Below are positions 1 through 64,000 of a stretch of DNA of 64,000 nt, piece after piece. Made by a program: the position numbers and the translations under genes. Numbering within the stretch: the first letter of the stretch is position 1; every line of letters begins with the position of its first letter. A model generated the notes under the pieces. That model ran no database searches. It was not told where the DNA came from and saw only the letters and a program-made list of their open reading frames with translations. Source of the DNA: Azospirillum thermophilum (GTDB taxonomy: Bacteria; Pseudomonadota; Alphaproteobacteria; Azospirillales; Azospirillaceae); assembly GCF_003130795.1 (NCBI RefSeq), contig NZ_CP029352.1, positions 970,001 to 1,034,000 of the forward strand, written 5' to 3'.

Positions 1-500
1 GCGTCGCCGAACAGCGGCGCCACCGCCCGGTCGGCCGGATCGACCAGCCGCGACGTCGTGTCGCCGACCAGCAGCAGCGCCCGCCGCCCCGCCGCCTTCA
101 GCATCCCGGCCGCGGTCCACAGCCCGTAGACGAAGCCGGAACAGCCGTGGGTGAGGTCGAGCACCGCCGCCCCCTTGCGCAGCCCGAGCCGGCGATGCAG
201 CAGCGAAGCGGTTCCCGGCAGGATGTGGTCGTGGGTCTGCGTCACCAGGACCAGGAGGTCGACGCTGTCCGCCTGCCATCCCAGCCGGTCGAGCAGGCGG
301 CGGGCGGCGAGGTCGGCGAGATCGGAGGTGCATTGGCCGGGAGCGACGACATGGCGGGACTCGATGCCCGTCGCCTTGGCGATCTTCTGCGCCGCCTCCT
401 CGCCGAAACGGGCCGCGAGGTCGGCCTGCGTCTCCCGCCCCTCGGGGACGCAGGCGACCAGGCCGCGGATGGCGACGCCGTCGAGGGTGCTGGCGACCAT
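1..500 (-). CDS. 3-oxoacyl-ACP synthase III-like (FabH family), 3' end cut by window
   Basis: The first 166 residues read as a thiolase-fold ketoacyl-ACP synthase III. The nucleophilic Cys is at about residue 120 in a DLTHGCSGF context, close to Cys112 of E. coli FabH; the His and Asn of the triad lie beyond the window edge. The ATG at 500 is preceded by an AAAGGAG Shine-Dalgarno sequence. It starts 25 bp after the FabG-like gene and is the most distal visible gene of a sugar/acyl operon. Family enzymes condense a short acyl-CoA with malonyl-ACP. Here the role is inferred to be building a dedicated acyl group rather than housekeeping fatty acids, because of the sugar-gene context and two private ACPs. 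Confidence 0.85.
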   Translation of the reverse strand, partial: MVASTLDGVAIRGLVACVPEGRETQADLAARFGEEAAQKIAKATGIESRHVVAPGQCTSDLADLAARRLLDRLGWQADSVDLLVLVTQTHDHILPGTASLLHRRLGLRKGAAVLDLTHGCSGFVYGLWTAAGMLKAAGRRALLLVGDTTSRLVDPADRAVAPLFGD

Positions 501-525
501 GGGGCGCTCCTTTCGGGAGGACGGC

Positions 526-1278
526 TCAGCAGGTGATGCCGCCGTCCACCGTGATGGTCTGGCCGGTGATGAAGGCGCCGCCCTCGCCCAGCAGGAAGCG
601 GACCACCGGAACCACGTCCCCCACCCCGCCGAGCCGGCCGAGCGGCGTGCGGCGGATGATCTGGTCGCGCTGGCCCGCCGACAGCGTACCCGACATCTCG
701 GTTTCCAGATAGCCGGGCGCCACCGAGTTCACCGTCACCTGCAACCGCCCGACCTCGCGCGCCAGCGCCCGCGTCAGCCCGTCGAGCCCCGCCTTGGAGG
801 CGGAATAGGCGGCGAGCCCGACATAGCCCCGCTGCCCGATGATCGAGGAGATGTTGACAATCCGCCCCGGCCCGCGACGCAGCAGCTTGGCCCGCAGGAA
901 GGCCCGCGCCACCTGGATGGCGCCGGTCAGGTTGGTCTGGACGACCTCCTCCACGTCCACCTCGGGAAAGGTGGCGAGCACCCCTTCGCGGGCGATGCCG
1001 GCATTGTTGACGAGCCCCCACAGCGGCGAGGGGCCGGCCCATTCCACCGCCGCCTCGACAAAGGCACGCACCTGTCCGCCGTCGCCGATCCGGCAGGCCT
1101 GCCAGAACAGGTCCGGCCCGGCCAGCCGTTCGAGTTCGGCGGCCGGGCCGCGGCTGCAGGTGGAGACGCGGTAGCCCTCGGCCAGGAGCGCCTCCACCAG
1201 CCCGAGGCCGAGGCCGCGGCTGCCGCCGGTGACGATGACGTGGCGCTTCGCGCGGCCGTTCTCGCCTGGATCTGTCAT
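526..1278 (-). CDS. SDR family oxidoreductase, FabG-like 3-oxoacyl-ACP reductase
   Basis: 250 residues, the usual size of a classical short-chain dehydrogenase. The cofactor motif TGGSRGLG is at residues 17-24, NNAG at 91-94, and the catalytic Ser (about 144-145), Tyr158 and Lys162 lie in ISS...YSASK. The C-terminal GQTITVDGG block is typical of FabG. The expected reaction is NADPH-dependent reduction of 3-oxoacyl-ACP to 3-hydroxyacyl-ACP. The start overlaps the stop of the upstream adenylate-forming ligase by 4 bp, so the two are probably translationally coupled. With the ACPs and FabH-like synthase it could make a 3-hydroxyacyl-ACP. A sugar dehydrogenase role is the alternative. Confidence 0.88.
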   Translation of the reverse strand: MTDPGENGRAKRHVIVTGGSRGLGLGLVEALLAEGYRVSTCSRGPAAELERLAGPDLFWQACRIGDGGQVRAFVEAAVEWAGPSPLWGLVNNAGIAREGVLATFPEVDVEEVVQTNLTGAIQVARAFLRAKLLRRGPGRIVNISSIIGQRGYVGLAAYSASKAGLDGLTRALAREVGRLQVTVNSVAPGYLETEMSGTLSAGQRDQIIRRTPLGRLGGVGDVVPVVRFLLGEGGAFITGQTITVDGGITC

Positions 1279-2441
1279 GGCTCGGGCCTCCGGCTCTTCT
1301 TTCCCGCGGTGGACAGCGCGATGTGGTCGGCGAAGGTCAGCACCCGCGGACGGGCAGCCGGCGCCAGCGGCTCCAGCGCGACGCGGATCGCGGATCGCAG
1401 CGCGCTCTCCTCCACGCCGGGCTGCGGCACGACGGTGGCGGTCAGGATCCAGCCGGAGATCGGGTTCGCCCTCGGCTCCACCAGCGCGTCCAGCACGCCG
1501 GGAACCGCCAGCAGGGCCGTCTCCGCCGCCTCCGGCGAGACCTTCACCCCGCCGACATTGATCCGTCCGTCCAGCCGGCCGGCGAACAGCACCCGGCCGT
1601 CCCGCAGTTCCACAAGGTCACCGGTCGACAGCCAGTCCCCGGCGCCGTCCAGCATGGCGCGCGGGCTGCGCACCTCCAGCACGCCGCCGGCGATGCGGAG
1701 CCCGACCCCGTCCACTCCCGTCTCAAGCCACTCGGCCGGGAAGCCGGCGAGACCGTCGGCGACGGCGAACAGGGCGCCGGCCTCGGTGGAGGCGTAGATG
1801 TGCCGCAGCCGCGCCTGCGGAAAGCGCTCCGCGAGGCGGTCGAGCAGCGGCTGGTCGGCCGCCTCGCCGCCCAGCGTGATCGCGGCGAGTGGCGGGGCCT
1901 CCGCCCCCAGCGCCATCAGGAAGGCCCGCCAGAAGCTGGGCGTGCCGCTGACATGGGTGACGCCGTGGTGCACCGCCGCCCGTGCCAGTCCGCCGACCCC
2001 GCCCCCGGGCTCCGCCACCAGCGTCGCACCGGCCGCCGCCGCGGTCAGAATGACCTGGAGGCCGGCGAAGGCGCCGGGTTCGTAGGTCAGCAACCAGCGG
2101 GCGCCGGCGTCGGCGGTGCCGCGCAGCCGGCCGCGCAGCCGGTCGAAGCCATGGCGCACCAGCTTCGGCACGCCGGTCGTGCCGGAGGTCTCCAGCAGCA
2201 CGGCGAACCCGGGCAAGGCCGGCAGGTCGGGATCGGATCCGGCGTGGCGCTTCAACAGGATCGGCTGCCCCGCCCGCTCCGCGGCGGCCAGGGCGACGAG
2301 AACGACGGAGGGCCGCCCCGCCTCCACCACGCCGCCGGCCGGCGCCGGCAGCCGGCACAGCGCCTCGCGGTCGAAGGACGTACCGCCCTCGATCAGCCGG
2401 AATCCCGGCGCGATCCAGCCTGGCGGGGCCGAGACCGTCAT
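1275..2441 (-). CDS. Short AMP-dependent acyl-CoA/ACP ligase (ANL superfamily)
   Basis: Adenylate-forming enzyme of 388 residues, shorter than the usual 500 or more. The phosphate-binding loop LLETSGTTGVPK is near residues 82-93, followed by YASTEAG, STGDLVEL and GRLDGRINVGG. The likely catalytic lysines are close to the C-terminus in STAGKK. The shortness comes from the N-terminal subdomain, where only about 80 residues precede the P-loop. It probably activates a carboxylic acid and loads it on one of the neighbouring ACPs. It overlaps the ACP gene upstream and the SDR downstream by 4 bp each. The substrate cannot be told from sequence. Confidence 0.85.
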   Translation of the reverse strand: MTVSAPPGWIAPGFRLIEGGTSFDREALCRLPAPAGGVVEAGRPSVVLVALAAAERAGQPILLKRHAGSDPDLPALPGFAVLLETSGTTGVPKLVRHGFDRLRGRLRGTADAGARWLLTYEPGAFAGLQVILTAAAAGATLVAEPGGGVGGLARAAVHHGVTHVSGTPSFWRAFLMALGAEAPPLAAITLGGEAADQPLLDRLAERFPQARLRHIYASTEAGALFAVADGLAGFPAEWLETGVDGVGLRIAGGVLEVRSPRAMLDGAGDWLSTGDLVELRDGRVLFAGRLDGRINVGGVKVSPEAAETALLAVPGVLDALVEPRANPISGWILTATVVPQPGVEESALRSAIRVALEPLAPAARPRVLTFADHIALSTAGKKSRRPEP

Positions 2442-2686
2442 GCCGCGACGGCGTAGAGCGATGCCAGCTCGCCGACCGTCGTGAACTGGCGGAATCCTTC
2501 GCGGAACGGATCCCGGCCGGTCCGCTGCTCCAGCACCACCAGCAGGGTCGCAAGGTCGAGCGAGTCGATCGGCAGGTCACCGCCCAGGAAGACGGTGCCC
2601 GGCGACAGCGGCGGCAGGGTTTCGCCCTTGTCGGCGACGATGCGGCCGAGCTCTTCCGCAATCAGGGCAAGCAGGGAGTCGGTCAT
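2438..2686 (-). CDS. Acyl carrier protein (cluster copy 1)
   Basis: 82-residue acidic helical protein of ACP size. The phosphopantetheine attachment Ser is at residue 42 in the motif PIDSLDLATLL. The start overlaps the stop of the hydrolase gene by 4 bp and the 3' end overlaps the ligase gene by 4 bp, so it is embedded in the operon. It would need a phosphopantetheinyl transferase encoded elsewhere. It is probably the carrier loaded by the adjacent ligase and extended or reduced by the FabH- and FabG-like enzymes. Confidence 0.85.
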   Translation of the reverse strand: MTDSLLALIAEELGRIVADKGETLPPLSPGTVFLGGDLPIDSLDLATLLVVLEQRTGRDPFREGFRQFTTVGELASLYAVAA

Positions 2687-3510
2687 GACGGATCGCAGGA
2701 GGACATGAAGGAACGGAGGGCGGCGGTCAGCGGGCTCGAAGCCTCAGTATGCGGCAAGTGGCCGGCATTGTCGAAGAGGTGGAAGGGGGCGTCGGGTGGC
2801 CGCAGCTCCGGGGGCGGAACCGGGATGATGTGATCCTCCCGCCCCCAGAGGAGCTGGACCGGCGCGGTCAGCGCCGCCCAGTCGACCGGTGCGCCGGGGC
2901 CGCGGGCGAAGGATCCCTCGATGATCGCCTCCAGCGCCGCCCGCCGGGCCGGGTCGGCCGCCTGGGCATGCAGGACCTCGCCCACCCGGCCGACGAGGAC
3001 GGAGGGGCGGGCGAAGAGGCGGCCGGCATAATGGCGTCCCTGCTCCACCGACTCGAGCCGGACCAGCCGGTGCAGGAATCCGACGTCGAACCAACTGCCG
3101 AGGCCTGCCGAGGCGATCAGCGACAGGCTCAGCACCCGCTCCGGCGCCTGCCGGGCAAGCTCCAGCCCGACATAGCCCCCCATCGAGTGGCCGACGACAT
3201 GGACCTGCGGGATCTCCAGCGCGTCCAGCAGCCGCAGCAGCCAGGGCGCGAAGCTCCCGATCCGGCCGTCCCCGACGTCGAGCGTCGAGGCCCCGTGCCC
3301 CGGCAGGTCGACGGCGATCGTCCGCCGGTCGGCGGCGAGGCCGGACAGGTTGAACTGCCAGGTCAGCAGATCCCCGGCGAATCCATGGAGCAGCAGGGCC
3401 GGAAGCCCGCCGCCCCGCCCGGCCGACAGGTAGGCGGCGGGACCGCCCTCCATCTCGGTCAGGGCACGGGACAGGCGCCCGCCGGCCGACACCGGACGCG
3501 GCATGGTCAC
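2683..3510 (-). CDS. Alpha/beta hydrolase
   Basis: 275 residues with a full alpha/beta-hydrolase signature: oxyanion region LLHGFAGD near residue 40, nucleophile elbow GHSMGG with Ser109, Asp226 in WGREDHIIP, and His251 in NAGHLPH. No signal peptide, so it should be cytoplasmic. It lies between two ACP genes with 4-bp overlaps on both sides. In this context it may act as a thioesterase or acyltransferase on ACP-bound acyl groups, but that is inference from neighbours. Family members act on many ester and thioester substrates. Confidence 0.88.
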   Translation of the reverse strand: MTMPRPVSAGGRLSRALTEMEGGPAAYLSAGRGGGLPALLLHGFAGDLLTWQFNLSGLAADRRTIAVDLPGHGASTLDVGDGRIGSFAPWLLRLLDALEIPQVHVVGHSMGGYVGLELARQAPERVLSLSLIASAGLGSWFDVGFLHRLVRLESVEQGRHYAGRLFARPSVLVGRVGEVLHAQAADPARRAALEAIIEGSFARGPGAPVDWAALTAPVQLLWGREDHIIPVPPPELRPPDAPFHLFDNAGHLPHTEASSPLTAALRSFMSSCDPS

Positions 3511-3740
3511 GCAGCGACGGCGACGCCGGCCAGCGCCAGGAGATCGGACACCGTCTTGGCCTTCGCCAGCTTCTCGCCTTCCAGCACCACGCCTAGCTTC
3601 TCGTCGACCAGTGCGATGAAGCTGATGACCGCCAGCGAATCCCAGTTTTCCAGCGTCTCCAGCACCTCGTCGCCGGTCAGGGTGCCGGCATCGAGTTCGA
3701 GCATCTCGTCAAGAGCGAGCAGGAAGTCCTTACGATCCAT
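3507..3740 (-). CDS. Acyl carrier protein (cluster copy 2)
   Basis: 77 residues with a phosphopantetheine site at Ser35 in the motif NWDSLAVISF, unlike the PIDSLDL site of the other ACP in the cluster. The WDSLA form is common in carrier proteins of modification pathways rather than in fatty-acid AcpP. Its start overlaps the end of the cytidylyltransferase gene by 11 bp and its end overlaps the hydrolase by 4 bp. It probably carries an acyl unit for transfer to the sugar made by the cluster. Confidence 0.83.
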   Translation of the reverse strand: MDRKDFLLALDEMLELDAGTLTGDEVLETLENWDSLAVISFIALVDEKLGVVLEGEKLAKAKTVSDLLALAGVAVAA

Positions 3741-4527
3741 TGTTCTTCTCCTTGTGCGCCATCGGCATGCCCGGTCTGTGCAGGGTCTTCTGACGGACGG
3801 CAGCGTTGATCCCGATCCAGTCGGGATGGCGGTTTAGCACATTGCAACAATCCTGCCACCCGAAGTCGGGCTTTTCCGGCACAAGGGCCTCCAGCAGGCG
3901 GCGGACCAGCTCGAAATCCGCGGGTTCGTCGACGCACCAGCGCTGCGGCGGGCCATCGGGCGCCGGGGCCGGGCGCAGCGGCTCCGCAATGCGGAAGCGG
4001 TCCGGGCGGCGGTAGATGTAGGGGGTGACATGCTCCCGCTCCGCCGGGTCGGTCGCCTGCGCCGCAGCCTCGTCCAGGGCGGCGCGGGTGAAGACCTCGG
4101 CATCGAGGCCGCGCGGAAAGCGGCTGGTGTCGATGGACCGGTAGTCGGCGGCGGGGCCGGCGACGAAGCCGCCGACCAGTTCGTCCACCAGCGCCGGGTC
4201 GATCAGCGGGCAGTCGGAGGTGACGCGGACCACCAGATCCGCCCCGGCCATCGCCGCCGCTCCGGCGAAGCGCGACAGCACGTCCTGCTCGCTGCCGCGG
4301 AAAACCGGCAGGCCAAGCGCACGCCCCGCCCGCTCGACCGGATCGTCGGTGCGGTTGACCGTCGTCGCCAGAACCACGGCGTCCAGGGTCCCGCAGCGCC
4401 GCAGCCGCTCAAGATGATGGGCCAGCAGGCTCTTGCCGGCGGCCTCCAGCAGGATCTTGCCCGGCAGGCGGGTCGAGGTCATGCGCGCCTGCGAGATGCA
4501 GACGATCCGGGGCCGGCGGTCCCTCAT
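3730..4527 (-). CDS. SpsF-family cytidylyltransferase, probable nonulosonic acid nucleotidyltransferase
   Basis: 265 residues with the nucleotidyltransferase N-terminus ISQARMTSTRLPGKIL characteristic of SpsF-type enzymes and an RVTSDCPLIDP metal-binding block at about residues 101-111. In a cluster with PseI and PseG it is the only visible candidate for the CMP-sugar activation step. Its N-terminus differs from the PARGGSKRIP form of classical PseF or NeuA. It overlaps pseI by 4 bp. The tail beyond about residue 245 is Lys/Asn rich and overlaps the next ACP gene. Activity as the CMP-Pse synthase is inferred. Confidence 0.8.
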   Translation of the reverse strand: MRDRRPRIVCISQARMTSTRLPGKILLEAAGKSLLAHHLERLRRCGTLDAVVLATTVNRTDDPVERAGRALGLPVFRGSEQDVLSRFAGAAAMAGADLVVRVTSDCPLIDPALVDELVGGFVAGPAADYRSIDTSRFPRGLDAEVFTRAALDEAAAQATDPAEREHVTPYIYRRPDRFRIAEPLRPAPAPDGPPQRWCVDEPADFELVRRLLEALVPEKPDFGWQDCCNVLNRHPDWIGINAAVRQKTLHRPGMPMAHKEKNNGS

Positions 4528-5597
4528 CGCCCGGTCTCCTCCGGCGCCAGCATGTCCCAGCGCAACGGCTCGCCGCGGCGCAGCGGCCGGGCGGCGCGGC
4601 GCCCCAGAACGGCCGGGAGATGCTTGGGTTCAAGGCCGAAGCCGGGCCGGATGGAGCGGACATTGCCCACCGTCAGCGGTTCCCCCGCCGCGATATCGGC
4701 TGTCACGTAGAGTGAGCGGCGGTAGGAACGGCCGCCCGCCTCGCTCGGCTCGACGCCGTAATGGACGCGCCCCAGCGCCGCCCAGGCGGTCCGCGCCGCC
4801 TCGGCCATCGCCTTGAACTCCGCCGGCTCCAGGGAGAAGGCGCTGTCGACCCCGCCGTCGGCGCGGGACAGGGTGAAGTGCTTCTCGATGATCGTCGCCC
4901 CCTGCGCCACCGCCGCCACCGGAACCGCAACGCCATGGGTGTGATCAGACAGGCCGGTGGTGACGCCGAACGCCTCCGCCAGATGGGGAATGGTGCGCAG
5001 GTTGCACTCCTCCGGCGGGGTCGGGTAGCCGCTGACGCAATGGAGAAGGGCGAGCGGGACGTCACCCGCCGCCTCCACCCCCTCGGCGATTTCGCCCAGC
5101 GTGGCAAGGCCGGTGGAGAGGATCAGCGGCCTGCCCGAGCGGGCGGCGCGGCGGATCAGCGGCAGGTCGATCAGCTCGAAGGACGCGATCTTGAAGGCCG
5201 GCGCGTCGAGCTCCTCCAGCAGGGCCACCGCCGTCTCGTCGAAGGGGGAGCTGAAGATGGCGAGACCGAGTTCACGGGCGCGCGCGAACAGCGGCGCGTG
5301 CCAGTCCCAGGGAGTATGCGCCTCGCGATAGAGGTCGTGCAGGGTGCGGCCGGCCCACAGCCCTCCCTCCAGCCGGAAACCCGGGCCGTCATGGTCGATG
5401 GTGATGGTGTCGGCGGTGTAGGTCTGCAGCTTCACCGCATCCGCCCCCGCCTCCTTCGCCGCCTCCACCAGCGCGAGCGCCCGCGACAGGTCGCCATTGT
5501 GGTTGCCCGACAGCTCGGCGATCAGGTAGGGCGGGTGGCCGGGGCCGATGGGACGGCCGGCGATCTCGAGGGCGGCGGGCTGGGACACGGGATGCAC
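4524..5597 (-). CDS. pseI: Pseudaminic acid synthase
   Basis: 357 residues. An N-terminal NeuB-type TIM barrel holds the PseI-like block IAELSGNHNGDLSRA, then KLQTYTADTI, STGLATL and SDHTHG. A C-terminal SAF/antifreeze-like domain runs from about residue 295 (SLYVTADIAAGEPLT). It condenses the 2,4-diacetamido-hexose released by PseG with phosphoenolpyruvate to give pseudaminic acid. The GTG start at 5597 has AAGGAG just upstream. The GNHNG block favours PseI over LegI or sialic acid synthase, and pseG nearby agrees. PseB, PseC and PseH were not found in the window. Confidence 0.9.
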   Translation of the reverse strand: MHPVSQPAALEIAGRPIGPGHPPYLIAELSGNHNGDLSRALALVEAAKEAGADAVKLQTYTADTITIDHDGPGFRLEGGLWAGRTLHDLYREAHTPWDWHAPLFARARELGLAIFSSPFDETAVALLEELDAPAFKIASFELIDLPLIRRAARSGRPLILSTGLATLGEIAEGVEAAGDVPLALLHCVSGYPTPPEECNLRTIPHLAEAFGVTTGLSDHTHGVAVPVAAVAQGATIIEKHFTLSRADGGVDSAFSLEPAEFKAMAEAARTAWAALGRVHYGVEPSEAGGRSYRRSLYVTADIAAGEPLTVGNVRSIRPGFGLEPKHLPAVLGRRAARPLRRGEPLRWDMLAPEETGR

Positions 5598-5658
5598 CGG
5601 GCTCCTTGGGACGAATCATCTGTGTGCCGGCAGCTTGCCACAAATCCCTGAAGGAAGG

Positions 5659-7233
5659 TTAATTTCCGCCGCCATACAGCAGGCCCCGCGCCTCCTCGCC
5701 ATAGGCCAGCAGACGCTCGACGCAGCGCTGGCGGTCGCCGATCTCGGCGAAGCGGGCACGCGCCTCGTCCGATGCCGCCGCGCACACCTGCGGATCGGCG
5801 AAGAGGGTTGCGGCGCGCGTGACATAGGCGTCCCGGTCGGGGACACAGAAGGCCGGACCGGCGACGCTTGCCGCGTCGCCCCAGGCGAAGGTGACCACCG
5901 GCACACCCTCGGCCAGCGCATAGGCGGCACCGCCACCGCCGCCCTGGCGGGCCGGGTTGAGGAAGGCTTGGCAGCCGCGGTACAGCCCGCGGATGTCGTT
6001 CACATGGCCCAGCGTCACCACGCGCCCGCCATGGCGCATCGCCTTGAGACGCTCCGGCATCTCCTTCACCTCGCCGGCGAAGGCGGCAAGGGCGCCGGGG
6101 CAGCGGTCGAGGATGTCGTCCAGCAGGCCGAGGAACTCCGGCCCCGCCTCCAGATCCAGCCGCGTGCCGACCACGGCGAAGACGAAGGGCGCCCCGGCCA
6201 GCCCGGCGACCGCGACCTGCCCCGCCGTCGGCGGCAGCGTGTAGCCGAAGGTGAAGGGCCGGAAGCGGCGGGCGAACGGGCCGCGGTAGAGCGCCGGTAT
6301 GGCGGCCGTATGGTCCCGCTCGTCGAAGCCGAGAACGATCTGCGCCAGCGAGATGGTGATCCCGGACGTGGTGGGGATGCAGACCACCGGCCGGGCGCCG
6401 GCCTCGGCGAACAGGTCGGCCACGACGTTCGATCCGCCGAAGGACACGATCAGGTCGGGGTCGTAGCCGTCCACCGCCTGGACGATCGCCGTCAGCTTGT
6501 CCTGCGAGAAGGCCGGGTCGGTGAAGGAGGCGACCTTCACCCGCCGACCGAACATCTGCAGGGCGAAGACCCCCTCATACTCCGCCACCGACTCCGCGAT
6601 CATCGGCGGGATGAACAGGGCCTCCACGCGTCCCGGCAGGGTGTTGCAGTTGATGATGGCGACCTCCAGCCCGAACTCGTCCTGCATGCGGCTGGCGAAG
6701 TCGAAGCAGTCGCGCGTCGGCTGGTGACGGTCGTTGGTGAACTGGTTGGTCACCACCGCGACGCGGCGGATCGGGCCATCGCGGCGGGCCGGCCGCTGCG
6801 GCGCGAGGTCCCAACGCCGGGCGATCGACCGCACCATCGCCTCGTAGAAGCGGTAGAGGTCGCAGGGCACGAAGCTCACCGCCTTTTCCGGCGAGGCGGC
6901 GCCGAGGAACAGCTGCCGGGTCAGGCACCAGTAGGCATAGTGCAGCAGCTCCGGCGCCACGCTGTCGCCGCCCAGCAGCAGGTAATGCAGGATCCGTTCG
7001 TAATGGTAGAGATCGCCGGTCAGCTGGAAGAGGACGGAGTGCAGCCGCACCGTGTCGCCGGTCGGCGCCTCGCGCCGCAGCCGGTCGGCGATGGCCAGCC
7101 GCGCCGGCTCGTCGAGGTCGCGGCGCATCGCCTCGCACAGCCGGGCGAAGCGGTTGATCTTGTCGGCATCGAACTGACGGTCGGTGAGCAGGGTCATCAG
7201 CTCGGCGACCTTGGCGTCAACCCCCTCGGACAT
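5659..7233 (-). CDS. GT-B fold glycosyltransferase, probably glycan/flagellin modification
   Basis: 524 residues from an ATG with GGAGGAACAGC upstream; a longer in-frame ATG at 7296 lacks such a site and overlaps the upstream gene. The N-terminal half (to about 180) is helical with no recognised motif. The rest looks like a two-Rossmann GT-B enzyme: RRVAVVTNQFTNDRHQ, DLIVSFGGSNVVADLF, then a C-terminal nucleotide-sugar lobe with LGHVNDI and a glycine-rich GGGGGAAYALAEGVPVV. No membrane segment. It sits between pseI and the TPR-glycosyltransferase and probably transfers a sugar of this cluster, but donor and acceptor are unknown. Confidence 0.75.
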   Translation of the reverse strand: MSEGVDAKVAELMTLLTDRQFDADKINRFARLCEAMRRDLDEPARLAIADRLRREAPTGDTVRLHSVLFQLTGDLYHYERILHYLLLGGDSVAPELLHYAYWCLTRQLFLGAASPEKAVSFVPCDLYRFYEAMVRSIARRWDLAPQRPARRDGPIRRVAVVTNQFTNDRHQPTRDCFDFASRMQDEFGLEVAIINCNTLPGRVEALFIPPMIAESVAEYEGVFALQMFGRRVKVASFTDPAFSQDKLTAIVQAVDGYDPDLIVSFGGSNVVADLFAEAGARPVVCIPTTSGITISLAQIVLGFDERDHTAAIPALYRGPFARRFRPFTFGYTLPPTAGQVAVAGLAGAPFVFAVVGTRLDLEAGPEFLGLLDDILDRCPGALAAFAGEVKEMPERLKAMRHGGRVVTLGHVNDIRGLYRGCQAFLNPARQGGGGGAAYALAEGVPVVTFAWGDAASVAGPAFCVPDRDAYVTRAATLFADPQVCAAASDEARARFAEIGDRQRCVERLLAYGEEARGLLYGGGN

Positions 7234-7261
7234 GCTGTTCCTCCGCCCTTGTGCGTTCAGG

Positions 7262-9243
7262 TCATAGCCGCCCGCGCACCACCGCTTCAAGGGCATCGCG
7301 CATCGCCGCGACGACCGGGGACCAGTCGCCGGGCGCCGGCTGGCGGAACAGGCGCGCGGTCGGATACCAGGGACTGTCCGACCGGTCGAGCAGCCAGCGC
7401 CAGTCCGGCGTGTGCGACAGCATCACCCAGACCGGCCGCCCCAGCGCGCCGGCCAGATGCGCCGGGGCGGTGCAGGAGGAGATGACGAGGTCGAGCCCGG
7501 CCATCACCGCCGCGGTGTCGGCGAAATCCCCGATCTCTGCGCCGAGGTCGGTGAAGGAGGCCGGCATCGCCTCCCCCAGCAGGGCCAGCCGCCCCGCCCC
7601 CACCTGCAGCCCGTAGAACCGGCAGCCCGGCTGTGCCAGCAGCGGCCGCAGCACCTCCAGCCCCGGCGAGCGCTCGCGATCCCCGGCGAAGCCGGGATTG
7701 CCGGCCCAGACCAGCCCGACCCGCAGGGGTCTTCCGCCGGGGTCCGCGTCGGCCAACCGGTCCGCCCAGCGGGCGGTCCGCTGGGGATCGGCCTGCAGGT
7801 AGGGCACCCGCGCCGGAATGTCCGGCAGGCCATGGCCGAAGGCGCGCGGCAGGCTGAGCAACGGACAGTGCAGGTCGAAGGGCGGCAGCGGGTCGCCGCT
7901 CACCACGACCTGCGACACGCCCTCGACGCTGCCGAACAGGGCGGCGAGATCGGCGCCGGTCTCCACCACCACACGGGCACCGCGCGCCGCCACCAGCGGG
8001 GCGTAGCGGATGAACTGGATGGCGTCGCCCCTGCCCTGCTCCTCGTGCAGCAGGATGGTGCGGCCGGCGATGGGCCCGCCGCTCCACAGCGGCTGGGTGA
8101 AGCCCCGCGGCTTGGTCGGGAAACCGGGGGTGCGCCAGCGGGACTCGTAATCCTCCCACCCCTCGCGGCAGCGGCCGGCCAGCAGGCTGGTCAAGCCGCG
8201 GTTCCACCGCTGCTCCGCGGCGGCCGGAGCGGCGGCGACCGCCCGGTCGTGCAGGCGCAACGCCTCGTCCAGCCGGTGGGCGTCCCGGTACAGCAGGGCG
8301 CGCAGCCCGACCTGCTGCGGGCCGGCCGGGTTCAACGACAGGGCCCGTTCGACGGCAAGCCCGCGACCGCCCGCTGCCCCCGCTCCGCCGCCGCGATGGC
8401 CAGGGCGGTCCAGCGGTTGGGATGCTCCGGGTCGAGGCGGAGGGCGCGGCGGTAACAGGGCAGCGGGTCCGCGGCCCCCCGCTGGCGCCAGCGGACGACC
8501 CCCAGAAGCTCCAGCACATCCACCGCCGCCGGGTCGAGGGCCAGGGCCGCCGCGAGCTGCCGCGCCGCCTCCGCCCACCGCCCGCCATCGCACAACGCGC
8601 GGGCGGCGTTCAGCCGGACCTGCGGATCCAGCGGATCGAGGGCGGCGGCCTGACGCAGAACCGCGATGCTCTCTTCATCGCCGGCACGCTGGAGCGCGAC
8701 GCCGAGCTGGTGCCAAGCCGGGGCATGGTCGGGGCGCAGCCGGACCGCATGGCGCAGGCAGCGGACCGCGTCTTCGCCACGGCCGGTCTGCCGCAGCAGC
8801 GCGCCGGCCTGCAGCCACGCCTCCGCCAGATCGGGCTGGAGAAGGGCGGTGTGGAGGAAAGCAGCGATTGCGGCGGACCGCCGGCCGAGGTCGCGCTCCA
8901 GCCCCGCCAGGACGAAGGCCACCTCCGGCGCATCCGGGCACAGCCGCAAGGCCTCGCGATAGGCCGCGGCGGCCTCGGCCGGCCGGCCCGCGGCGCGGTG
9001 GGCCTTGCCGAGATTGACGCGGCTCTCCGGATGGTCGGGGCGCGCCGCGACGGCACGGTCCAGCAGCGCCACGGCCTCGTCCAGCCGGCCGGTCTGGGCG
9101 CGCAGCAGGCCGAAGAGATGCAGCGTGTCGGGATGGTCGGGGACGGCGTCCAGGATGGCGGCATAGATCCGCTCCGCCTCCACCGTCCGGCCGCCGAGAT
9201 GATGGTCGAGCGCCAGGGACAGGGCTTCCTGCACCGTCGCCAT
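7262..9243 (-). pseudogene. TPR-repeat glycosyltransferase, broken by a one-base frameshift
   Basis: Two overlapping frames make one protein. From ATG 9243, about 290 residues are tandem tetratricopeptide repeats, and this frame stops at 8332. The continuation, from about VERALSLNPAG to the stop at 7262, holds the last TPR and a GT9/GT41-like transferase domain with LLHEEQGRGDAIQF, VGLVWAGNP, TAPAHLAGALGRPVWV and DWRWLLDR. The shift is a net loss of one base between about 8341 and 8400; the five-C run at 8377-8381 is the obvious site, since a sixth C restores one frame. Such TPR-GT proteins are common beside flagellin and nonulosonate loci. It could be a real null allele or a sequencing error. 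Confidence 0.8.
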
Positions 9244-9251
9244 GGCGCCGC

Positions 9252-10295
9252 CTATCGCAGTCCGGACAGCAGGGCCTGCGCGATCCTCACCGCCCCCTCG
9301 CCATCCAGCGGCAGCGCCATCGCCTTCTCCGCCATCGCGCGGCGGCGGTCCGGATCGCGCCACAGGCGCATCGCCGCGGCGACGATCAGGGGCACGGCGT
9401 CAGGACCGCGGCCATCCACCGCCTCGCACCAGCCGAGCGCCGCCGACCCTGCGCTGGCCGGCGCCTGGTTGTCGGCGATCACCACCAGCAGGGTCGGCAC
9501 CGCCATCAGGGCCAGTTCGCCCTGGGTGCCGCCGCCGGCCGACACGGCAAGGCCCGATCCCGCCATCACGGCGCCCATCCGGGTCGAATCGACCTCCACC
9601 GTCACCGGCGCTTCCAGCCGCTCCGCCAGCCCCAGCAAATCAGCCACCCGCGGGTTGCTGCCGCCGACGACCGCCAGGATGCGGCAGCCCTCCGGCCGCT
9701 CCGCCGCCAGCCCCTCCAGCACGGGGCCGGTCAGCCCCAGCGGATCGGAGCCGCCGAAGGTGAGAAGAAGGGTCCTCCGCTCCGCCATCGGCGGACGCGG
9801 CCGGGCGGCGGCCAGACGGATCTCCCGCCGGAAGGGAACATGGGCGGGGCCGAGCAGCAGACCGGCGCCGGGCGCCAGCCGGTCGTAGGGAAGCCGCTCC
9901 GCCTGGGGGGCGGGATTGACGACCAGATCGGCATGGAGCGGCGGCCCGTCGGCCAGGTCGTCCCAGGCTAGCACCCGCGCGCCCGACGCCTTGAGCCCGG
10001 CGCGATAGTCGTCGCCGAAGCCGTAGCCGTCGATCATCACCGCCGCTGCGCCGTCCCGCCGCAGCGCGGCCCGGGTGGCGGCAAGATCGCCGGCATCGCC
10101 GATCGGACCGGGAACCATGATGCGGCCGATCCCGGCGGCGGCCAGACGGGCGTCGATGGCCGGCGTGCTTTCGGCCATGGCGAACTGGATGCGGCAGCCC
10201 TGCCCGCGCAGCACCTCGGCCACCGCGAGACAGCGCATGACGTGCCCCGTGCCGATGGCGGCGGAGGCGTCGGCACGGACGAGGACGGTCGTCAC
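9252..10295 (-). CDS. pseG: UDP-2,4-diacetamido-2,4,6-trideoxy-beta-L-altropyranose hydrolase
   Basis: 347 residues. The N-terminus RADASAAIGTGHVMRCL matches the PseG signature with GTGH and MRCL. A later LTFGGSDPLGLT and SAGGGTQGE are MurG-like UDP-binding features of the family. It removes UDP from the altropyranose intermediate, the step before PseI. The end of the upstream nucleotidyltransferase gene overlaps the start by 4 bp, and the TPR-glycosyltransferase starts 8 bp after its stop. Together with pseI this makes pseudaminic acid the most likely product of the cluster. Confidence 0.9.
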   Translation of the reverse strand: MTTVLVRADASAAIGTGHVMRCLAVAEVLRGQGCRIQFAMAESTPAIDARLAAAGIGRIMVPGPIGDAGDLAATRAALRRDGAAAVMIDGYGFGDDYRAGLKASGARVLAWDDLADGPPLHADLVVNPAPQAERLPYDRLAPGAGLLLGPAHVPFRREIRLAAARPRPPMAERRTLLLTFGGSDPLGLTGPVLEGLAAERPEGCRILAVVGGSNPRVADLLGLAERLEAPVTVEVDSTRMGAVMAGSGLAVSAGGGTQGELALMAVPTLLVVIADNQAPASAGSAALGWCEAVDGRGPDAVPLIVAAAMRLWRDPDRRRAMAEKAMALPLDGEGAVRIAQALLSGLR

Positions 10296-11005
10296 GGCTC
10301 CCGCCCGCCGGCTGCGGCAGCACTTTCCGGAGCGCCGAGGTCGACGAAGCGCGCCTTCGCGACATGGGCGTGCAGGGAGCCCGGCGGCGCCTTGGCCAGC
10401 ACGTCATGCTCCAGCGACGCGACGCCCGCGGCGGCGATGCCGTCGAGGAAGGCGGCTGAAAACAGATAGACGCCGGCACTGATGGTCCCGGGTCCCGGCG
10501 CCTTGCCGAGAAAGGCGCGCAGCCGGCCGTCCGGCCCGACGTCCACCCGTTCGTGCCGGGCGGCATCCTCCACCGCGACGCAGAGCAGCGACGCCTCCGC
10601 CCCCGACAGCCGGTGGAAGGCGACGAAGGCGCGGAGATCGGCATCGAGAAAGGTGTCGCCGTTCATCACCAGCACGGGGTTGGAGCGCAGCTCGCTCCGC
10701 ACATAGCCGAGCGCGCCGGCGGTTCCCAGCGGGCTGGGCTCGATCTCGCACACCACGTCCATGCTGCCGGTCGGACCGCCCCGCGCCAGCCAGGCGGTCA
10801 CCCGGTCGGCCTGGTCGCCCAGGCATAGCACGACGCGCCGCGCACCGAACTTGCCGAGATGGTCCAGGAGATGGCCGAGGAAGGCGCGGCCCGCCACCGG
10901 GGCCAGCACCTTCGGCGTTCCGCCGGTGACGCCGCGAAGCCGGCTGCCCAGGCCGCCGGCCAGCACCGCGACGTCGATGTTCGCCAGAACCTCCTCAGAC
11001 CGCAC
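10292..11005 (-). CDS. Sugar-1-phosphate nucleotidyltransferase, HddC-like
   Basis: About 237 residues from the GTG at 11005, which has AGAGGAAAGG upstream; a longer frame to 11125 has no ribosome site and a low-complexity basic N-terminus. The motif VAVLAGGLGSRL followed by TPKVLAPVAG is the nucleotidyltransferase signature, and MNGDTFLDADL gives the metal-binding Asp. It resembles D-glycero-alpha-D-manno-heptose 1-phosphate guanylyltransferases and RfbA/ManC-like enzymes. It is the first gene of the operon that ends with the FabH-like gene. The exact sugar substrate is not resolved. Confidence 0.78.
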   Translation of the reverse strand: MRSEEVLANIDVAVLAGGLGSRLRGVTGGTPKVLAPVAGRAFLGHLLDHLGKFGARRVVLCLGDQADRVTAWLARGGPTGSMDVVCEIEPSPLGTAGALGYVRSELRSNPVLVMNGDTFLDADLRAFVAFHRLSGAEASLLCVAVEDAARHERVDVGPDGRLRAFLGKAPGPGTISAGVYLFSAAFLDGIAAAGVASLEHDVLAKAPPGSLHAHVAKARFVDLGAPESAAAAGGREP

Positions 11006-11210
11006 CGAAGGCCCTTTCCTCTGCCTCGCGCCGCGGGAGCGCACCCCGCGCGGACTGATGACATATTCGCAAAAGGGGGCCCGGCGGAAGCCCAAAACGG
11101 CGGTGCCGCGGACAATTCGTTGCAATCCGGCGGCGGCATTGCCCGGGGCGGCTCGAACAGCCGGTCTCCCGGCGCAGTGGCCGGGCCGGTGATGACCGGA
11201 AGGGAGACCT

Positions 11211-11909
11211 TCAGACGAACAGGCTGAAGCTGCCCATCAGTTTCTGCGTGCCGGTCTGGCCGGTGGGAATGGACTTCAGAGAACTCATCGCCGAGTTCAG
11301 CCCGTCGAGCATTGCCTGCTGCCCGGTCGAAAGCTGGAAGGGACTGTCGCCCTTCCTCGGATTCTTGGCGACGGTGTCGTAGTCCTGGGTATAGCCGCCC
11401 ATGCTGAACTGGATCGCGTAGTTCTTCGCCGTCTTCGCCGACTCGCCCTTCTCGCGGGTGACGCGCACGGTGTAGTCGCCGCGGTCCAGCGCCAGGTTGC
11501 CTTGCAGAAGCTCCTTGTAGGAGTCGTAGGACTTGCCGCTGGTCTTGTCGCTGTCGGCCACCACCACGCCCAGCTTCGACATAAGCTGGACCCGGACCCC
11601 GCTGTCGCCGATCTGCCCCATCGTCGCCTCCCCCTTGGTGGTGACGCGGAACTTGTAGAAGTCGACATTGTCGCCCGGGCTCAGCCCGCCGATCACGTTG
11701 AGGCGCGTGACGTTCTTCGACAGGACGCCGATGTCGGTGGCGAACATCCGGCTGTCGGAGGAGGATTTGCGGACGGTCTTCTGGAAGTTCTGCGCATTGG
11801 CGGCAGCGGCGGCTTCCGCCTCCTTCTGCGCCTTCATGCGTTCGACCGCGGCGCCGACGGATTTGTTCAGGTCCGACACCAATTGGCCGAGGCCAACATC
11901 GTCCGCCAT
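11211..11909 (-). CDS. Unknown protein with PPC-like beta domain
   Basis: 232 residues from ATG 11909, preceded by GGAGGATGCG, which rules out the longer start at 11951. Residues 1-60 are an Ala/Gln-rich helical segment (EAEAAAAANAQNFQ). From about 70 to 180 the pattern DNVDFYKFRV, VRVQLMS, RGDYTVRV and NYAIQFSMG resembles bacterial pre-peptidase C-terminal (PPC) domains. There is no signal peptide. The protein ends in hydrophobic residues (SFSLFV), which would fit a non-classical or type I export signal, but this is only suggestive. A CtrA box lies about 75 bp upstream. Function unknown; a link to motility or surface structures is inferred. Confidence 0.7.
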   Translation of the reverse strand: MADDVGLGQLVSDLNKSVGAAVERMKAQKEAEAAAAANAQNFQKTVRKSSSDSRMFATDIGVLSKNVTRLNVIGGLSPGDNVDFYKFRVTTKGEATMGQIGDSGVRVQLMSKLGVVVADSDKTSGKSYDSYKELLQGNLALDRGDYTVRVTREKGESAKTAKNYAIQFSMGGYTQDYDTVAKNPRKGDSPFQLSTGQQAMLDGLNSAMSSLKSIPTGQTGTQKLMGSFSLFV

Positions 11910-12268
11910 CGCATCCTCCATCCCGTTGGGCGCCGACCCGCGCCGTGCCACATTCCGACACCTCCCTGTGTAGGGCGAGTGTCGTTAATCCTTCATTAAT
12001 ACCTGCGGCCGGGCCGGCAAAATATGCCGGCCGAGCCACCCTGCCCCGGAATACATGCACGATGCGTGCCGCCTGGCGGCCGGAGCCCGGGCATTTCCTG
12101 CTTGCGACTCTGTCGCAGCCTGATGTAGGAGCATCTTGCGTCGTCGCGAAGGCATGGCGCCGTAAGCGTTACCGTCATTCAACGCACCAACGGAACCCGC
12201 CGCCGGCGCGGTGCCCTGGTGCGTGAGCGACCAGCGCGACCGGCACGGGAACGAGAGAGACGCAAGAC
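11910..12268. other. Divergent intergenic region with CtrA box and an inverted repeat
   Basis: 359 bp between two divergently read genes. It holds a TTAA-N7-TTAA site at 11985-11999 and a perfect 7-bp inverted repeat (GGCCGGC / GCCGGCC, 12012-12018 and 12026-12032) around an A/T-rich 7-base loop. Open frames here have no ribosome sites and no family resemblance. Promoters for both flanking genes must lie here, but no clear sigma-70 -35/-10 pair was recognised. Confidence 0.5.
11985..11999. promoter_or_regulatory. CtrA binding site, perfect TTAA-N7-TTAA
   Basis: The sequence is TTAA, TCCTTCA, TTAA, an exact match to the full CtrA consensus of alphaproteobacteria, in a region otherwise very GC rich. 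It lies 76 bp upstream of the start of the PPC-like gene on the minus strand and 270 bp upstream of the DUF2798 gene. In Rhodospirillales CtrA mainly controls motility and surface functions, which fits the neighbouring flagellin-glycan genes. Binding itself is inferred. Confidence 0.6.
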
Positions 12269-12535
12269 ATGCCTTACGATCACCCCGACACCCGCCCTGT
12301 CCGCCGCAAGCTGCCGGCGCGCTATGCCGCGATCGTCATGCCCCTGGTGCTGTCGGTCTTGATGACCTGCATCGTCTCGGCAATCTCGACCCTGCGCGGG
12401 GTCGGCATGGTGGACGGCGTCCACGTGATGTGGCTGCAGGCCTGGGGCCTGTCCTGGCTGGTTGCCTTCCCGACCCTGCTGCTGGTCCTTCCTCTGGTCC
12501 GCCGGATCGTCGGAATGGTGGTGGAGACGCCCTGA
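12269..12535 (+). CDS. DUF2798 family small membrane protein
   Basis: 88 residues with two hydrophobic helices, about residues 19-42 (IVMPLVLSVLMTCIVSAIS) and 55-76 (WLQAWGLSWLVAFPTLLLV), separated by a short polar loop. This pattern with a basic start (RRKLPARYA) and a trailing LVRRIV is typical of DUF2798. It is an inner-membrane protein of unknown function. A purine-rich GAGAGAG sits about 12 bp before the ATG. It is a single gene whose stop codon lies inside a terminator hairpin. Confidence 0.8.
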   Translation: MPYDHPDTRPVRRKLPARYAAIVMPLVLSVLMTCIVSAISTLRGVGMVDGVHVMWLQAWGLSWLVAFPTLLLVLPLVRRIVGMVVETP

Positions 12536-12544
12536 GGCGTCTCC
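12523..12544. terminator. Hairpin overlapping the DUF2798 stop codon
   Basis: Perfect 9-bp stem GGAGACGCC / GGCGTCTCC with loop CTGA that contains the stop codon TGA. It lies between the convergent DUF2798 and maeB genes. The plus-strand side is followed by CTCCC rather than a T-run, so intrinsic termination may be weak. Confidence 0.5.
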
Positions 12545-12574
12545 CTCCCCGGCACCGCCGGCCGAAGCGACGGC

Positions 12575-14890
<2,316 letters not shown>

Positions 14891-14993
14891 CGGGCCAATT
14901 CCTCCAGTTAACTTGTTCTCGGTTAATTGCGCGCCGTTTCCTTAGCCGCTGCGGGGTTTATATCCCATGCTCCCGCCACCCGGAAACGGTAAA

Positions 14994-15021
14994 GGGACGG
15001 CCCCGCCAAAGGAACCGTCCC
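14994..15021 (-). terminator. Possible terminator downstream of dctA
   Basis: Inverted repeat GGGACGG / CCGTCCC with a 14-base loop, about 35 bp beyond the dctA stop on the minus strand, followed there by a short CTTT run. It separates dctA from maeB, whose own promoter should lie nearer 14891-14990. Confidence 0.45.
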
Positions 15022-15056
15022 GCAACCTTATACCAACCGTCCGCTTTGACTGGATA

Positions 15057-16361
15057 TCAAATGCGGACGATGGCAGGTTCCTTGAAATGATGCTGGTATT
15101 CGGCGACTGCCTTGCTCTCGTCGAACTCGCCTTCCATCTTGGCCACCACCACGGTGGCGACGCCATTGCCGATCAGGTTCGTGATGGCGCGCGCTTCGGA
15201 CATGAAGCGGTCGACGCCCAGCAGCAGGGCCAGCCCTTCGATCGGCAGCGCGCCGGTGGCCGACAGCGTGGCGGCCAGGGTGACGAAGCCGCCGCCGGTG
15301 ACCGCCGCGGCCCCCTTGGAGGTCAGCATCAGGATCAGCAGGATGTAGATCTGCTGCCAGATCGTCAGATCGACGTTGAAGGCCTGGGCGATGAAGATCG
15401 CGGCCATCGACAGGTAGATGGAGGTGCCGTCCAGGTTGAAGGAATAGCCGGTCGGGATGACGAGGCCGACGACATGCTTGGAGCAGCCGAACTTCTGCAT
15501 CTTCTCCATCATCCGCGGCAGCACGGATTCGGAGGAGGAGGTGCCGAGCACGATCAGCAGCTCCTGCTTTATGTAGCGCAGGAAGCTCCAGATGCTGAAG
15601 CCGTAGATGCGCGCGATGGTGCCCAGCACGACGAAGACGAACATCGCCATCGTGATGTAGACCGCCGCCATGAGCTGTCCCAGCGAGGTCAGGGAGGAGA
15701 CGCCGTACTTGCCGATGGTGAAGGACATGGCGCCGAAGGCCCCGACCGGCGCCACGCGCATCAGGATGCCGATCACGCCGAACAGGGCATGGCCGACCTT
15801 GTCGAACACGTCCTCGACCAGCTTGCCCTTCTGGCCCATGGCGGCCAGCGCCACGCCGAAGACCACGGCGAAGAACAGGATCTGCAGCATGTCGCCCTGG
15901 ACGAAGGCGCCGACGATGTTGTCCGGCACGATGCCGACGACGAAGTCGATGAAGCCGTGCTCCTTCGCCGTGGTCGCGTATTTCTGCACCGCGTCGGCCT
16001 TGAGCTGGCCCGGCTGGATGTTCATGCCGGCGCCGGGGCGCACGAGGTTGACCACCAGCAGGCCGATGCCCAGCGCGAAGGTCGTGACGATCTCGAAGTA
16101 CAGCAGGGCCTTGCCGCCGACCTTGCCCACCTTCTTCAGGTTGCCCATCGAGGAGATGCCGGTGACGACGGTCAGGAAGACGATCGGGCCGATCACCATC
16201 TTGACCATCTTGATGAACAGATCGCCCAGCGGCTTCATCTCGACCGCCAGGGACGGATAGAAATGGCCGAGCAGGATGCCGATGGAAATTGCGCTCAGAA
16301 CCTGAAAGGTCAGGTTCGTGTAGAACGGCTTCTTGTGCGCCGTCTGATGATCTGCGGACAT
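15057..16361 (-). CDS. dctA: C4-dicarboxylate:cation symporter
   Basis: 434 residues from ATG 16361, which has AGGAGATCCAG directly upstream. It belongs to the DAACS/glutamate-aspartate symporter family: eight membrane helices and two re-entrant loops, with the serine-rich [13 protein letters not shown] hairpin, [13 protein letters not shown] and the C-terminal core [21 protein letters not shown]. It imports succinate, fumarate and malate with protons or sodium. Transcription should come from the sigma-54 promoter at 16446-16461, activated by DctD encoded divergently. A long open frame running further upstream to 17762 is an antisense shadow of dctB. Confidence 0.95.
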
Positions 16362-16445
16362 CTGGATCTCCTCGTGGCGTATCCTTCGCCGGCTGCCCGT
16401 TCTTCGCTTCGGCCATGCGGGCAGGCCGTCATGGTTGCCCATGAA

Positions 16446-16461
16446 AGCAAGCGGTGGGCCA
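16446..16461 (-). promoter_or_regulatory. Sigma-54 promoter of dctA (-24/-12)
   Basis: Minus-strand sequence TGGCCC-N5-TTGCT with exactly ten bases between the invariant GG and GC, matching the RpoN consensus TGGCAC-N5-TTGCW. The transcription start would be near 16435, leaving a leader of about 75 bases to the dctA ATG. Its place between dctA and the DctD-type upstream sites supports it strongly. Confidence 0.8.
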
Positions 16462-16501
16462 ATTGCTGAATCCAGCAACATCAAGCACTTCGAGGAATCG
16501 G

Positions 16502-16554
16502 GTGAGCGAGAATCCACACGACAAGCCGCTTTCGGATGTGCGAGAATCCGCACA
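16502..16554. promoter_or_regulatory. Two DctD-type upstream activator sites
   Basis: Site A at 16537-16554 is a near-perfect palindrome TGTGCG-N6-CGCACA. Site B at 16502-16519 shares GCGAGAATCC and the trailing CAC but has a degenerate left arm. The two are offset by 34 bp, about three helical turns, and lie 40-110 bp upstream of the sigma-54 promoter. Rhizobial dctA has a comparable paired arrangement of TGTGCG...CGCACA sites. Binding by DctD is inferred. Confidence 0.65.
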
Positions 16555-18410
16555 CATGGATGATTTGTTGCGGCGCGCAGCTCCTGCCGCGACATTTGCT
16601 CAGGACCAAGGCCATCACGCCGACAGATTCGACAACGCACCCCCGCCCCAGGCAGCGTCCCTTCGTCGGCCTGCTGGCGGAGCCGCTGCAGCTCCTGCTG
16701 CTCATGCTCGTGGTCGGAGCGCCGGTCGCGGCGGCGCTCGCCGCCATGTGGGCGGCGGCCGTCGCCTCCACCACGCTGCGGGAGGATGCGACCACCCAGC
16801 TTGCCATTTATGAGGCGAACCTGCGCGGCGAGCTGGAACGCCATGCCGCGGTTCCCCTGGCCCTGACGCGCGATTCCGACGTGGTCGAGCTGCTGCAAAG
16901 CCCGGATCCCGGACGGGTGACGCGGATGAACCGCAAGCTGGAGGAACTCGCGACGGCCCTCGGCGCCTCGGCTCTCTATGTGATGGACCATGCCGGCCTG
17001 ACGCTGGCGGCGAGCAACTGGAACACCGCCACCAGCTTCGTCGGGCAGAATTTCGCCTATCGCCCCTACTTCCGCATGGCGATCGCGTCCGGCGAAGGGC
17101 ATCACTTCGCACTCGGCACCACCTCCTTCGTACCGGGCTTCTATACGGCCCATCGGGTGATGGCGGAAAACCGCACACTGGGAGCGGTCGTGCTGAAGGT
17201 GGGATTCGAGCGGCTGGAGCGCACCTGGCGCCTCGGTCCCGACAAGGTGGCGGTGACCGACCGCGACGGCATGGTGTTCATCACGACGGAGGACTCCTGG
17301 CGCTACCATGCCCTGCCCCGCCGCCTGCCGCTGTCGCTGCCCTCGACGCCGGAGCCGGCGCGGGAGGAGACGCCGAACCTCCCCTGGGCCTTCGGCGGCG
17401 GCGCCGACCGCATCGCGGTGCGGGAGGATGGGGCGGAGCGGCGCTACCTCCTGCTCTCCGCCGCGGTACCCGGAGGCGACTGGACGCTCCACACCCTGAC
17501 CGGCATCGCGCCTGTCGCGGAGTGGGCGCAGGTGGCGGGGCTGCTGGGGGCCGCGCTGGCCGCGCTGGCCGGCCTCGCCGCCTATGCCGTCGCCCAGCGC
17601 CGCACCACGCTCGCCGACCGGTTGGCGATGCAGGAGACCGCCCGCGTCGAGCTGGAGCGCCGGGTCGCCGAGGCGACGGCCGAACTGCGCGAGGCGGAGA
17701 ACGAGCTGACCCAGGCGGTGAAGCTTGCGGCCCTCGGCCAGATGTCGGCGGGCATCGCGCACGAGATCAACCAGCCGCTGGCCGCCATCCGCAGCTTCGC
17801 CGACAACGCCGTCGTCCTGCTCGACCGCGGCCGGCCGGAGGCGGTGCGCGGGAATCTGGCGGAGATCGCCGGCCTGACCGACCGCATGGCGGCGATTACC
17901 CGCCAGTTGAAGGGCTTCGCCCGGCGGGCGTCAGGCACCCTGTCCCCGGTGCAGGTCGACGCGGCGGTGGAGCAGGCGGTCAGCCTGCTCGGCAGCCGGC
18001 TGCGCCGCGACGCCGTGACGGTGGAGACCGACCTGCCCGGCGAGCCGGTGTGGGCGATGGGCGAGGATGTCCGGCTGCAGCAGGTGCTGGTCAACCTGAT
18101 CGGCAACGCCGCCGACGCGGTGCGGGGCCGCCCGCAGCGGCTGGTCCGCATCCTGCTCACCTGCTCGGGCGACGGCGAGGCGATCCTCAGCGTGCGCGAT
18201 ACCGGCACCGGCATCCGCGAGGAGGATTTGCCCCGCCTTTTCGTGCCATTCTTCACCACCAAGGAGGCCGGCGAAGGGCTGGGCCTCGGCCTGTCGATCA
18301 GCCACGGCATCGTGGAGGAGTTCGGCGGCAGCCTGACCGCCGCCAACCACCCGGATGGCGGCGCCATCTTCACCCTGAGACTGAAGCGAGCGGAGCAGAC
18401 GGCTCGATGA
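16536..18410 (+). CDS. dctB: C4-dicarboxylate sensor histidine kinase
   Basis: Up to 624 residues. Two membrane helices (about 50-75 and 335-360) flank a periplasmic Cache-type sensor, with [15 protein letters not shown] and [12 protein letters not shown] typical of DctB. A coiled coil of about 30 residues leads to the phospho-acceptor His409 in [12 protein letters not shown], then the ATPase boxes [17 protein letters not shown] and [11 protein letters not shown]. It senses dicarboxylates and phosphorylates DctD. The first ATG (16536) overlaps the DctD palindrome and has no ribosome site. ATG 16560 or an unrecognised later start is more likely. dctD follows directly. Confidence 0.92.
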
Positions 18411-19799
18411 GTGGCCCCGATGAGTGAAAGCCATAAGAAACGCGACGATCCGGCCGACGCCGGAGCCGTGCTGTTCGTGGATGACGAGCGGGCCGTCCGC
18501 CTCGCCGGCCAGCAGACGCTGGAACTCGCCGGCTTCGACGTCACCGCCTGCGACGGGGCGGAGCGGGCGCTGCGCCAGATCGGCCGCGACTGGCCGGGCT
18601 GCCTCGTCACCGACGTCCGCATGCCGCAGATGGACGGGCTCGCCCTGCTGGCCCGCGTGCAGGAGATCGACCCGGACCTGCCGGTCATCCTCATCACCGG
18701 CCACGGCGACGTGCCGATGGCGGTGGAGGCGATGCGCAGCGGCGCCTACGACTTCCTGGAGAAGCCCTTTCCCGCCGACCGCCTGGTGGAGGTCGTCCGG
18801 CGGGCGGTGGAGAAGCGGCGGCTGGTCCTGGAGAACCGGCGGCTGCGCGCCGAACTGAACGGCGGAGGCGGTGCGGTCCAGGCCATCGTCGGCCGCACGC
18901 CGGGCATCGAGCGGCTGCGCGCCACCATCGCCGCGGTCGCCGACACCGACGCCGACGTCCTGGTGCTCGGCGAGACCGGGACCGGCAAGGAGATGGTCGC
19001 CCGCGCCCTGCACGGCATGTCGCGCCGCGGCCGCCACCCCTTCGTCGCGCTGAACTGCGGCGCCATGCCCGAGACGATCTTCGAGAGCGAGCTGTTCGGT
19101 CACGAGGCCGGCGCCTTCACCGGGGCCGGCAAGCGGCGCGTCGGCCGCATCGAGCATGCCAGCGGCGGCACGCTGTTCCTCGACGAGATCGAGAGCATGC
19201 CGCTCTCCCTCCAGGTCAAGCTGCTGCGCGTCATTCAAGAACGGGTGGTCGAGCCGCTGGGCTCCAACGAACAGATCCCGGTGGACCTGCGGGTGGTCGC
19301 GGCGACCAAGGTGGATTTGCGGCAGGCGGCCGACGCGAAGACCTTCCGCGCCGACCTCTATTACCGGCTGAACGTCGTGGTGCTGACCATCCCGCCGCTG
19401 CGCGAGCGGCGCGACGACATCCCCCTGCTGTTCCAGCACTTCGTCCTGCAGGCGGCGAGCCGCTACAACCGCGAGCCGCGCATGCCGCCGCCGCCCCTGA
19501 TGCAGCGGCTGATGGCGCATGACTGGCCGGGCAACGTGCGGGAACTGCGCAACGCGGCCGACCGCTTCATCCTCGGCCTCGACGAGACGCCGGCGCCCCC
19601 GGCACCGGCGGCGGCGCGGGGAAGCGCCCTCTCCCTGTCCGAACAGGTGGACCGCTTCGAGAAGACCCTGATCGAGACCGAGCTGTCCCGTCACAAGGGC
19701 AGCGTGAAGGCGACGATCGAGGCGCTGAACGTCCCGCGCAAGACCTTCTACGACAAGCTGAAGCGCTACGGTCTCAGCCGGGAGGACTTCGTGGAGTGA
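18411..19799 (+). CDS. dctD: C4-dicarboxylate sigma-54-dependent response regulator
   Basis: 462 residues in NtrC-family order: receiver domain with phospho-acceptor Asp68 in VTDVRMPQMDG, then AAA+ domain with Walker A GETGTGKE (187-194) and the sigma-54 contact GAFTGA (234-239), then a Fis-type helix-turn-helix at the end (SVKATIEALNVPRKTFYDKL). It activates dctA through the sigma-54 promoter at 16446-16461. The GTG at 18411 immediately follows the dctB stop; the ATG at 18420 is equally possible. Either way dctB and dctD form a coupled operon. Confidence 0.93.
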   Translation: MAPMSESHKKRDDPADAGAVLFVDDERAVRLAGQQTLELAGFDVTACDGAERALRQIGRDWPGCLVTDVRMPQMDGLALLARVQEIDPDLPVILITGHGDVPMAVEAMRSGAYDFLEKPFPADRLVEVVRRAVEKRRLVLENRRLRAELNGGGGAVQAIVGRTPGIERLRATIAAVADTDADVLVLGETGTGKEMVARALHGMSRRGRHPFVALNCGAMPETIFESELFGHEAGAFTGAGKRRVGRIEHASGGTLFLDEIESMPLSLQVKLLRVIQERVVEPLGSNEQIPVDLRVVAATKVDLRQAADAKTFRADLYYRLNVVVLTIPPLRERRDDIPLLFQHFVLQAASRYNREPRMPPPPLMQRLMAHDWPGNVRELRNAADRFILGLDETPAPPAPAAARGSALSLSEQVDRFEKTLIETELSRHKGSVKATIEALNVPRKTFYDKLKRYGLSREDFVE

Positions 19800-19806
19800 C
19801 GGATCC

Positions 19807-19831
19807 GGGAGGGGGCGGCCTGCCCCCTCCC
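19807..19831 (+). terminator. GC-rich hairpin after dctD
   Basis: Ten-bp inverted repeat GGGAGGGGGC / GCCCCCTCCC around a 5-base loop, 8 bp after the dctD stop and before the convergent peroxiredoxin gene. No T-run follows, so it may act as a weak terminator or transcript-end stabiliser. Confidence 0.5.
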
Positions 19832-19868
19832 CCATCGTACGGCAGCTTTCGGATCACATGCTTCCGGA

Positions 19869-20351
19869 TCAGACGGCGGCGAGGATCGCCTCGGCCGAGG
19901 AGACCTCGAACTGGCCCGGCTTCTCGACGGCCAGATGGGTCACCTTGCCGTCCTTCGCCACCAGGGCGAAGCGCTGGCCGCGGGTGCCGAGGCCGTAGCC
20001 CGAGCCATCCATCGTCAGGCCGAGCGCCGAGGTGAAGGTGGCGTTGCCGTCCGGCAGCATCTGCACCTTGTCCGAGACGTTGTTCTTCTCGCCCCAGGCG
20101 CGCATCACGAAGGGATCGTTGACGGCGAGGCAGACGATGGTGTCGACGCCCTTGGCCTTCAGCGCCTCGGCATTCTGCACGAAGCCCGGCAGATGCTTGG
20201 CCGAGCAGGTCGGGGTATAGGCGCCGGGCACCGAGAACAGCACCACCGTCTTGCCCTTGAAGATGCTGTCGGTGGTGATGTCCTGCATGCCATTGTCCGT
20301 CAGATGCTTCAGCGTGACGGACGGAATGGTGTCGCCGACCTGGATCGTCAT
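19869..20351 (-). CDS. Peroxiredoxin (Prx5-like)
   Basis: 160 residues matching the Prx5 group. The peroxidatic Cys49 lies in PGAYTPTCS, and there is a second Cys at about 74 in TIVCLAVNDPFV. The N-terminus IQVGDTIPSVTL is typical. It reduces hydrogen peroxide or organic peroxides using glutathione or thioredoxin-type partners in the cytoplasm. The ATG has GGGAGG upstream. It is monocistronic, convergent with dctD, with the DsbD-like gene upstream on the same strand. Confidence 0.92.
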   Translation of the reverse strand: MTIQVGDTIPSVTLKHLTDNGMQDITTDSIFKGKTVVLFSVPGAYTPTCSAKHLPGFVQNAEALKAKGVDTIVCLAVNDPFVMRAWGEKNNVSDKVQMLPDGNATFTSALGLTMDGSGYGLGTRGQRFALVAKDGKVTHLAVEKPGQFEVSSAEAILAAV

Positions 20352-20433
20352 GGGGGAAATCCTCCCGGAAGTTGAACCGTTCTAAAGCCGAGTTCTAGCC
20401 TGCGGCAAACTGCCGCGCAAGGAAAGCATCCTC

Positions 20434-22542
20434 TCAGGGCTTACGCGACGCGACGTCCAGCGCCGCCAGAACCGCCGACTCGCTCAGCAGCTCGGGCAGG
20501 GCGATGCCGTCGGGCGCGCCGGGGCCGTACACGATATTGAAGGGGATGCCGTAACGGCCATGGTCGGCCAGGAAACGCGCGATCGTCTCGTCCGGCCGCG
20601 TCCAGTCCGCCCGCATGGTCACCAGCGCCGGATCATCCAGCCGCTTGGCGACCGTGCCCCGGCCGATCACCAGCTTCTTGTTGGCCTGGCAGGTGATGCA
20701 CCAGTCGGCCGTCACGTCCACCAGCACGGTGCGGCCGGCAGAGACGTGGTCGCGGATCGCCGCCTCGTCGAAGGGCACCCAGCGCAGCGACGCCTCGGTC
20801 ACCGTGGTCGCCGCTCCGGCCGAGGGGCCGACCGCCGCCGGAAGGCCGAAGGCGGCCAGGGCCAGCACGCTCGCCAGCGCCGGCCCGACCCAGCGCCGGC
20901 CCGTCAGCGTCCGCCCGGCCCACAGCGCCGCCACCAGCCCGATCATCAGCAGCGCGACGGTTGCCGCCGCCACCTCGCCCATCTGCACGGCCAGCACGGA
21001 GAGCAGCCAGACCGCCGTCAGCGCCAGCGCGAAGCCCAGCACCCGGCGCAGCACGGCCATCCAGCGGCCCGGCCGCGGCAGCAGCCCCGCCACCCGCGGC
21101 ACGGCGGCCACCAGCAGATAGGGCAGAGCCAGCCCGATGCCGAGCGCGGCGAAGATCGCGTAGACATCCAGCGTGCCGCCGGCCAGCGCGAAACCGACCG
21201 CCGTGCCGAGGAACGGCGCCGAGCAGGGGGTCGCCAGCAGCGTCGCGAAGGCGCCGGTGGCGAAGGGGCCGGCCAGCCCCTCCCCGCCCAGCCGGTCGGC
21301 CAGCAGGCGCGGCAGCGGTATCTCGAAGACGCCCCACAGGTTCGCGGCGAACAGCGTGACCAGTACGACCATGAAAGTGAGGAACAGCGGCTGCTGGAAC
21401 TGGATGCCCCAGCCGACCGCACCGCCCGCCGCCTTCACCGCGACCAGGGCGGTGGCGAGCAGCAGGAAGGAGGTGACGATGCCGGCGGCGCTGGCGAGAA
21501 AGCCGGCGCGCACCGCCGCGGGCGCCTTGCCGCCGTGCTTCACCACCGACAGCAGCTTGAGCGACAGCACCGGCAGCACGCAGGGCATCAGGTTGAGGAT
21601 CAACCCGCCGAGCAGCGCGACGCCCAGCATGGCCAGCAGCCCGCCGGCCGGCCCGGCAGCCCGCCCGGTGCCGGCGGTCGCCCGCGACTCGACGGCGCGG
21701 GAGCCATCGACCAGAGTCATCGTCAGCACCCGGCCGGACAGTTCCGTTCCCGCCGGCGCGTCGGTCGCCTGCAGCGTCATCCGCACGCGGCGGTCACCGT
21801 CCGAAAAGCTGGTCGTCGGCGCGGAGAAGGCCAGCGGCGGGTCCGTCTCGACGAACAGGTCGGGAGAGACGAAGGTGTCGGCGACCGTCGCCTCGACCTC
21901 CAGCAGCGTACCGCGGGCGCGGACCGAGTCGATCTTCAGCAGCGAGGCGCCCCCCTCCTCCTGCAGGCGGGGGACCAGCGACTGTGCCCGGGCGATGTCG
22001 TTGGCCGATGGCCCCGGAGTCGCCGGCCCCTCGGGGACGCCGAGCGTCAGCTTGACCGACTGCGGCACGCAGATGTCGGAACAGACCAGCAGTTCGGCCG
22101 ACAAGGCGAGGTCGAGCGGCTTGCCCGGTTCGGCAAGCGTGGCGCGGATGGGAAACAGCACCTCCGTGTCATAGCCGGCGGTCTCGAACCCCAGGACCGA
22201 GAAGCGGTGGGGAGCCGGATAGGACAGGCCGGCCTCCTTCAGGTTCTGCGAGGCCGACCAGTCGAGCCGCGGGGCGAACCCCGCGTCGCCGGGGGAGCGC
22301 CAGTAGGTCTTCCAGCCCGGCTCCAGCCGGACCTCCAGCCCGATCGGCAGGCTCGTCAGGTCGCCGGTGCCCGTCACGGACGAGACGATGCGCGCCTCCA
22401 CCGGGCCGGCCTTCGTCCAGGCGCCCTGCCCGTCGCTCTGCGCCGCGGCGGCCGGCTGCGCGGCTACCGTTCCGGGCAGTGCCAGGGCGAAGAGGGTGAG
22501 GGCGAGGACGGCAAGCCTTTTCATCGTGCGCATCGTGCTCAT
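20434..22542 (-). CDS. DsbD/ScsB-type thiol:disulfide interchange protein
   Basis: About 702 residues. A signal peptide (MKRLAVLALTLFALALPGT) precedes a periplasmic domain with a CSDIC cysteine pair. A multi-helix DsbD core follows with LMPCVLPVLSLKLL and ATPCSAPFLGTA, and a C-terminal thioredoxin domain carries WCITC. Electrons pass from cytoplasmic thioredoxin through the membrane cysteines to periplasmic reductants. The long N-terminal domain resembles ScsB more than classical DsbD. Several in-frame ATGs (22563, 22542, 22533, 22524) exist and none has a good ribosome site, so the exact start is open. Confidence 0.88.
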   Translation of the reverse strand: MSTMRTMKRLAVLALTLFALALPGTVAAQPAAAAQSDGQGAWTKAGPVEARIVSSVTGTGDLTSLPIGLEVRLEPGWKTYWRSPGDAGFAPRLDWSASQNLKEAGLSYPAPHRFSVLGFETAGYDTEVLFPIRATLAEPGKPLDLALSAELLVCSDICVPQSVKLTLGVPEGPATPGPSANDIARAQSLVPRLQEEGGASLLKIDSVRARGTLLEVEATVADTFVSPDLFVETDPPLAFSAPTTSFSDGDRRVRMTLQATDAPAGTELSGRVLTMTLVDGSRAVESRATAGTGRAAGPAGGLLAMLGVALLGGLILNLMPCVLPVLSLKLLSVVKHGGKAPAAVRAGFLASAAGIVTSFLLLATALVAVKAAGGAVGWGIQFQQPLFLTFMVVLVTLFAANLWGVFEIPLPRLLADRLGGEGLAGPFATGAFATLLATPCSAPFLGTAVGFALAGGTLDVYAIFAALGIGLALPYLLVAAVPRVAGLLPRPGRWMAVLRRVLGFALALTAVWLLSVLAVQMGEVAAATVALLMIGLVAALWAGRTLTGRRWVGPALASVLALAAFGLPAAVGPSAGAATTVTEASLRWVPFDEAAIRDHVSAGRTVLVDVTADWCITCQANKKLVIGRGTVAKRLDDPALVTMRADWTRPDETIARFLADHGRYGIPFNIVYGPGAPDGIALPELLSESAVLAALDVASRKP

Positions 22543-22763
22543 ATGAGTGAGGCAAACGGCCATCGGCCGCAGCTATATATAGGTGACAAAGCTTGGCCCC
22601 TGCTGCCACACTCCCGACAAGTGGGTCGGGGAGCCGCCGGGCTCAACCGGATGGTCCCCAAAAAACCATGGCCGAGAACGCCGTGGCCGAAAAACCGAGG
22701 CCGCCTTCGCCGCACTCTCCGCCGCAAGGGCGCCCGATAGAAACAAGTCAAGGATAACCGCCG

Positions 22764-23396
22764 ATGCCGCGATCCACCAAGCCCCCGGTTACCCCGCCCG
22801 CCAAAGGCTCGTCCAAGGGCTCCAAGGACCAGTCGAAAGGCATGCAGTCGCTGACCGGCCAGCTTCTGATCGCCATGCCCGGCATGGAGGACCCCCGGTT
22901 CCAGCGCACGGTGATCTATGTCTGCGCCCATAACGAGGACGGGGCGATGGGGCTGGTGGTCAACCGCCTGTTCGGGTCGATCACCTTCGAAGACCTGCTG
23001 GACCAGCTCGAAATGGACATTCCCAACCCGGTTCACAACATGCCCGTCCATTATGGCGGTCCTGTCGAATCGGGCCGCGGCTTCGTCCTGCATTCGACCG
23101 ACTACGTGCGCGAAGGAACGCTGGTCGTGGACGACGGCGTCGCGCTGACGGCGACCATCGACATCCTGCGCGCCATCTCCGAAGACCGCGGGCCGCGCCG
23201 CAACATCCTGCTGCTCGGCTATGCCGGCTGGGGCCCCGGGCAGCTCGACGCCGAGTTCCAGGCCAACGGCTGGCTGAACGTCCCCTGCGACGAGGAACTG
23301 CTGTTCGACCCCGACCTCGGCGCCAAGTGGGAGCGCGCGATCGCCAAGCTGGGCGTCAGCGTCTCCATGCTGTCCGGAGAGGCCGGGCACGCCTGA
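22764..23396 (+). CDS. YqgE/AlgH family protein
   Basis: 210 residues with the DUF179 pattern: GQLLIAMPGMEDPRFQRTVI, NEDGAMGLVVNR, GGPVESGRGFVLHS, and GYAGWGPGQLDAEF. A Lys/Ser-rich leader of about 25 residues precedes it. The ATG has AAGGA ten bases upstream. It is a soluble protein with no established biochemical role; AlgH affects alginate regulation in Pseudomonas. It is divergent from the DsbD-like gene and converges on moaE. Confidence 0.92.
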   Translation: MPRSTKPPVTPPAKGSSKGSKDQSKGMQSLTGQLLIAMPGMEDPRFQRTVIYVCAHNEDGAMGLVVNRLFGSITFEDLLDQLEMDIPNPVHNMPVHYGGPVESGRGFVLHSTDYVREGTLVVDDGVALTATIDILRAISEDRGPRRNILLLGYAGWGPGQLDAEFQANGWLNVPCDEELLFDPDLGAKWERAIAKLGVSVSMLSGEAGHA

Positions 23397-23463
23397 CCAG
23401 GTTCCGCCGGGTGGCGGTGCTGCACCCGCCCGGCCATCCGGCCCGCCGCCGGCCGCTGCGCCG

Positions 23464-23916
23464 TCAGCGATCCCAGCGCGACGCGGCCTCGTCATCGCTC
23501 TCCTTCGCCTCGACCCAGCGTTCTCCTTCGGGTGTGGCCTCCAGCTTCCAGAAGGGAGCCTTGGTCTTCAGCCAGTCGATCAGGAACCGGCAGCTTTCGA
23601 AAGCGGCATCGCGATGGGCGGACGCGGTCATGACCAGCACGATCTGGTCCCCCGGCTCCAGCCGTCCATAGCGGTGGATGATCAGCACATCGTCGAGCGG
23701 CCAGCGTCCGCGCGCTTCCGCCTCGATGGCGGCCAACTGCTTTTCCGTCATGCCCGGATAGTGTTCCAGCGTCATTGCGCTGACCGCCTCGCCGCCGGCG
23801 ATGTCGCGCACCAGCCCGACGAACATCGTCACGCCGCCGATCGAGCGGCGCCCGCGCGTCATCGCGGCATATTCGGCGCCGACGTCGAAATCCTCGGCCT
23901 GGACACGGATGGTCAT
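23464..23916 (-). CDS. moaE: Molybdopterin synthase catalytic subunit
   Basis: 150 residues. MoaE features are FVGLVRD, LEHYPGM, IIHRYGRLEPGD and the active-site region FLIDWLKTKAPFWKLE with its conserved lysines. It inserts two sulfurs from MoaD thiocarboxylate into precursor Z to make molybdopterin. It starts 3 bp after the moaD stop. It is the last gene of the line running from uvrC through moeA. Confidence 0.95.
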   Translation of the reverse strand: MTIRVQAEDFDVGAEYAAMTRGRRSIGGVTMFVGLVRDIAGGEAVSAMTLEHYPGMTEKQLAAIEAEARGRWPLDDVLIIHRYGRLEPGDQIVLVMTASAHRDAAFESCRFLIDWLKTKAPFWKLEATPEGERWVEAKESDDEAASRWDR

Positions 23917-23919
23917 GGG

Positions 23920-24174
23920 TCAGCCGCCCGTCACCGGCGGGAACAGGGCGACCTCGTCCGACGCGGACAGCGGATGGTCGTAGGGCACATGCTCCTGGTT
24001 CACCGCGACCTTGACCACCTTGCTGTTGGCCAGGGCCTCGGCATGGCGGGGACTGCGCGACTTCAGCCACTCGATCAGGCCCGCCACGTCCGTCACATCC
24101 GCCGGGAGGTCGACCGTTTCGGACGGCACGCCGATCTTGGACCGCAGCCACGCGAAATACAGAACCTTCATCAC
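23920..24174 (-). CDS. moaD: Molybdopterin synthase sulfur carrier subunit
   Basis: 84 residues of ubiquitin-like fold, ending in the required double glycine (FPPVTGG). The N-terminus KVLYFAWLRSKIG is typical of MoaD. Its C-terminal Gly is thiocarboxylated and donates sulfur in the MoaDE complex. The start overlaps the moeA stop by 4 bp and moaE follows after 3 bp, so the subunits are co-translated. Confidence 0.95.
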   Translation of the reverse strand: MMKVLYFAWLRSKIGVPSETVDLPADVTDVAGLIEWLKSRSPRHAEALANSKVVKVAVNQEHVPYDHPLSASDEVALFPPVTGG

Positions 24175-25424
24175 CGGACCTCGCTGAAAGGCAGATAGGC
24201 CACCGTCATTCCCGGTTCGACCTTCGTCACCTCCTCCGGCAGTTCGACGAACCCGTCGGACTCGACCAGGGAGGACAGGATACCAGCACCGTCGCGCGGG
24301 TGCTTGACCGCGGTCAACAGGCCGTCCTCCCCGCGGGTCAGGGTTGCGCGGACATATTCCCGGCGCCCCGCCTTCTTCTTCGCCGTGAAGCCGGCCCGGA
24401 CGGCGAACAGCACCGGGTCCGGCTCCGCCGCCCCCATCAGGCGCAGCAGGATCGGGCGCGCCACCCGCAGGAAGGTCACCATCACCGCCACCGGATTTCC
24501 CGGCAGCCCGACGAAGACCGCCTCCCCCACCCGTCCCAGCGCGACCGGACGGCCGGGCTTGATCGCCAGCCGCCAGAAGTCGAGCCGTCCGTTCGCCTCC
24601 ACCGCCGCCTTGACGTGGTCCTCCTCCCCGGTCGACATGCCGCCGGAGGTGATGAGGGCGTCATGGCTGCCGGCAGCCTCGGCCAGGGATTGGCGGATGA
24701 CATCGAACCGGTCGGCGAGGATGCCGAGATCGGTGACCGCGCAGCCCAGCCGGCTGAGGGCGGCCATCAGCGCGAAGCGGTTGGCGTCATAGACGCAGCC
24801 GGTGGGAAGCGCGCTGCCGGGCTCCCGGACCTCGTCGCCGGTGGAGAAGACGGCGACCCGCAGCGGACGGCGGACCGCCACCTCCCGCAGGCCGAGCGAG
24901 GCGAGCAGCCCGATATCCTCCGGCCGCAGCCGGCGGCCGGCCTGCAGCACCGTGGCCCCCCGGGCGATGTCCTCCCCGGCGAAGCGGCGGTTGGCCCCGC
25001 GCTTCAGGCCGGCCGGCAGCACCACCCGGTCGCCTTCCAGCCGGCAATCCTCCTGCATGAAGACGGTGTCGAAGCCGCCGGGCATCGGCGCGCCGGTGAA
25101 GATGCGCACCGCTTCGCCCCGCTGCCCGTCGCGTCCCAGCGGATGGCCGGCGGCAACCCGCGCCGTGACCGGCAGCACCGTCTCCCCTGCCGGGTTCAGG
25201 TCGTCGAAGAAGACCGCATAGCCGTCGACCGCGGAATTGTCGTGCGGCGGCACGGAGAAGGGTGCGACCACCGGTTCGGCCAGGATGCGCCCCTGCGCCT
25301 CGACCAGCGCCACGCGTTCGGACCCGGTCACCGGCTGCACCCGCTCGGCCAGCAGGGCGAGCGCCGCGTCCACCGCCATCATCTCGCCACCGAAGGCGAA
25401 GCAATCGTTGCTGAGCTGCACCAT
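24171..25424 (-). CDS. moeA: Molybdopterin molybdenumtransferase
   Basis: 417 residues with the MoeA order of domains. ALALLAERVQPV leads to PHDNSAVDGYAV at about 58-69, then the AGHPLG beta domain and FTGAPMP. The MPT-binding core has FSTGDEV, SGGMSTGEEDHVK and LPGNPVAVMVTF, and a C-terminal beta domain ends the protein. It inserts molybdate into adenylated molybdopterin. It is part of the mob/moe/moa gene group, about 100 bp after the HAD hydrolase gene. Confidence 0.95.
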   Translation of the reverse strand: MVQLSNDCFAFGGEMMAVDAALALLAERVQPVTGSERVALVEAQGRILAEPVVAPFSVPPHDNSAVDGYAVFFDDLNPAGETVLPVTARVAAGHPLGRDGQRGEAVRIFTGAPMPGGFDTVFMQEDCRLEGDRVVLPAGLKRGANRRFAGEDIARGATVLQAGRRLRPEDIGLLASLGLREVAVRRPLRVAVFSTGDEVREPGSALPTGCVYDANRFALMAALSRLGCAVTDLGILADRFDVIRQSLAEAAGSHDALITSGGMSTGEEDHVKAAVEANGRLDFWRLAIKPGRPVALGRVGEAVFVGLPGNPVAVMVTFLRVARPILLRLMGAAEPDPVLFAVRAGFTAKKKAGRREYVRATLTRGEDGLLTAVKHPRDGAGILSSLVESDGFVELPEEVTKVEPGMTVAYLPFSEVR

Positions 25425-25521
25425 GCCGGCAGTCTAGACCGCCGCACCGGCCGATGCGAGGCCGGAAAAGGTCGCAGCGACGCATCCCCGCCGAGGGATG
25501 CCCTTCTCCCTCCGGCCGAGG

Positions 25522-26166
25522 TCAAGGATCAGGCGCTCGTCCTGCCGCCGCCTCCACAACCTCCTCCATCGACCGAAGCAGCAGATCCGGGTGGCGGGCA
25601 GCCAGCGCCTCCGCCGAGGCGTAGCCCCAGGTGACGGCAGCGCAGCGCACCCCCACCTGCCGGGCGGCCTCGATGTCGCGGATTTCGTCGCCGATGGCGA
25701 TGGCGTCCCGCGGATGGATGCCGCTGGCCCGCAGGACGCTGCGGAACTTGGCCGGCTTGCCGAAGAGGGAGGCGCCGCAGCCATAGTGGTCGACCAGCGC
25801 TGCCGTCTCCGGCCCCAGGATGCGCCGCACATTCTCCGCCGAGTTCGAGGTGACGACGGCCACCGTGACGCCCCGGCGGCGCAGCGCGCGCAGCATCTCG
25901 CCGGTGCCGTCGAACAGGGGGATGTGCTCGGCATCACGGGCGGCGAGGCCGCGCATGTGCCGGGCGATCAGCGGCAGCTTCCATAGCGGCACGCCCAGGT
26001 GCCGCATCAGGCGCCGGGCGTCGTAGCCGCGCAACGCCTCCACCTCCTCCGCCCGCACCGGGTTGAAGCGGTAGCGCTCGGCCACCCCGTTCAGGACCCC
26101 GATGAACCAGCCGAAGGAGTCGGCCAGCGTGCCGTCGAAATCGAAGATCGCCAGCCGGACGGACAT
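25522..26166 (-). CDS. HAD-superfamily phosphatase (Gph-like)
   Basis: 214 residues from ATG 26166; the longer frame to 26343 is a shadow of mobB. Motif I DFDGTLADSF holds the nucleophile Asp and general acid Asp. Motif II is VVTSNSAEN and motif IV GDEIRDIEAA, with a helical cap between I and II. This is the phosphoglycolate-phosphatase-like subfamily with unknown substrate. It overlaps no gene but starts 11 bp after the mobB stop, so it sits in the molybdenum-cofactor operon without an evident role there. Confidence 0.87.
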   Translation of the reverse strand: MSVRLAIFDFDGTLADSFGWFIGVLNGVAERYRFNPVRAEEVEALRGYDARRLMRHLGVPLWKLPLIARHMRGLAARDAEHIPLFDGTGEMLRALRRRGVTVAVVTSNSAENVRRILGPETAALVDHYGCGASLFGKPAKFRSVLRASGIHPRDAIAIGDEIRDIEAARQVGVRCAAVTWGYASAEALAARHPDLLLRSMEEVVEAAAGRAPDP

Positions 26167-26177
26167 CTCGGGCGGCG

Positions 26178-26681
26178 TCAGCGGCCGAGACCGCAGCGCT
26201 CCACCACGAAGGCCGCAACCGCCTCGGCATCGTTGAGGTCGAGCACGGGGACCGGGCAGTCGGGAACCGGCCCGTCGCTGACCACCGCGACGATGGTCGG
26301 ATCGTCGGGCGCGATCAGGGGCTTGCCCACCTCGGCCCGCCACACCTCGATCTTCTCGTGCGGCTGGCGCTTGAAGCCCTCGATCAGCAGGAGGTCCACC
26401 GGGGCCACCTTGGTCAGCAGCTCCTCCAGCGTCAGCTCGGGATCGCCGTCGCGCAGCTCATGCATCAGCGCCCAGCGCTTGGGCGAGCTGACCAGAACCT
26501 CCGTCGCGCCGGCCAGCCGGTGATTGTGGCTGTCCTTGCCGGGATGGTCGATGTCGAAGCCCTTGTGGGCATGCTTGACGGTGGAAACCCGCAGACCGCG
26601 GCCGGTCAGGGCGGGGATCAGGCGGACGATCAGCGAGGTCTTGCCGCTGCCGCTCCAGCCGGTGAGGCCGAAAATCTTCAT
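26178..26681 (-). CDS. mobB: Molybdopterin-guanine dinucleotide biosynthesis protein B
   Basis: 167 residues. The N-terminal P-loop GWSGSGKTSL, then STVKHAHKGFDID, the switch-like GKDSHNHRLAGA, and LLIEGFKRQP are the MobB hallmarks. It is a GTP-binding accessory that assists MobA in making the guanine dinucleotide form of the cofactor. mobA itself is not in the window. It lies 45 bp downstream of pgsA. Confidence 0.94.
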   Translation of the reverse strand: MKIFGLTGWSGSGKTSLIVRLIPALTGRGLRVSTVKHAHKGFDIDHPGKDSHNHRLAGATEVLVSSPKRWALMHELRDGDPELTLEELLTKVAPVDLLLIEGFKRQPHEKIEVWRAEVGKPLIAPDDPTIVAVVSDGPVPDCPVPVLDLNDAEAVAAFVVERCGLGR

Positions 26682-26726
26682 GGGGAGTGCTCTGGTTCCG
26701 TGAAGCCCCTGCCGTTGCAGGAGCCG

Positions 26727-27341
26727 TCAGCCGGTGCTGCGGGCGGAGCCGGCGGTGGGGGTATCCCGCCGCTGGGGCTTCGGCTGTTCGGCCATCATGT
26801 GCGTCAGGCCGGCGCGCATATAGTCCCATCCCGTGTAGAAGGTCAGCGCCGCGGCGATCCACAGCCCGACCGTGCCGATCAGGCTGACGGGAATCGCCGG
26901 CGGCCCATAGTCGCCGACGATCAGGAAGCCCAGCGCGATCATCTGGATGGTCGTCTTCCACTTGGCGAGCCAGGTGACCGGCACGCCGACATGCAGGCCG
27001 GCGAGATACTCGCGCAGGCCGGAGACCAGCACCTCGCGCAGCAGAATCACCACGGCCGGCAGGACCGACACGCCGGTCAGCCGGTCGAAGGCCGCCAGCA
27101 TGATCAGCGTCGCCGCCACCAGCAGCTTGTCGGCGATCGGGTCGAGGAACTTGCCGATCACGCTCTCCTGCGCCCAGGCGCGGGCCAGGTAGCCGTCGAA
27201 CCAGTCGGTGATGCAGGCCGCGGCGTAGAGCGAGCAGGCCGTGTAGGCGGCCCAGGCCTCCGGCACGTAGAACAGCCCGACCACCACCGGGATCACCGCG
27301 ATGCGCGAGAGGGTCAGCAGGTTCGGCAGGCTGGTCAGCAT
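26727..27341 (-). CDS. pgsA: CDP-diacylglycerol-glycerol-3-phosphate 3-phosphatidyltransferase
   Basis: 204 residues with several membrane helices. The CDP-alcohol phosphatidyltransferase motif is complete at about residues 46-73: DWFDGYLAR, then G eight residues on, then D, three residues, D (GKFLDPIADK). It makes phosphatidylglycerol phosphate at the inner membrane. uvrC-pgsA adjacency is common in proteobacteria. The last 25 residues are polar and not conserved. Confidence 0.94.
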   Translation of the reverse strand: MLTSLPNLLTLSRIAVIPVVVGLFYVPEAWAAYTACSLYAAACITDWFDGYLARAWAQESVIGKFLDPIADKLLVAATLIMLAAFDRLTGVSVLPAVVILLREVLVSGLREYLAGLHVGVPVTWLAKWKTTIQMIALGFLIVGDYGPPAIPVSLIGTVGLWIAAALTFYTGWDYMRAGLTHMMAEQPKPQRRDTPTAGSARSTG

Positions 27342-27425
27342 CGTATCGGACTCGGAGGCCGCTGGAGGACGCGCGGAACGGCGGGCCGATGTGCACCGGC
27401 CCTGTCCGTCCTGTCGTGCGGCATT

Positions 27426-29348
27426 CTAACCATCCGGATGGAAGTGATCGTATATCTTTTTCGCCACCGTCCGATTGATCCCCTCTACCGCCTCCAGATC
27501 CGCCAATCCCGCCCGTGCGACGGCGACGGCACTTCCGAAGTGATGGAGCAGGGCCTTCTTCCGTGACGGCCCGATCCCCGGGATCTCGTCGATCTGCGAC
27601 CGGCCCAGCGCCTTGGTCCGCTTGGCCCGGTGCGTGCCGATGGCGAAGCGGTGCGCCTCGTCGCGCAGCCGCTGCAGGAAATAGAGGACCGGGTCCTTCT
27701 GCTCCATCTGGAAGGGCGGCCGGTTCTCCATGAAGAATCGCTCGCGCCCGGCGTCGCGGTCCGGCCCCTTGGCGATGCCGACCAGCGTGACGTCGTCGAT
27801 CCCCAGTTCGGCGAACACCTCCAGCGCGACGTTGAGCTGGCCGAGGCCGCCGTCGATCAGCACCAGATCGGGCCAGCTCCCCTGCGTCCGCTCCGGATCC
27901 TCCTTCAGGGCGCGACCGAATCGGCGGGTGAGCACCTCGCGCATCATCGCGAAGTCGTCGCCGGCCGCCCCTTCCGTCTTGATGTTGAACTTGCGGTAGG
28001 CGTTCTTGATGAAGCCTTCCGGCCCCGCCACGATCATGGCGCCGATGGCGTGCGCGCCCTGGACGTGCGAGTTGTCGTAGACCTCCACCCGCTCCGGCGG
28101 CGCGTCCATGCCGAAGACGGCCGCCACCCCTTCCAGCAGCCGCGCCTGGGACGAGCTTTCGGCCAGACGGCGGCCCAGCGCCTCGCGCGCGTTGGTCTGG
28201 GCGTGCTCGACGATGCGCCGCTTCTCGCCCCGCCTGGGCACCGCCAGCTCCACCCTGTGGCCGGCCCGCAGGCTCAGCGCCTCGGTCAGCAGCTCGATCT
28301 CCGGCAGGTCGTGGCTGACCAGCACCAACGCGGGTGCGGCCTTGTTCTCGTAGAACTGGGCGATGAAGGCGGCCAGCACCTCCTCCGTCTCCGCCGCCTT
28401 GTCGTGGCTCGGGAAATAGGCGCGGTTGCCATAGTTCCGCCCGCCGCGGAAGAAGAACACCTGGATGCAGGTATAGCCGCCGTCGGCGAAGGCGGCGATG
28501 ACGTCGGCATCCTCGACCACCCCCTCGACGTTGATGTCCTGGTGGGCCTGGATGGCGGTCAGCGCGCGGATCCGGTCGCGGTAGCGGGCCGCCGTCTCGA
28601 AATCCAGCGCCTCCGACGCCTCGGTCATGCGCCGGGCGAACTCGCCCTGGATGTCCCGGCTCTTGCCGGACAGGAAGGCCCGGGCCTGGTCGACCTGGGC
28701 CTGGTACTCCTCCGGCGAGACGCGTCCGACGCAGGGCGCCGTGCAGCGCTTGATCTGGTACTGCAGACAGGGCCGCGTGCGGCTGGCGAAGACGGTATCG
28801 GCGCAGTTGCGCAACAGGAAGGCGCGCTGCAGCGCGGTGATGGTCCGGTTGACCGCCCCGGCCGAGGCGAAGGGGCCGAAATAGTCGGCATCCCGGCCGC
28901 GCGCCCCGCGGTGCTTGGTCAGCTGCGGATAGTCGTGGTCCTTGGTGATCATGATGTGCGGGAAGGTCTTGTCGTCCCGCAGCAGCACGTTGTAGCGCGG
29001 CATCAGCTTCTTGATCAGGTTCGATTCAAGAAGCAGCGCTTCCACCTCGGTGTGGGTGTTGACGAATTCCATCGTCTCCGTCTCCGACACCATGCGCTGG
29101 AGACGGACGGGCAGCTTGTTCACCTGGGTGTAGTTGGTCACCCGCCGCTTCAGGTTCCGCGCCTTGCCGACATAAAGCACCGTGCCGTCGCCGGCCAGCA
29201 TGCGGTAGACGCCGGGGGTCTGCGGCAGGGTCTTCAGATGGTCGCGGATCACCTCCACCCCGCGGGCGAGGTCGGCGGTCCGGCGGCGCGCGCGCGACGC
29301 CGCCTCGCGCAGGTCCGCCTCCGTCGCCGCCTCGCCGGAAGAAGGCAT
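27426..29348 (-). CDS. uvrC: Excinuclease ABC subunit C
   Basis: 640 residues. An N-terminal GIY-YIG nuclease (about 43-120: [21 protein letters not shown]) makes the 3' incision. A central UVR motif binds UvrB. An RNase-H-like C-terminal nuclease ([22 protein letters not shown]) makes the 5' incision. A terminal helix-hairpin-helix pair is visible ([17 protein letters not shown]). The first 25 residues are an unconserved Ala/Arg-rich extension. It is the first gene of the uvrC-pgsA-mob/moa line. Confidence 0.96.
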
Positions 29349-29844
29349 GGGACCCGTCTCGCCGTCGGGCGGGGCATGGGACCAGGGTGTCCCTGCGGAT
29401 CGGCGGCAGCCGGTTCGGGGGCGGACGGATGGATATCGGACATCATGCCAATGTCGTCGAGCGTGCCTGCATGGTCAACCACCCCCTGCCCGAATTGGTT
29501 AAGGCTTCCGACTCAGGAGGCCCGAAGACTATCCACCATTCCTGTGGATAAGTTTGTCGATAACGATATGGGTAGCGTCGCCGGAGCCAAGAGTCCCAAG
29601 GCTTCCCAAGGGTCTGCCCAAAAATCAGGCAAATACGCTAACCCATTGATTCCGCTAGGTCAGGCGAGAGTCAAGGGTGTCCGGAGGGGCACTCACGCAA
29701 AATTGCCATCCCTCTCACGCGACCTCTTGCGTCCGGATTGCCACCTGTGTAAAACGCGCGGTCCTTTCGCGTGGCGGGCTGCGGGGACCCGCCGGCCCGG
29801 CGACGGAGTCGGAGTCTGCCCGGCATGGGTTTCCGTCTTTCCGC
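29349..29844. other. Intergenic region with DnaA-box-like motifs, less GC rich
   Basis: 496 bp between the uvrC start and the SDR stop, noticeably richer in A/T than the rest. It holds a TGTGGATAA box at 29543-29551, a TGTGTAAAA box at 29746-29754, and two close copies of CCCAAGG near 29594-29611. Open frames through it have no ribosome sites or family resemblance. It should contain the uvrC promoter (minus). Nothing shows it to be a replication origin. Confidence 0.4.
29530..29550. repeat. Inverted repeat built on a DnaA-box core
   Basis: Arms TATCCAC and GTGGATA, perfect over 7 bp, around a 7-base spacer. The right arm is part of TGTGGATAA, an exact match to the DnaA box TTATCCACA on the minus strand; the left arm is a two-mismatch copy. 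It lies about 190 bp upstream of the uvrC start. Confidence 0.55.
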
Positions 29845-30615
29845 CTACTCCACCGGAACGAAGCCCTGGCCCGGCTGAGCCCAACCGAGATGCTCCCCGC
29901 CGTCCAGCGCGATCATCTGCCCGGTGACCGCCGGGGCGTCGATCAGGAACCGCACCGCCGCGCAGATCTCCTCCGGGGTCGTGCCCCGCCGCAGCGGAGT
30001 GGCTTCCCACTGGGCGGTGAACTCCGCCTCCGTCTGGCGGCTGTTGCGCAAGGTCGGCCCCGGCCCGATCCCGTTCACCCGCACCTGCGGGGCCAGCGCC
30101 ATGGCCAGCGTCCGCGTCAGCGCCCACAGCCCCATCTTGGAGACCGTATAGGACACGAAGTGCGGGGTCGGGTTCCATACCCGCTGGTCCAGGATGTTGA
30201 CGATCAGCCCGCGCTCGCCCTCGGGCAGTTGCCGGGCGAACTGCTGGGACAGTACGAAGGGCGCCCGCAGGTTCGCCTCCATATGCCGGTCCCACGACCG
30301 GCGGGTGGCGTCCAGCGCCTCGTCCCGCTCGAAGACGGAGGCGTTGTTGACCAGCAGCCCGAGCGGGCCGAGCCGCTCCACCGCCGCCGGCACCAGCCCC
30401 TCGACCTCCGATTCGCGCTCCAGATCGCCGGCCACCGCCACGGCACGGCCGCCGGCCGCGGCGATCTCGGCCACCACGGCATCCGCATCGGCGCGGGACC
30501 GGAGGTAGTGGACCGCCACGTCCCAGCCATGTGCTGCAAGATCGAGCGCGATGGCCCGCCCGATTCGCTTGCCGGCCCCGGTGACCAGGGCCGCTTTCCT
30601 CTTGATCTCGACCAT
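29845..30615 (-). CDS. SDR family oxidoreductase, pteridine reductase-like
   Basis: 256 residues from ATG 30615; the longer frame to 30711 would overlap the divergent gene. Motifs are TGAGKRIGRAIA at the cofactor site, NNAS in place of NNAG, and YTVSK with the catalytic Tyr and Lys. The substitutions GKRIG and NNAS are typical of FolM/PTR1-like dihydropteridine reductases, but substrate cannot be fixed by sequence. The C-terminal GGEHLGW also fits this group. Divergent from the next gene with 64 bp between starts. Confidence 0.85.
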   Translation of the reverse strand: MVEIKRKAALVTGAGKRIGRAIALDLAAHGWDVAVHYLRSRADADAVVAEIAAAGGRAVAVAGDLERESEVEGLVPAAVERLGPLGLLVNNASVFERDEALDATRRSWDRHMEANLRAPFVLSQQFARQLPEGERGLIVNILDQRVWNPTPHFVSYTVSKMGLWALTRTLAMALAPQVRVNGIGPGPTLRNSRQTEAEFTAQWEATPLRRGTTPEEICAAVRFLIDAPAVTGQMIALDGGEHLGWAQPGQGFVPVE

Positions 30616-30679
30616 GGCGCCATAGGTACCCTGCGGCCGCCGCCGGTCAAGAGGCGAGGCGTGGGGAAGAGGGGCGGGT

Positions 30680-31495
30680 ATGCTGCGCGAGGCGTTCGAG
30701 TATCTGACCACCCCCTGCCCGCCGCTCGCCCGCCGATACGGCTATCTGGCGGAACTGGTGGCGCTGGGGGCGCGTCATCGCCGGCAGCGCCGGTCCTGGG
30801 CACCGCACCTCGCCGCCTGCCGCCACTTCGTGGCTGACGCCGCGGCCCGCGCGGCGCCGGGCGGCCGGGCGATGGTGGCGGGTTCCGGCCTGTTGCTCGA
30901 GGTGCCGCTGGCCGAACTCGCCGCGCGCTTCCGCGAGGTGGTGCTGGTCGACATGCTGCACGCCCGCAGCGTCCGGCGGCAGGCCAGGCAGTTCTCCAAT
31001 GTGCAGCTCGTCGAATGGGACGTCAGCGGAACGCTGCAGGCGCTGGATGCCGCGCTGGCCCGCGGCGGGCCGCTGCCCCCGGCAGACCGGCCGCCGCTGC
31101 TGCCCGGCGAGCGGTTCAGCTTCGCCATCTCCTGCAACCTGCTGTCCCAGATCCCCCTGCTGCCGCTCGACGCCATCGAGCGGCGGGCCCCCGCCATCCT
31201 GGATGCGGAGCGGCTGACCTTCGCCCATGCGCTCGGCCATGCCCACCTGGAGTGGCTCGACCGCTCGGCCGACCGCGCCGCCCTCTTCACCGACACCGAG
31301 AGCCTGTGGCTGCGCGGCGGCGCCATCGAGGAGCGCGAGGACTCCCTGTGGGGGCTGGAGCTGCCCGCCCCGGACGTCCAGTGGCTGTGGGACATCGCGC
31401 CGGCTCCCGAGCAGGACCGGCGGCTCGACCTGCGCCACAGCGTCGGCGGCTGGTTCGATGTCCGCACCGTGACGGCGGGCGTCAACCTCTGTTGA
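30680..31495 (+). CDS. Conserved unknown, methyltransferase-like fold
   Basis: 271 residues, cytoplasmic. The central stretch GGRAMVAGSGLLLEVP...VVLVDMLHARSVRRQ has the spacing of a Rossmann-like SAM-binding methyltransferase (glycine loop, then an acidic residue ending strand 2), followed by FAISCNLLSQIP at the usual motif IV place. The glycine motif is not canonical. The N-terminal 60 residues are Arg-rich helices. The ATG follows GAGGGG at good spacing. Function not recognised. Downstream is a small disordered protein on the same strand. Confidence 0.65.
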   Translation: MLREAFEYLTTPCPPLARRYGYLAELVALGARHRRQRRSWAPHLAACRHFVADAAARAAPGGRAMVAGSGLLLEVPLAELAARFREVVLVDMLHARSVRRQARQFSNVQLVEWDVSGTLQALDAALARGGPLPPADRPPLLPGERFSFAISCNLLSQIPLLPLDAIERRAPAILDAERLTFAHALGHAHLEWLDRSADRAALFTDTESLWLRGGAIEEREDSLWGLELPAPDVQWLWDIAPAPEQDRRLDLRHSVGGWFDVRTVTAGVNLC

Positions 31496-31534
31496 CCCGG
31501 TCACCACCGGGCCACACAGCAGGGAAGCCAGCGC

Positions 31535-32011
31535 ATGAGCAACGATCCGTCGAACAGCCGCGACGAACGCCCGATCCCGCTCGACATCCAGGACACCCGC
31601 GACGCTCCGGGCGTGGATGAGGAGAAGATGGGGTTCCAGCGCATCATCGGCCCCGGCGCCGACACCCCGGCCGACGAGGATATGCCGGGTCAGGCCGTCG
31701 GGCGGGACGCCGACGGCATGCCGCAGCCAGGCAACCCGCGCGACCATGAAGGATCGGGCATCGATCCGACGGCGGACGGCGGCCCCGCCACCCCGGCGAT
31801 CGGCCGCGACGGCGCCCAGGCGGGCGGCGGTCCGCATGTCGGCGGCACCGAGGGCGGCACCCATGGCGTGCTCGACCTCGGCACCAGCGCCACGGCCGGC
31901 TCCACCCGCGGGAGCGACGACCGCGACCGGCCGCAGCCCACGCCCGACACGTCCGACCGCATCATCGACGACCGCAACGTCTCGGTGGACGGCGGGCGCG
32001 ACCGCGCCTGA
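31535..32011 (+). CDS. Disordered acidic Gly/Asp-rich protein of unknown function
   Basis: 158 residues, almost all Asp, Gly, Pro, Arg, Thr and Ser with very few hydrophobics, so it is predicted to be disordered. No signal peptide, membrane helix or known motif. The ATG has AGGGAAG eight bases upstream. It starts 39 bp after the methyltransferase-like gene and may be co-transcribed. It could be a stress-related hydrophilin-like protein, but that is only a composition argument. Confidence 0.55.
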   Translation: MSNDPSNSRDERPIPLDIQDTRDAPGVDEEKMGFQRIIGPGADTPADEDMPGQAVGRDADGMPQPGNPRDHEGSGIDPTADGGPATPAIGRDGAQAGGGPHVGGTEGGTHGVLDLGTSATAGSTRGSDDRDRPQPTPDTSDRIIDDRNVSVDGGRDRA

Positions 32012-32158
32012 CGTCTTCGCCTCTTCAGCCGGGCGCCTCCTCGGGCGGGCGCCTGTACAGCCGGGCCGGCCGTCGGATAGCATGGGGCTCCCGCCGGGCC
32101 GGCAGATCGCCGGCTCGCCGGGAGGGTGCCGCCCCTCGCGGTGAAGACCGGATCCGAC

Positions 32159-32512
32159 ATGCGCGACGTCAGCGACAGGATAGCCGCCCGCCCGGTACCC
32201 GAAGATTACGGCCTGACCGCGGAGGACCTGCGGATCTGGTATTCGCCCGGCCGCGCCGGGGTGGTGCTCGCCCTGCTGGTCACCGCCGGGCTCGCCCTGT
32301 CCTACGCCATCGACGGGTCGCGCCAGTCGGACCCGTGGATCTGGGGCGCTGCGCTCGGCCTGCTCTACGGCGCCTTCTTCGGCGGTTTCGCCGGGCTGGG
32401 GGTGCTCGTCCTGATCCACTGGGCCGACCCGCTGGTCGGCCGCCTCTGGCCGGTCTACGGCCGCCTGCGCCTCTACCGTGACGCGCTGCAGGCGGCGCGG
32501 GAAACGGCGTAG
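32159..32512 (+). CDS. Small membrane protein of unknown function
   Basis: 117 residues from ATG 32159; a GTG start at 32126 is possible but adds a weak leader. Two or three hydrophobic helices are visible: residues 33-50 (VVLALLVTAGLALSYAI) and about 60-90 (WGAALGLLYGAFFGGFAGLGVLVLI). Charged tail with YGRLRLYRDAL. No recognised family. It converges on ftsH across a strong terminator. Confidence 0.6.
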   Translation: MRDVSDRIAARPVPEDYGLTAEDLRIWYSPGRAGVVLALLVTAGLALSYAIDGSRQSDPWIWGAALGLLYGAFFGGFAGLGVLVLIHWADPLVGRLWPVYGRLRLYRDALQAARETA

Positions 32513-32571
32513 CCGCGGCAGGCGGTCGCCGGCGACGATCCGGCGACGATCCGACAGGATCCGTCGAAACG

Positions 32572-32599
32572 AAAACAGGCGCCCCGAAGGGCGCCTGTT
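32572..32599 (-). terminator. Intrinsic terminator of ftsH, bidirectional stem
   Basis: Perfect 11-bp stem AACAGGCGCCC / GGGCGCCTGTT with loop CGAA (TTCG on the minus strand, a stable tetraloop). On the minus strand it ends in TTTTC, and it lies about 30 bp after the ftsH stop. It can also end transcripts of the convergent small membrane-protein gene. Confidence 0.85.
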
Positions 32600-32627
32600 C
32601 TCATCTGTCGTCGAAGCGGCCCGAGGA

Positions 32628-34568
<1,941 letters not shown>

Positions 34569-34652
34569 GTCACACGCCTTTCTGCGAACCCTGCGCCGTG
34601 CGGCGCGCCGTGACGGCGGCACCGCTGAAGCTCCCCGGGCACACTTTCCAGA

Positions 34653-36014
34653 TTAAATAATGCCGCGCCCTTCCGAAACAACCGTAAAAGCTGGTACTCC
34701 CAGCGGGACCCGGGGGGTGAAGGCTGCCGCATCCGCGAACGGCTCGCCGGGTCCACCGGCATAGGGGCCGGCACCGGGAAGCGGCGCCGCAACCAACCGC
34801 TCGCCGTCCCACAGGCCGGGCAGCGACGCGCGCACCGCCTCGTGCAGGGCCAGCCGCCTCGCCTCCGGTCTCCAGCCGACCACGCATCGCCAGCCATCCT
34901 CTCCCAGCCGCGCCACCGTCAGGCCGGCCACCCGCTCGGGCGCCAGGCGGACGGTGAAGCGGCGATCCCACAGCACGCCGCCGCCCGGCATGATGTCTAT
35001 ACGGTCCGCGACCAGCTCCGGTTCACGCGCCACCAGCAGTTTGCCGCGGTGCCGCAGGACCCGGCAGCCGGCCAGCGTCCGGCCCGCCCCTTCTGCAACG
35101 TCGGACAGCAGCCGCTCCAGCGCCTCGTCCCGCGGGGGATAGGCGGTACCTCCGACCGTCCGCAGGCAGGTGCCGAGCGCGCGCAGCGCCACCTCGTCCG
35201 GCGCCCGCTCCAGCGCCCGCGGATCGAGGAGGAGCCAGCCCTCCGGCCGGACCTCCGCCGCCACGGCGAGCAGCGCGGCGGCCGCCTCCTCCAGCGCGGC
35301 ACGGGCGCGGGCGGCGCGGCGGGCGGTGCGGGCGAGCCGGCCGGCGTCCAGCCCCTCCGCCGCCAGAACGCTGCCGACCGCCCGCAGACGGGCGCGGGCG
35401 AAGGCCGGGTTGCGGTTGGACGGGTCCTCCACCCACTCCTGCCCGCGCGCCCGGCAGGTGGCGACGAGACGGTCGTGTGGAACCTCCAGCAGCGGGCGGA
35501 TCAGCCGCACGGCCCCCTCCGCCCGCACCGGCGCCATCGCCGCCAGCCCGTCGATCCCGGAGCCGCGGGCGAGCCGCAGCAGCACGGTCTCCGCCTGATC
35601 GTCGCGATGATGCGCCAGGGCGAGGTGCAGGATGCCCTCGGCCGCACAGGCCTCGGCCAGCAGCCGGTGGCGGGCGGCCCGCGCCGCCTCCTGGATCCGC
35701 GATAGCGGCTTCTCCCCCTCCCAGCGGAGGATCCGATGGGCGATGCCATGGGCGGCGAGCCAGGAGCCGACACCGGCGGCCTCCTGCGCGGACCCGGCCC
35801 GCAGCCCGTGATCGACCGTCAGCGCCAGGATCCGGCCGCCCCGCTCCCGCGCCCAGTCCCCGGCCAGCAGAGCCAGGGCGAGGCTGTCCGCCCCCCCGGA
35901 AACGCCGACCGCCAGCCACGGCGCCGACTCGAAGGGACCGAGCCGGGCCATGCTGGCGGCGAATTCCTCCCGCGACAGCGGGGCCGGAGGCGAGGACGAC
36001 GTCAGGTCGGGCAA
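34653..36014 (-). CDS. tilS: tRNA(Ile)-lysidine synthase
   Basis: 453 residues. The PP-loop motif SGGADS is at about 39-44, followed by VDHGLR and HHRDDQAET, all TilS hallmarks. The C-terminal domain is present. It converts C34 of the AUA-reading tRNA-Ile to lysidine. The frame opens with a TTG at 36014 that overlaps the cpoB end by 13 bp. The ATG at 35951 has GGGAGG upstream, though about 13 bases away, and still leaves 17 residues before SGGADS, so it may be the true start. Confidence 0.92.
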   Translation of the reverse strand: MPDLTSSSPPAPLSREEFAASMARLGPFESAPWLAVGVSGGADSLALALLAGDWARERGGRILALTVDHGLRAGSAQEAAGVGSWLAAHGIAHRILRWEGEKPLSRIQEAARAARHRLLAEACAAEGILHLALAHHRDDQAETVLLRLARGSGIDGLAAMAPVRAEGAVRLIRPLLEVPHDRLVATCRARGQEWVEDPSNRNPAFARARLRAVGSVLAAEGLDAGRLARTARRAARARAALEEAAAALLAVAAEVRPEGWLLLDPRALERAPDEVALRALGTCLRTVGGTAYPPRDEALERLLSDVAEGAGRTLAGCRVLRHRGKLLVAREPELVADRIDIMPGGGVLWDRRFTVRLAPERVAGLTVARLGEDGWRCVVGWRPEARRLALHEAVRASLPGLWDGERLVAAPLPGAGPYAGGPGEPFADAAAFTPRVPLGVPAFTVVSEGRGII

Positions 36015-36904
36015 TTCAGGCGACGGCGCTCCGTATCGGCCCGGCGCTTCACGCTGGCCGAGGCGTCGGGGAACTTGGTCATGAGCTGGTTGTAGGCGGT
36101 GCAGGCGTCCTTCTTCTGGTTGAGCTGCTGCAGCGACATGCCCAGCTTCAGAAGATTGTCGGCCGCCTTGGAGTTCTTCGGATACTTCGACACGCCCTCG
36201 GCGAAGGCCTGGGCCGCCTCGGCGAACTTGTTGCGGACGTAATAGGACTCGCCGAGCCAGTACTGGGCGTTCCCGGCGAGCTGGTGCCCCTTGTTCTTGG
36301 CCAGGAAGTCCTGGAAGGCCTTCTCCGCCTTGTCGTAGTCGGCGTTGCGCAGCAGCTCGAAAGCGTGCTCGTACTGCTTCTCCGGGCCGGCATTCGACGG
36401 CACGGCAGCGACCGCGGCGGTCTGGGCAGGCTTTTCCGGCGCCTTGTCGGCCGGCTTCTCTGCAACCTTGTCCGCGCCCTTGGCCGGCGCCGAGCCCTTC
36501 GACGGGCCGAAGGCGTCGCCGCCGCCGCCCGACCCGAAGGCACCACCACCACCCGCGCCGCCGCCCTTCGACTCGAGCTCCTTCAGGCGGAAGTCGATGT
36601 CGGCGTTCACCCGCTCCAGCCGGTCCTTCATCTGCGAGACCTGGTAGCTGGTCTCCTCGAACTTTCCGGTCAGCTCCGAGATCGCGCGCTCCAGGTGCTG
36701 CAGGCGGATCTCCATGTCCGCGGCGAGCGACGGGGAGGCCTGCGCCACCTCGATCCGCCCGCCCTCGACCGAGCCCCCCAAGGCGGCCACCTGGCTCTCC
36801 AGCCGCTGCAGCCGCTCGACCTGACCGCTGGTCTGGGCAAGGGCGGTGCCGCCGGTCAGCATGGTGCCGAGCAGCAGGGAAGCGAACATCGTGGTCTTGG
36901 TCAT
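36002..36904 (-). CDS. cpoB: Tol-Pal associated periplasmic coordinator (YbgF)
   Basis: 300 residues. A signal peptide (about 1-23, ending ALAQ) precedes a coiled coil (QVERLQRLESQVAALG and EIRLQHLERAISEL). A Gly/Pro/Lys-rich linker spans about 114-165, and tetratricopeptide repeats fill the C-terminus (AFELLRNADYDKAEKAF, AQYWLGESYYVRNKF). It works in the periplasm with TolA and the peptidoglycan synthase PBP1B. It is next after pal in the tol-pal operon order and runs into tilS. Confidence 0.94.
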   Translation of the reverse strand: MTKTTMFASLLLGTMLTGGTALAQTSGQVERLQRLESQVAALGGSVEGGRIEVAQASPSLAADMEIRLQHLERAISELTGKFEETSYQVSQMKDRLERVNADIDFRLKELESKGGGAGGGGAFGSGGGGDAFGPSKGSAPAKGADKVAEKPADKAPEKPAQTAAVAAVPSNAGPEKQYEHAFELLRNADYDKAEKAFQDFLAKNKGHQLAGNAQYWLGESYYVRNKFAEAAQAFAEGVSKYPKNSKAADNLLKLGMSLQQLNQKKDACTAYNQLMTKFPDASASVKRRADTERRRLNCPT

Positions 36905-37044
36905 GCGTCAGGTCCTGTCCGGGCGCGCGCGGTGGAGGCGCGAAACTGCCGAAGCAAAAAGGCGAAACGATGACCGCTGTTTAGCAGAAGAACCGGCGGC
37001 TTGCACCCGCCCGCTTGCACCGGATTTACCCTGCGTAAACGAAA

Positions 37045-37075
37045 ACGCCGCCCCGGAGCTGGTCCGGAGCGGCGT
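37045..37075 (-). terminator. Intrinsic terminator after pal
   Basis: 13-bp stem with one G-U pair (ACGCCGCTCCGGA on the RNA side) and a 5-base loop, followed on the minus strand by TTTTC, 26 bp after the pal stop. It separates pal from cpoB, which may therefore rely on read-through or its own promoter. Confidence 0.8.
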
Positions 37076-37100
37076 CCTCGAACCCGAGCGGGTCCCGGCG

Positions 37101-37574
37101 TCAGTTGACGACGGTCACGCCACGGCGGTTCTGCGACCAGGCGGCCTCGTTCGAGCCCGTCACAGCCGGACGCTCCTTGCCGTAGGACACGGTGCTGACG
37201 CGGCTGGCGGAGACGCCGTTGGCGACCAGGTAGTTCTTCACCGAGTTGGCGCGGCGCTCGCCGAGAGCCAGGTTGTACTCGCGGGTGCCGCGCTCGTCGG
37301 CGTGGCCCTCGACGGTCACGGTGACCTGCGGGTAGGTCTGCAGCCACTTGGCCTGGCGGTCGAGGGTGGCGCGGGCCTCCGGCGACAGGTCGTAGCGGTC
37401 GAAGCCGAAGAAGACGCGGTCGCCGACGTTGACGACGAAGTCCTCGGCCGAGCCCGGCTTGACCTGCGACTGGGCGGTGCCGGTGCCGGCGCCGGCGCCG
37501 GCGTCCTTCGGGGTGGATTCGCAGGCGGCGAGGAGGGCCACGGCGGCGGCCATGGCGATGTACTTGAACTTCAT
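37101..37574 (-). CDS. pal: Peptidoglycan-associated lipoprotein
   Basis: 157 residues from ATG 37574 (AGGGGG upstream; the longer frame to 37598 is not needed). Lipoprotein signal with lipobox LLAAC and Cys at about residue 18, then a Gly/Ala-rich linker and an OmpA-like domain (FFGFDRYDLSPEA, VEGHADERGTREYNLALGERRA) with the Asp and Arg that bind diaminopimelate. It anchors the outer membrane to peptidoglycan and cycles with TolB. Confidence 0.95.
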   Translation of the reverse strand: MKFKYIAMAAAVALLAACESTPKDAGAGAGTGTAQSQVKPGSAEDFVVNVGDRVFFGFDRYDLSPEARATLDRQAKWLQTYPQVTVTVEGHADERGTREYNLALGERRANSVKNYLVANGVSASRVSTVSYGKERPAVTGSNEAAWSQNRRGVTVVN

Positions 37575-37727
37575 GTTGGTTGACCCCCTTGAGATCACGC
37601 AAATGTTGAAAACAGCCGGATACTTCCCGCGAGAGCTGCCGGTTTCCGCCAGACCCCGACGAAAACCTGAACGACCGGCCTATGTCTTGAGCGTTGCTCT
37701 CGCGGGCCGCAAAATAGGGCTACTCCA

Positions 37728-39080
37728 CTAGGGAATCAAGGGCGACCATGCAGGATCGGATGCGTCAAGCGGCGTTATCACACGACGCTCGTTGGCGCCC
37801 GTGACGTCGATCGTGTACAGCTTGGCGTTGCGCCCCCGGCCGTCGCCAGCGGGCAAGTCCTTGAAAAACATCAGAACACGGCCGTTCGGCGCCCAGGTCG
37901 GACCCTCGACGTGGAAGCCCTCGGTCAGCACCCGCTCGCCCGTCCCATCCGGACGGATTACGCCGATTGCAAAGCTGCCCCCACGCTGGCGCGTGAACGC
38001 GATCAGGTCACCGCGCGGCGACCACACCGGCGTGCCGTAGCGGCCCTCGCCGAAGCTCAGCCGCTTCACCCCCGACCCGTCGGCGTTCATGATGTAGAGC
38101 TGCTGGCTGCCGCCGCGGTCCGACTCGAAGACGATCTTCTGGCCGTCCGGCGAGTAGCTCGGGGCGGTGTCGATTCCCGGCGCGTCGGTGAGCTGGGTCT
38201 GGCGGCGGGTGCGCAGGTCCAGCGTGTAGATGTCGGTGTTGCCGTTCTGCGCCATGCTCATGACGACGCGGTTGCCGTCCGGCGAGAAGCGCGGCGCGAA
38301 GGTCATGCCGGGGAAGTCGCCCAGGACCTCCTGCCGGCCGGTGTCGATGTTGAACAGGTACACGCGCGGCTTCTTGTTGAAGTACGACATGTACGTGATT
38401 TCCTGGGTCGTCGGCGAGAAGCGCGGCGTCAGGACCAGCGTCTGCCCGTCGGTCAGGAACTGATGGTTCTCGCCGTCCTGATCCATGATCGCCAGACGCT
38501 TCTTGCGGGCGTTGGCCGGGCCGGTCTCCGAGACGTAGACGATGCGGGTGTCGAAATAGCCGTCCTCGCCGGTCAGCCGCTTGTAGATGGCGTCGGCGAT
38601 GATGTGGGCGATGCGGCGCCAGCTGTCGGTCGTCGCGGTATAGGACAGCCCCTGCATGTACTGGCCCGAAGCCACGTCCCACAGGCGGAAGTCCACCTTC
38701 ATGCGGCCGTCGCCGGTCGCGGTGGTGCTGCCGGCGACGAGCGCCTGGGCGCCGACCGCCTTCCAGTCCTGGTAGCGCGGCTCGCCGGTGCGGAGCTGCT
38801 CGGGCGTCTGCAGGAAGCCGCGCGGGTCGAGCGGGCGGAACAGGCCGGACCGCTCCAGGTCGGCCGAGACGACCTTGGAGATGTCCGCGCCGACCTGCGC
38901 CTCGCGCCCGCCGGCCCCGGCGAAGCTGGTGATCGCGATGGGCAGCGGTTCGACCACGCCCTTGGTGATGTCGATGCGCACCTCGGCGCGGGCCACCGGC
39001 GGGACGGCCACGCCCAGGGACAGAAGCACCGCGCCGGTCCAGCCGGCGAGCTTCAGAAGAAGCCTCGTCTTCATCGTCAT
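37728..39080 (-). CDS. tolB: Tol-Pal system protein TolB
   Basis: 450 residues from ATG 39080, just after the tolA stop. The signal peptide is about 1-32 (ending VARA). An N-terminal alpha/beta domain starts VRIDITKG, and a six-bladed beta-propeller has repeated FSPDG / YSPDG / [10 protein letters not shown] blocks. It is the periplasmic partner of Pal and TolA. The order tolQ-tolR-tolA-tolB-pal is conserved. Confidence 0.95.
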
Positions 39081-39082
39081 GG

Positions 39083-40210
39083 TCAGAACATATCCTTCGG
39101 GTCGAAATTGAACACGAAGTAGCGCCACTCATCGTAGCGGTTGGGTGTGAAGTCGCTGGCGAACTCGGTGATCGGCAGCGGGCTCGCCCGCTTGACCGCG
39201 CGCAGCGCCGCGTCGGCCGAGGCCCGGAAGGCCTGGTCGGACATGTAGCGCGAGCGGTGCTTCTCGTCGATGTAGGCGTTCAGGACGCTGCCGTCCTTTC
39301 CCACCTCGACGTGGATCGTCACCTGCATGTCGCCGGCATTCTTGCGGCCGGGGTCGAAGTTCCAGTTCTTGCCCACGGCGCCGCGGATGCCGTCGACGGC
39401 CCGGCCGGAGGGCTTGAACGGCTTGTCCGGACCGGCGACCGCCTTGGCGGCGCCGGACGGGGCCGCCGCCTGCTGGCTCGGCTTCGCGTCCGCCTTGGCG
39501 TCCGAGGCCTTGCCGTCGGGCTTGGCGTTCTCCGACGACTTCAGCTTGCCGACGTTCTTCAGCAGGTCGGACAGCGGATCGGCGTTGGCCGTCTGCTTTT
39601 CCGGCTGCTTGGCAGGCGCCTTCTCGGCCGGCTTCTCCGGCTGCTTGGCCGGTTCCGGCTTCTTCGGCTCGGCCTTGGGCGGTTCCGGCTTCTTCGGTTC
39701 CGGCTTCGGAGGCTCGGGCTTCGGCGGTTCCGGCTTGGGCGGTTCCGGCTTGGGCGGTTCCGGACGCGGCTCGTGCTTCGGCTCCGGCGGCTTGGGAGTC
39801 GGCGACGGCTCCGGAGTCGGCGGGGGCGGCGGAGGCGGGGGCGGAGTCGGGGCAGGCTTCGGCGGCGGGGTCGGCTCGCGCGGCGGCGGCGGGACCTGCG
39901 CCACCTTGGGCGGTTCCGGCGTCTTGGGCGGCGGCGGGGGCGGCGGCTGCTCCTCCGGCTCGTCGTCCGGCGGGGTCGGCGCCGGCGGGCTCGGCTTGGC
40001 CTCCGGCACCGGCGGGCGGGCCGGCGACGGGGTCGGCTTCGGCTCGCCCTTGTCGACGCGGGCAGCCTGCGTCACCTCCCCCACATCCACGATCTCGATC
40101 GGGATGGAGGGCGGGATCTCCAGCTTGCGATCGCTGGGCGGCATGCCGAGCACGAACAGCGCGACGAGCGCGACGTGCAGCACGGCCGATGCGATCAGGG
40201 GTCTGCGCAT
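39083..40210 (-). CDS. tolA: Tol-Pal system protein TolA
   Basis: 375 residues. One N-terminal membrane helix (about 5-22) anchors it in the inner membrane. A long Pro/Lys/Glu-rich periplasmic stretch (about 55-230) contains repeats of PKPEP and KKPEP. The C-terminal TonB/TolA domain (from about 285) has [16 protein letters not shown]. It transmits proton-motive force from TolQR to the outer membrane. Alphaproteobacterial TolA often has such a Pro-rich rather than Ala/Lys helical middle. It ends 3 bp before tolB begins. Confidence 0.92.
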
Positions 40211-40226
40211 GGGATGCTCGCCTGCC

Positions 40227-40706
40227 TCAGCGCGCCTGCTTGGCGCCGACGCGCGGGCCGCCGGCCGTCGGGCCGTTCGGCATCTCCGCGACGAGGCCGA
40301 CCTTCTTGAAGCCGGCGGCGCTCATCGTCCCCATGACCTCCAGCATCTTGCCATAGGCGATCTTCGCGTCGCCACGGACCAGGATGCGGGCCTCGGGGTT
40401 GTTGTTCGTCACCGCGATCAGCAGGGCGACCATGTTCGACAGCTCGACCGGGGTCTCCTGCACGAAGACGCGGCCGTCGGTCTGCACCGTCACGAACAGC
40501 GGGTCCTTCTGCTGCTCCAGCGGGGCGGCGTTGGTCTTGGGCAGGTCGACCGGCACGCCGACCGTCAGCATCGGGGCGGCGACCATGAAGACGATCAGCA
40601 GAACCAGCATGACGTCGATGAACGGCGTCATGTTGATCTCGGCCATCGCGCGGTACCCGCGGCGCTTGCCGCGGCCGTGGGCCTTGCCGGCGAGTTGTGC
40701 GGCCAT
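40227..40706 (-). CDS. tolR: Tol-Pal system protein TolR
   Basis: 159 residues. One membrane helix near 28-48 ([18 protein letters not shown]) carries the conserved Asp of the proton path, and the periplasmic part includes [20 protein letters not shown]. It is the ExbD-family partner of TolQ. It sits 1 bp after the tolQ stop and 16 bp before tolA. Confidence 0.95.
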
Positions 40707-40707
40707 G

Positions 40708-41442
40708 TCAGGCGGCTCCCCGCTCCTCGAGGTGGCGCGACAGGATGGCCGAGAACTCGCCGGCGAAGGTCTCCAGCCGGTCGGCGTAGCGGCCGAGGTC
40801 GGTCGAGAACTTGTTGTAGGACAGCACCGCCGGGATGGCGGCCAGCAGGCCCATGGCGGTGGCGAACAGCGCCTCGGCGATGCCCGGCGCCACCACGGCG
40901 AGGCTGGTGTTGCCCGAACCGGCGATGGAGGTGAAGGAGTTCATGATGCCCCACACCGTGCCGAACAGGCCGATGAAGGGGGCCGTCGAGCCGACCGAGG
41001 CGAGGAAGGTCATGTAGCGTTCGGCGCGCGCCATCTCGCGGCCGATGGTCACCGCCATCACCCGCTCGACCCGCTGCTGCAGCGATCCCTTCATGGTGCC
41101 GGCGATGCCGCGGTCGGCGGCGTGGCGCCACTCGCGCATGCCCGCGGCGAAGGTCGCCGACATCGGGTCGGTGGGGCGCTGGCCGATGCGGTCGTACAGC
41201 GCGTCCAGCGAGCCGCCCGACCAGAAGCTCTCCTCGAAGGCGTCCGCCATCGCGTTCAGCCGGCGGATGCGCATCATCTTCTCGATGATGATCGCCCAGC
41301 ACCAGACGGACGCGACCAGCAGCATCAGCATCACGATCTTGACGATCATGTCGGCCTGCCAGAACAGGCCCCAGATCGTGATCTCGGCAGCGTGGCCGGC
41401 GGCGGCGTTGCCGACGAGCTGGGCGGTTTGTAGGGTCTCCAT
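40708..41442 (-). CDS. tolQ: Tol-Pal system protein TolQ
   Basis: 244 residues with three membrane helices of the ExbB/TolQ family. Helix 2 and 3 regions [21 protein letters not shown] and [21 protein letters not shown] carry the conserved Thr residues of the proton channel. It forms the stator with TolR. The operon upstream neighbour is ybgC, 5 bp away. Confidence 0.95.
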
Positions 41443-41447
41443 CGCGG

Positions 41448-41936
41448 TCAGTCTCGCATTTGCTTCTTATAGAGAGCGTCGATGGCCTCGCGGACCGGCG
41501 CGGGAAGGCGCGCCGGGCGTCCGGCCTGGTTGATCATCACCAGCTGCAGATCCGCCCGCGCGAGGTCGCGGCCGTCACGGCGAACGGTTTGTGCAACTGC
41601 GAAGGAAGCACCGCCGGTATCGGTGATCCGTGTCTCCACTTCAAGCGTGTCTTCCAGCCGGGCGGGAGCGACAAAATCGATCGTCAGCCGACGTACCGCA
41701 AATGACACACCCGAGGCACCGGCGAGGCCGCCGTGCGTCAGGCCGAGAAGCCGCAGCATCTCGCTGCGCGCCCGCTCGACGAAGCGCAGATAGTTGGCGT
41801 GATAGACGATGCCGCCGGCATCGGTGTCCTCGTAATAGACCCGCAGCGGGAACCGGTGCGTGCCGTCGTCGGCGAACCAGCCGGAAAGCTGCAGCGGGCC
41901 GGCCGGCCGGTACGGGGCCGTGGACGGTTCACTCAT
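41448..41936 (-). CDS. ybgC: Tol-Pal associated acyl-CoA thioesterase
   Basis: 162 residues with a single hot-dog fold. [27 protein letters not shown], quoted here only as the key Asp-Thr-Asp-Ala and Tyr-His-Ala-Asn elements, is the signature of the 4-hydroxybenzoyl-CoA thioesterase/YbgC family. It hydrolyses short acyl-CoA or acyl-ACP. Its start overlaps the end of ruvB by 8 bp, linking the ruv and tol groups in one transcription unit. Confidence 0.93.
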
Positions 41937-43029
41937 CGTCCGCCCCGTCGATCGGCTCGTCGCCCGCGGCGGGCCGGCCGCCGGCCCTGTCCAGCAGGTC
42001 GAGCTGCCGGGCCGCGGCGGCCGGCGGATTGATGCCGAGGTAGCGGAACCCCTGGTCGGTCAGCATGCGTCCGCGCGGCGTGCGCTGCAGGAAGCCCTGC
42101 TGGATCAGGTAGGGCTCGACCACCTCCTCGATCACGTCGCGCTGCTCGCCCAGCGCGGCACCCAGCGTCTCGACGCCGACCGGTCCGCCGCCGTAATTGG
42201 CCGCGATCAGGCCGAGATAGCGGCGGTCCATGCTGTCGAGCCCCAGCCGGTCGACCTCCAGCCGGGTCAGCGCGGCGTCGGCGACGCGCTTGTCGACCTC
42301 CGGCACGCCGGCCACCGCGGCAAAGTCGCGCACCCGGCGCAGCAGGCGGCCGGCGACGCGCGGCGTGCCGCGCGACCGGTTGGCCACCTCCCGCGCGCCC
42401 TCCGGCGTAATGCCCATGCCCAGCACGCCGGCGGCGCGGCGCACGATCAGTTCCAGCTCGTCCGGCTCGTAGAACTGCAGGCGGACGGGAATGCCGAAGC
42501 GTTCGCGCAGGGGGCGCGTGATCAGGCCGCTGCGCGTGGTCGCGCCGACCAGCGTGAAGGGCGGCAGGTCGATGCGGATCGAGCGCGCCGACGGCCCTTC
42601 GCCAATGATGAGGTCGAGCTGGAAATCCTCCATGGCGGGATACAACACCTCCTCTACGGCGGGATTGAGGCGGTGAATCTCGTCGATGAAGAGAACGTCG
42701 TGCGGCTGCAGGTTGGTCAGCAGCGCGGCGAGGTCGCCGGCCCGCGCGATGACCGGGCCGGAGGTGGCACGGAACCCGACGCCGAGCTCGCGCGCCACGA
42801 TCTGGGCGAGCGTCGTCTTGCCCAGCCCCGGCGGACCGAACAGCAGGACATGGTCCAGCGCCTCGCCGCGGGCGCGGGCGGCCTGGATGAAGATCGACAG
42901 GTTCTCGCGCGCCTGCCGCTGCCCGATGAATTCGGCCAGCGACAGCGGACGGATGGAGGACTCGGCGGAATCGCCGCTGCCCTGGCCCGGCTGCACCAGA
43001 CGGTCCGGGTTGGAGGGACCGGAGGTCAT
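41929..43029 (-). CDS. ruvB: Holliday junction branch migration ATPase RuvB
   Basis: 366 residues. The Walker A motif [12 protein letters not shown] is at about 67-78, Walker B is LFIDEIHRL, sensor 1 lies in GATTRSG, and a C-terminal winged helix ends with [10 protein letters not shown] and the FRYLGI element. It drives branch migration with RuvA. It overlaps ruvA by 4 bp. The last 30 residues are an acidic, unconserved tail. Confidence 0.96.
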
Positions 43030-43655
43030 TGGCTAAGCTCCTTGAGGCCCTGACGGATCAGGTCCGAAACGCTGGCGTCCTCCCCCAGGGTCCGTCCGGC
43101 GGCCACGACGGCGCTGAAGGCCTCCGACCGCCCGTAGCCGAGATTGACCAGCGCCGACACCGCGTCGCCCAGCGCCGGGGTCGCCCCCGGAACGGCCGGC
43201 ACCGGCCCGCCCTTGCCGGCCGCCGGCGTCGCGGCGGCGGCCCCGCCGAGCATCAGGTTGCCCACCTTGTCCTTCAGCTCGTTCAGGATGCGCGCCGCCA
43301 CCTTCGGTCCGACGCCGTCGGCGCGGATCAGCGCGGTCTTGTCCTGCGAGGCGATGGCGCGGGTGAGCTGGTCGGGGTCGAGCACGCCGAGGATCGACAG
43401 CGCCAGCCGCGCCCCCACCCCCTGGATGGTGGTCAGCAGCCGGAACCACTCCCGCTCGCCCTGGTCGGCGAAGCCGTGCAGGACAATGCGCTCCTCGCGG
43501 ACGAAGGTCTCGACCACAAGCGAGACGCGCTCGCCGGCGGCGAGACGCGACAGGGTGCGGTTCGAGCAGGACAGCAGGTAGCCGACCCCGTTCACGTCCA
43601 GGATGACCCAGTCGCTGCCGGTGGAATCCACGATGCCCGTGAGCTTGGCGATCAT
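43026..43655 (-). CDS. ruvA: Holliday junction DNA-binding protein RuvA
   Basis: 209 residues in three domains: OB fold ([18 protein letters not shown]), tandem helix-hairpin-helix ([27 protein letters not shown]), a Gly/Ala/Pro linker, and the C-terminal RuvB-binding helices ([13 protein letters not shown]). It begins directly after the ruvC stop and overlaps ruvB by 4 bp. Confidence 0.95.
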
Positions 43656-44645
43656 TCAGAGAACATCCTTGCCGGACGGCTGGCTGCGCAGGACGGCGGT
43701 TTCGGTCAGACGGGCTTTGATCGTTTCCAAAACGCCGTCGAGATTGTCGATGATGTCGGTATTCCAGAAGCGCAGAACCCGGAACCCTGCCTGCTCCAGG
43801 ACGCGGGTCCGGCGCTCGTCCTGCCCGGCCCGCTGCTCGGCGGGCCGGCCGCCGTCGAGTTCGACGATCAGCCGGTGGTCGTGCGAGACGAAATCGGCGA
43901 CGAACCCCAGGATCGGCTCCTGCCGCCGGAACCTGGCGCCGAGCTGGCCGTTGCGCAACTTCTGCCAGACGATCTTTTCCGCGTCGGCCGTGGTCCGCCG
44001 CACTGTCCCGGCGCGCCCCGCATCCGGGTCGGCGGGTCCGCGATCCGCCTGCCGCGCCGGCCCGGGGATGCCCTGCGCCGGCACGGCGGGGCCGGGCGGG
44101 GTCCTCCGCCACATCAGCCAGCTCGCCCGGTGGTGGGCATGGCAGATCGCCACGGCGAGCGCGTCGGCGGCGTCGGGGGTGCCGATCTCGCAGCCGGGCA
44201 GCAGCATGCGGACCATCGTCTGCACCTGCGCCTTGTCGGCCCGGCCCTGCCCGACCACCGCCTTCTTCACCATGTTGTTGGCATATTCGGCCACCGGCAG
44301 CCCGGCCTGGGCCGGGACCAGCAGGGCCACCGCCCGCGCCTGTCCCAGCTTCAGCGTGGAGACGGCGTTGGTGTTCACGAAGGTCTCCTCCACCGCCGCC
44401 TCGTCCGGGCGGTAGCGGTCGAGCACGGCGGTCAGGGCGTCGTGGAGCTGGCAGAGACGCTGGGCCAGCGGGCAGGCGTCGTCGGAGTGGACGGCCCCGT
44501 CGGCGACGTGACTCAGCCGGTTGCCGGCCACGTCGATGATGCCCCAGCCGGTGTGGCGCAGGCCGGGGTCGATCCCCAGGAGCCGGACCGGAGGCTGCGT
44601 CGCCCCGGCTCGCCCCGCACCGTTCCGTCCGGCCGGCCCGAGCAC
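43656..44645 (-). CDS. ruvC: RuvC resolvase fused to a C-terminal DUF559 nuclease-like domain
   Basis: 329 residues, about twice the usual 160-190. Residues 20-178 are a complete RuvC with catalytic Asp26 (GIDPG), Glu86 (VEETF), Asp158 and Asp161 (PDAADALA). A Pro/Ala-rich linker (about 181-213) leads to a DUF559 domain (about 214-312). This has [17 protein letters not shown], Asp251 in VADF, Glu262 and Asp264 in VELDGG, and [11 protein letters not shown]. The PD-(D/E)XK-like acidic residues are kept, but the His usual after ELDGGQ is Pro. The GTG start follows AGAAGG. It resolves Holliday junctions; the role of the extra domain is unknown. Confidence 0.9.
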
Positions 44646-44661
44646 GCGCCTTCTCCCGACC

Positions 44662-45414
44662 TTACGCGGTCAGCTTCTGCATCAGCTCGTCCGGGATGTC
44701 GAAGTTGCCCTCGACCGTCTGGACGTCGTCGTTGTCCTCCAGCACGTCCAGCAGCTTCAGCAGGCTGGCGGCGGCATCCTCGCCGGGGGTGACCGTGTTC
44801 AGCGGCTTCCAGGTCAGCCGGGCGCTCTCCGGCGCGCCGAACTTGGCCTCCAGCGCGTCGCGGACGGCGCCGAAGCCTTCCACGGTGGTGGTGACCTCGT
44901 GGCCTTCCTCGTCCGACTCAACATTGTCCGCGCCGGCTTCCAGCGCGGTCTCGAACATCGCGTCGGCGTCCGCCGCGGCGGCCGGATAGTAGATCGCGCC
45001 GACCCGGTTGAACATGAAGCTGACCGAGTTCGTCTCGCCCAGGCTGCCGCCGTACTTGGTGAAGCTGGAGCGCACTTCCGAGGCGGTGCGGTTGCGGTTG
45101 TCGGTCAGCGCCTCGACGATCAGCGCGACGCCGCCGGGGCCGTAGCCCTCGTACCGCACCTCTTCATAGTTCGCGTCGTCGCCGCCGCCGGGCGTGCCCT
45201 GCTTGATCGCCCGCTCGATCCGGTCGCGCGGCATGTTCTGTGCCCGGGCCGCGAGGATGGCCGCGCGCAGCCGCGGGTTGGCCGCCGGGTCGGGCAGGCC
45301 GCCCTTCGCCGCGACGGTGATCTCGCGGGCGAGCTTGTTGAAGATCTTGGACCGCTTGGCGTCCTGCGCGCCCTTGCGGTGCATGATGTTCTTGAACTGG
45401 GAATGACCGGCCAT
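44662..45414 (-). CDS. yebC: YebC/PmpR family regulator
   Basis: 250 residues with the invariant YebC start [21 protein letters not shown], given here as a landmark up to its first residues, then [32 protein letters not shown] and the acidic C-terminal block. The family includes DNA-binding regulators, and some members help ribosomes through proline stretches. yebC directly before ruvC is conserved across proteobacteria. It lies 16 bp upstream of ruvC. Confidence 0.94.
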
Positions 45415-45616
45415 GCGTCGAACGAGCCTCGATACGGAATCTGGTTAATCGGCGGGACTGCGGTTGGACACATGTACCGTATCCTGCGCGCCGCCGCACG
45501 CTTTCGGCGCGGGAGACGACACCCACCCGAGTAGAAAGTCAATATGGCGAGATTGCGGCGTGACCTGTGCCGCGCCGCCCGGCCTCCGCCCCCCGTGTCC
45601 GCCGGGCCACGCCCGA

Positions 45617-46096
45617 TCAGGCGAGCCCGTGCCGGTTGGGCGGCCAGAAGGCCTCGTCCAGCAGCTCCTCCACCCGGTAGGGACAGTCGCGCGGCAGGTC
45701 GCGGTCGAAGACGCAGTCCCGCTCCAGCCCATAGAGCGCTTCACGCCGCCCCTGCCGCCATGCATCCTCCAGGAAGCCGTCCAGCTTGGCCCGAAGGCTC
45801 GGACTGTCGTCCAGCAGAAGGGGCAGGCTCATCCGCTGCTCGACCACCGACCTCCGCCACGCCTCCCGCGGCTGCTCAGCGGGGGAGTGCTCCAGCTTCA
45901 GCAGATGCTCGATGATGCGGGACAGGCGGCTGATGGCCTCCCGCCTGTCGCTGCGCCCCATGCTCTCGATCTCTTCGGCAAGGTTCTCCCAGTCCAGCGG
46001 CAGGTTGGTCCCCGACGCGGCCGCCTCGCGCAGGCGGGCGGCCTGCTCCATCGCCCAGGCGTAGAAATCCTCGTCGTGCTTCGCGTGAAAGCCCAT
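45617..46096 (-). CDS. DUF29 family protein
   Basis: 159 residues. The DUF29 pattern is clear: DEDFYAWAMEQAARLREA, LDWENLAEEIESMGRSDRREAISRL (landmarks NLAEEIESMG), HLLKLEHSP and the W..S...QR...L...SPSL segment. It is helical and cytoplasmic, with no known function. These proteins are common and multicopy in Azospirillum, cyanobacteria and relatives. It lies 13 bp after the YmdB-type gene, so they may be co-transcribed. Confidence 0.85.
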   Translation of the reverse strand: MGFHAKHDEDFYAWAMEQAARLREAAASGTNLPLDWENLAEEIESMGRSDRREAISRLSRIIEHLLKLEHSPAEQPREAWRRSVVEQRMSLPLLLDDSPSLRAKLDGFLEDAWRQGRREALYGLERDCVFDRDLPRDCPYRVEELLDEAFWPPNRHGLA

Positions 46097-46109
46097 GGGA
46101 CACTCCCGC

Positions 46110-46934
46110 TCACTGCCCCCGCTCGGGCACAGTCTGGCTCAGCCGGCCGCCCAGCCGCAACGGCTCGATGCGCAGGGCGAGGCCGGTACGGTCGTCGGTC
46201 TCCACATAGCAGCCGCAGACCGTCCCCTCGCCCTCCGCCGGCGACAGGCGCTCGGTCGGCAGCTTGCGGACCATCTTGGCGAGCGCGATCTCCTTCTTCA
46301 TGCCGATGGCGCTGTCATAGTCGCCGCACATGCCGGCATCGGTCTGGTAGGCCGTTCCCTTGGGCAGGACCATGTGGTCGGCCGTCGGCACATGGCTGTG
46401 CGTCCCGACGACCAGCGAGGCGCGGCCGTCGCAGAAGTGGCCCATGATCATCTTCTCGCTGGTCGCCTCGCCATGCATGTCGATCAGGATGGCGTCGACC
46501 GCTCCCGGCCCGAGCCGGTGCGCCTTCAGAACCCGGTCGACCGCCGCGAAGGGATCGTCCATCGGCTCCATGAACAGGCGCAGCAGCACGTTGACCACCA
46601 GCACCTTGCGGTTCCCGCGGGTCTGCAGCAGGACGAAGCCGCGGCCGGGCGTGCCCTCGGGGTAGTTCAGCGGCCGGACGATGCGCGGCTGCTGCTCGAT
46701 GGTGGAGACGAGGTCCTTCTGGTCCCAGGTGTGGTTGCCCAGCGTGACCACGTCGATACCCGCGGCGAAGAACTCCTCGGCGATCTTCACGGTGACGCCG
46801 TAGCCGCCGGCCGAATTCTCGCCGTTGACCACCGTCAGGTCGGGGTCGAGCTTTTCGCGCAGCAGGGGCATGTGACCGATCACCGCCTCGCGCCCGGAGC
46901 GCCCGACCACGTCGCCGAAAAACAGAATCCGCAT
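46110..46934 (-). CDS. YmdB-type metallophosphoesterase
   Basis: 274 residues matching the TIGR00282/YmdB family. Metal-binding motifs in order are GDVVGRSGR, NGENSAGGYG, LGNHTWDQK, DMHGEATSEK and GTHSHVPTAD. The Bacillus member is a 2',3'- and 3',5'-cyclic nucleotide phosphodiesterase. It follows the 5-formyl-THF cyclo-ligase gene with 3 bp between them, an order often seen in alphaproteobacteria. Confidence 0.92.
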   Translation of the reverse strand: MRILFFGDVVGRSGREAVIGHMPLLREKLDPDLTVVNGENSAGGYGVTVKIAEEFFAAGIDVVTLGNHTWDQKDLVSTIEQQPRIVRPLNYPEGTPGRGFVLLQTRGNRKVLVVNVLLRLFMEPMDDPFAAVDRVLKAHRLGPGAVDAILIDMHGEATSEKMIMGHFCDGRASLVVGTHSHVPTADHMVLPKGTAYQTDAGMCGDYDSAIGMKKEIALAKMVRKLPTERLSPAEGEGTVCGCYVETDDRTGLALRIEPLRLGGRLSQTVPERGQ

Positions 46935-46937
46935 CGT

Positions 46938-47543
46938 TCAGTGCCTTGAAGTGCGAAGCGCCTCGCGCTCCGTGGAAATGCCGAGCGCTTCGCGCTCCGT
47001 GACGATCCAATCCAGGGGCTGGTCATGCGCGCCGACCGGCACCGCCTCCAGCTCCTGCGCCGCGAAGGCGACCCCGACGGCCAGCACCGGGTGCACCGCC
47101 CGCAGCGCCTCCAGCGTCCGGTCGTAATAGCCGGCGCCATAGCCCAGCCGGTGGCCGCGCCGGTCGAAGGCCAGCAGCGGCACCAGCAGCACCGCCGGCC
47201 GCAGCTCGGGACTGCTCCCGTCCGGCTCGTGGATGCCGTAGCGCCCCTTGACCAGCACGTCCTCCGGCCGCCAGCGGCGGAAGACCAGCGCGCTTCCCCG
47301 CGGTCCGGAGACCGGCAGGGCCACCGTCCGCCCGAGGGTCCTGAGATGGTGGAGGGCCGGCCGCACGTCGAGTTCGGAGCCGAGCGGCCAATAGCCGCCG
47401 ACCTCCCCCGCCGGCAGGTCGAGCGCCGCGATCCGGTCGCGGATCGCCGCCGCGGCATGGGCGCGTTCCGCCGGATCGGCGATGGCGTCGCGCACGGCCC
47501 GCGCCAGGGAACGGGCGGCGTCCTTGCCGTGCGGTGCGGTCAT
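46938..47543 (-). CDS. 5-formyltetrahydrofolate cyclo-ligase
   Basis: 201 residues. The family block LGYGAGYYDR, with the folate/ATP Gly and Tyr residues, is at about 133-142, and VPLLAFDRRGHRLG precedes it. It converts 5-formyl-THF to 5,10-methenyl-THF with ATP. The gene directly follows the 6S RNA locus, as in many bacteria where the two are co-transcribed. The C-terminus contains a short duplication, TEREALGI then TEREALRT, which is odd for the family. Confidence 0.92.
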   Translation of the reverse strand: MTAPHGKDAARSLARAVRDAIADPAERAHAAAAIRDRIAALDLPAGEVGGYWPLGSELDVRPALHHLRTLGRTVALPVSGPRGSALVFRRWRPEDVLVKGRYGIHEPDGSSPELRPAVLLVPLLAFDRRGHRLGYGAGYYDRTLEALRAVHPVLAVGVAFAAQELEAVPVGAHDQPLDWIVTEREALGISTEREALRTSRH

Positions 47544-47570
47544 CGTCCTGCTTGGTGCCGGATCAGCGGG

Positions 47571-47752
47571 AAAAGAGGGTGGAAGGCGCCGCCTCGGCCG
47601 GTGGCCATGTGCCTATCCTCCATGGCCTGCATGAGCAGGTGGGCACCGTGTACCCGGACCAGGGGTCCGGACAGGGACAGTTCCCTAGAGATCAAGGTTA
47701 TCGGCCCTGGGGATTAATGCGGCCTGTCGAGCCAGGCAGCGAACCTTCCGGG
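47571..47752 (-). ncRNA. ssrS: 6S RNA (SsrS)
   Basis: The interval between zapA and the 5-formyl-THF cyclo-ligase gene is the conserved place for 6S RNA in proteobacteria. On the minus strand the two ends can form the closing stem: GGAAGG near the 5' side pairs with CCTTCC near the 3' side, followed inwards by GCTGCC with GGCGGC. The middle has further long-range pairings such as GGACCCCTGGTCC. The 3' end is followed by TCTTTT. 6S RNA binds sigma-70 RNA polymerase in stationary phase. The ends given are estimates. Confidence 0.7.
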
Positions 47753-47759
47753 TCCTAAT

Positions 47760-48074
47760 CTAGGCGCGCTCGAGCCGCGCGGCAACCTCTTCGATGCGCC
47801 GGGCGACCTGATCGAGGCCGGCGGCCACCTCCGCCTCGTCCAGCGCGAGGCCGGCGGGGGCGCCCCGCCCGGCCGCCATGTCCTGCATCTCGTCGGCCAG
47901 GACGAGGCAGGTCATCACCAGCATCTGCGCCTCCGAGCCCAGCTTGCCGCCGCCGGTCAGCTGCTTCAGCCGGCGGTCGACATAGGCGGCCAGCTCGCGC
48001 AGCCGCCCCTCCTGCCCCTCCTGGCAGCCCATGCGGTAGAGGCGGTTGTTGATCTCGATATCGACCTGCGGCAT
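47760..48074 (-). CDS. zapA: Cell division protein ZapA
   Basis: 104 residues from ATG 48074; a longer frame to 48158 lies over the DUF4164 gene. The N-terminal domain ([22 protein letters not shown] landmarks: IEINNR and GQEGRL) and YVDRRLKQL followed by [10 protein letters not shown] and a C-terminal coiled coil are typical. It bundles FtsZ at the division ring. It starts 4 bp after the coiled-coil gene, and 6S RNA follows. Confidence 0.9.
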
Positions 48075-48078
48075 GGGA

Positions 48079-48303
48079 TCAGCTCTCCAGGACCTGTTCC
48101 AGGCGGTGGATGGCGAGCTCCAGCCGCTGCGAGACGGTGTCGGCCGTGGCCTGGGCACGCGCGTGGTCGGCGCGGGCGGTCTCCAGCGCCTGGGTCAGCT
48201 CCTGCTCGCGGCGGGAAACCCGCTCCTCCCGCGCGGAGGCGGCGTGCTCCAGCCGGTCCACGGCCTTGTTCAGCCGCTGCAGCGCGGCCTTCAACTGGTC
48301 CAT
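48079..48303 (-). CDS. DUF4164 small coiled-coil protein
   Basis: 74 residues from ATG 48303 (AAGGGA eight bases upstream); the longer frame to 48660 is not supported. The whole protein is a heptad-rich coiled coil ([26 protein letters not shown]), the DUF4164 pattern. In alphaproteobacteria it is regularly found just before zapA, which suggests a link to division, but no function is established. Confidence 0.8.
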
Positions 48304-48699
48304 GCGAAGAATCCCTTGCGCATCGCCCCATATCCTGCGCCCCAGGCCCAGCCCGCTCCAAACCGCCGCGACGGCGGCCGGACCGGCCGTGCCCAAGGTG
48401 GGTGGCATCGTCGGACGCGTCAACGACAAACGCCATGCGTCACTTTGGCCGTTCCGACCGGCAGCGCACAAGGCCCTTCGTTCCCGCCCCCGCATCCCTT
48501 GGCAAAGCGCCGCGAAAGCCCTCCGGTGCGGTGCGCCCAGCCATGCCACGGATGCCTCCATTCCCATGTTGACCTCGGGGCGGTCGTTCTGCATGGTGCG
48601 CGCGTTTCGCGGAGCCTCGGCGGCTACCGCGCAGCTCTTGTTTGCCGCAACCGCAGCCACCGTCGCTCCAACGCGCGCCCGTCTTCAGGAACCCTCCCG
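48304..48699. other. Divergent promoter region between the zapA unit and tkt
   Basis: 396 bp separating the minus-strand DUF4164-zapA-6S unit from plus-strand tkt. Several frames are open across it because of the high GC content, but none has a ribosome site or family resemblance. No clear -35/-10 pair, riboswitch or strong inverted repeat was recognised. Confidence 0.4.
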
Positions 48700-50697
48700 A
48701 TGTCCGCTGCCACCGCCACCCCGCTCCCCCTTTCCACGATGGCCAGCGCGATCCGCGCCCTCGCCATGGACGCGGTCGAGGCCGCGAAGTCGGGCCACCC
48801 CGGCATGCCCATGGGCATGGCGGACGTCGCCACGGTGCTGTTCACCAGGTTCCTGAAGTTCGACCCGAAGAACCCGACCTGGGCGGACCGCGACCGCTTC
48901 GTCCTGTCGGCCGGCCACGGCTCGATGCTGATCTACTCGCTGGCCTTCCTGACCGGCTATGAGCGGATGACCATCGAGGAGCTGAAGCGCTTCCGCCAGC
49001 TCGGCAGCCTCACCCCCGGCCATCCCGAGGTCGATCCGACGCTGGGCATCGAGATGACGACCGGCCCGCTCGGCCAGGGCGTCTCCACCGCCGTCGGCAT
49101 GGCGCTGGCGGAGCGGATCACCAACGCCCGCTTCGGCGACGATCTGGTCGACCACTACACCTACGTCATCGCCTCGGACGGCGACCTGATGGAGGGCGTC
49201 AGCCACGAGGCCTGCTCGCTGGCCGGCCATCTCGGGCTGAACCGCCTGATCGTGCTGTGGGACGACAACCACATCTCCATCGACGGCTCGACCGACCTCA
49301 GCTTCACCGACGACACCCCGGCACGCTTCCGCTCCTACGGCTGGAACACCATCTCGGTCGACGGCCACGACTTCGCCGCGGTCGAGAAGGCCATCGCCGA
49401 GGCCCGCACCTCCACCGACAAGCCGACGCTGATCGCCTGCCGCACCATCATCGGCAAGGGCGCGCCGAACAAGGCCAACACCCACGGCTGCCACGGCTCG
49501 CCGCTGGGCGCCGACGAGGTGGCCGCGACCCGCGAGGCGATCGGCTGGCCGCACGAGGCCTTCGTCATTCCGCAGGAGGTGCTGTCCGCCTGGCGCGCCG
49601 CCGGCAGCCGCAGCGCCGATGCCTTCGCCGCCTGGGCCGGCCGCTTCGGAAAGCTGGACAACGCCCAGCGCGCCGCCTTCGAGCAGGCGATGGGCCGCGG
49701 CGTCCCGGCCGGCCTGTCGGAGGCGATCGCCGCCTTCAAGGAGAAGGTCAGCGCCGACAAGCCGGGCTGGGCGACCCGCGTCGCCTCCGGCAACGTACTC
49801 GAAGTGCTGGTCCCGGCGGTGCCGGAGCTGGTGGGCGGCTCGGCCGACCTGACGCCGTCGAACAACACCAAGGTCAAGAACACCGCCGACGTCCAGGGCA
49901 AGGGCAGCTTCGCCGGCCGCTACGTCCGTTACGGCGTGCGCGAGCACGGCATGGCGACCCTGATGAACGGCATGGCGCTGCACGGCGGCATCATCCCGTA
50001 CGGCGGCACCTTCATGCAGTTCGCCGACTACTGCCGTCCGGCGATCCGCCTCGCGGCGCTGATGAAGACCCGCTCGATCTTCGTCATGACGCACGACTCG
50101 ATCGGCCTGGGCGAGGACGGTCCGACCCACCAGCCGGTGGAGCATCTGGCCGCCCTGCGCGCCATCCCCAACCTGCTGGTCCTGCGCCCGGCCGACGCGG
50201 TCGAGACCGCCGAGTGCTGGCAGATCGCGCTGGAGCGCGTGAACGGCCCGTCGGTGCTGGCGCTGACCCGCCAGAACGTCCCGACCCTGCGGACCGAGCA
50301 TGTGGCGGAGAACCGGTCCGCCCGCGGCGGCTACGTGCTGGCGGAGGCCGACGGCGGGCGCAAGGCGACGATCCTCGCCACCGGGTCGGAAGTCTCCCTC
50401 GCCATGGAGGCCCGCAAGGCCCTGCAGGCCGAGGGAATCGGCACCGCGGTCGTGTCGATCCCGAGCTTCGAACTGTTCGAGGCTCAGGATGACGCCTACA
50501 AGGCCGCCGTCCTCGGCAACGGCGTGCGCGTCGCGGTCGAGGCGGCGATCCGCCAGGGCTGGGACCGCTGGCTGGGCGCCAACGGCGGCTTCGTCGGCAT
50601 GACCGGCTTCGGCGAGTCGGCGCCCTACCAGGAGCTTTACAAGCACTTCGGCATCACCGCCGAGGCCGTCACCGAGGCCGTCAAGGCCCGCCTCTAA
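48700..50697 (+). CDS. tkt: Transketolase
   Basis: 665 residues from ATG 48700 (AGGA about ten bases upstream); longer frames upstream lack support. Thiamine-diphosphate features are [11 protein letters not shown], the GDG motif in [14 protein letters not shown] and [10 protein letters not shown]. The pyrimidine domain has [17 protein letters not shown] and [17 protein letters not shown]. It exchanges two-carbon units in the pentose phosphate pathway. gap follows 80 bp downstream on the same strand. Confidence 0.96.
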
Positions 50698-50777
50698 GGG
50701 ACGCTCGTTCCACGGGAACCTGCCGGGCGTGCGGCCGTTTCCGCGCACGCCCGGCATCTTACAAACTGGAGGAAAAA

Positions 50778-51785
50778 ATGGCTGTTCGGGTTGCAATCAA
50801 CGGGTTTGGCCGCATCGGCCGTCTGGTCCTTCGCGCGATCTACGAGAGCGGCCGCAAGGACGTCGAGGTCGTGGCGATCAACGACCTGGCCGACCTGAAG
50901 GCCAACGCCCACCTGCTGAAGTACGACAGCGTCCACGGCCGCTTCCCCGGCACCATCGAGACCGGCGAGGGCGTGCTGATCGTCAACGGCCATTCGATCA
51001 AGGTCATCCAGGAGCGCGACCCGGCCAAGCTGCCGTGGAAGGAGCTGGGCGTCCAGGTCGCCATGGAATGCTCGGGCATCTTCACCAAGCGCGCCGACGC
51101 CGCCAAGCATCTGGAAGCCGGTGCGGAGAAGGTGCTGATCTCCGCCCCCGCCACCGACGAGGACATCACCGTCGTCTACGGCGTCAACCACGACGCGCTG
51201 AAGGCCGGGCACAAGATCGTCTCCAACGCCTCCTGCACCACCAACTGCCTGGCTCCGGTCGCCTTCGTGCTCCACAACCTCGTGGGCATCGAGAAGGGCT
51301 TCATGACCACCATCCACTCCTACACCGGCGACCAGCGGATCGTGGACACCAACCACAAGGACCTGCACCGCGCCCGCGCGGCGGCCCTGAACATGATCCC
51401 GACCTCGACCGGCGCGGCCAAGGCGGTGGGCAAGGTGCTGCCGGAGCTGAAGGGCAAGCTGGACGGCACCGCCATCCGCGTGCCGACGCCCAACGTCTCG
51501 GTGGTCGACTTCAAGTTCACCGCCAAGCGCGCCACCACCGCCGAGGAGATCCAGAAGGCGATCGCCGACGCCGCCAACGGTCCGCTCAAGGGCATCCTCG
51601 GCGTCTATGACGAGGACCTCGTCTCCACCGACTTCAACCACGACCCGCACAGCTCGATCTTCGCGCTGAAGGAGGTCAAGGTCATCGACGGCAATTTCGT
51701 CCGCATCATGACCTGGTACGACAACGAGTGGGGCTTCTCCAACCGCATGAGCGACACCGCCGTCGCCATGGCAAACGCCAAGTAA
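50778..51785 (+). CDS. gap: Glyceraldehyde-3-phosphate dehydrogenase, type I
   Basis: 335 residues. NAD-binding NGFGRIGRLVLRA, the active-site ASCTTNCLAP with catalytic Cys near residue 155, and the C-terminal WYDNEWGFSNRM are all present. The ATG has GGAGG upstream. It follows tkt and ends at a strong terminator. In related organisms pgk often comes next; here it does not. Confidence 0.97.
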   Translation: MAVRVAINGFGRIGRLVLRAIYESGRKDVEVVAINDLADLKANAHLLKYDSVHGRFPGTIETGEGVLIVNGHSIKVIQERDPAKLPWKELGVQVAMECSGIFTKRADAAKHLEAGAEKVLISAPATDEDITVVYGVNHDALKAGHKIVSNASCTTNCLAPVAFVLHNLVGIEKGFMTTIHSYTGDQRIVDTNHKDLHRARAAALNMIPTSTGAAKAVGKVLPELKGKLDGTAIRVPTPNVSVVDFKFTAKRATTAEEIQKAIADAANGPLKGILGVYDEDLVSTDFNHDPHSSIFALKEVKVIDGNFVRIMTWYDNEWGFSNRMSDTAVAMANAK

Positions 51786-51813
51786 TCAGCACTCCGGTCC
51801 GCCGGACAGCAAG

Positions 51814-51846
51814 AAGGGCGCCTTCCCCACCGGGAAGGCGCCCTTT
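51814..51846 (+). terminator. Intrinsic terminator after gap, bidirectional
   Basis: 14-bp stem AAGGGCGCCTTCCC / GGGAAGGCGCCCTT with a 4-base loop, then TTTCC on the plus strand, 28 bp after the gap stop. The left side is A-rich, so it can also end the convergent chemoreceptor transcript. Confidence 0.85.
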
Positions 51847-51890
51847 CCATTTCGCCGGTTCCTTTTCGCCGAAGCGGCTGCGGTGGCCAC

Positions 51891-53579
51891 TCAGGCCGCC
51901 CGCACCGTCTGCAGGAAGCTCGTCACCTGGGTCCGCAGGGTCGAGGCCTGCTGCGACAGGCTGCCGAGCGCATCGACCAGTTCGCGCGCCGTGCGCCCGC
52001 TCTCGTCGGAGGCCGAGGTGACGCCGCCGATGCTGGACGACACCTCGACGGTGCCGGAAGCGGCCTGCTGGATGCTGCGCGAGATTTCCGCCGTCGCGGC
52101 GTTCTGCTCCTCCACCGCGGCGGAGATGGCGGCGGCGATGCCGCTCAGCCGGTCGATGACCGACGCGACGTCCTGGATTTCCTGGACCGCCTGCGCCGTC
52201 ACTCCCTGGATGCCGGACATCTGGCCGCCGATCTCCTCGGTCGCCTTGGCCGTCTGGTTGGCGAGCGCCTTGACCTCGCTGGCGACCACGGCGAAGCCCT
52301 TGCCAGCCTCGCCGGCCCGCGCCGCCTCGATGGTGGCGTTCAGCGCCAGCAGGTTGGTCTGGCCGGCAATGGAGTTGATCAGTTCCACCACAGCACCGAT
52401 GCGGGTGACCGCATCCGCGAGGCTGCCGATGCGCGTGTTGGCCTGCTGGGCCATACCCACCGCCTCGCCGGCCACGCGGCTGGCTTCCGACACCTGCTGC
52501 CCGATCTCGACGATCGAACCGGAAAGCTGCTGGGTCGCGGTGGCGACGGTCTGGACGTTGGCCGCCGTGGCGCTGCTGGCGGAGGCGACGACGGTCGCCA
52601 ACTGGTTGGTCTGGTCGGCCGCGCTGGACATCGCCTGGACCTTGCCCTCCAGCACCCCGGTCGCCGTCGACAGCGACTGGATCACGCTGCCGACCGAACT
52701 CTCGAAGCCGTGGGCCAGCCGGTCGAGGGCCGCGCGCTTGTCCTGCTCGGCACGGCGCGAAGCCTCCTCCTGTTCGGCCTCCAGGCGGCGGCGGGCCTCG
52801 GCGTGTTCCTTGAACACCTGCACGGCGCGGCCCATGTCGCCCAGTTCGTCAAGCCGGTCGGCCTCCGGGACGGTGACCGTCAGGTCGCCGCGCGACAGCG
52901 TCAGCATGGCCCGCGACAGGCTCCGGATGCGGGCGCTGATGCTCGTTCCGACCAGCGCGATCAGCCCGACCACCGGCAGGGCCAGAAGAAGCACCGCCCC
53001 CAGCAGGGTCTTCAGATTATCGAGGAAGCGCTCCTTCAGGTCGTCGACATAGACACCGGTGCCGATGACGACCTTCCACGGCTCGAAATGCTTCACATAG
53101 CTCAGCTTCGGCGAAGGCTCCTTGGCGTTCGGCTTGGGAAACTCGTACTCGACGAAGGCCTCGCCCTTGCCGGCCGCCCCGTCGACCATCGCGCGGACGT
53201 AGAAGACGCCGTTGGCGTCCTTGTTCTCGCGCTGGTACTGGCCGATCAGGTCGGGCCGGAACGGGTGCAGCAACAGCTTGTACTCCGTGCTGATGACGAA
53301 GAGATACTCCTTGCCGTCATAGAGCATGGCGTAGAGGTTGGACTTGAAGCGGTCGAGAGCCTGCTCGCGCGTCAGCCGTCCGGCCTTCACCTCGGCTTCG
53401 TAGCTGGCGGCGACCCCGCTGGCCGTCTCGACAACGGCCCGCAACGTCGCCATCCGGTCTTTGTACATGCTGTCGTAGTTCAGCCAGGCGGCAGCCGTCG
53501 CGATCGCCAGCGAGGCGAAGGCGGACAGGACGACGAGTCCCCAGAGTTTCGTACGAAGCGTCAAGCTTTTAAGGAACAT
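51891..53579 (-). CDS. Methyl-accepting chemotaxis protein with Cache sensor
   Basis: 562 residues from ATG 53579 (GAGGGGG upstream). Helix 1 (about 12-32) and helix 2 (about 193-215) flank a periplasmic single Cache domain ([39 protein letters not shown] landmarks). HAMP (about 215-270) and a long signalling coiled coil follow, with the conserved hairpin tip [20 protein letters not shown] (20 residues). There is no C-terminal CheR/CheB pentapeptide. DctP- and carboxylate-type ligands are common for this sensor, but the ligand here is unknown. Confidence 0.93.
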
Positions 53580-53945
53580 GGCGGCACCCCCTCTTTTCCC
53601 GAGGGAATCTGCAAGCGCAATGCCATCATAGCGAGTATGCCGACCCGCATAAATCGGTAGGCACAATTGACATGGGGGTTTCAACGGCGTCCGGGCCTCT
53701 CCGCTTCACAGCCGGCGCTCCGGCGGCAGAGGCGCCGCTGCATACCGCCGCCGCCTGCGGAGAATTCCGATAATGCATTGCAAAATGCGACGCAGGATGA
53801 AGACATTGCGCCGCGGGACAAGCATCCAGACCGAAATGAAAGCGTCATATTCTGCCGGACGCGATTATGATCGCTGCGGCATTTCGATGCATGTCCGTGG
53901 ATCGTCGCGGAGACTGCAGCGCTACTCTTGCAAGGAACCTGCCGA
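53580..53945. other. Intergenic region upstream of the chemoreceptor
   Basis: 366 bp between the chemoreceptor start and the hicB-like stop, both on the minus strand. It is somewhat richer in A/T than its flanks around 53770-53880. A 67-codon plus-strand frame (53667-53870) has no ribosome site and a composition unlike the neighbours. No promoter, repeat or RNA element was recognised with confidence. Confidence 0.35.
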
Positions 53946-54293
53946 TCAGGACCGGAGTTTTACGGAGTTCACGCCGGCCGCTTCGCTGAGGCAGTCGGCG
54001 ATCCAGGCGGCGACGCTCTTCCCGTCGCGCTGGGCGCAGGCGACGATGGCCCGGTGCAGCATGGGATTGACGCGGATCGACAGGCGGCCGGAACAGGGCG
54101 GCTCGACCCCGACGCCCATGCCGCTGGAAAGCTCCAGATACTCGTCGACCGCGCGTTGGAAGGACTCGCGCAACTCGTCCACCGAACGACCGGTGAAGGT
54201 GATCCCGTCCCGCGTGTTGATGACTTCCCCGACGAAGATTCCGGCCTCGCTGTCGAAGTCGATCTGGGCCTTGTAGCCCTTGTAGTCCATCAT
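53946..54293 (-). CDS. HicB-family antitoxin-like protein without visible HicA
   Basis: 115 residues. The N-terminal HicB fold is clear (YKAQIDFDSEAGIFVGEVI, DGITFTGRSVDELRESFQRAVDEYLE landmarks). A C-terminal ribbon-helix-helix region follows (RLSIRVNPMLHRAIVACAQ, SVAAWIADCL). HicB normally neutralises the mRNA interferase HicA encoded beside it. No HicA-like frame with its GSH(R/T) motif is seen on either side, so this looks like an orphan copy, possibly acting only as a DNA-binding regulator. Confidence 0.82.
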   Translation of the reverse strand: MMDYKGYKAQIDFDSEAGIFVGEVINTRDGITFTGRSVDELRESFQRAVDEYLELSSGMGVGVEPPCSGRLSIRVNPMLHRAIVACAQRDGKSVAAWIADCLSEAAGVNSVKLRS

Positions 54294-54469
54294 CGCGGCG
54301 ATCCTGGCGAAGCGGCCACCACTGTGGCGGCGTCACCGGAGGACGATACCTCCACCTGCCGGGCAGCGGTTTGACCTGCCTCAATTCTCACAGCCGAGAC
54401 GGGGGTTTGTCGCGCCCCGCCCCCCGTGCCACACTGGCGCACCCCACCCCTCCGCCGCCGCGCCGCTCC

Positions 54470-54931
54470 ATGTCCCCTGCCGAGTTCCCGATCGACCTGC
54501 CCGCCCCGCTTCGCCCGATCCGGCTGCACGGGCTTGCCGAGGCGCAGGCCGCCTTCGACGCCGCCGCGGCGCTCGGCCGCCCCCTGGTCCTGCTCAGCCC
54601 GCCGGGCGCCGGCGCCCTGTGGTTCCGCAAGCTTCTGGAGACCGCCGCCGCGGCCCGCCCCGGTCTCTCGGTGGCCGGCGTGTTCGACTGCGGCGACCGC
54701 GCCGGGGACGCCCAGGGGGCGCTCGCCGCCGGACTGCGCCTCCTCCTGTTCCGGGGCCATCCCGGAGCCGCCGCCCGGCTGGCGGATGTGGCGGCCCGCG
54801 TCGGCGGGCGGGTGCTGACCGATCTGCCGCCCCCGCTCGACCTGCGCGGCGTCCGCGACCCGCGGGCCGCCTGCCGGGCCTGGCTGTCGGACCCGGCGGA
54901 GGCATCCCCGCCCGCCGGACCGGGGGCATAG
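54470..54931 (+). CDS. Conserved hypothetical protein
   Basis: 153 residues from ATG 54470; a start at 54371 would add a basic low-complexity leader. Alternating alpha/beta pattern: RPLVLLSPPGAGALWFRKLLETA, quoted as landmarks VLLSPPGAGA and LWFRKLL, then VAGVFDCGDRAGDAQGAL and LRLLLFRGHP. No signal peptide or membrane helix, and no family recognised. It lies between a HicB-like gene and fba on the strand of fba; a role in this metabolic group is only positional inference. Confidence 0.55.
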   Translation: MSPAEFPIDLPAPLRPIRLHGLAEAQAAFDAAAALGRPLVLLSPPGAGALWFRKLLETAAAARPGLSVAGVFDCGDRAGDAQGALAAGLRLLLFRGHPGAAARLADVAARVGGRVLTDLPPPLDLRGVRDPRAACRAWLSDPAEASPPAGPGA

Positions 54932-55018
54932 GACCGGCCTACCGCTTTTTCGCCCGATGCCACCGCGCAAAGGTGGTGTACGCTCGTCTTCAGGATGATT
55001 GGGCGGTAATCAGGTCCG

Positions 55019-55267
55019 ATGAGCAGCACGACAACCCGGCCGCCGGAGCCTGAAACCGGCCCCTCCCCCCTCGATGTCGAGCCCTGCGGGCGCGCCGCCG
55101 GCGGCGGACGCAGGCCGCTGGGGCGACCCTTCCCCGAACCGGCGGTCGAGAAGATCCGCGGGCCGAAGCTGGCGGCGCTGTGGCTGACGCTGATGGCGGC
55201 GGCCTGGGCGGTGATGATCGGCGCCGGCTACGGCTTCTACGTCCTGGTCAGCGGCTCGCTCCTCTGA
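55019..55267 (+). CDS. Small single-helix membrane protein
   Basis: 82 residues. The first 45 are Pro/Gly/Arg-rich and probably disordered. One hydrophobic helix lies at about 51-79 (LAALWLTLMAAAWAVMIGAG). No family recognised. It lies 87 bp downstream of the preceding hypothetical gene, with 181 bp to fba. Confidence 0.5.
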   Translation: MSSTTTRPPEPETGPSPLDVEPCGRAAGGGRRPLGRPFPEPAVEKIRGPKLAALWLTLMAAAWAVMIGAGYGFYVLVSGSLL

Positions 55268-55448
55268 GGCGGCGCCCGGGCGGGCGCGACGGGCCCGAAC
55301 CGGATCGCCGCGCCGAAACGGTTACCCACGAATCCTGGGCCCCGACGCGGGGCGGATGGCCGCTTTATGCCCCTGGCGGCGTTGCAAAGCGGTCCGTGCT
55401 GGGCTAAGACGGCGCCATTTCCAGAAACGCCCCAGGGGAAGAGCCACA

Positions 55449-56378
55449 ATGAAGCTCACTCGCCGCGTCAAAGAGATCCTCGCGAATTACGAGAGCGACA
55501 ATCCGGGCACCAAGGCGAACCTCGCCCGCATCCTGATGGAAGGCAAGCTGGGCGGCACCGGCAAGCTGGTCATCCTGCCGGTCGACCAGGGTTTCGAGCA
55601 TGGCCCGGCGCGCAGCTTCGGCCCCAACGAGCCGGGCTATGACCCGCATTACCACTACCAGCTCGCCATCGACGCGGGCTGCAACGCCTACGCGGCTCCC
55701 CTGGGCTCGCTGGAGGCCGGCGCCGACACCTTCGCCGGCTCGATCCCGCTGATCCTCAAGATGAACAGCGCCAACAGCCTGTCCACCCAGAAGGCGAACG
55801 CCGACCAGGCCGTCACCGCCTCGGTCCAGGACGCGCTGCGCATCGGCGCGTCGGCCATCGGCTTCACCATCTATCCCGGCTCGGAAGCCATGTACGACCA
55901 GTACGAGGAGTTCCGCGAGCTGTCGAAGGAGGCGAAGTCCTACGGCCTCGCCACCGTGCTGTGGTCCTACCCGCGCGGCGGCAACATCTCCAAGGACGGC
56001 GAGCTGGCGATGGACGTCATCGGCTACGCCGCCCACATGGCCGCCCTGCTCGGCGCCCACATCATCAAGGTGAAGCTGCCGTCCGCCCATCTGGAGCAGG
56101 CGGAGGCCAAGAAGGTCTACGAGTCCAAGAACATCCCGATCGCCACCCAGGCCGAGCGCGTCCGCCACATCATGCAGTGCGCCTTCAACGGCCGCCGCAT
56201 CGTGGTCTTCTCGGGCGGCGCCACCAAGGGCGAGGATGCGGTGTTCGAGGATGCCCGCGCCATCCGCGACGGCGGCGGCAACGGCTCGATCATCGGGCGC
56301 AACGCGTTCCAGCGTCCGCGTGACGAGGCCCTGAAGCTGCTCGACCGGATCATGAAGATCTACCAGGGCAAGGAGTAA
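55449..56378 (+). CDS. fba: Fructose-bisphosphate aldolase, class I (DhnA/FbaB type)
   Basis: 309 residues from ATG 55449 with AGGGGAAG upstream; the longer frame to 55356 has an implausible Cys/Arg-rich leader. Landmarks are ILPVDQGFEHGPARSF, ANADQAVTASVQDAL, HIIKVKLPSAH with the Schiff-base Lys, and VFSGGATKGEDA. It cleaves fructose-1,6-bisphosphate without metal. It is unrelated to the class II enzyme often found in this gene cluster. thiE starts 3 bp after its stop. Confidence 0.93.
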   Translation: MKLTRRVKEILANYESDNPGTKANLARILMEGKLGGTGKLVILPVDQGFEHGPARSFGPNEPGYDPHYHYQLAIDAGCNAYAAPLGSLEAGADTFAGSIPLILKMNSANSLSTQKANADQAVTASVQDALRIGASAIGFTIYPGSEAMYDQYEEFRELSKEAKSYGLATVLWSYPRGGNISKDGELAMDVIGYAAHMAALLGAHIIKVKLPSAHLEQAEAKKVYESKNIPIATQAERVRHIMQCAFNGRRIVVFSGGATKGEDAVFEDARAIRDGGGNGSIIGRNAFQRPRDEALKLLDRIMKIYQGKE

Positions 56379-56381
56379 GGG

Positions 56382-57062
56382 TTGCCTCAGGCAAACCACA
56401 GGCAGGCGGAACCACCCGCCTGCCGCCTCTATCTCGTGACGCCGCCGGCCCTGGAGCCGGCGGCGTTCGCGCCGCTGCTGACCCGGGCGCTCGATGCCGG
56501 CGACGTCGCCTGCGTCCAGCTTCGCCTGAAGGACTGCTCCGACGACGACATCCGCCGCGCCTGCGACGTGCTGCGCCCCATCGCGCAGGAGCGCGAGGTC
56601 GCCTTCATCCTGAACGACCATCCGGCGCTGGCGCGCGAGACGGGCTGCGACGGGGTCCATGTCGGCCAGAGCGACACGCCCTACCGGCAGGCCCGCAAGA
56701 TCGTCGGTCCCGACGCCATCGTCGGTGTCACCTGCCACGACAGCCGCCACTTCGCCATGGTCGCCGCCGAGGACGGGGCGGACTATGTGGCCTTCGGCGC
56801 CTTCTTCCCCACGCAGACCAAGACCGCGGAATACCATGCCACGCCCGACCTGCTGCGCTGGTGGTCGGAACTGATGGAGGTGCCCTGCGTCGCCATCGGC
56901 GGCATCACCGCCGACAACTGCGCCCCGCTGGTACGGGCCGGTGCCGATTTCCTGGCGGTGGTCAACGCCGTCTGGGGACATCCCGACGGGCCGGCCGCCG
57001 GAGTCAAGGCCCTGAACGCGGCCATCGCGGCCGCCCTTGCCGGTACCGGCGACGCCGCCTGA
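56382..57062 (+). CDS. thiE: Thiamine-phosphate synthase
   Basis: 226 residues of TIM-barrel fold. [38 protein letters not shown] (landmarks NDHP and GVHVGQ), and AIGGITADN are family features. It joins hydroxymethylpyrimidine-PP and thiazole phosphate. The TTG at 56382 is preceded by AAGGAG that overlaps the end of fba, so it is the likely start. Its link to fba and tkt is sensible because transketolase needs thiamine diphosphate. No TPP riboswitch was seen ahead of it. Confidence 0.9.
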
Positions 57063-57084
57063 CAGCGGCCGGAACAGACAGATC

Positions 57085-57890
57085 ATGGACATCCTGACGC
57101 CCGAGACCCTGGGCACCCTGTTCGCCGTCGGCCTGCTGGCCGGCTTCATCGATTCCATCGCCGGCGGCGGCGGGCTGCTCAGCATCCCCGCCCTGCTGGC
57201 CGCCGGGCTTCCGCCGGCCGAGACGCTGGCGACCAACAAGCTGCAGGCCAGCTTCGGCTCCTTCTCCGCCACGCTGAAATTCGTGCGCCAGGGGGAGGTT
57301 CGGCCGGGCAGCATGCTGCCGATGATCGTCTGCACCTTCATCGGTGCGGCGGCCGGCGCCATCATCGTCCAGATCCTCGATTCGAGCTTCCTGCGCGACG
57401 TCATCCCGCTTCTGCTGATCGGCATCGCCATCTACCTGCTGGTCTCGCCCAAGGCCGGCGACCTCGACGCGCGCCAGCGCATCGGGGAGAACGCCTTCGC
57501 GCTGGCCATCGGCACCGGCATCGGCTTCTACGACGGCTTCTTCGGTCCGGGCACCGGCACCTTCTTCGCCATCGCCTTCGTCAGCCTGCTCGGCTACAAC
57601 CTGCGCAAGGCGACCGCCCATACCAAGGTGCTGAACTTCACCAGCAACATCGCCTCCCTCCTCTTCTTCCTGGCGGGCGGGCACGTGCTGTGGACGGTGG
57701 GGCTGCTGATGGGGTGGGACAGTATCTCGGCGCCCAGGCCGGCGCCCACATGGTCATCCGCAACGGCGCCCGCATCGTGCGTCCGATGCTGGTCGTCGCC
57801 TCGCTCGCCATCACCGCCAAGCTGGTATGGAGCGACGAGCACAACATCCTGCGGGAAGCCTTCTTCGCAGCGATCCACTGGATCGGTTGA
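57085..57890 (+). pseudogene. TSUP (TauE/SafE) family transporter, broken by a one-base frameshift
   Basis: Residues 1-209 in the first frame are a typical sulfite exporter TauE/SafE protein: GFIDSIAGGGGLLSIPALL (landmark AGGGGLLSIPAL), LATNKLQASFGSFSA, GFYDGFFGPGTGTF, KVLNFTSNIASLL. After LLMG at 57711 this frame becomes low-complexity Ser/Arg/Pro. The true ending, VGQYLGAQAGAHMVIRNG...RPMLVVASLAITAKLVW, is in another frame stopping at 57890. One G is missing in the run at 57711-57714. Predicted to export sulfite or organosulfonates; substrate unknown. A sequencing error is likely. Confidence 0.83.
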
Positions 57891-58108
57891 GCCGGTCCCC
57901 GACGGCCGAAACCGCCACGATAATCTGACAGAAATCACGCAACCCTGAGACGGGATGCCCATTTCGTGGGCACCCGCCGGCCGGGACGAGGCTGCCCGTG
58001 TCTTCAATGACACACGGGTTGTCCGCCCTGATGACAATCTGCGGTTCCGCCTTTACGTAAGCGTCATATCGTGTATCATAGCGTCAACAACAATTTGGGG
58101 AAGAAACT

Positions 58109-59431
58109 ATGCCGCCGATGACGCTGAAGACACGCCTGCTGACCGCCGCGACCGCGCTTGCCATGGCCGCCCCGGTTCCTGCCCTCGCCGCCGGTTTTGC
58201 CCTCAAGGAACAGAGCGTTTCCGGGCAGGGCACGTCCTATGCCGGCGTGACGGCGGGGGCGAACGGCGACGCCAGCGCCATGTTCTTCAATCCGGCGACC
58301 ATGGGGCTGGTGAAGGGCACGCAGGTCGTCCAGACCGCTTCCGGCCTGATCCTGTCCTCGAAGGTCGAGAGCGCCCGCGCCACCCGTGCGGCGCGGCTGG
58401 GCGGCACGCCGATCGCCGGCAACGCCTCGCCCGGCGACATCGGCCAGGACGCCGTGGTGCCCGCCGGCTACATCGTCTATTCGGTCAGCGATGACCTGAA
58501 GCTCGGCCTGTCGGCCAACGGCCCGTGGGGCCTCGTCACCGACTATGGCGCCAACTGGATCGGCCGCTACCACGGCATCCGGTCGGACCTGCGCACCTAC
58601 AACTTCATGCCGTCGGTCTCCTACCGGCTGCACCCGATGCTGACGCTGGGCGGCGGCATCCAGATCCAGTACGCCAAGGCCAAGCTGTCGCAGGCGACCG
58701 ACTTCGCGATCCGCGCCGGCCGCACGCCCGGCTCGCTGGACGTGCTGAGCGACGTCAAGGGCGACGACTGGGGCTATGGCTTCACGGTCGGCGCCCTGGT
58801 CGAGCCGATGCCCGGGACCCGGATGGGCGTCTCCTACCGTTCCTCCGTCAAGCATGAGCTGAGCGGCGACATCAGCTTCACCGGCCTGCCGGCCCCGCTG
58901 GCCGGCCTGCTGCCGAACCAGGGCGCCAATGCCAAGCTGGTGACGCCGGAGATCGTCAACATCGGCCTCTACCACGAGCTGACCGACAAGTGGGCGGTGA
59001 TGGCCGATGCCCAGTGGACCAACTGGTCGCGCTTCCGCGAGCTGCGCGTCGTCCCGAACAACGCCTCGCTCACCTCGGTGACGGAGGAGCACTGGAAGGA
59101 CACCTGGTTCCTGGCGCTCGGCACCTCCTACAAGGTCACCGACGACCTGACGCTGCGGGCCGGCGCCGCCTTCGACAAGGCGGCGGTCGACGTGTCGCAC
59201 CGCACCCCCCGCATCCCGGAGCAGAACCGCTACTGGCTGTCGGTCGGTGCGGGCTACAAGGTCACCGACTCGCTGCAGGTGGATGTGGCCTACTCGCACA
59301 TCTTCGTGCCCAGCACCACGGTCGACCTGCGCGACAACCTGACCGGCGCGGATGCCGGCCGCGGCAACCTGTTCGTCGACTACAAGAGCTCGATCGACAT
59401 CATCGGCGTCCAGGCCCGCATGTCCTTCTAA
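58109..59431 (+). CDS. FadL/OmpP1/TodX family outer-membrane transporter
   Basis: 440 residues. A signal peptide (about 1-28, ending ALAA) is followed directly by the FadL N-terminal hatch sequence GFALKEQSVSGQGTSYAG and the NPA block FFNPATMG. The rest is alternating beta strands of a 14-strand barrel, ending in a terminal Phe (RMSF) recognised by the BAM complex. It moves long-chain fatty acids or other hydrophobic compounds across the outer membrane. Monocistronic between an A/T-richer upstream region and a strong terminator. Confidence 0.92.
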   Translation: MPPMTLKTRLLTAATALAMAAPVPALAAGFALKEQSVSGQGTSYAGVTAGANGDASAMFFNPATMGLVKGTQVVQTASGLILSSKVESARATRAARLGGTPIAGNASPGDIGQDAVVPAGYIVYSVSDDLKLGLSANGPWGLVTDYGANWIGRYHGIRSDLRTYNFMPSVSYRLHPMLTLGGGIQIQYAKAKLSQATDFAIRAGRTPGSLDVLSDVKGDDWGYGFTVGALVEPMPGTRMGVSYRSSVKHELSGDISFTGLPAPLAGLLPNQGANAKLVTPEIVNIGLYHELTDKWAVMADAQWTNWSRFRELRVVPNNASLTSVTEEHWKDTWFLALGTSYKVTDDLTLRAGAAFDKAAVDVSHRTPRIPEQNRYWLSVGAGYKVTDSLQVDVAYSHIFVPSTTVDLRDNLTGADAGRGNLFVDYKSSIDIIGVQARMSF

Positions 59432-59457
59432 GGACAGCACCCCGCCCGTCCTTTCTC

Positions 59458-59493
59458 GGCGCTGCCGGCCCGCCCCGGCAGCGCCTTTCTTTT
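59458..59493 (+). terminator. Intrinsic terminator of the fadL-type gene
   Basis: Perfect 11-bp stem GGCGCTGCCGG / CCGGCAGCGCC with a 6-base loop and then TTTCTTTT, 26 bp after the stop. It separates the porin gene from the convergent amidotransferase. Confidence 0.9.
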
Positions 59494-59500
59494 GTCCCGG

Positions 59501-60193
59501 TCAGGCGAGCTCCAGCCAGCGCCGGGTCACGGTGCGGGCGAAATCCTCCGCCGCCGGCAGATGGTCCGCCATCGCCTGCTCCAGCCGGTCGAGCGCCACC
59601 GGCGGCGGCGCGTGGCCGTGGTCGGGCTTGGTCGCCCAGCCGCGCAGGATCTCCGCCGTCGCCTCGGGGTGGAACTGGAAGCCGAAGGTGGCGCGGCCGA
59701 GTCGGAAGGCCTGCCGGCCGCACAGCGGGCTTTCGGCCAGATGGACGGCGCCGTCCGGGTAGTCGAAGGTGTCGAAATGCCACTGGGCGACCTGCACCTC
59801 CGGCCCCAGCCCGGCCAGCAGGGGATCCTCCGCCGCTCCGCCGGTCAGCGTCACCGGATGCACGCCCAGTTCCGGAGCCGTATGGCGGTAGACCCGCGCG
59901 CCATAGGCCCGCGCGGCGAGCTGGGCACCAAGGCAGATGCCCATCACCGGCCGCTCCGCCGCGGTGAAGCTGCGGATCCGCTCCATCACCGCGCCGAAAT
60001 GCGGCCCGTGGCCGTCGTCCCAGGCGTCCTGCGGCCCGCCCAGCACCACCAGCCCGGCGAAATCGCCCATCTCCGGGATCGGTTCGCCCTCGTCGGCCGC
60101 GACGGTCACGAGGCCGGCGCCGGCGCGCTCCAGCTCCTCCCCCACCAGCCCGGCCGGGGCGGTATGGCTGTTCTGGATCACCAGGATACGCAT
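59501..60193 (-). CDS. Class I glutamine amidotransferase (GuaA-like domain protein)
   Basis: 230 residues from ATG 60193 (GGGGGGGA upstream); the longer frame to 60247 is not needed. The triad is visible: Cys in GICLGAQLAA, then His and Glu in FQFHPEATAE. GLVVLGGPQDAWDD is the oxyanion-strand region. It is a stand-alone amidotransferase-like protein as in the YfeJ/GMP synthase-like group; members may hydrolyse glutamine or gamma-glutamyl compounds. The substrate is not evident from context. Confidence 0.88.
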   Translation of the reverse strand: MRILVIQNSHTAPAGLVGEELERAGAGLVTVAADEGEPIPEMGDFAGLVVLGGPQDAWDDGHGPHFGAVMERIRSFTAAERPVMGICLGAQLAARAYGARVYRHTAPELGVHPVTLTGGAAEDPLLAGLGPEVQVAQWHFDTFDYPDGAVHLAESPLCGRQAFRLGRATFGFQFHPEATAEILRGWATKPDHGHAPPPVALDRLEQAMADHLPAAEDFARTVTRRWLELA

Positions 60194-60383
60194 GGATTCC
60201 CCCCGCCGCTGCCCCGTGAAGACCGTCGTCATGATGACCGCCCTCATATAGGGAGGCCATGCCTGCGGCGATCAAGCCTGGGCAGGGCCGCGCAAGGCGG
60301 CTATGCGCAGCTCCGCTTTCTTGGGTTAGGATGCCGCTTGTTCCCGGGCCGCCCGCGGCAACAGACAGAGGATCACCGCAATC

Positions 60384-61901
60384 ATGCTCGCCCCGCTTCG
60401 CACGCTCGCCGGTTCGGCCGCCCTGGCGGCCGCCCTCCTCCTTCCGGGCGTTGCCTTGGCGCAGAACGGCAACCTGACCTTCCTGCACATCAACGACGTG
60501 TACGAGATCGCCCCGATCAAGGGCCAGGGCGGCTTCGGTCCGCTGATGACCCTGCTGCGGCAGGAGCGCCAGCGCAACCCGCAGGCCATCACCACGGTGG
60601 GCGGCGACTTCCTGTCGCCCTCGATCCTGTCCGGCACGATCCAGGGCGAGCAGATGGTGGCCCTGTTCAACGCCATCGGGGTCGATGCGGTGACCTTCGG
60701 CAATCACGAGTTCGACTTCGGCGTCGACGTGCTGAAGAAGCGGATCGCCGAATCCAAGTTCCCGTGGATCGGCACCAACGTGCAGGAGCAGGACGGCAGC
60801 GCCTTCGCCGGCTCGGTCCCGACCTGGACCAGGACGGTGGGCGAGCTGAAGGTCGGCGTGATGGGCATCATCACCCCGGACAGCGCCCGGCTGTCGAGCG
60901 GCGGGGCCAGCCTGCGCTTCGCCGAGGTGCAGAAGGCGGCGGCGGCGGCCGTCGCCTCCCTGAAGGCGGAGGGCGCCAACGTCATCGTCGCCCTGACCCA
61001 CCTGCCGATCGAGGAGGACCGCGAGCTGGCCTTCAAGGTCAAGGGCATCGACCTGATCCTGGGCGGCCACGACCATGACCCGATCAGCTTCTACGAGGGC
61101 AGCACCCTGATCCTGAAGGCCGGCCACGACGCCCAGTATCTCGGCGTGATCGACCTGGAGGTGCGGACCAAGACCAGCGACAAGGGGCCGCAGACCACCG
61201 TCCTGCCCACCGAGTGGCGCTTCGTCGGCACCGCCGGGGTGAAGCCCGACGCGGAGGTCGAGAAGATCGTCGCCGGCTATACCGGACAGCTCGACGCCAG
61301 CCTCGCCGCCGTCATCGGGACCACCACCACCGACCTCGACAGCCGCAAGGACGTGGTCCGCACCCGCGAGGCCACCATGGGCAACCTGATCGGCGACGCC
61401 CTGCGCGAGACGCTGAAGGCCGACGTCGCCGTCACCAACGGCGGCGGCATCCGCGCCGACGCCCTGCGCCCGGCCGGGACGCAGCTCACCCGCAAGGACA
61501 TCTTCGCCGAGCTTCCCTTCGGCAATGTCGGCGTGCTGGTGGAGATGAAGGGGTCCGACCTGCTGGCCTCGCTGGAGCATGGCGTCAGCAAGGTGGAGGA
61601 GAAGGCCGGGCGCTTCCCGCAAGTCTCCGGCCTGACCATGGTCTATGACCCGAAGCTGCCGGCCGGCAGCCGCGTGATCGAGGTGAAGGTGGGCGGCAAG
61701 CCGCTCGACCCCGCCGCCACCTACCGCGTCGCCACCAACGATTACATGCTGAACGGCGGCGACGGCTATGCCGCCTTCCCGCGCAGCAAGGTGATCGTCG
61801 ACGCCTCGGGGGCGGTGCTGCTCGCCACCATCGTCATGGACTATGTCGAGGCCAAGAAGACGGTCTCCCCGGCGGTCGAAGGCCGCATCGTGGCAAAATA
61901 A
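60384..61901 (+). CDS. 5'-nucleotidase/UshA-type periplasmic phosphoesterase
   Basis: 505 residues. The signal peptide is about 1-26 (ending ALAQ). The N-terminal metallophosphatase domain carries the dimetal motifs FLHINDVYEI, VGGDFLSPS, FGNHEFDFG, ALTHLP and GGHDHDP. The C-terminal nucleotide-binding domain (from about 300) has TNGGGIRADAL and ATNDYMLNGGDGY. It dephosphorylates nucleotides or UDP-sugars in the periplasm to feed purine or phosphate scavenging. Monocistronic. Confidence 0.92.
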   Translation: MLAPLRTLAGSAALAAALLLPGVALAQNGNLTFLHINDVYEIAPIKGQGGFGPLMTLLRQERQRNPQAITTVGGDFLSPSILSGTIQGEQMVALFNAIGVDAVTFGNHEFDFGVDVLKKRIAESKFPWIGTNVQEQDGSAFAGSVPTWTRTVGELKVGVMGIITPDSARLSSGGASLRFAEVQKAAAAAVASLKAEGANVIVALTHLPIEEDRELAFKVKGIDLILGGHDHDPISFYEGSTLILKAGHDAQYLGVIDLEVRTKTSDKGPQTTVLPTEWRFVGTAGVKPDAEVEKIVAGYTGQLDASLAAVIGTTTTDLDSRKDVVRTREATMGNLIGDALRETLKADVAVTNGGGIRADALRPAGTQLTRKDIFAELPFGNVGVLVEMKGSDLLASLEHGVSKVEEKAGRFPQVSGLTMVYDPKLPAGSRVIEVKVGGKPLDPAATYRVATNDYMLNGGDGYAAFPRSKVIVDASGAVLLATIVMDYVEAKKTVSPAVEGRIVAK

Positions 61902-61957
61902 TGAGAAACCGGCGGGGCGTCGGCTGGTCGCACCACTTGCTGTTGCGGGGTACTCCG

Positions 61958-61977
61958 TTTTCACCTAATGGTGAAAA
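61958..61977. promoter_or_regulatory. Perfect inverted repeat upstream of the paralogous pair
   Basis: TTTTCACC and GGTGAAAA, 8 bp each, around the loop TAAT, 57 bp after the nucleotidase stop and 30 bp before the next ATG. It is A/T rich in a GC-rich background. It could be a weak terminator for the nucleotidase (T-runs are short) or an operator for the downstream gene; the position close to the start favours the latter. Confidence 0.5.
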
Positions 61978-62007
61978 GGATTTCCTCCGCAAGATGACCG
62001 GCCGCCG

Positions 62008-63048
62008 ATGTCTCCGCCCCCCTCCCGCTCCAACGATTTCGCCCAGGCCTTCGCGGTCGCCCATGGGGAGGCCGGGCTAAACCGGGTGTCCGTCGCCCAC
62101 ATCCTGCAGAGGATCGCCGCCGACCCCGCCTTCCTGTTCAGCGAGGAGCTGAAGCGCGGCGCCGGCCAATGTCCGTTCCATGCCGGCGGCGACGGTGCCG
62201 CGGGCCAGCCGGCGGAGGGCGCGCCGCCGCAGGACGACGCCGACAAGATCGCGGTCAACACGCTGCTCGCCCTGCTGTTCGAACGGCTGCGCGACCATAT
62301 CGCCCTGAAGCTGCCGCTGGGCGACAGCGGCTTCCCGCTTCTTCCCATCCCGCCGCGCTCGCCGCACGGGTTGGATCCGGCCGACCGCGCCGCGCTGGCG
62401 GCGGCCCCGGCCGACGTCTTCTGCTCCGTCCTGCGCGACGCCACCTGCCATCTGCTCGACGGGCTGATCTCCAGCTGGGCCGCCGACCTGATCGCCGAGG
62501 AGGAGGAGTTCCGCAACCAGGGCTCCGGCACCATCTCGCGCGATGCCGCGGCCAACTTCATGCTGCGGACCATCCTGGAGGAGTCGCCGCTCTACCAGCG
62601 GGCCGGCTACGACATGCTGTCGATCACCAAGACCGGCAGCCACACCGCCATCCACATCTGCTGGGCGCTGGTGGAAGCGGCCCCCATGCTGAAGCCCGGG
62701 CTGGACGCCGCCGCCTACGACGATCTGGTGCGGCGCAGCCTGAAGCACATCGTGCCGCTGTCGATGGCGAGCCTCGGCATGCTGGTCCATTACATGGAGG
62801 CCAGCGGGATCGAGCCGCATGACGGTCTGGCGGTCCACCGGCTGCCGCCCGACCAGACCGCCTTCGTGCTGGACGAGTCCGGGCTGATCCGCCTGAACGC
62901 CGAGCCGATCACCCGCTTCGCCAAGCCGGGCGAGCGTTTCTACACCGGCTGCCCGGCCTTCTACACCACCAACCTGATCAAGCTCTACCTCGACATCGTG
63001 GCGTCCATCGCCATGGATTACGGGGTCTACGACCGGCTGAAGGGGTAA
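62008..63048 (+). CDS. Unknown conserved protein, paralogue A of a tandem pair
   Basis: 346 residues, cytoplasmic, mostly helical. Blocks shared with the next gene are SNDFA near the start, then AH.EAG and DP.FLF.EEL, CPxH (Cys55), VNTLLALL and LRDHI. These are followed by SPHGLD, YDMLSITKTGSHTA, PGLDAAAYDDL and RRSLK, and the terminal YTGCPAFY. The conserved CPxHA and GCPAFY with central His residues hint at metal binding, but no known family was recognised. An insert near 57-75 (Gly/Ala rich) is absent from paralogue B. The start is the ATG at 62008; no strong ribosome site precedes it. Confidence 0.7.
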   Translation: MSPPPSRSNDFAQAFAVAHGEAGLNRVSVAHILQRIAADPAFLFSEELKRGAGQCPFHAGGDGAAGQPAEGAPPQDDADKIAVNTLLALLFERLRDHIALKLPLGDSGFPLLPIPPRSPHGLDPADRAALAAAPADVFCSVLRDATCHLLDGLISSWAADLIAEEEEFRNQGSGTISRDAAANFMLRTILEESPLYQRAGYDMLSITKTGSHTAIHICWALVEAAPMLKPGLDAAAYDDLVRRSLKHIVPLSMASLGMLVHYMEASGIEPHDGLAVHRLPPDQTAFVLDESGLIRLNAEPITRFAKPGERFYTGCPAFYTTNLIKLYLDIVASIAMDYGVYDRLKG

Positions 63049-63056
63049 GCGGCGCC

Positions 63057-64000
63057 ATGGCCCGTTCCAACGATTTCGCGCTGACCTATCTCGCCGCGCA
63101 CGAGCAGGCGGGGATGACGCGCATCAACCTCGCCCCGATCCAGCACCGCATCGTCGAGGACCCCAACTACCTCTTCACGGAGGAGCTCCAGGCGCTGGCG
63201 GGCCATTGCCCGGCCCACGCCGACACCCGCAAGGAGGATTACGAGAAGGTCGCCATCAACACGCTGCTGGCCCTGCTCTACAACGACCTGCGCGACCACA
63301 TCGTCGGCCGCCTGCCGCTGGACGAGGACGGCCACCTGATCCTGCAGAATCCGCCGGATTCGCCGCATGGCGGGCTGGACGTCGCCGACCGCGCGGTGCT
63401 GGACGCCGCCCCGGCCGACCAGGTCGTCGCCCTGCTGCGCGACAGCGTGTGCCACCTGCTCGACGCCATCATCAAGGAATGGGCGATCAAGATCATGGTG
63501 GAGGAGGACCGCTGCCGGGCGGAGGGTGCGATCACCCTGCTCGCCGGTGCCAGCTTCGTCCTCGCCAACGCGCTGGAAAGCTCGGTACTGCACACGCCGT
63601 CGGGCTACGACATGCTGTCCATCACCAAGACCGGCAGCCACACGGCGCTGCATGTCTGCTGGAACCTGGTGGAGGCGACGCCGCTGCTGCGCCCCGGCCT
63701 GGATGCCGCCGCCTATGACGACCTCGCGCGGCGCAGCCTGAAGCAGGTCCTGCCGCTCGCCATGGGCAGCCTCGGCATGCTCTGCCAGTTCATGGCCGCC
63801 GGCAGGATCGAGGCGGACGACCATCAGGCGATCCACCCGCTGCGCCGCGACCAGTCCGCCTTCCTGTTCGACGAGGACAAGAACCTCGTCGTGCTGAACA
63901 GCGACCTGATCGAGCCGACCGCCATGCCCGGCGAGCGGCATTACACCGGCTGCCCCGCCTTCTACGCCAACAGCCTGATCAACGTGTACATGGAGATCGT
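63057..64000 (+). CDS. Unknown conserved protein, paralogue B of a tandem pair, 3' end cut by window
   Basis: About 314 residues are visible before the window ends, with no stop yet. It starts 9 bp after the stop of paralogue A and aligns with it over its whole length: ARSNDFALTYLAAHEQAG, DPNYLFTEEL, GHCPAHAD with Cys51, YDMLSITKTGSHTALHVCW, PGLDAAAYDDLARRSLK and YTGCPAFYANSLI. The spacing suggests one operon from a recent or maintained tandem duplication. Function unknown. By comparison with A only about 30 residues should be missing. Confidence 0.7.
   Translation, partial: MARSNDFALTYLAAHEQAGMTRINLAPIQHRIVEDPNYLFTEELQALAGHCPAHADTRKEDYEKVAINTLLALLYNDLRDHIVGRLPLDEDGHLILQNPPDSPHGGLDVADRAVLDAAPADQVVALLRDSVCHLLDAIIKEWAIKIMVEEDRCRAEGAITLLAGASFVLANALESSVLHTPSGYDMLSITKTGSHTALHVCWNLVEATPLLRPGLDAAAYDDLARRSLKQVLPLAMGSLGMLCQFMAAGRIEADDHQAIHPLRRDQSAFLFDEDKNLVVLNSDLIEPTAMPGERHYTGCPAFYANSLINVYMEI

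What the first reader, a model, noticed from the sequence alone, without database searches (positions are those of the whole stretch)
43656..44645. RuvC fused to a DUF559 PD-(D/E)XK-like domain
An intact RuvC with all four catalytic acids continues in frame through a Pro-rich linker into a DUF559 domain keeping Asp251, Glu262 and Asp264. Fusion of a housekeeping resolvase to a second nuclease-like domain, inside the normal ruvCAB order, is unusual. It might add DNA binding, strand processing or defence-like activity to junction resolution.
Basis: seen in the sequence. Interest (0 to 1): 0.7.

Follow-up and report, generated by a model that had tools for sequence, protein, structure and literature searches.

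The report
RuvC fused to a repeat-flanked nuclease
A standard DNA-repair gene in a soil-type bacterium has swallowed a small nuclease gene that, across many bacteria, often sits between paired copies of a puzzling triple-helix-forming DNA repeat, which makes that nuclease a testable candidate for the enzyme that spreads the repeat.

Summary
The fusion is real and not a lost stop: one minus-strand frame, RuvC (Pfam E 8e-45) then DUF559 (E 3e-31). 31 of 37 genomes of the genus and 112 of the 120 best protein hits carry it. The novelty lies in how it arose. In relatives the linker is translated repeat DNA, a palindrome plus a third strand, of the kind published as bacterial 'intrastrand triplex motif', whose spread is unexplained (PMC4666352). 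DUF559 genes in general are bracketed by inward-pointing units of this kind: 107 of 158 loci against 6 of 153 windows 450 bp away. Repeat numbers track DUF559 presence in two genome samples and one further family. E. coli ycjD lies beside such a motif. DUF559 folds like homing endonuclease I-Bth0305I and Vsr. So RuvC captured a repeat-associated nuclease unit between ruvC and ruvA. In this strain the captured copy looks spent: near-invariant His268 is Pro, the linker has no repeat, and the genome has 0-1 repeat copies where 33 relatives keeping a ruvC-type DUF559 have 27-445. That DUF559 cuts the repeats is inferred, not shown.

The parts
43656..44645 (-). ruvC-DUF559 fusion gene, 329 aa, GTG start, TGA stop directly abutting the ruvA start
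   Evidence: ORF list; Pfam; DNA
44130..44585 (-). RuvC resolvase domain (residues 21-172), four catalytic acids intact
   Evidence: (PF02075, E 8.3e-45), conservation, Foldseek (7xhj_A TMt 0.90)
44016..44129 (-). linker (residues 173-210); in most relatives this stretch is a palindromic triplex-type repeat, here no repeat is recognisable
   Evidence: 31 of 33 ruvC-DUF559 linkers hold a triplex unit or its hairpin; the window and L004 do not
43707..44015 (-). DUF559 domain (residues 211-313), EDxHD/Vsr-like nuclease fold
43842..43847 (-). Arg267-Pro268 in place of the conserved Gln-His of the nuclease motif
   Evidence: His in 145 of 147 ruvC-linked and 117 of 118 standalone DUF559 rows; the 93% identical P0002 keeps Gln-His
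43026..43655 (-). ruvA (named from its sequence by recall), immediately downstream
   Evidence: ORF
41929..43029 (-). ruvB (named from its sequence by recall)
   Evidence: ORF
44662..45414 (-). YebC-family gene (named by recall), upstream neighbour
   Evidence: ORF

Best explanation
The protein is an ordinary RuvC Holliday-junction resolvase whose gene has absorbed a DUF559 nuclease unit. Such units are small genes for an EDxHD/Vsr-type endonuclease, in most cases examined bracketed by inward-pointing copies of a triplex-type repeat (pyrimidine arm, purine arm, mirror-image third strand). Shown: the repeats flank DUF559 genes across the Pseudomonadota sampled, and their copy number goes with DUF559 presence. 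Inferred: the nuclease recognises the folded repeat at the unit's ends and nicks or cuts there, and repair then copies repeats or the unit to new sites, in the manner of homing or of REP sequences with their RAYT. One unit arrived between ruvC and ruvA in an ancestor, and its left repeat was read through in frame as a Pro/Gly-rich linker. In most Azospirillum-type relatives the fused nuclease is conserved and probably still serves the repeat population. In this strain it has lost its catalytic His, its repeat and the genomic repeats, so what remains working is most likely RuvC plus a passenger domain.
Against: No cleavage, binding or movement was observed; everything is sequence association. 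40 of 91 DUF559 genomes in the class sample have no copy of the one pattern searched, and some genomes hold many copies without a strong DUF559 match (no match: G373 21, G339 15, G075 12, G449 17, G552 27; weak match only: G164 13, G619 45). About a third of DUF559 loci have no formal triplex unit within 220 bp, and the E. coli copy at ycjD fails that strict definition. In the genus, G006 has Gly at the Asp264 position of its DUF559 and still 116 repeats, and most genus genomes also have standalone DUF559 genes, so the fused copy cannot be singled out as the cause. Head type is only weakly clustered on the DUF559 tree (11 changes against 14.4 shuffled, as low in 6 of 200). The four low-repeat genomes of the genus are few. 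The fused DUF559 is under purifying selection about as strong as RuvC, which a pure passenger would not show.
Confidence: 0.72

Rival explanations
1. The DUF559 domain was co-opted to help RuvC: it adds DNA binding or strand processing to junction resolution, and this is why the fusion is kept.
For: 31 of 37 genus genomes keep one frame; purifying selection pN/pS 0.225; near-invariant nuclease residues in 147 ruvC-linked rows; repeat hairpins can extrude cruciforms, which are RuvC substrates (general knowledge).
Against: Linker length and sequence vary with the repeat. Two relatives have frameshifts between the halves and three have no DUF559 although each sits beside fused relatives in the RuvC tree. 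The window strain lost the catalytic His while its RuvC is intact. Standalone DUF559 genes have the same kind of flanks.
Confidence: 0.15
2. DUF559 proteins are Vsr-like mismatch-repair or anti-phage nucleases, and the triplex repeats merely collect at their borders because these genes lie in variable intergenic regions.
Against: Neighbouring genes in the same loci are flanked in only 1 of 211 cases. Units point inward and sit at narrow distances. Flank pairs match each other far better than swapped partners (45/79 against 52/637). Repeat number follows DUF559, and in one family does not follow Y1_Tnp among genomes over 3 Mb.
Confidence: 0.17
3. The fusion is a sequencing or assembly artefact, i.e. 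a lost stop between ruvC and a separate DUF559 gene.
For: None found for the window; one relative (G006) does have a run of undetermined bases exactly in the linker (L018, L032).
Against: 31 of 37 genus genomes and 112 of the 120 listed best homologues from several sources show the same fusion.
Confidence: 0.01

Closest known systems
RuvC Holliday-junction resolvase (PF02075, TIGR00228)
   Same: Complete domain, four acids, ruvC-ruvA-ruvB order, fold match to solved RuvC
   Different: Carries a linker and a second nuclease-fold domain at the C-terminus
DUF559 / Vsr-like and EDxHD homing endonucleases (E. coli YcjD, N. gonorrhoeae NGO0050 3hrl, I-Bth0305I 3r3p, Vsr 1cw0); that I-Bth0305I is of the EDxHD type is recalled
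   Same: Sequence family E 2.8e-31 and fold
   Different: Fused to RuvC; His of the motif replaced by Pro in this strain
Bacterial intrastrand triplex motif (TM, earlier PIT; Holder et al. 2015, PMC4666352; outline, passages, sections 15 and 18 and part 1 of section 20 read)
   Same: Most relatives' linkers and DUF559 flanks meet a triplex-type definition set here: pyrimidine arm, purine arm, mirror third strand
   Different: That paper reports no mobility gene near its E. coli copies; here a specific gene family is linked to the repeats. The window's own linker no longer holds one. Identity of our units with the paper's listed copies was not checked against its tables
REP sequences with RAYT (REPtron; PMC3733652 and PMC8266576, passages read)
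   Same: Short palindromes with a head motif, in inverted pairs, flanking a nuclease gene and dispersed through the genome
   Different: HUH tyrosine transposase and GTAG tag there; EDxHD/Vsr-type nuclease and a GGG-rich third strand such as GGGTGAGGG here

Membership tests
RuvC | Pfam/NCBIfam match over the curated cut-off | tested here: met
   PF02075 152.8 bits against 22.2; TIGR00228 149.3 against 100.65; NF000711 148.6 is below its 163
RuvC | Four catalytic acids | tested here: met
   D26, E86, D158, D161 conserved
RuvC | Holliday-junction cleavage | not testable with these tools
   -
DUF559 / EDxHD-Vsr-type nuclease | Family match and fold | tested here: met
DUF559 / EDxHD-Vsr-type nuclease | Catalytic set Glu, Asp, Asp, His, Asp (VsrA E73, D102, D115, H119, D124 in PMC12907096; equivalence to E223, D251, D264, 268, D276 is my reading) | tested here: not met
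   Position 268 is Pro in the window; His in 145/147 and 117/118 rows. So it is a DUF559 domain by descent but probably not an active nuclease
Intrastrand triplex repeat | Pyrimidine arm, complementary purine arm, mirror-symmetric third strand | tested here: not met
   For the window: no unit in its 64 kb by my strict definition; 23 of 33 ruvC-DUF559 linkers (window included) have one
REP/RAYT system | HUH Y1 transposase (PF01797) | tested here: not met
   Not among the Pfam matches of the protein
REP/RAYT system | Nuclease gene flanked by inverted palindromes that are dispersed in the genome | tested here: met
   For the DUF559 class, not for the window copy:
Homing endonuclease | Cuts an allele lacking the element so that the element is copied | not testable with these tools
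   -

The most novel reading that the evidence does not exclude
DUF559 nucleases are the missing dispersal enzymes of the bacterial intrastrand-triplex repeats: a REP-like system built on a homing-endonuclease-type nuclease instead of a HUH transposase. In Azospirillum the nuclease has been welded to RuvC, giving one protein that can both recognise the repeat and resolve the cruciform or junction that the repeat forms, so the host's resolvase has become part of the repeat's life cycle. The window strain would be a natural knock-out, with its repeats gone.
Probability: 0.4. Interest if true: 0.92.

Novelty: new variant of a known kind. Interest (0 to 1): 0.76.

Why it matters
[quoted passage not shown] the authors found no mobility gene near their E. 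coli copies and could only speculate how the repeats spread (PMC4666352; section 18 and part 1 of section 20 read). Here one gene family is found bracketed by repeats of this kind, and its presence tracks their number in samples of Pseudomonadota; E. coli's own member, ycjD, lies beside one. That makes the question testable in laboratory E. coli K-12. It would also give a function to a large family still named 'unknown', and it shows how repeat DNA can be turned into protein linker and weld a repeat-associated nuclease to a housekeeping enzyme.

Tried and rejected
Artefact or lost stop: rejected by 31 of 37 genus genomes and 112 of the 120 listed homologues.

A single fusion event only: the DUF559 tree puts the Azospirillum-type, Stellaceae-like and a third fused group in one clade (144 rows, weak support 0.42; 0.82 when one standalone row is added). 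P0113 and the unfused G046 gene fall elsewhere and G050 (L028) sits beside standalone rows, which suggests at least three arrivals at the ruvC-ruvA junction, but P0113's placement is poorly supported. The rows were fetched by similarity to the fusion, so sampling is biased.

Head-motif covariation with DUF559 clade: only weak; the third strand mirrors the stem of its own repeat, so it is not an independent label.

Y1_Tnp (RAYT) as the driver, tested in one family: 9 of 16 repeat-rich genomes against 26 of 93 others (p 0.04), but 9 of 16 against 24 of 52 among genomes over 3 Mb (p 0.57).

Undercounting of DUF559: the whole-genome family search rang in only 2 of its 14 named controls, E. coli not among the two, although YcjD scores PF04480 E 1.4e-49. 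So some genomes counted as lacking DUF559 may have it, or that control strain lacks it.

Rows left out or counted twice: L018 and L032 (undetermined bases) in the linker count; L018, whose 33 rows include one from another family (L028) and two frameshifted ones; one of 80 loci without scorable flanks; proteins under 280 aa. The 40 loci are part of the standalone places. The 80 are one listed match each from 80 of the 84 remaining genomes with E<1e-20. L249 and L256 repeat L173 and L184, so the totals (90/161, 1/214, 109/160, 6/155, 75/83, 66/76) were recounted without them, and 6 of 15 becomes 6 of 13.

A notebook entry wrongly said that P0002 shares the Arg-Pro; it has Gln-His, corrected. The script stopped with an error after printing the first tree, so the larger set was not tested. 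The script was a no-op. The strict triplex definition finds no unit in the E. coli stretch: that copy has a mismatch in one arm, as the paper describes for its commonest E. coli type.

Literature: 9 searches. Judged by titles and starts of abstracts, and by passages of five papers and sections of one of these five, none joins RuvC with DUF559 or DUF559 with repeats or triplex motifs; most listed papers were not opened, one search listed 25 of 71, and the library is open-access only.

Full report
WHAT IS THERE. The frame at 43656-44645 is on the minus strand, 329 aa, and its stop abuts the start of the next gene, ruvA. Residues 23-169 match RuvC (E 8.3e-45) and 211-313 match DUF559 (E 2.8e-31). 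The four RuvC acids are in place. In the window's own genome this is the only DUF559 found. Gene names of the neighbours (ruvA, ruvB, yebC) are from reading the sequences.

NOT AN ARTEFACT. Of 37 genomes of the genus (window included), 31 carry RuvC and DUF559 in one frame. Two (G019, G036) have a frameshift in the linker, one (G006) undetermined bases in the linker, and three (G009, G031, G032) show no DUF559. Of the 120 listed best protein hits, 112 have both Pfam domains, from Azospirillum, Stellaceae metagenome assemblies, 'Roseomonas genomospecies 6' and unnamed sources. Among 80 ruvC loci from titled records, nearly all Alphaproteobacteria, only 2 are fused (a capped list, and at least 3 of the 80 end within 600 bases of ruvC's end). 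So the fusion is characteristic of a few lineages. In the RuvC tree the three genus members without DUF559 each sit beside fused relatives, so they look like separate losses.

THE LINKER IS A REPEAT. In relatives the linker reads like SPPGRGQGEG...SPSPRPSPRGGEGE. The DNA below it is CCCTCTCCC-loop-GGGAGAGGG-GGGTGAGGG, often twice in inverted order. In G050 (L028) and several genus members a mirror copy follows the DUF559 part. In G046 (L037) a standalone DUF559 gene with such repeats on both sides lies between ruvC and ruvA. A literature search with these strings led to the intrastrand triplex motif of Holder et al. 2015 (PMC4666352; outline, passages, sections 15 and 18, and part 1 of section 20 read). 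That motif folds as pyrimidine arm, purine arm and third strand. The authors found 23 copies in E. coli MG1655, five cases of inverted pairs, saw no mobility genes around them, and could only speculate about their spread. With a formal definition of such a unit (9-base arms), 23 of 33 ruvC-DUF559 linkers, window included, contain one, and 31 contain that or its hairpin; the window and L004 contain neither.

DUF559 GENES IN GENERAL OFTEN SIT BETWEEN SUCH REPEATS. I fetched 40 of the standalone DUF559 loci of the close set, 80 from as many alphaproteobacterial genomes, and 42 from a phylum sample, 27 of them outside Alphaproteobacteria and 2 already held. Without assuming any motif, the 220 bp before the gene matches the reverse complement of the 220 bp after it (score >=18) in 45 of 79 (class set), 26 of 40 (close set), 13 of 27 (other classes) and 6 of 15 (further Alphaproteobacteria; 6 of 13 without the two repeats). 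Equal windows 450 bp further out give 0 of 74, 1 of 39, 0 of 27 and 0 of 15; swapped partners give 52 of 637 (class set) and 41 of 315 (close set). Without the two duplicates the total is 90 of 159, and neighbouring genes in the same loci give 1 of 211, a gene that ends at a DUF559 repeat. The formal triplex unit lies within 220 bp in 107 of 158 loci, in 6 of 153 outer windows and in 0 of 158 shuffles. The nearest unit points its third strand at the gene in 74 of 82 upstream and 65 of 75 downstream cases; of 50 loci with units on both sides, 41 point inward on both. That is the layout of terminal inverted repeats, or of REPs around a RAYT.

COPY NUMBER FOLLOWS THE NUCLEASE. Pattern CCCYCWCCCYRACCCTCYCCC occurs in 51 of 91 alphaproteobacterial genomes with DUF559 (E<1e-20) and in 21 of 276 others (odds ratio 15.5); 1234 of 1344 copies are in the former; the reversed pattern has no match in the 367 genomes. 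In other classes of the phylum it occurs in 25 of 31 against 10 of 170 genomes, with 672 of 780 copies in the former and no reversed match in the 328 genomes of that sample. In one unnamed family of another class (f180; its many very small genomes suggest Enterobacteriaceae in the wide sense, a guess), >=9 copies of a related pattern occur in 11 of 12 against 5 of 97 genomes, or 5 of 56 when genomes up to 3 Mb are left out. The Y1 transposase family shows no such link there once small genomes are left out. These tests do not correct for shared ancestry. Against the pattern: 40 of 91 DUF559 genomes lack this exact repeat, and some genomes hold many repeats with no or only a weak DUF559 match (G373 21, G449 17, G339 15, G075 12, G552 27; weak: G619 45, G164 13). 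Part of this may be missed DUF559, since the tool's named E. coli control did not ring although YcjD is a strong member.

WITHIN THE GENUS. Copies of CCCTCACCCN{1,31}CCCTCTCCC: 27-445 (median 102) in the 33 genomes that keep a ruvC-type DUF559, and 1, 22, 13 and 1 in G000 (the window), G009, G031 and G032. Two genomes whose only detected DUF559 is the fused one (G013, G026) hold 39 and 60 copies. Against: G006, whose copy has Gly at the position of Asp264, still has 116, and most of the 33 also have standalone DUF559 genes.

E. COLI. ycjD (DUF559) of K-12 MG1655 lies between fabI and sapF. A triplex-type motif lies about 165 bp beyond its stop, and by eye a degraded second one forms the last bases of the gene. 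The first has a mismatch in one arm and so fails my strict definition; its T-T-A loop and single mismatch fit the paper's commonest E. coli type as described in section 18, but I did not check it against the paper's table. With 23 copies in the chromosome, a copy within 200 bp of a given gene is expected about 0.4% of the time.

THE WINDOW COPY LOOKS SPENT. Position 268 is His in 145 of 147 ruvC-linked and 117 of 118 standalone rows; it is Pro in the window and in P0031, and Tyr in one standalone row. The closest protein, P0002 (93% identical), keeps Gln-His, so the change looks recent, if it is not a sequencing error. The window copy also departs at other conserved positions (213, 215, 218, 220). 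Its pN/pS against relatives is 0.263, compared with 0.225 among them; for RuvC it is 0.178 and 0.193. No strict triplex unit is found in the 64 kb window, and the genome has 1 and 0 copies by two patterns.

HOW IT PROBABLY WORKS. Shown: fusion, repeat linker, flanking layout, copy-number link, fold. Inferred: the nuclease recognises the folded repeat at the ends of its own unit and nicks or cuts there; repair then copies or loses repeats. A unit landed between ruvC and ruvA, where the left repeat has an open reading frame, and so became the linker. Whether the RuvC half gains anything is open: selection on the fused domain says that something is kept in most species, but the same selection is expected if the nuclease serves the repeats.

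NOVELTY. No paper linking DUF559 with these repeats, or with RuvC, was seen in nine searches of an open-access library, judged by titles and starts of abstracts for most. The nearest concept is the REPtron (RAYT plus REP; PMC3733652 and PMC8266576, passages read). The nuclease class and the repeat differ, so I file it as a new variant of that kind.

Noticed in passing
L285:4706-4741 and about 4895-4923 (E. coli K-12 MG1655): ycjD is bordered by a triplex-type motif, and its own last codons look like a degraded second copy; the 5' side carries an unrelated hairpin.
   Followed up: partly
L037 (G046): An alphaproteobacterium of another family has an unfused DUF559 gene with repeats on both sides exactly between ruvC and ruvA, probably an independent arrival at the same junction.
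   Followed up: partly
L016 (G020): The RuvC-DUF559 linker contains a long run of Gly and Pro residues between two repeats, perhaps an expansion or an assembly problem in G-rich DNA.
   Followed up: no
L032 (G006): Undetermined bases and an apparent rearrangement fall exactly in the repeat linker, so that ruvC and DUF559 appear 9 kb apart; probably a scaffolding error.
   Followed up: partly
genomes G373, G339, G075, G449, G552, G754: Repeat-rich genomes without a detected DUF559: either recent loss, a missed gene, or another enzyme.
   Followed up: no
genus-wide pattern matches, G030 and G026: Many of the listed dispersed repeats lie as close inverted pairs (REPIN-like), sometimes with a second small hairpin inserted between head and stem.
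   Followed up: no
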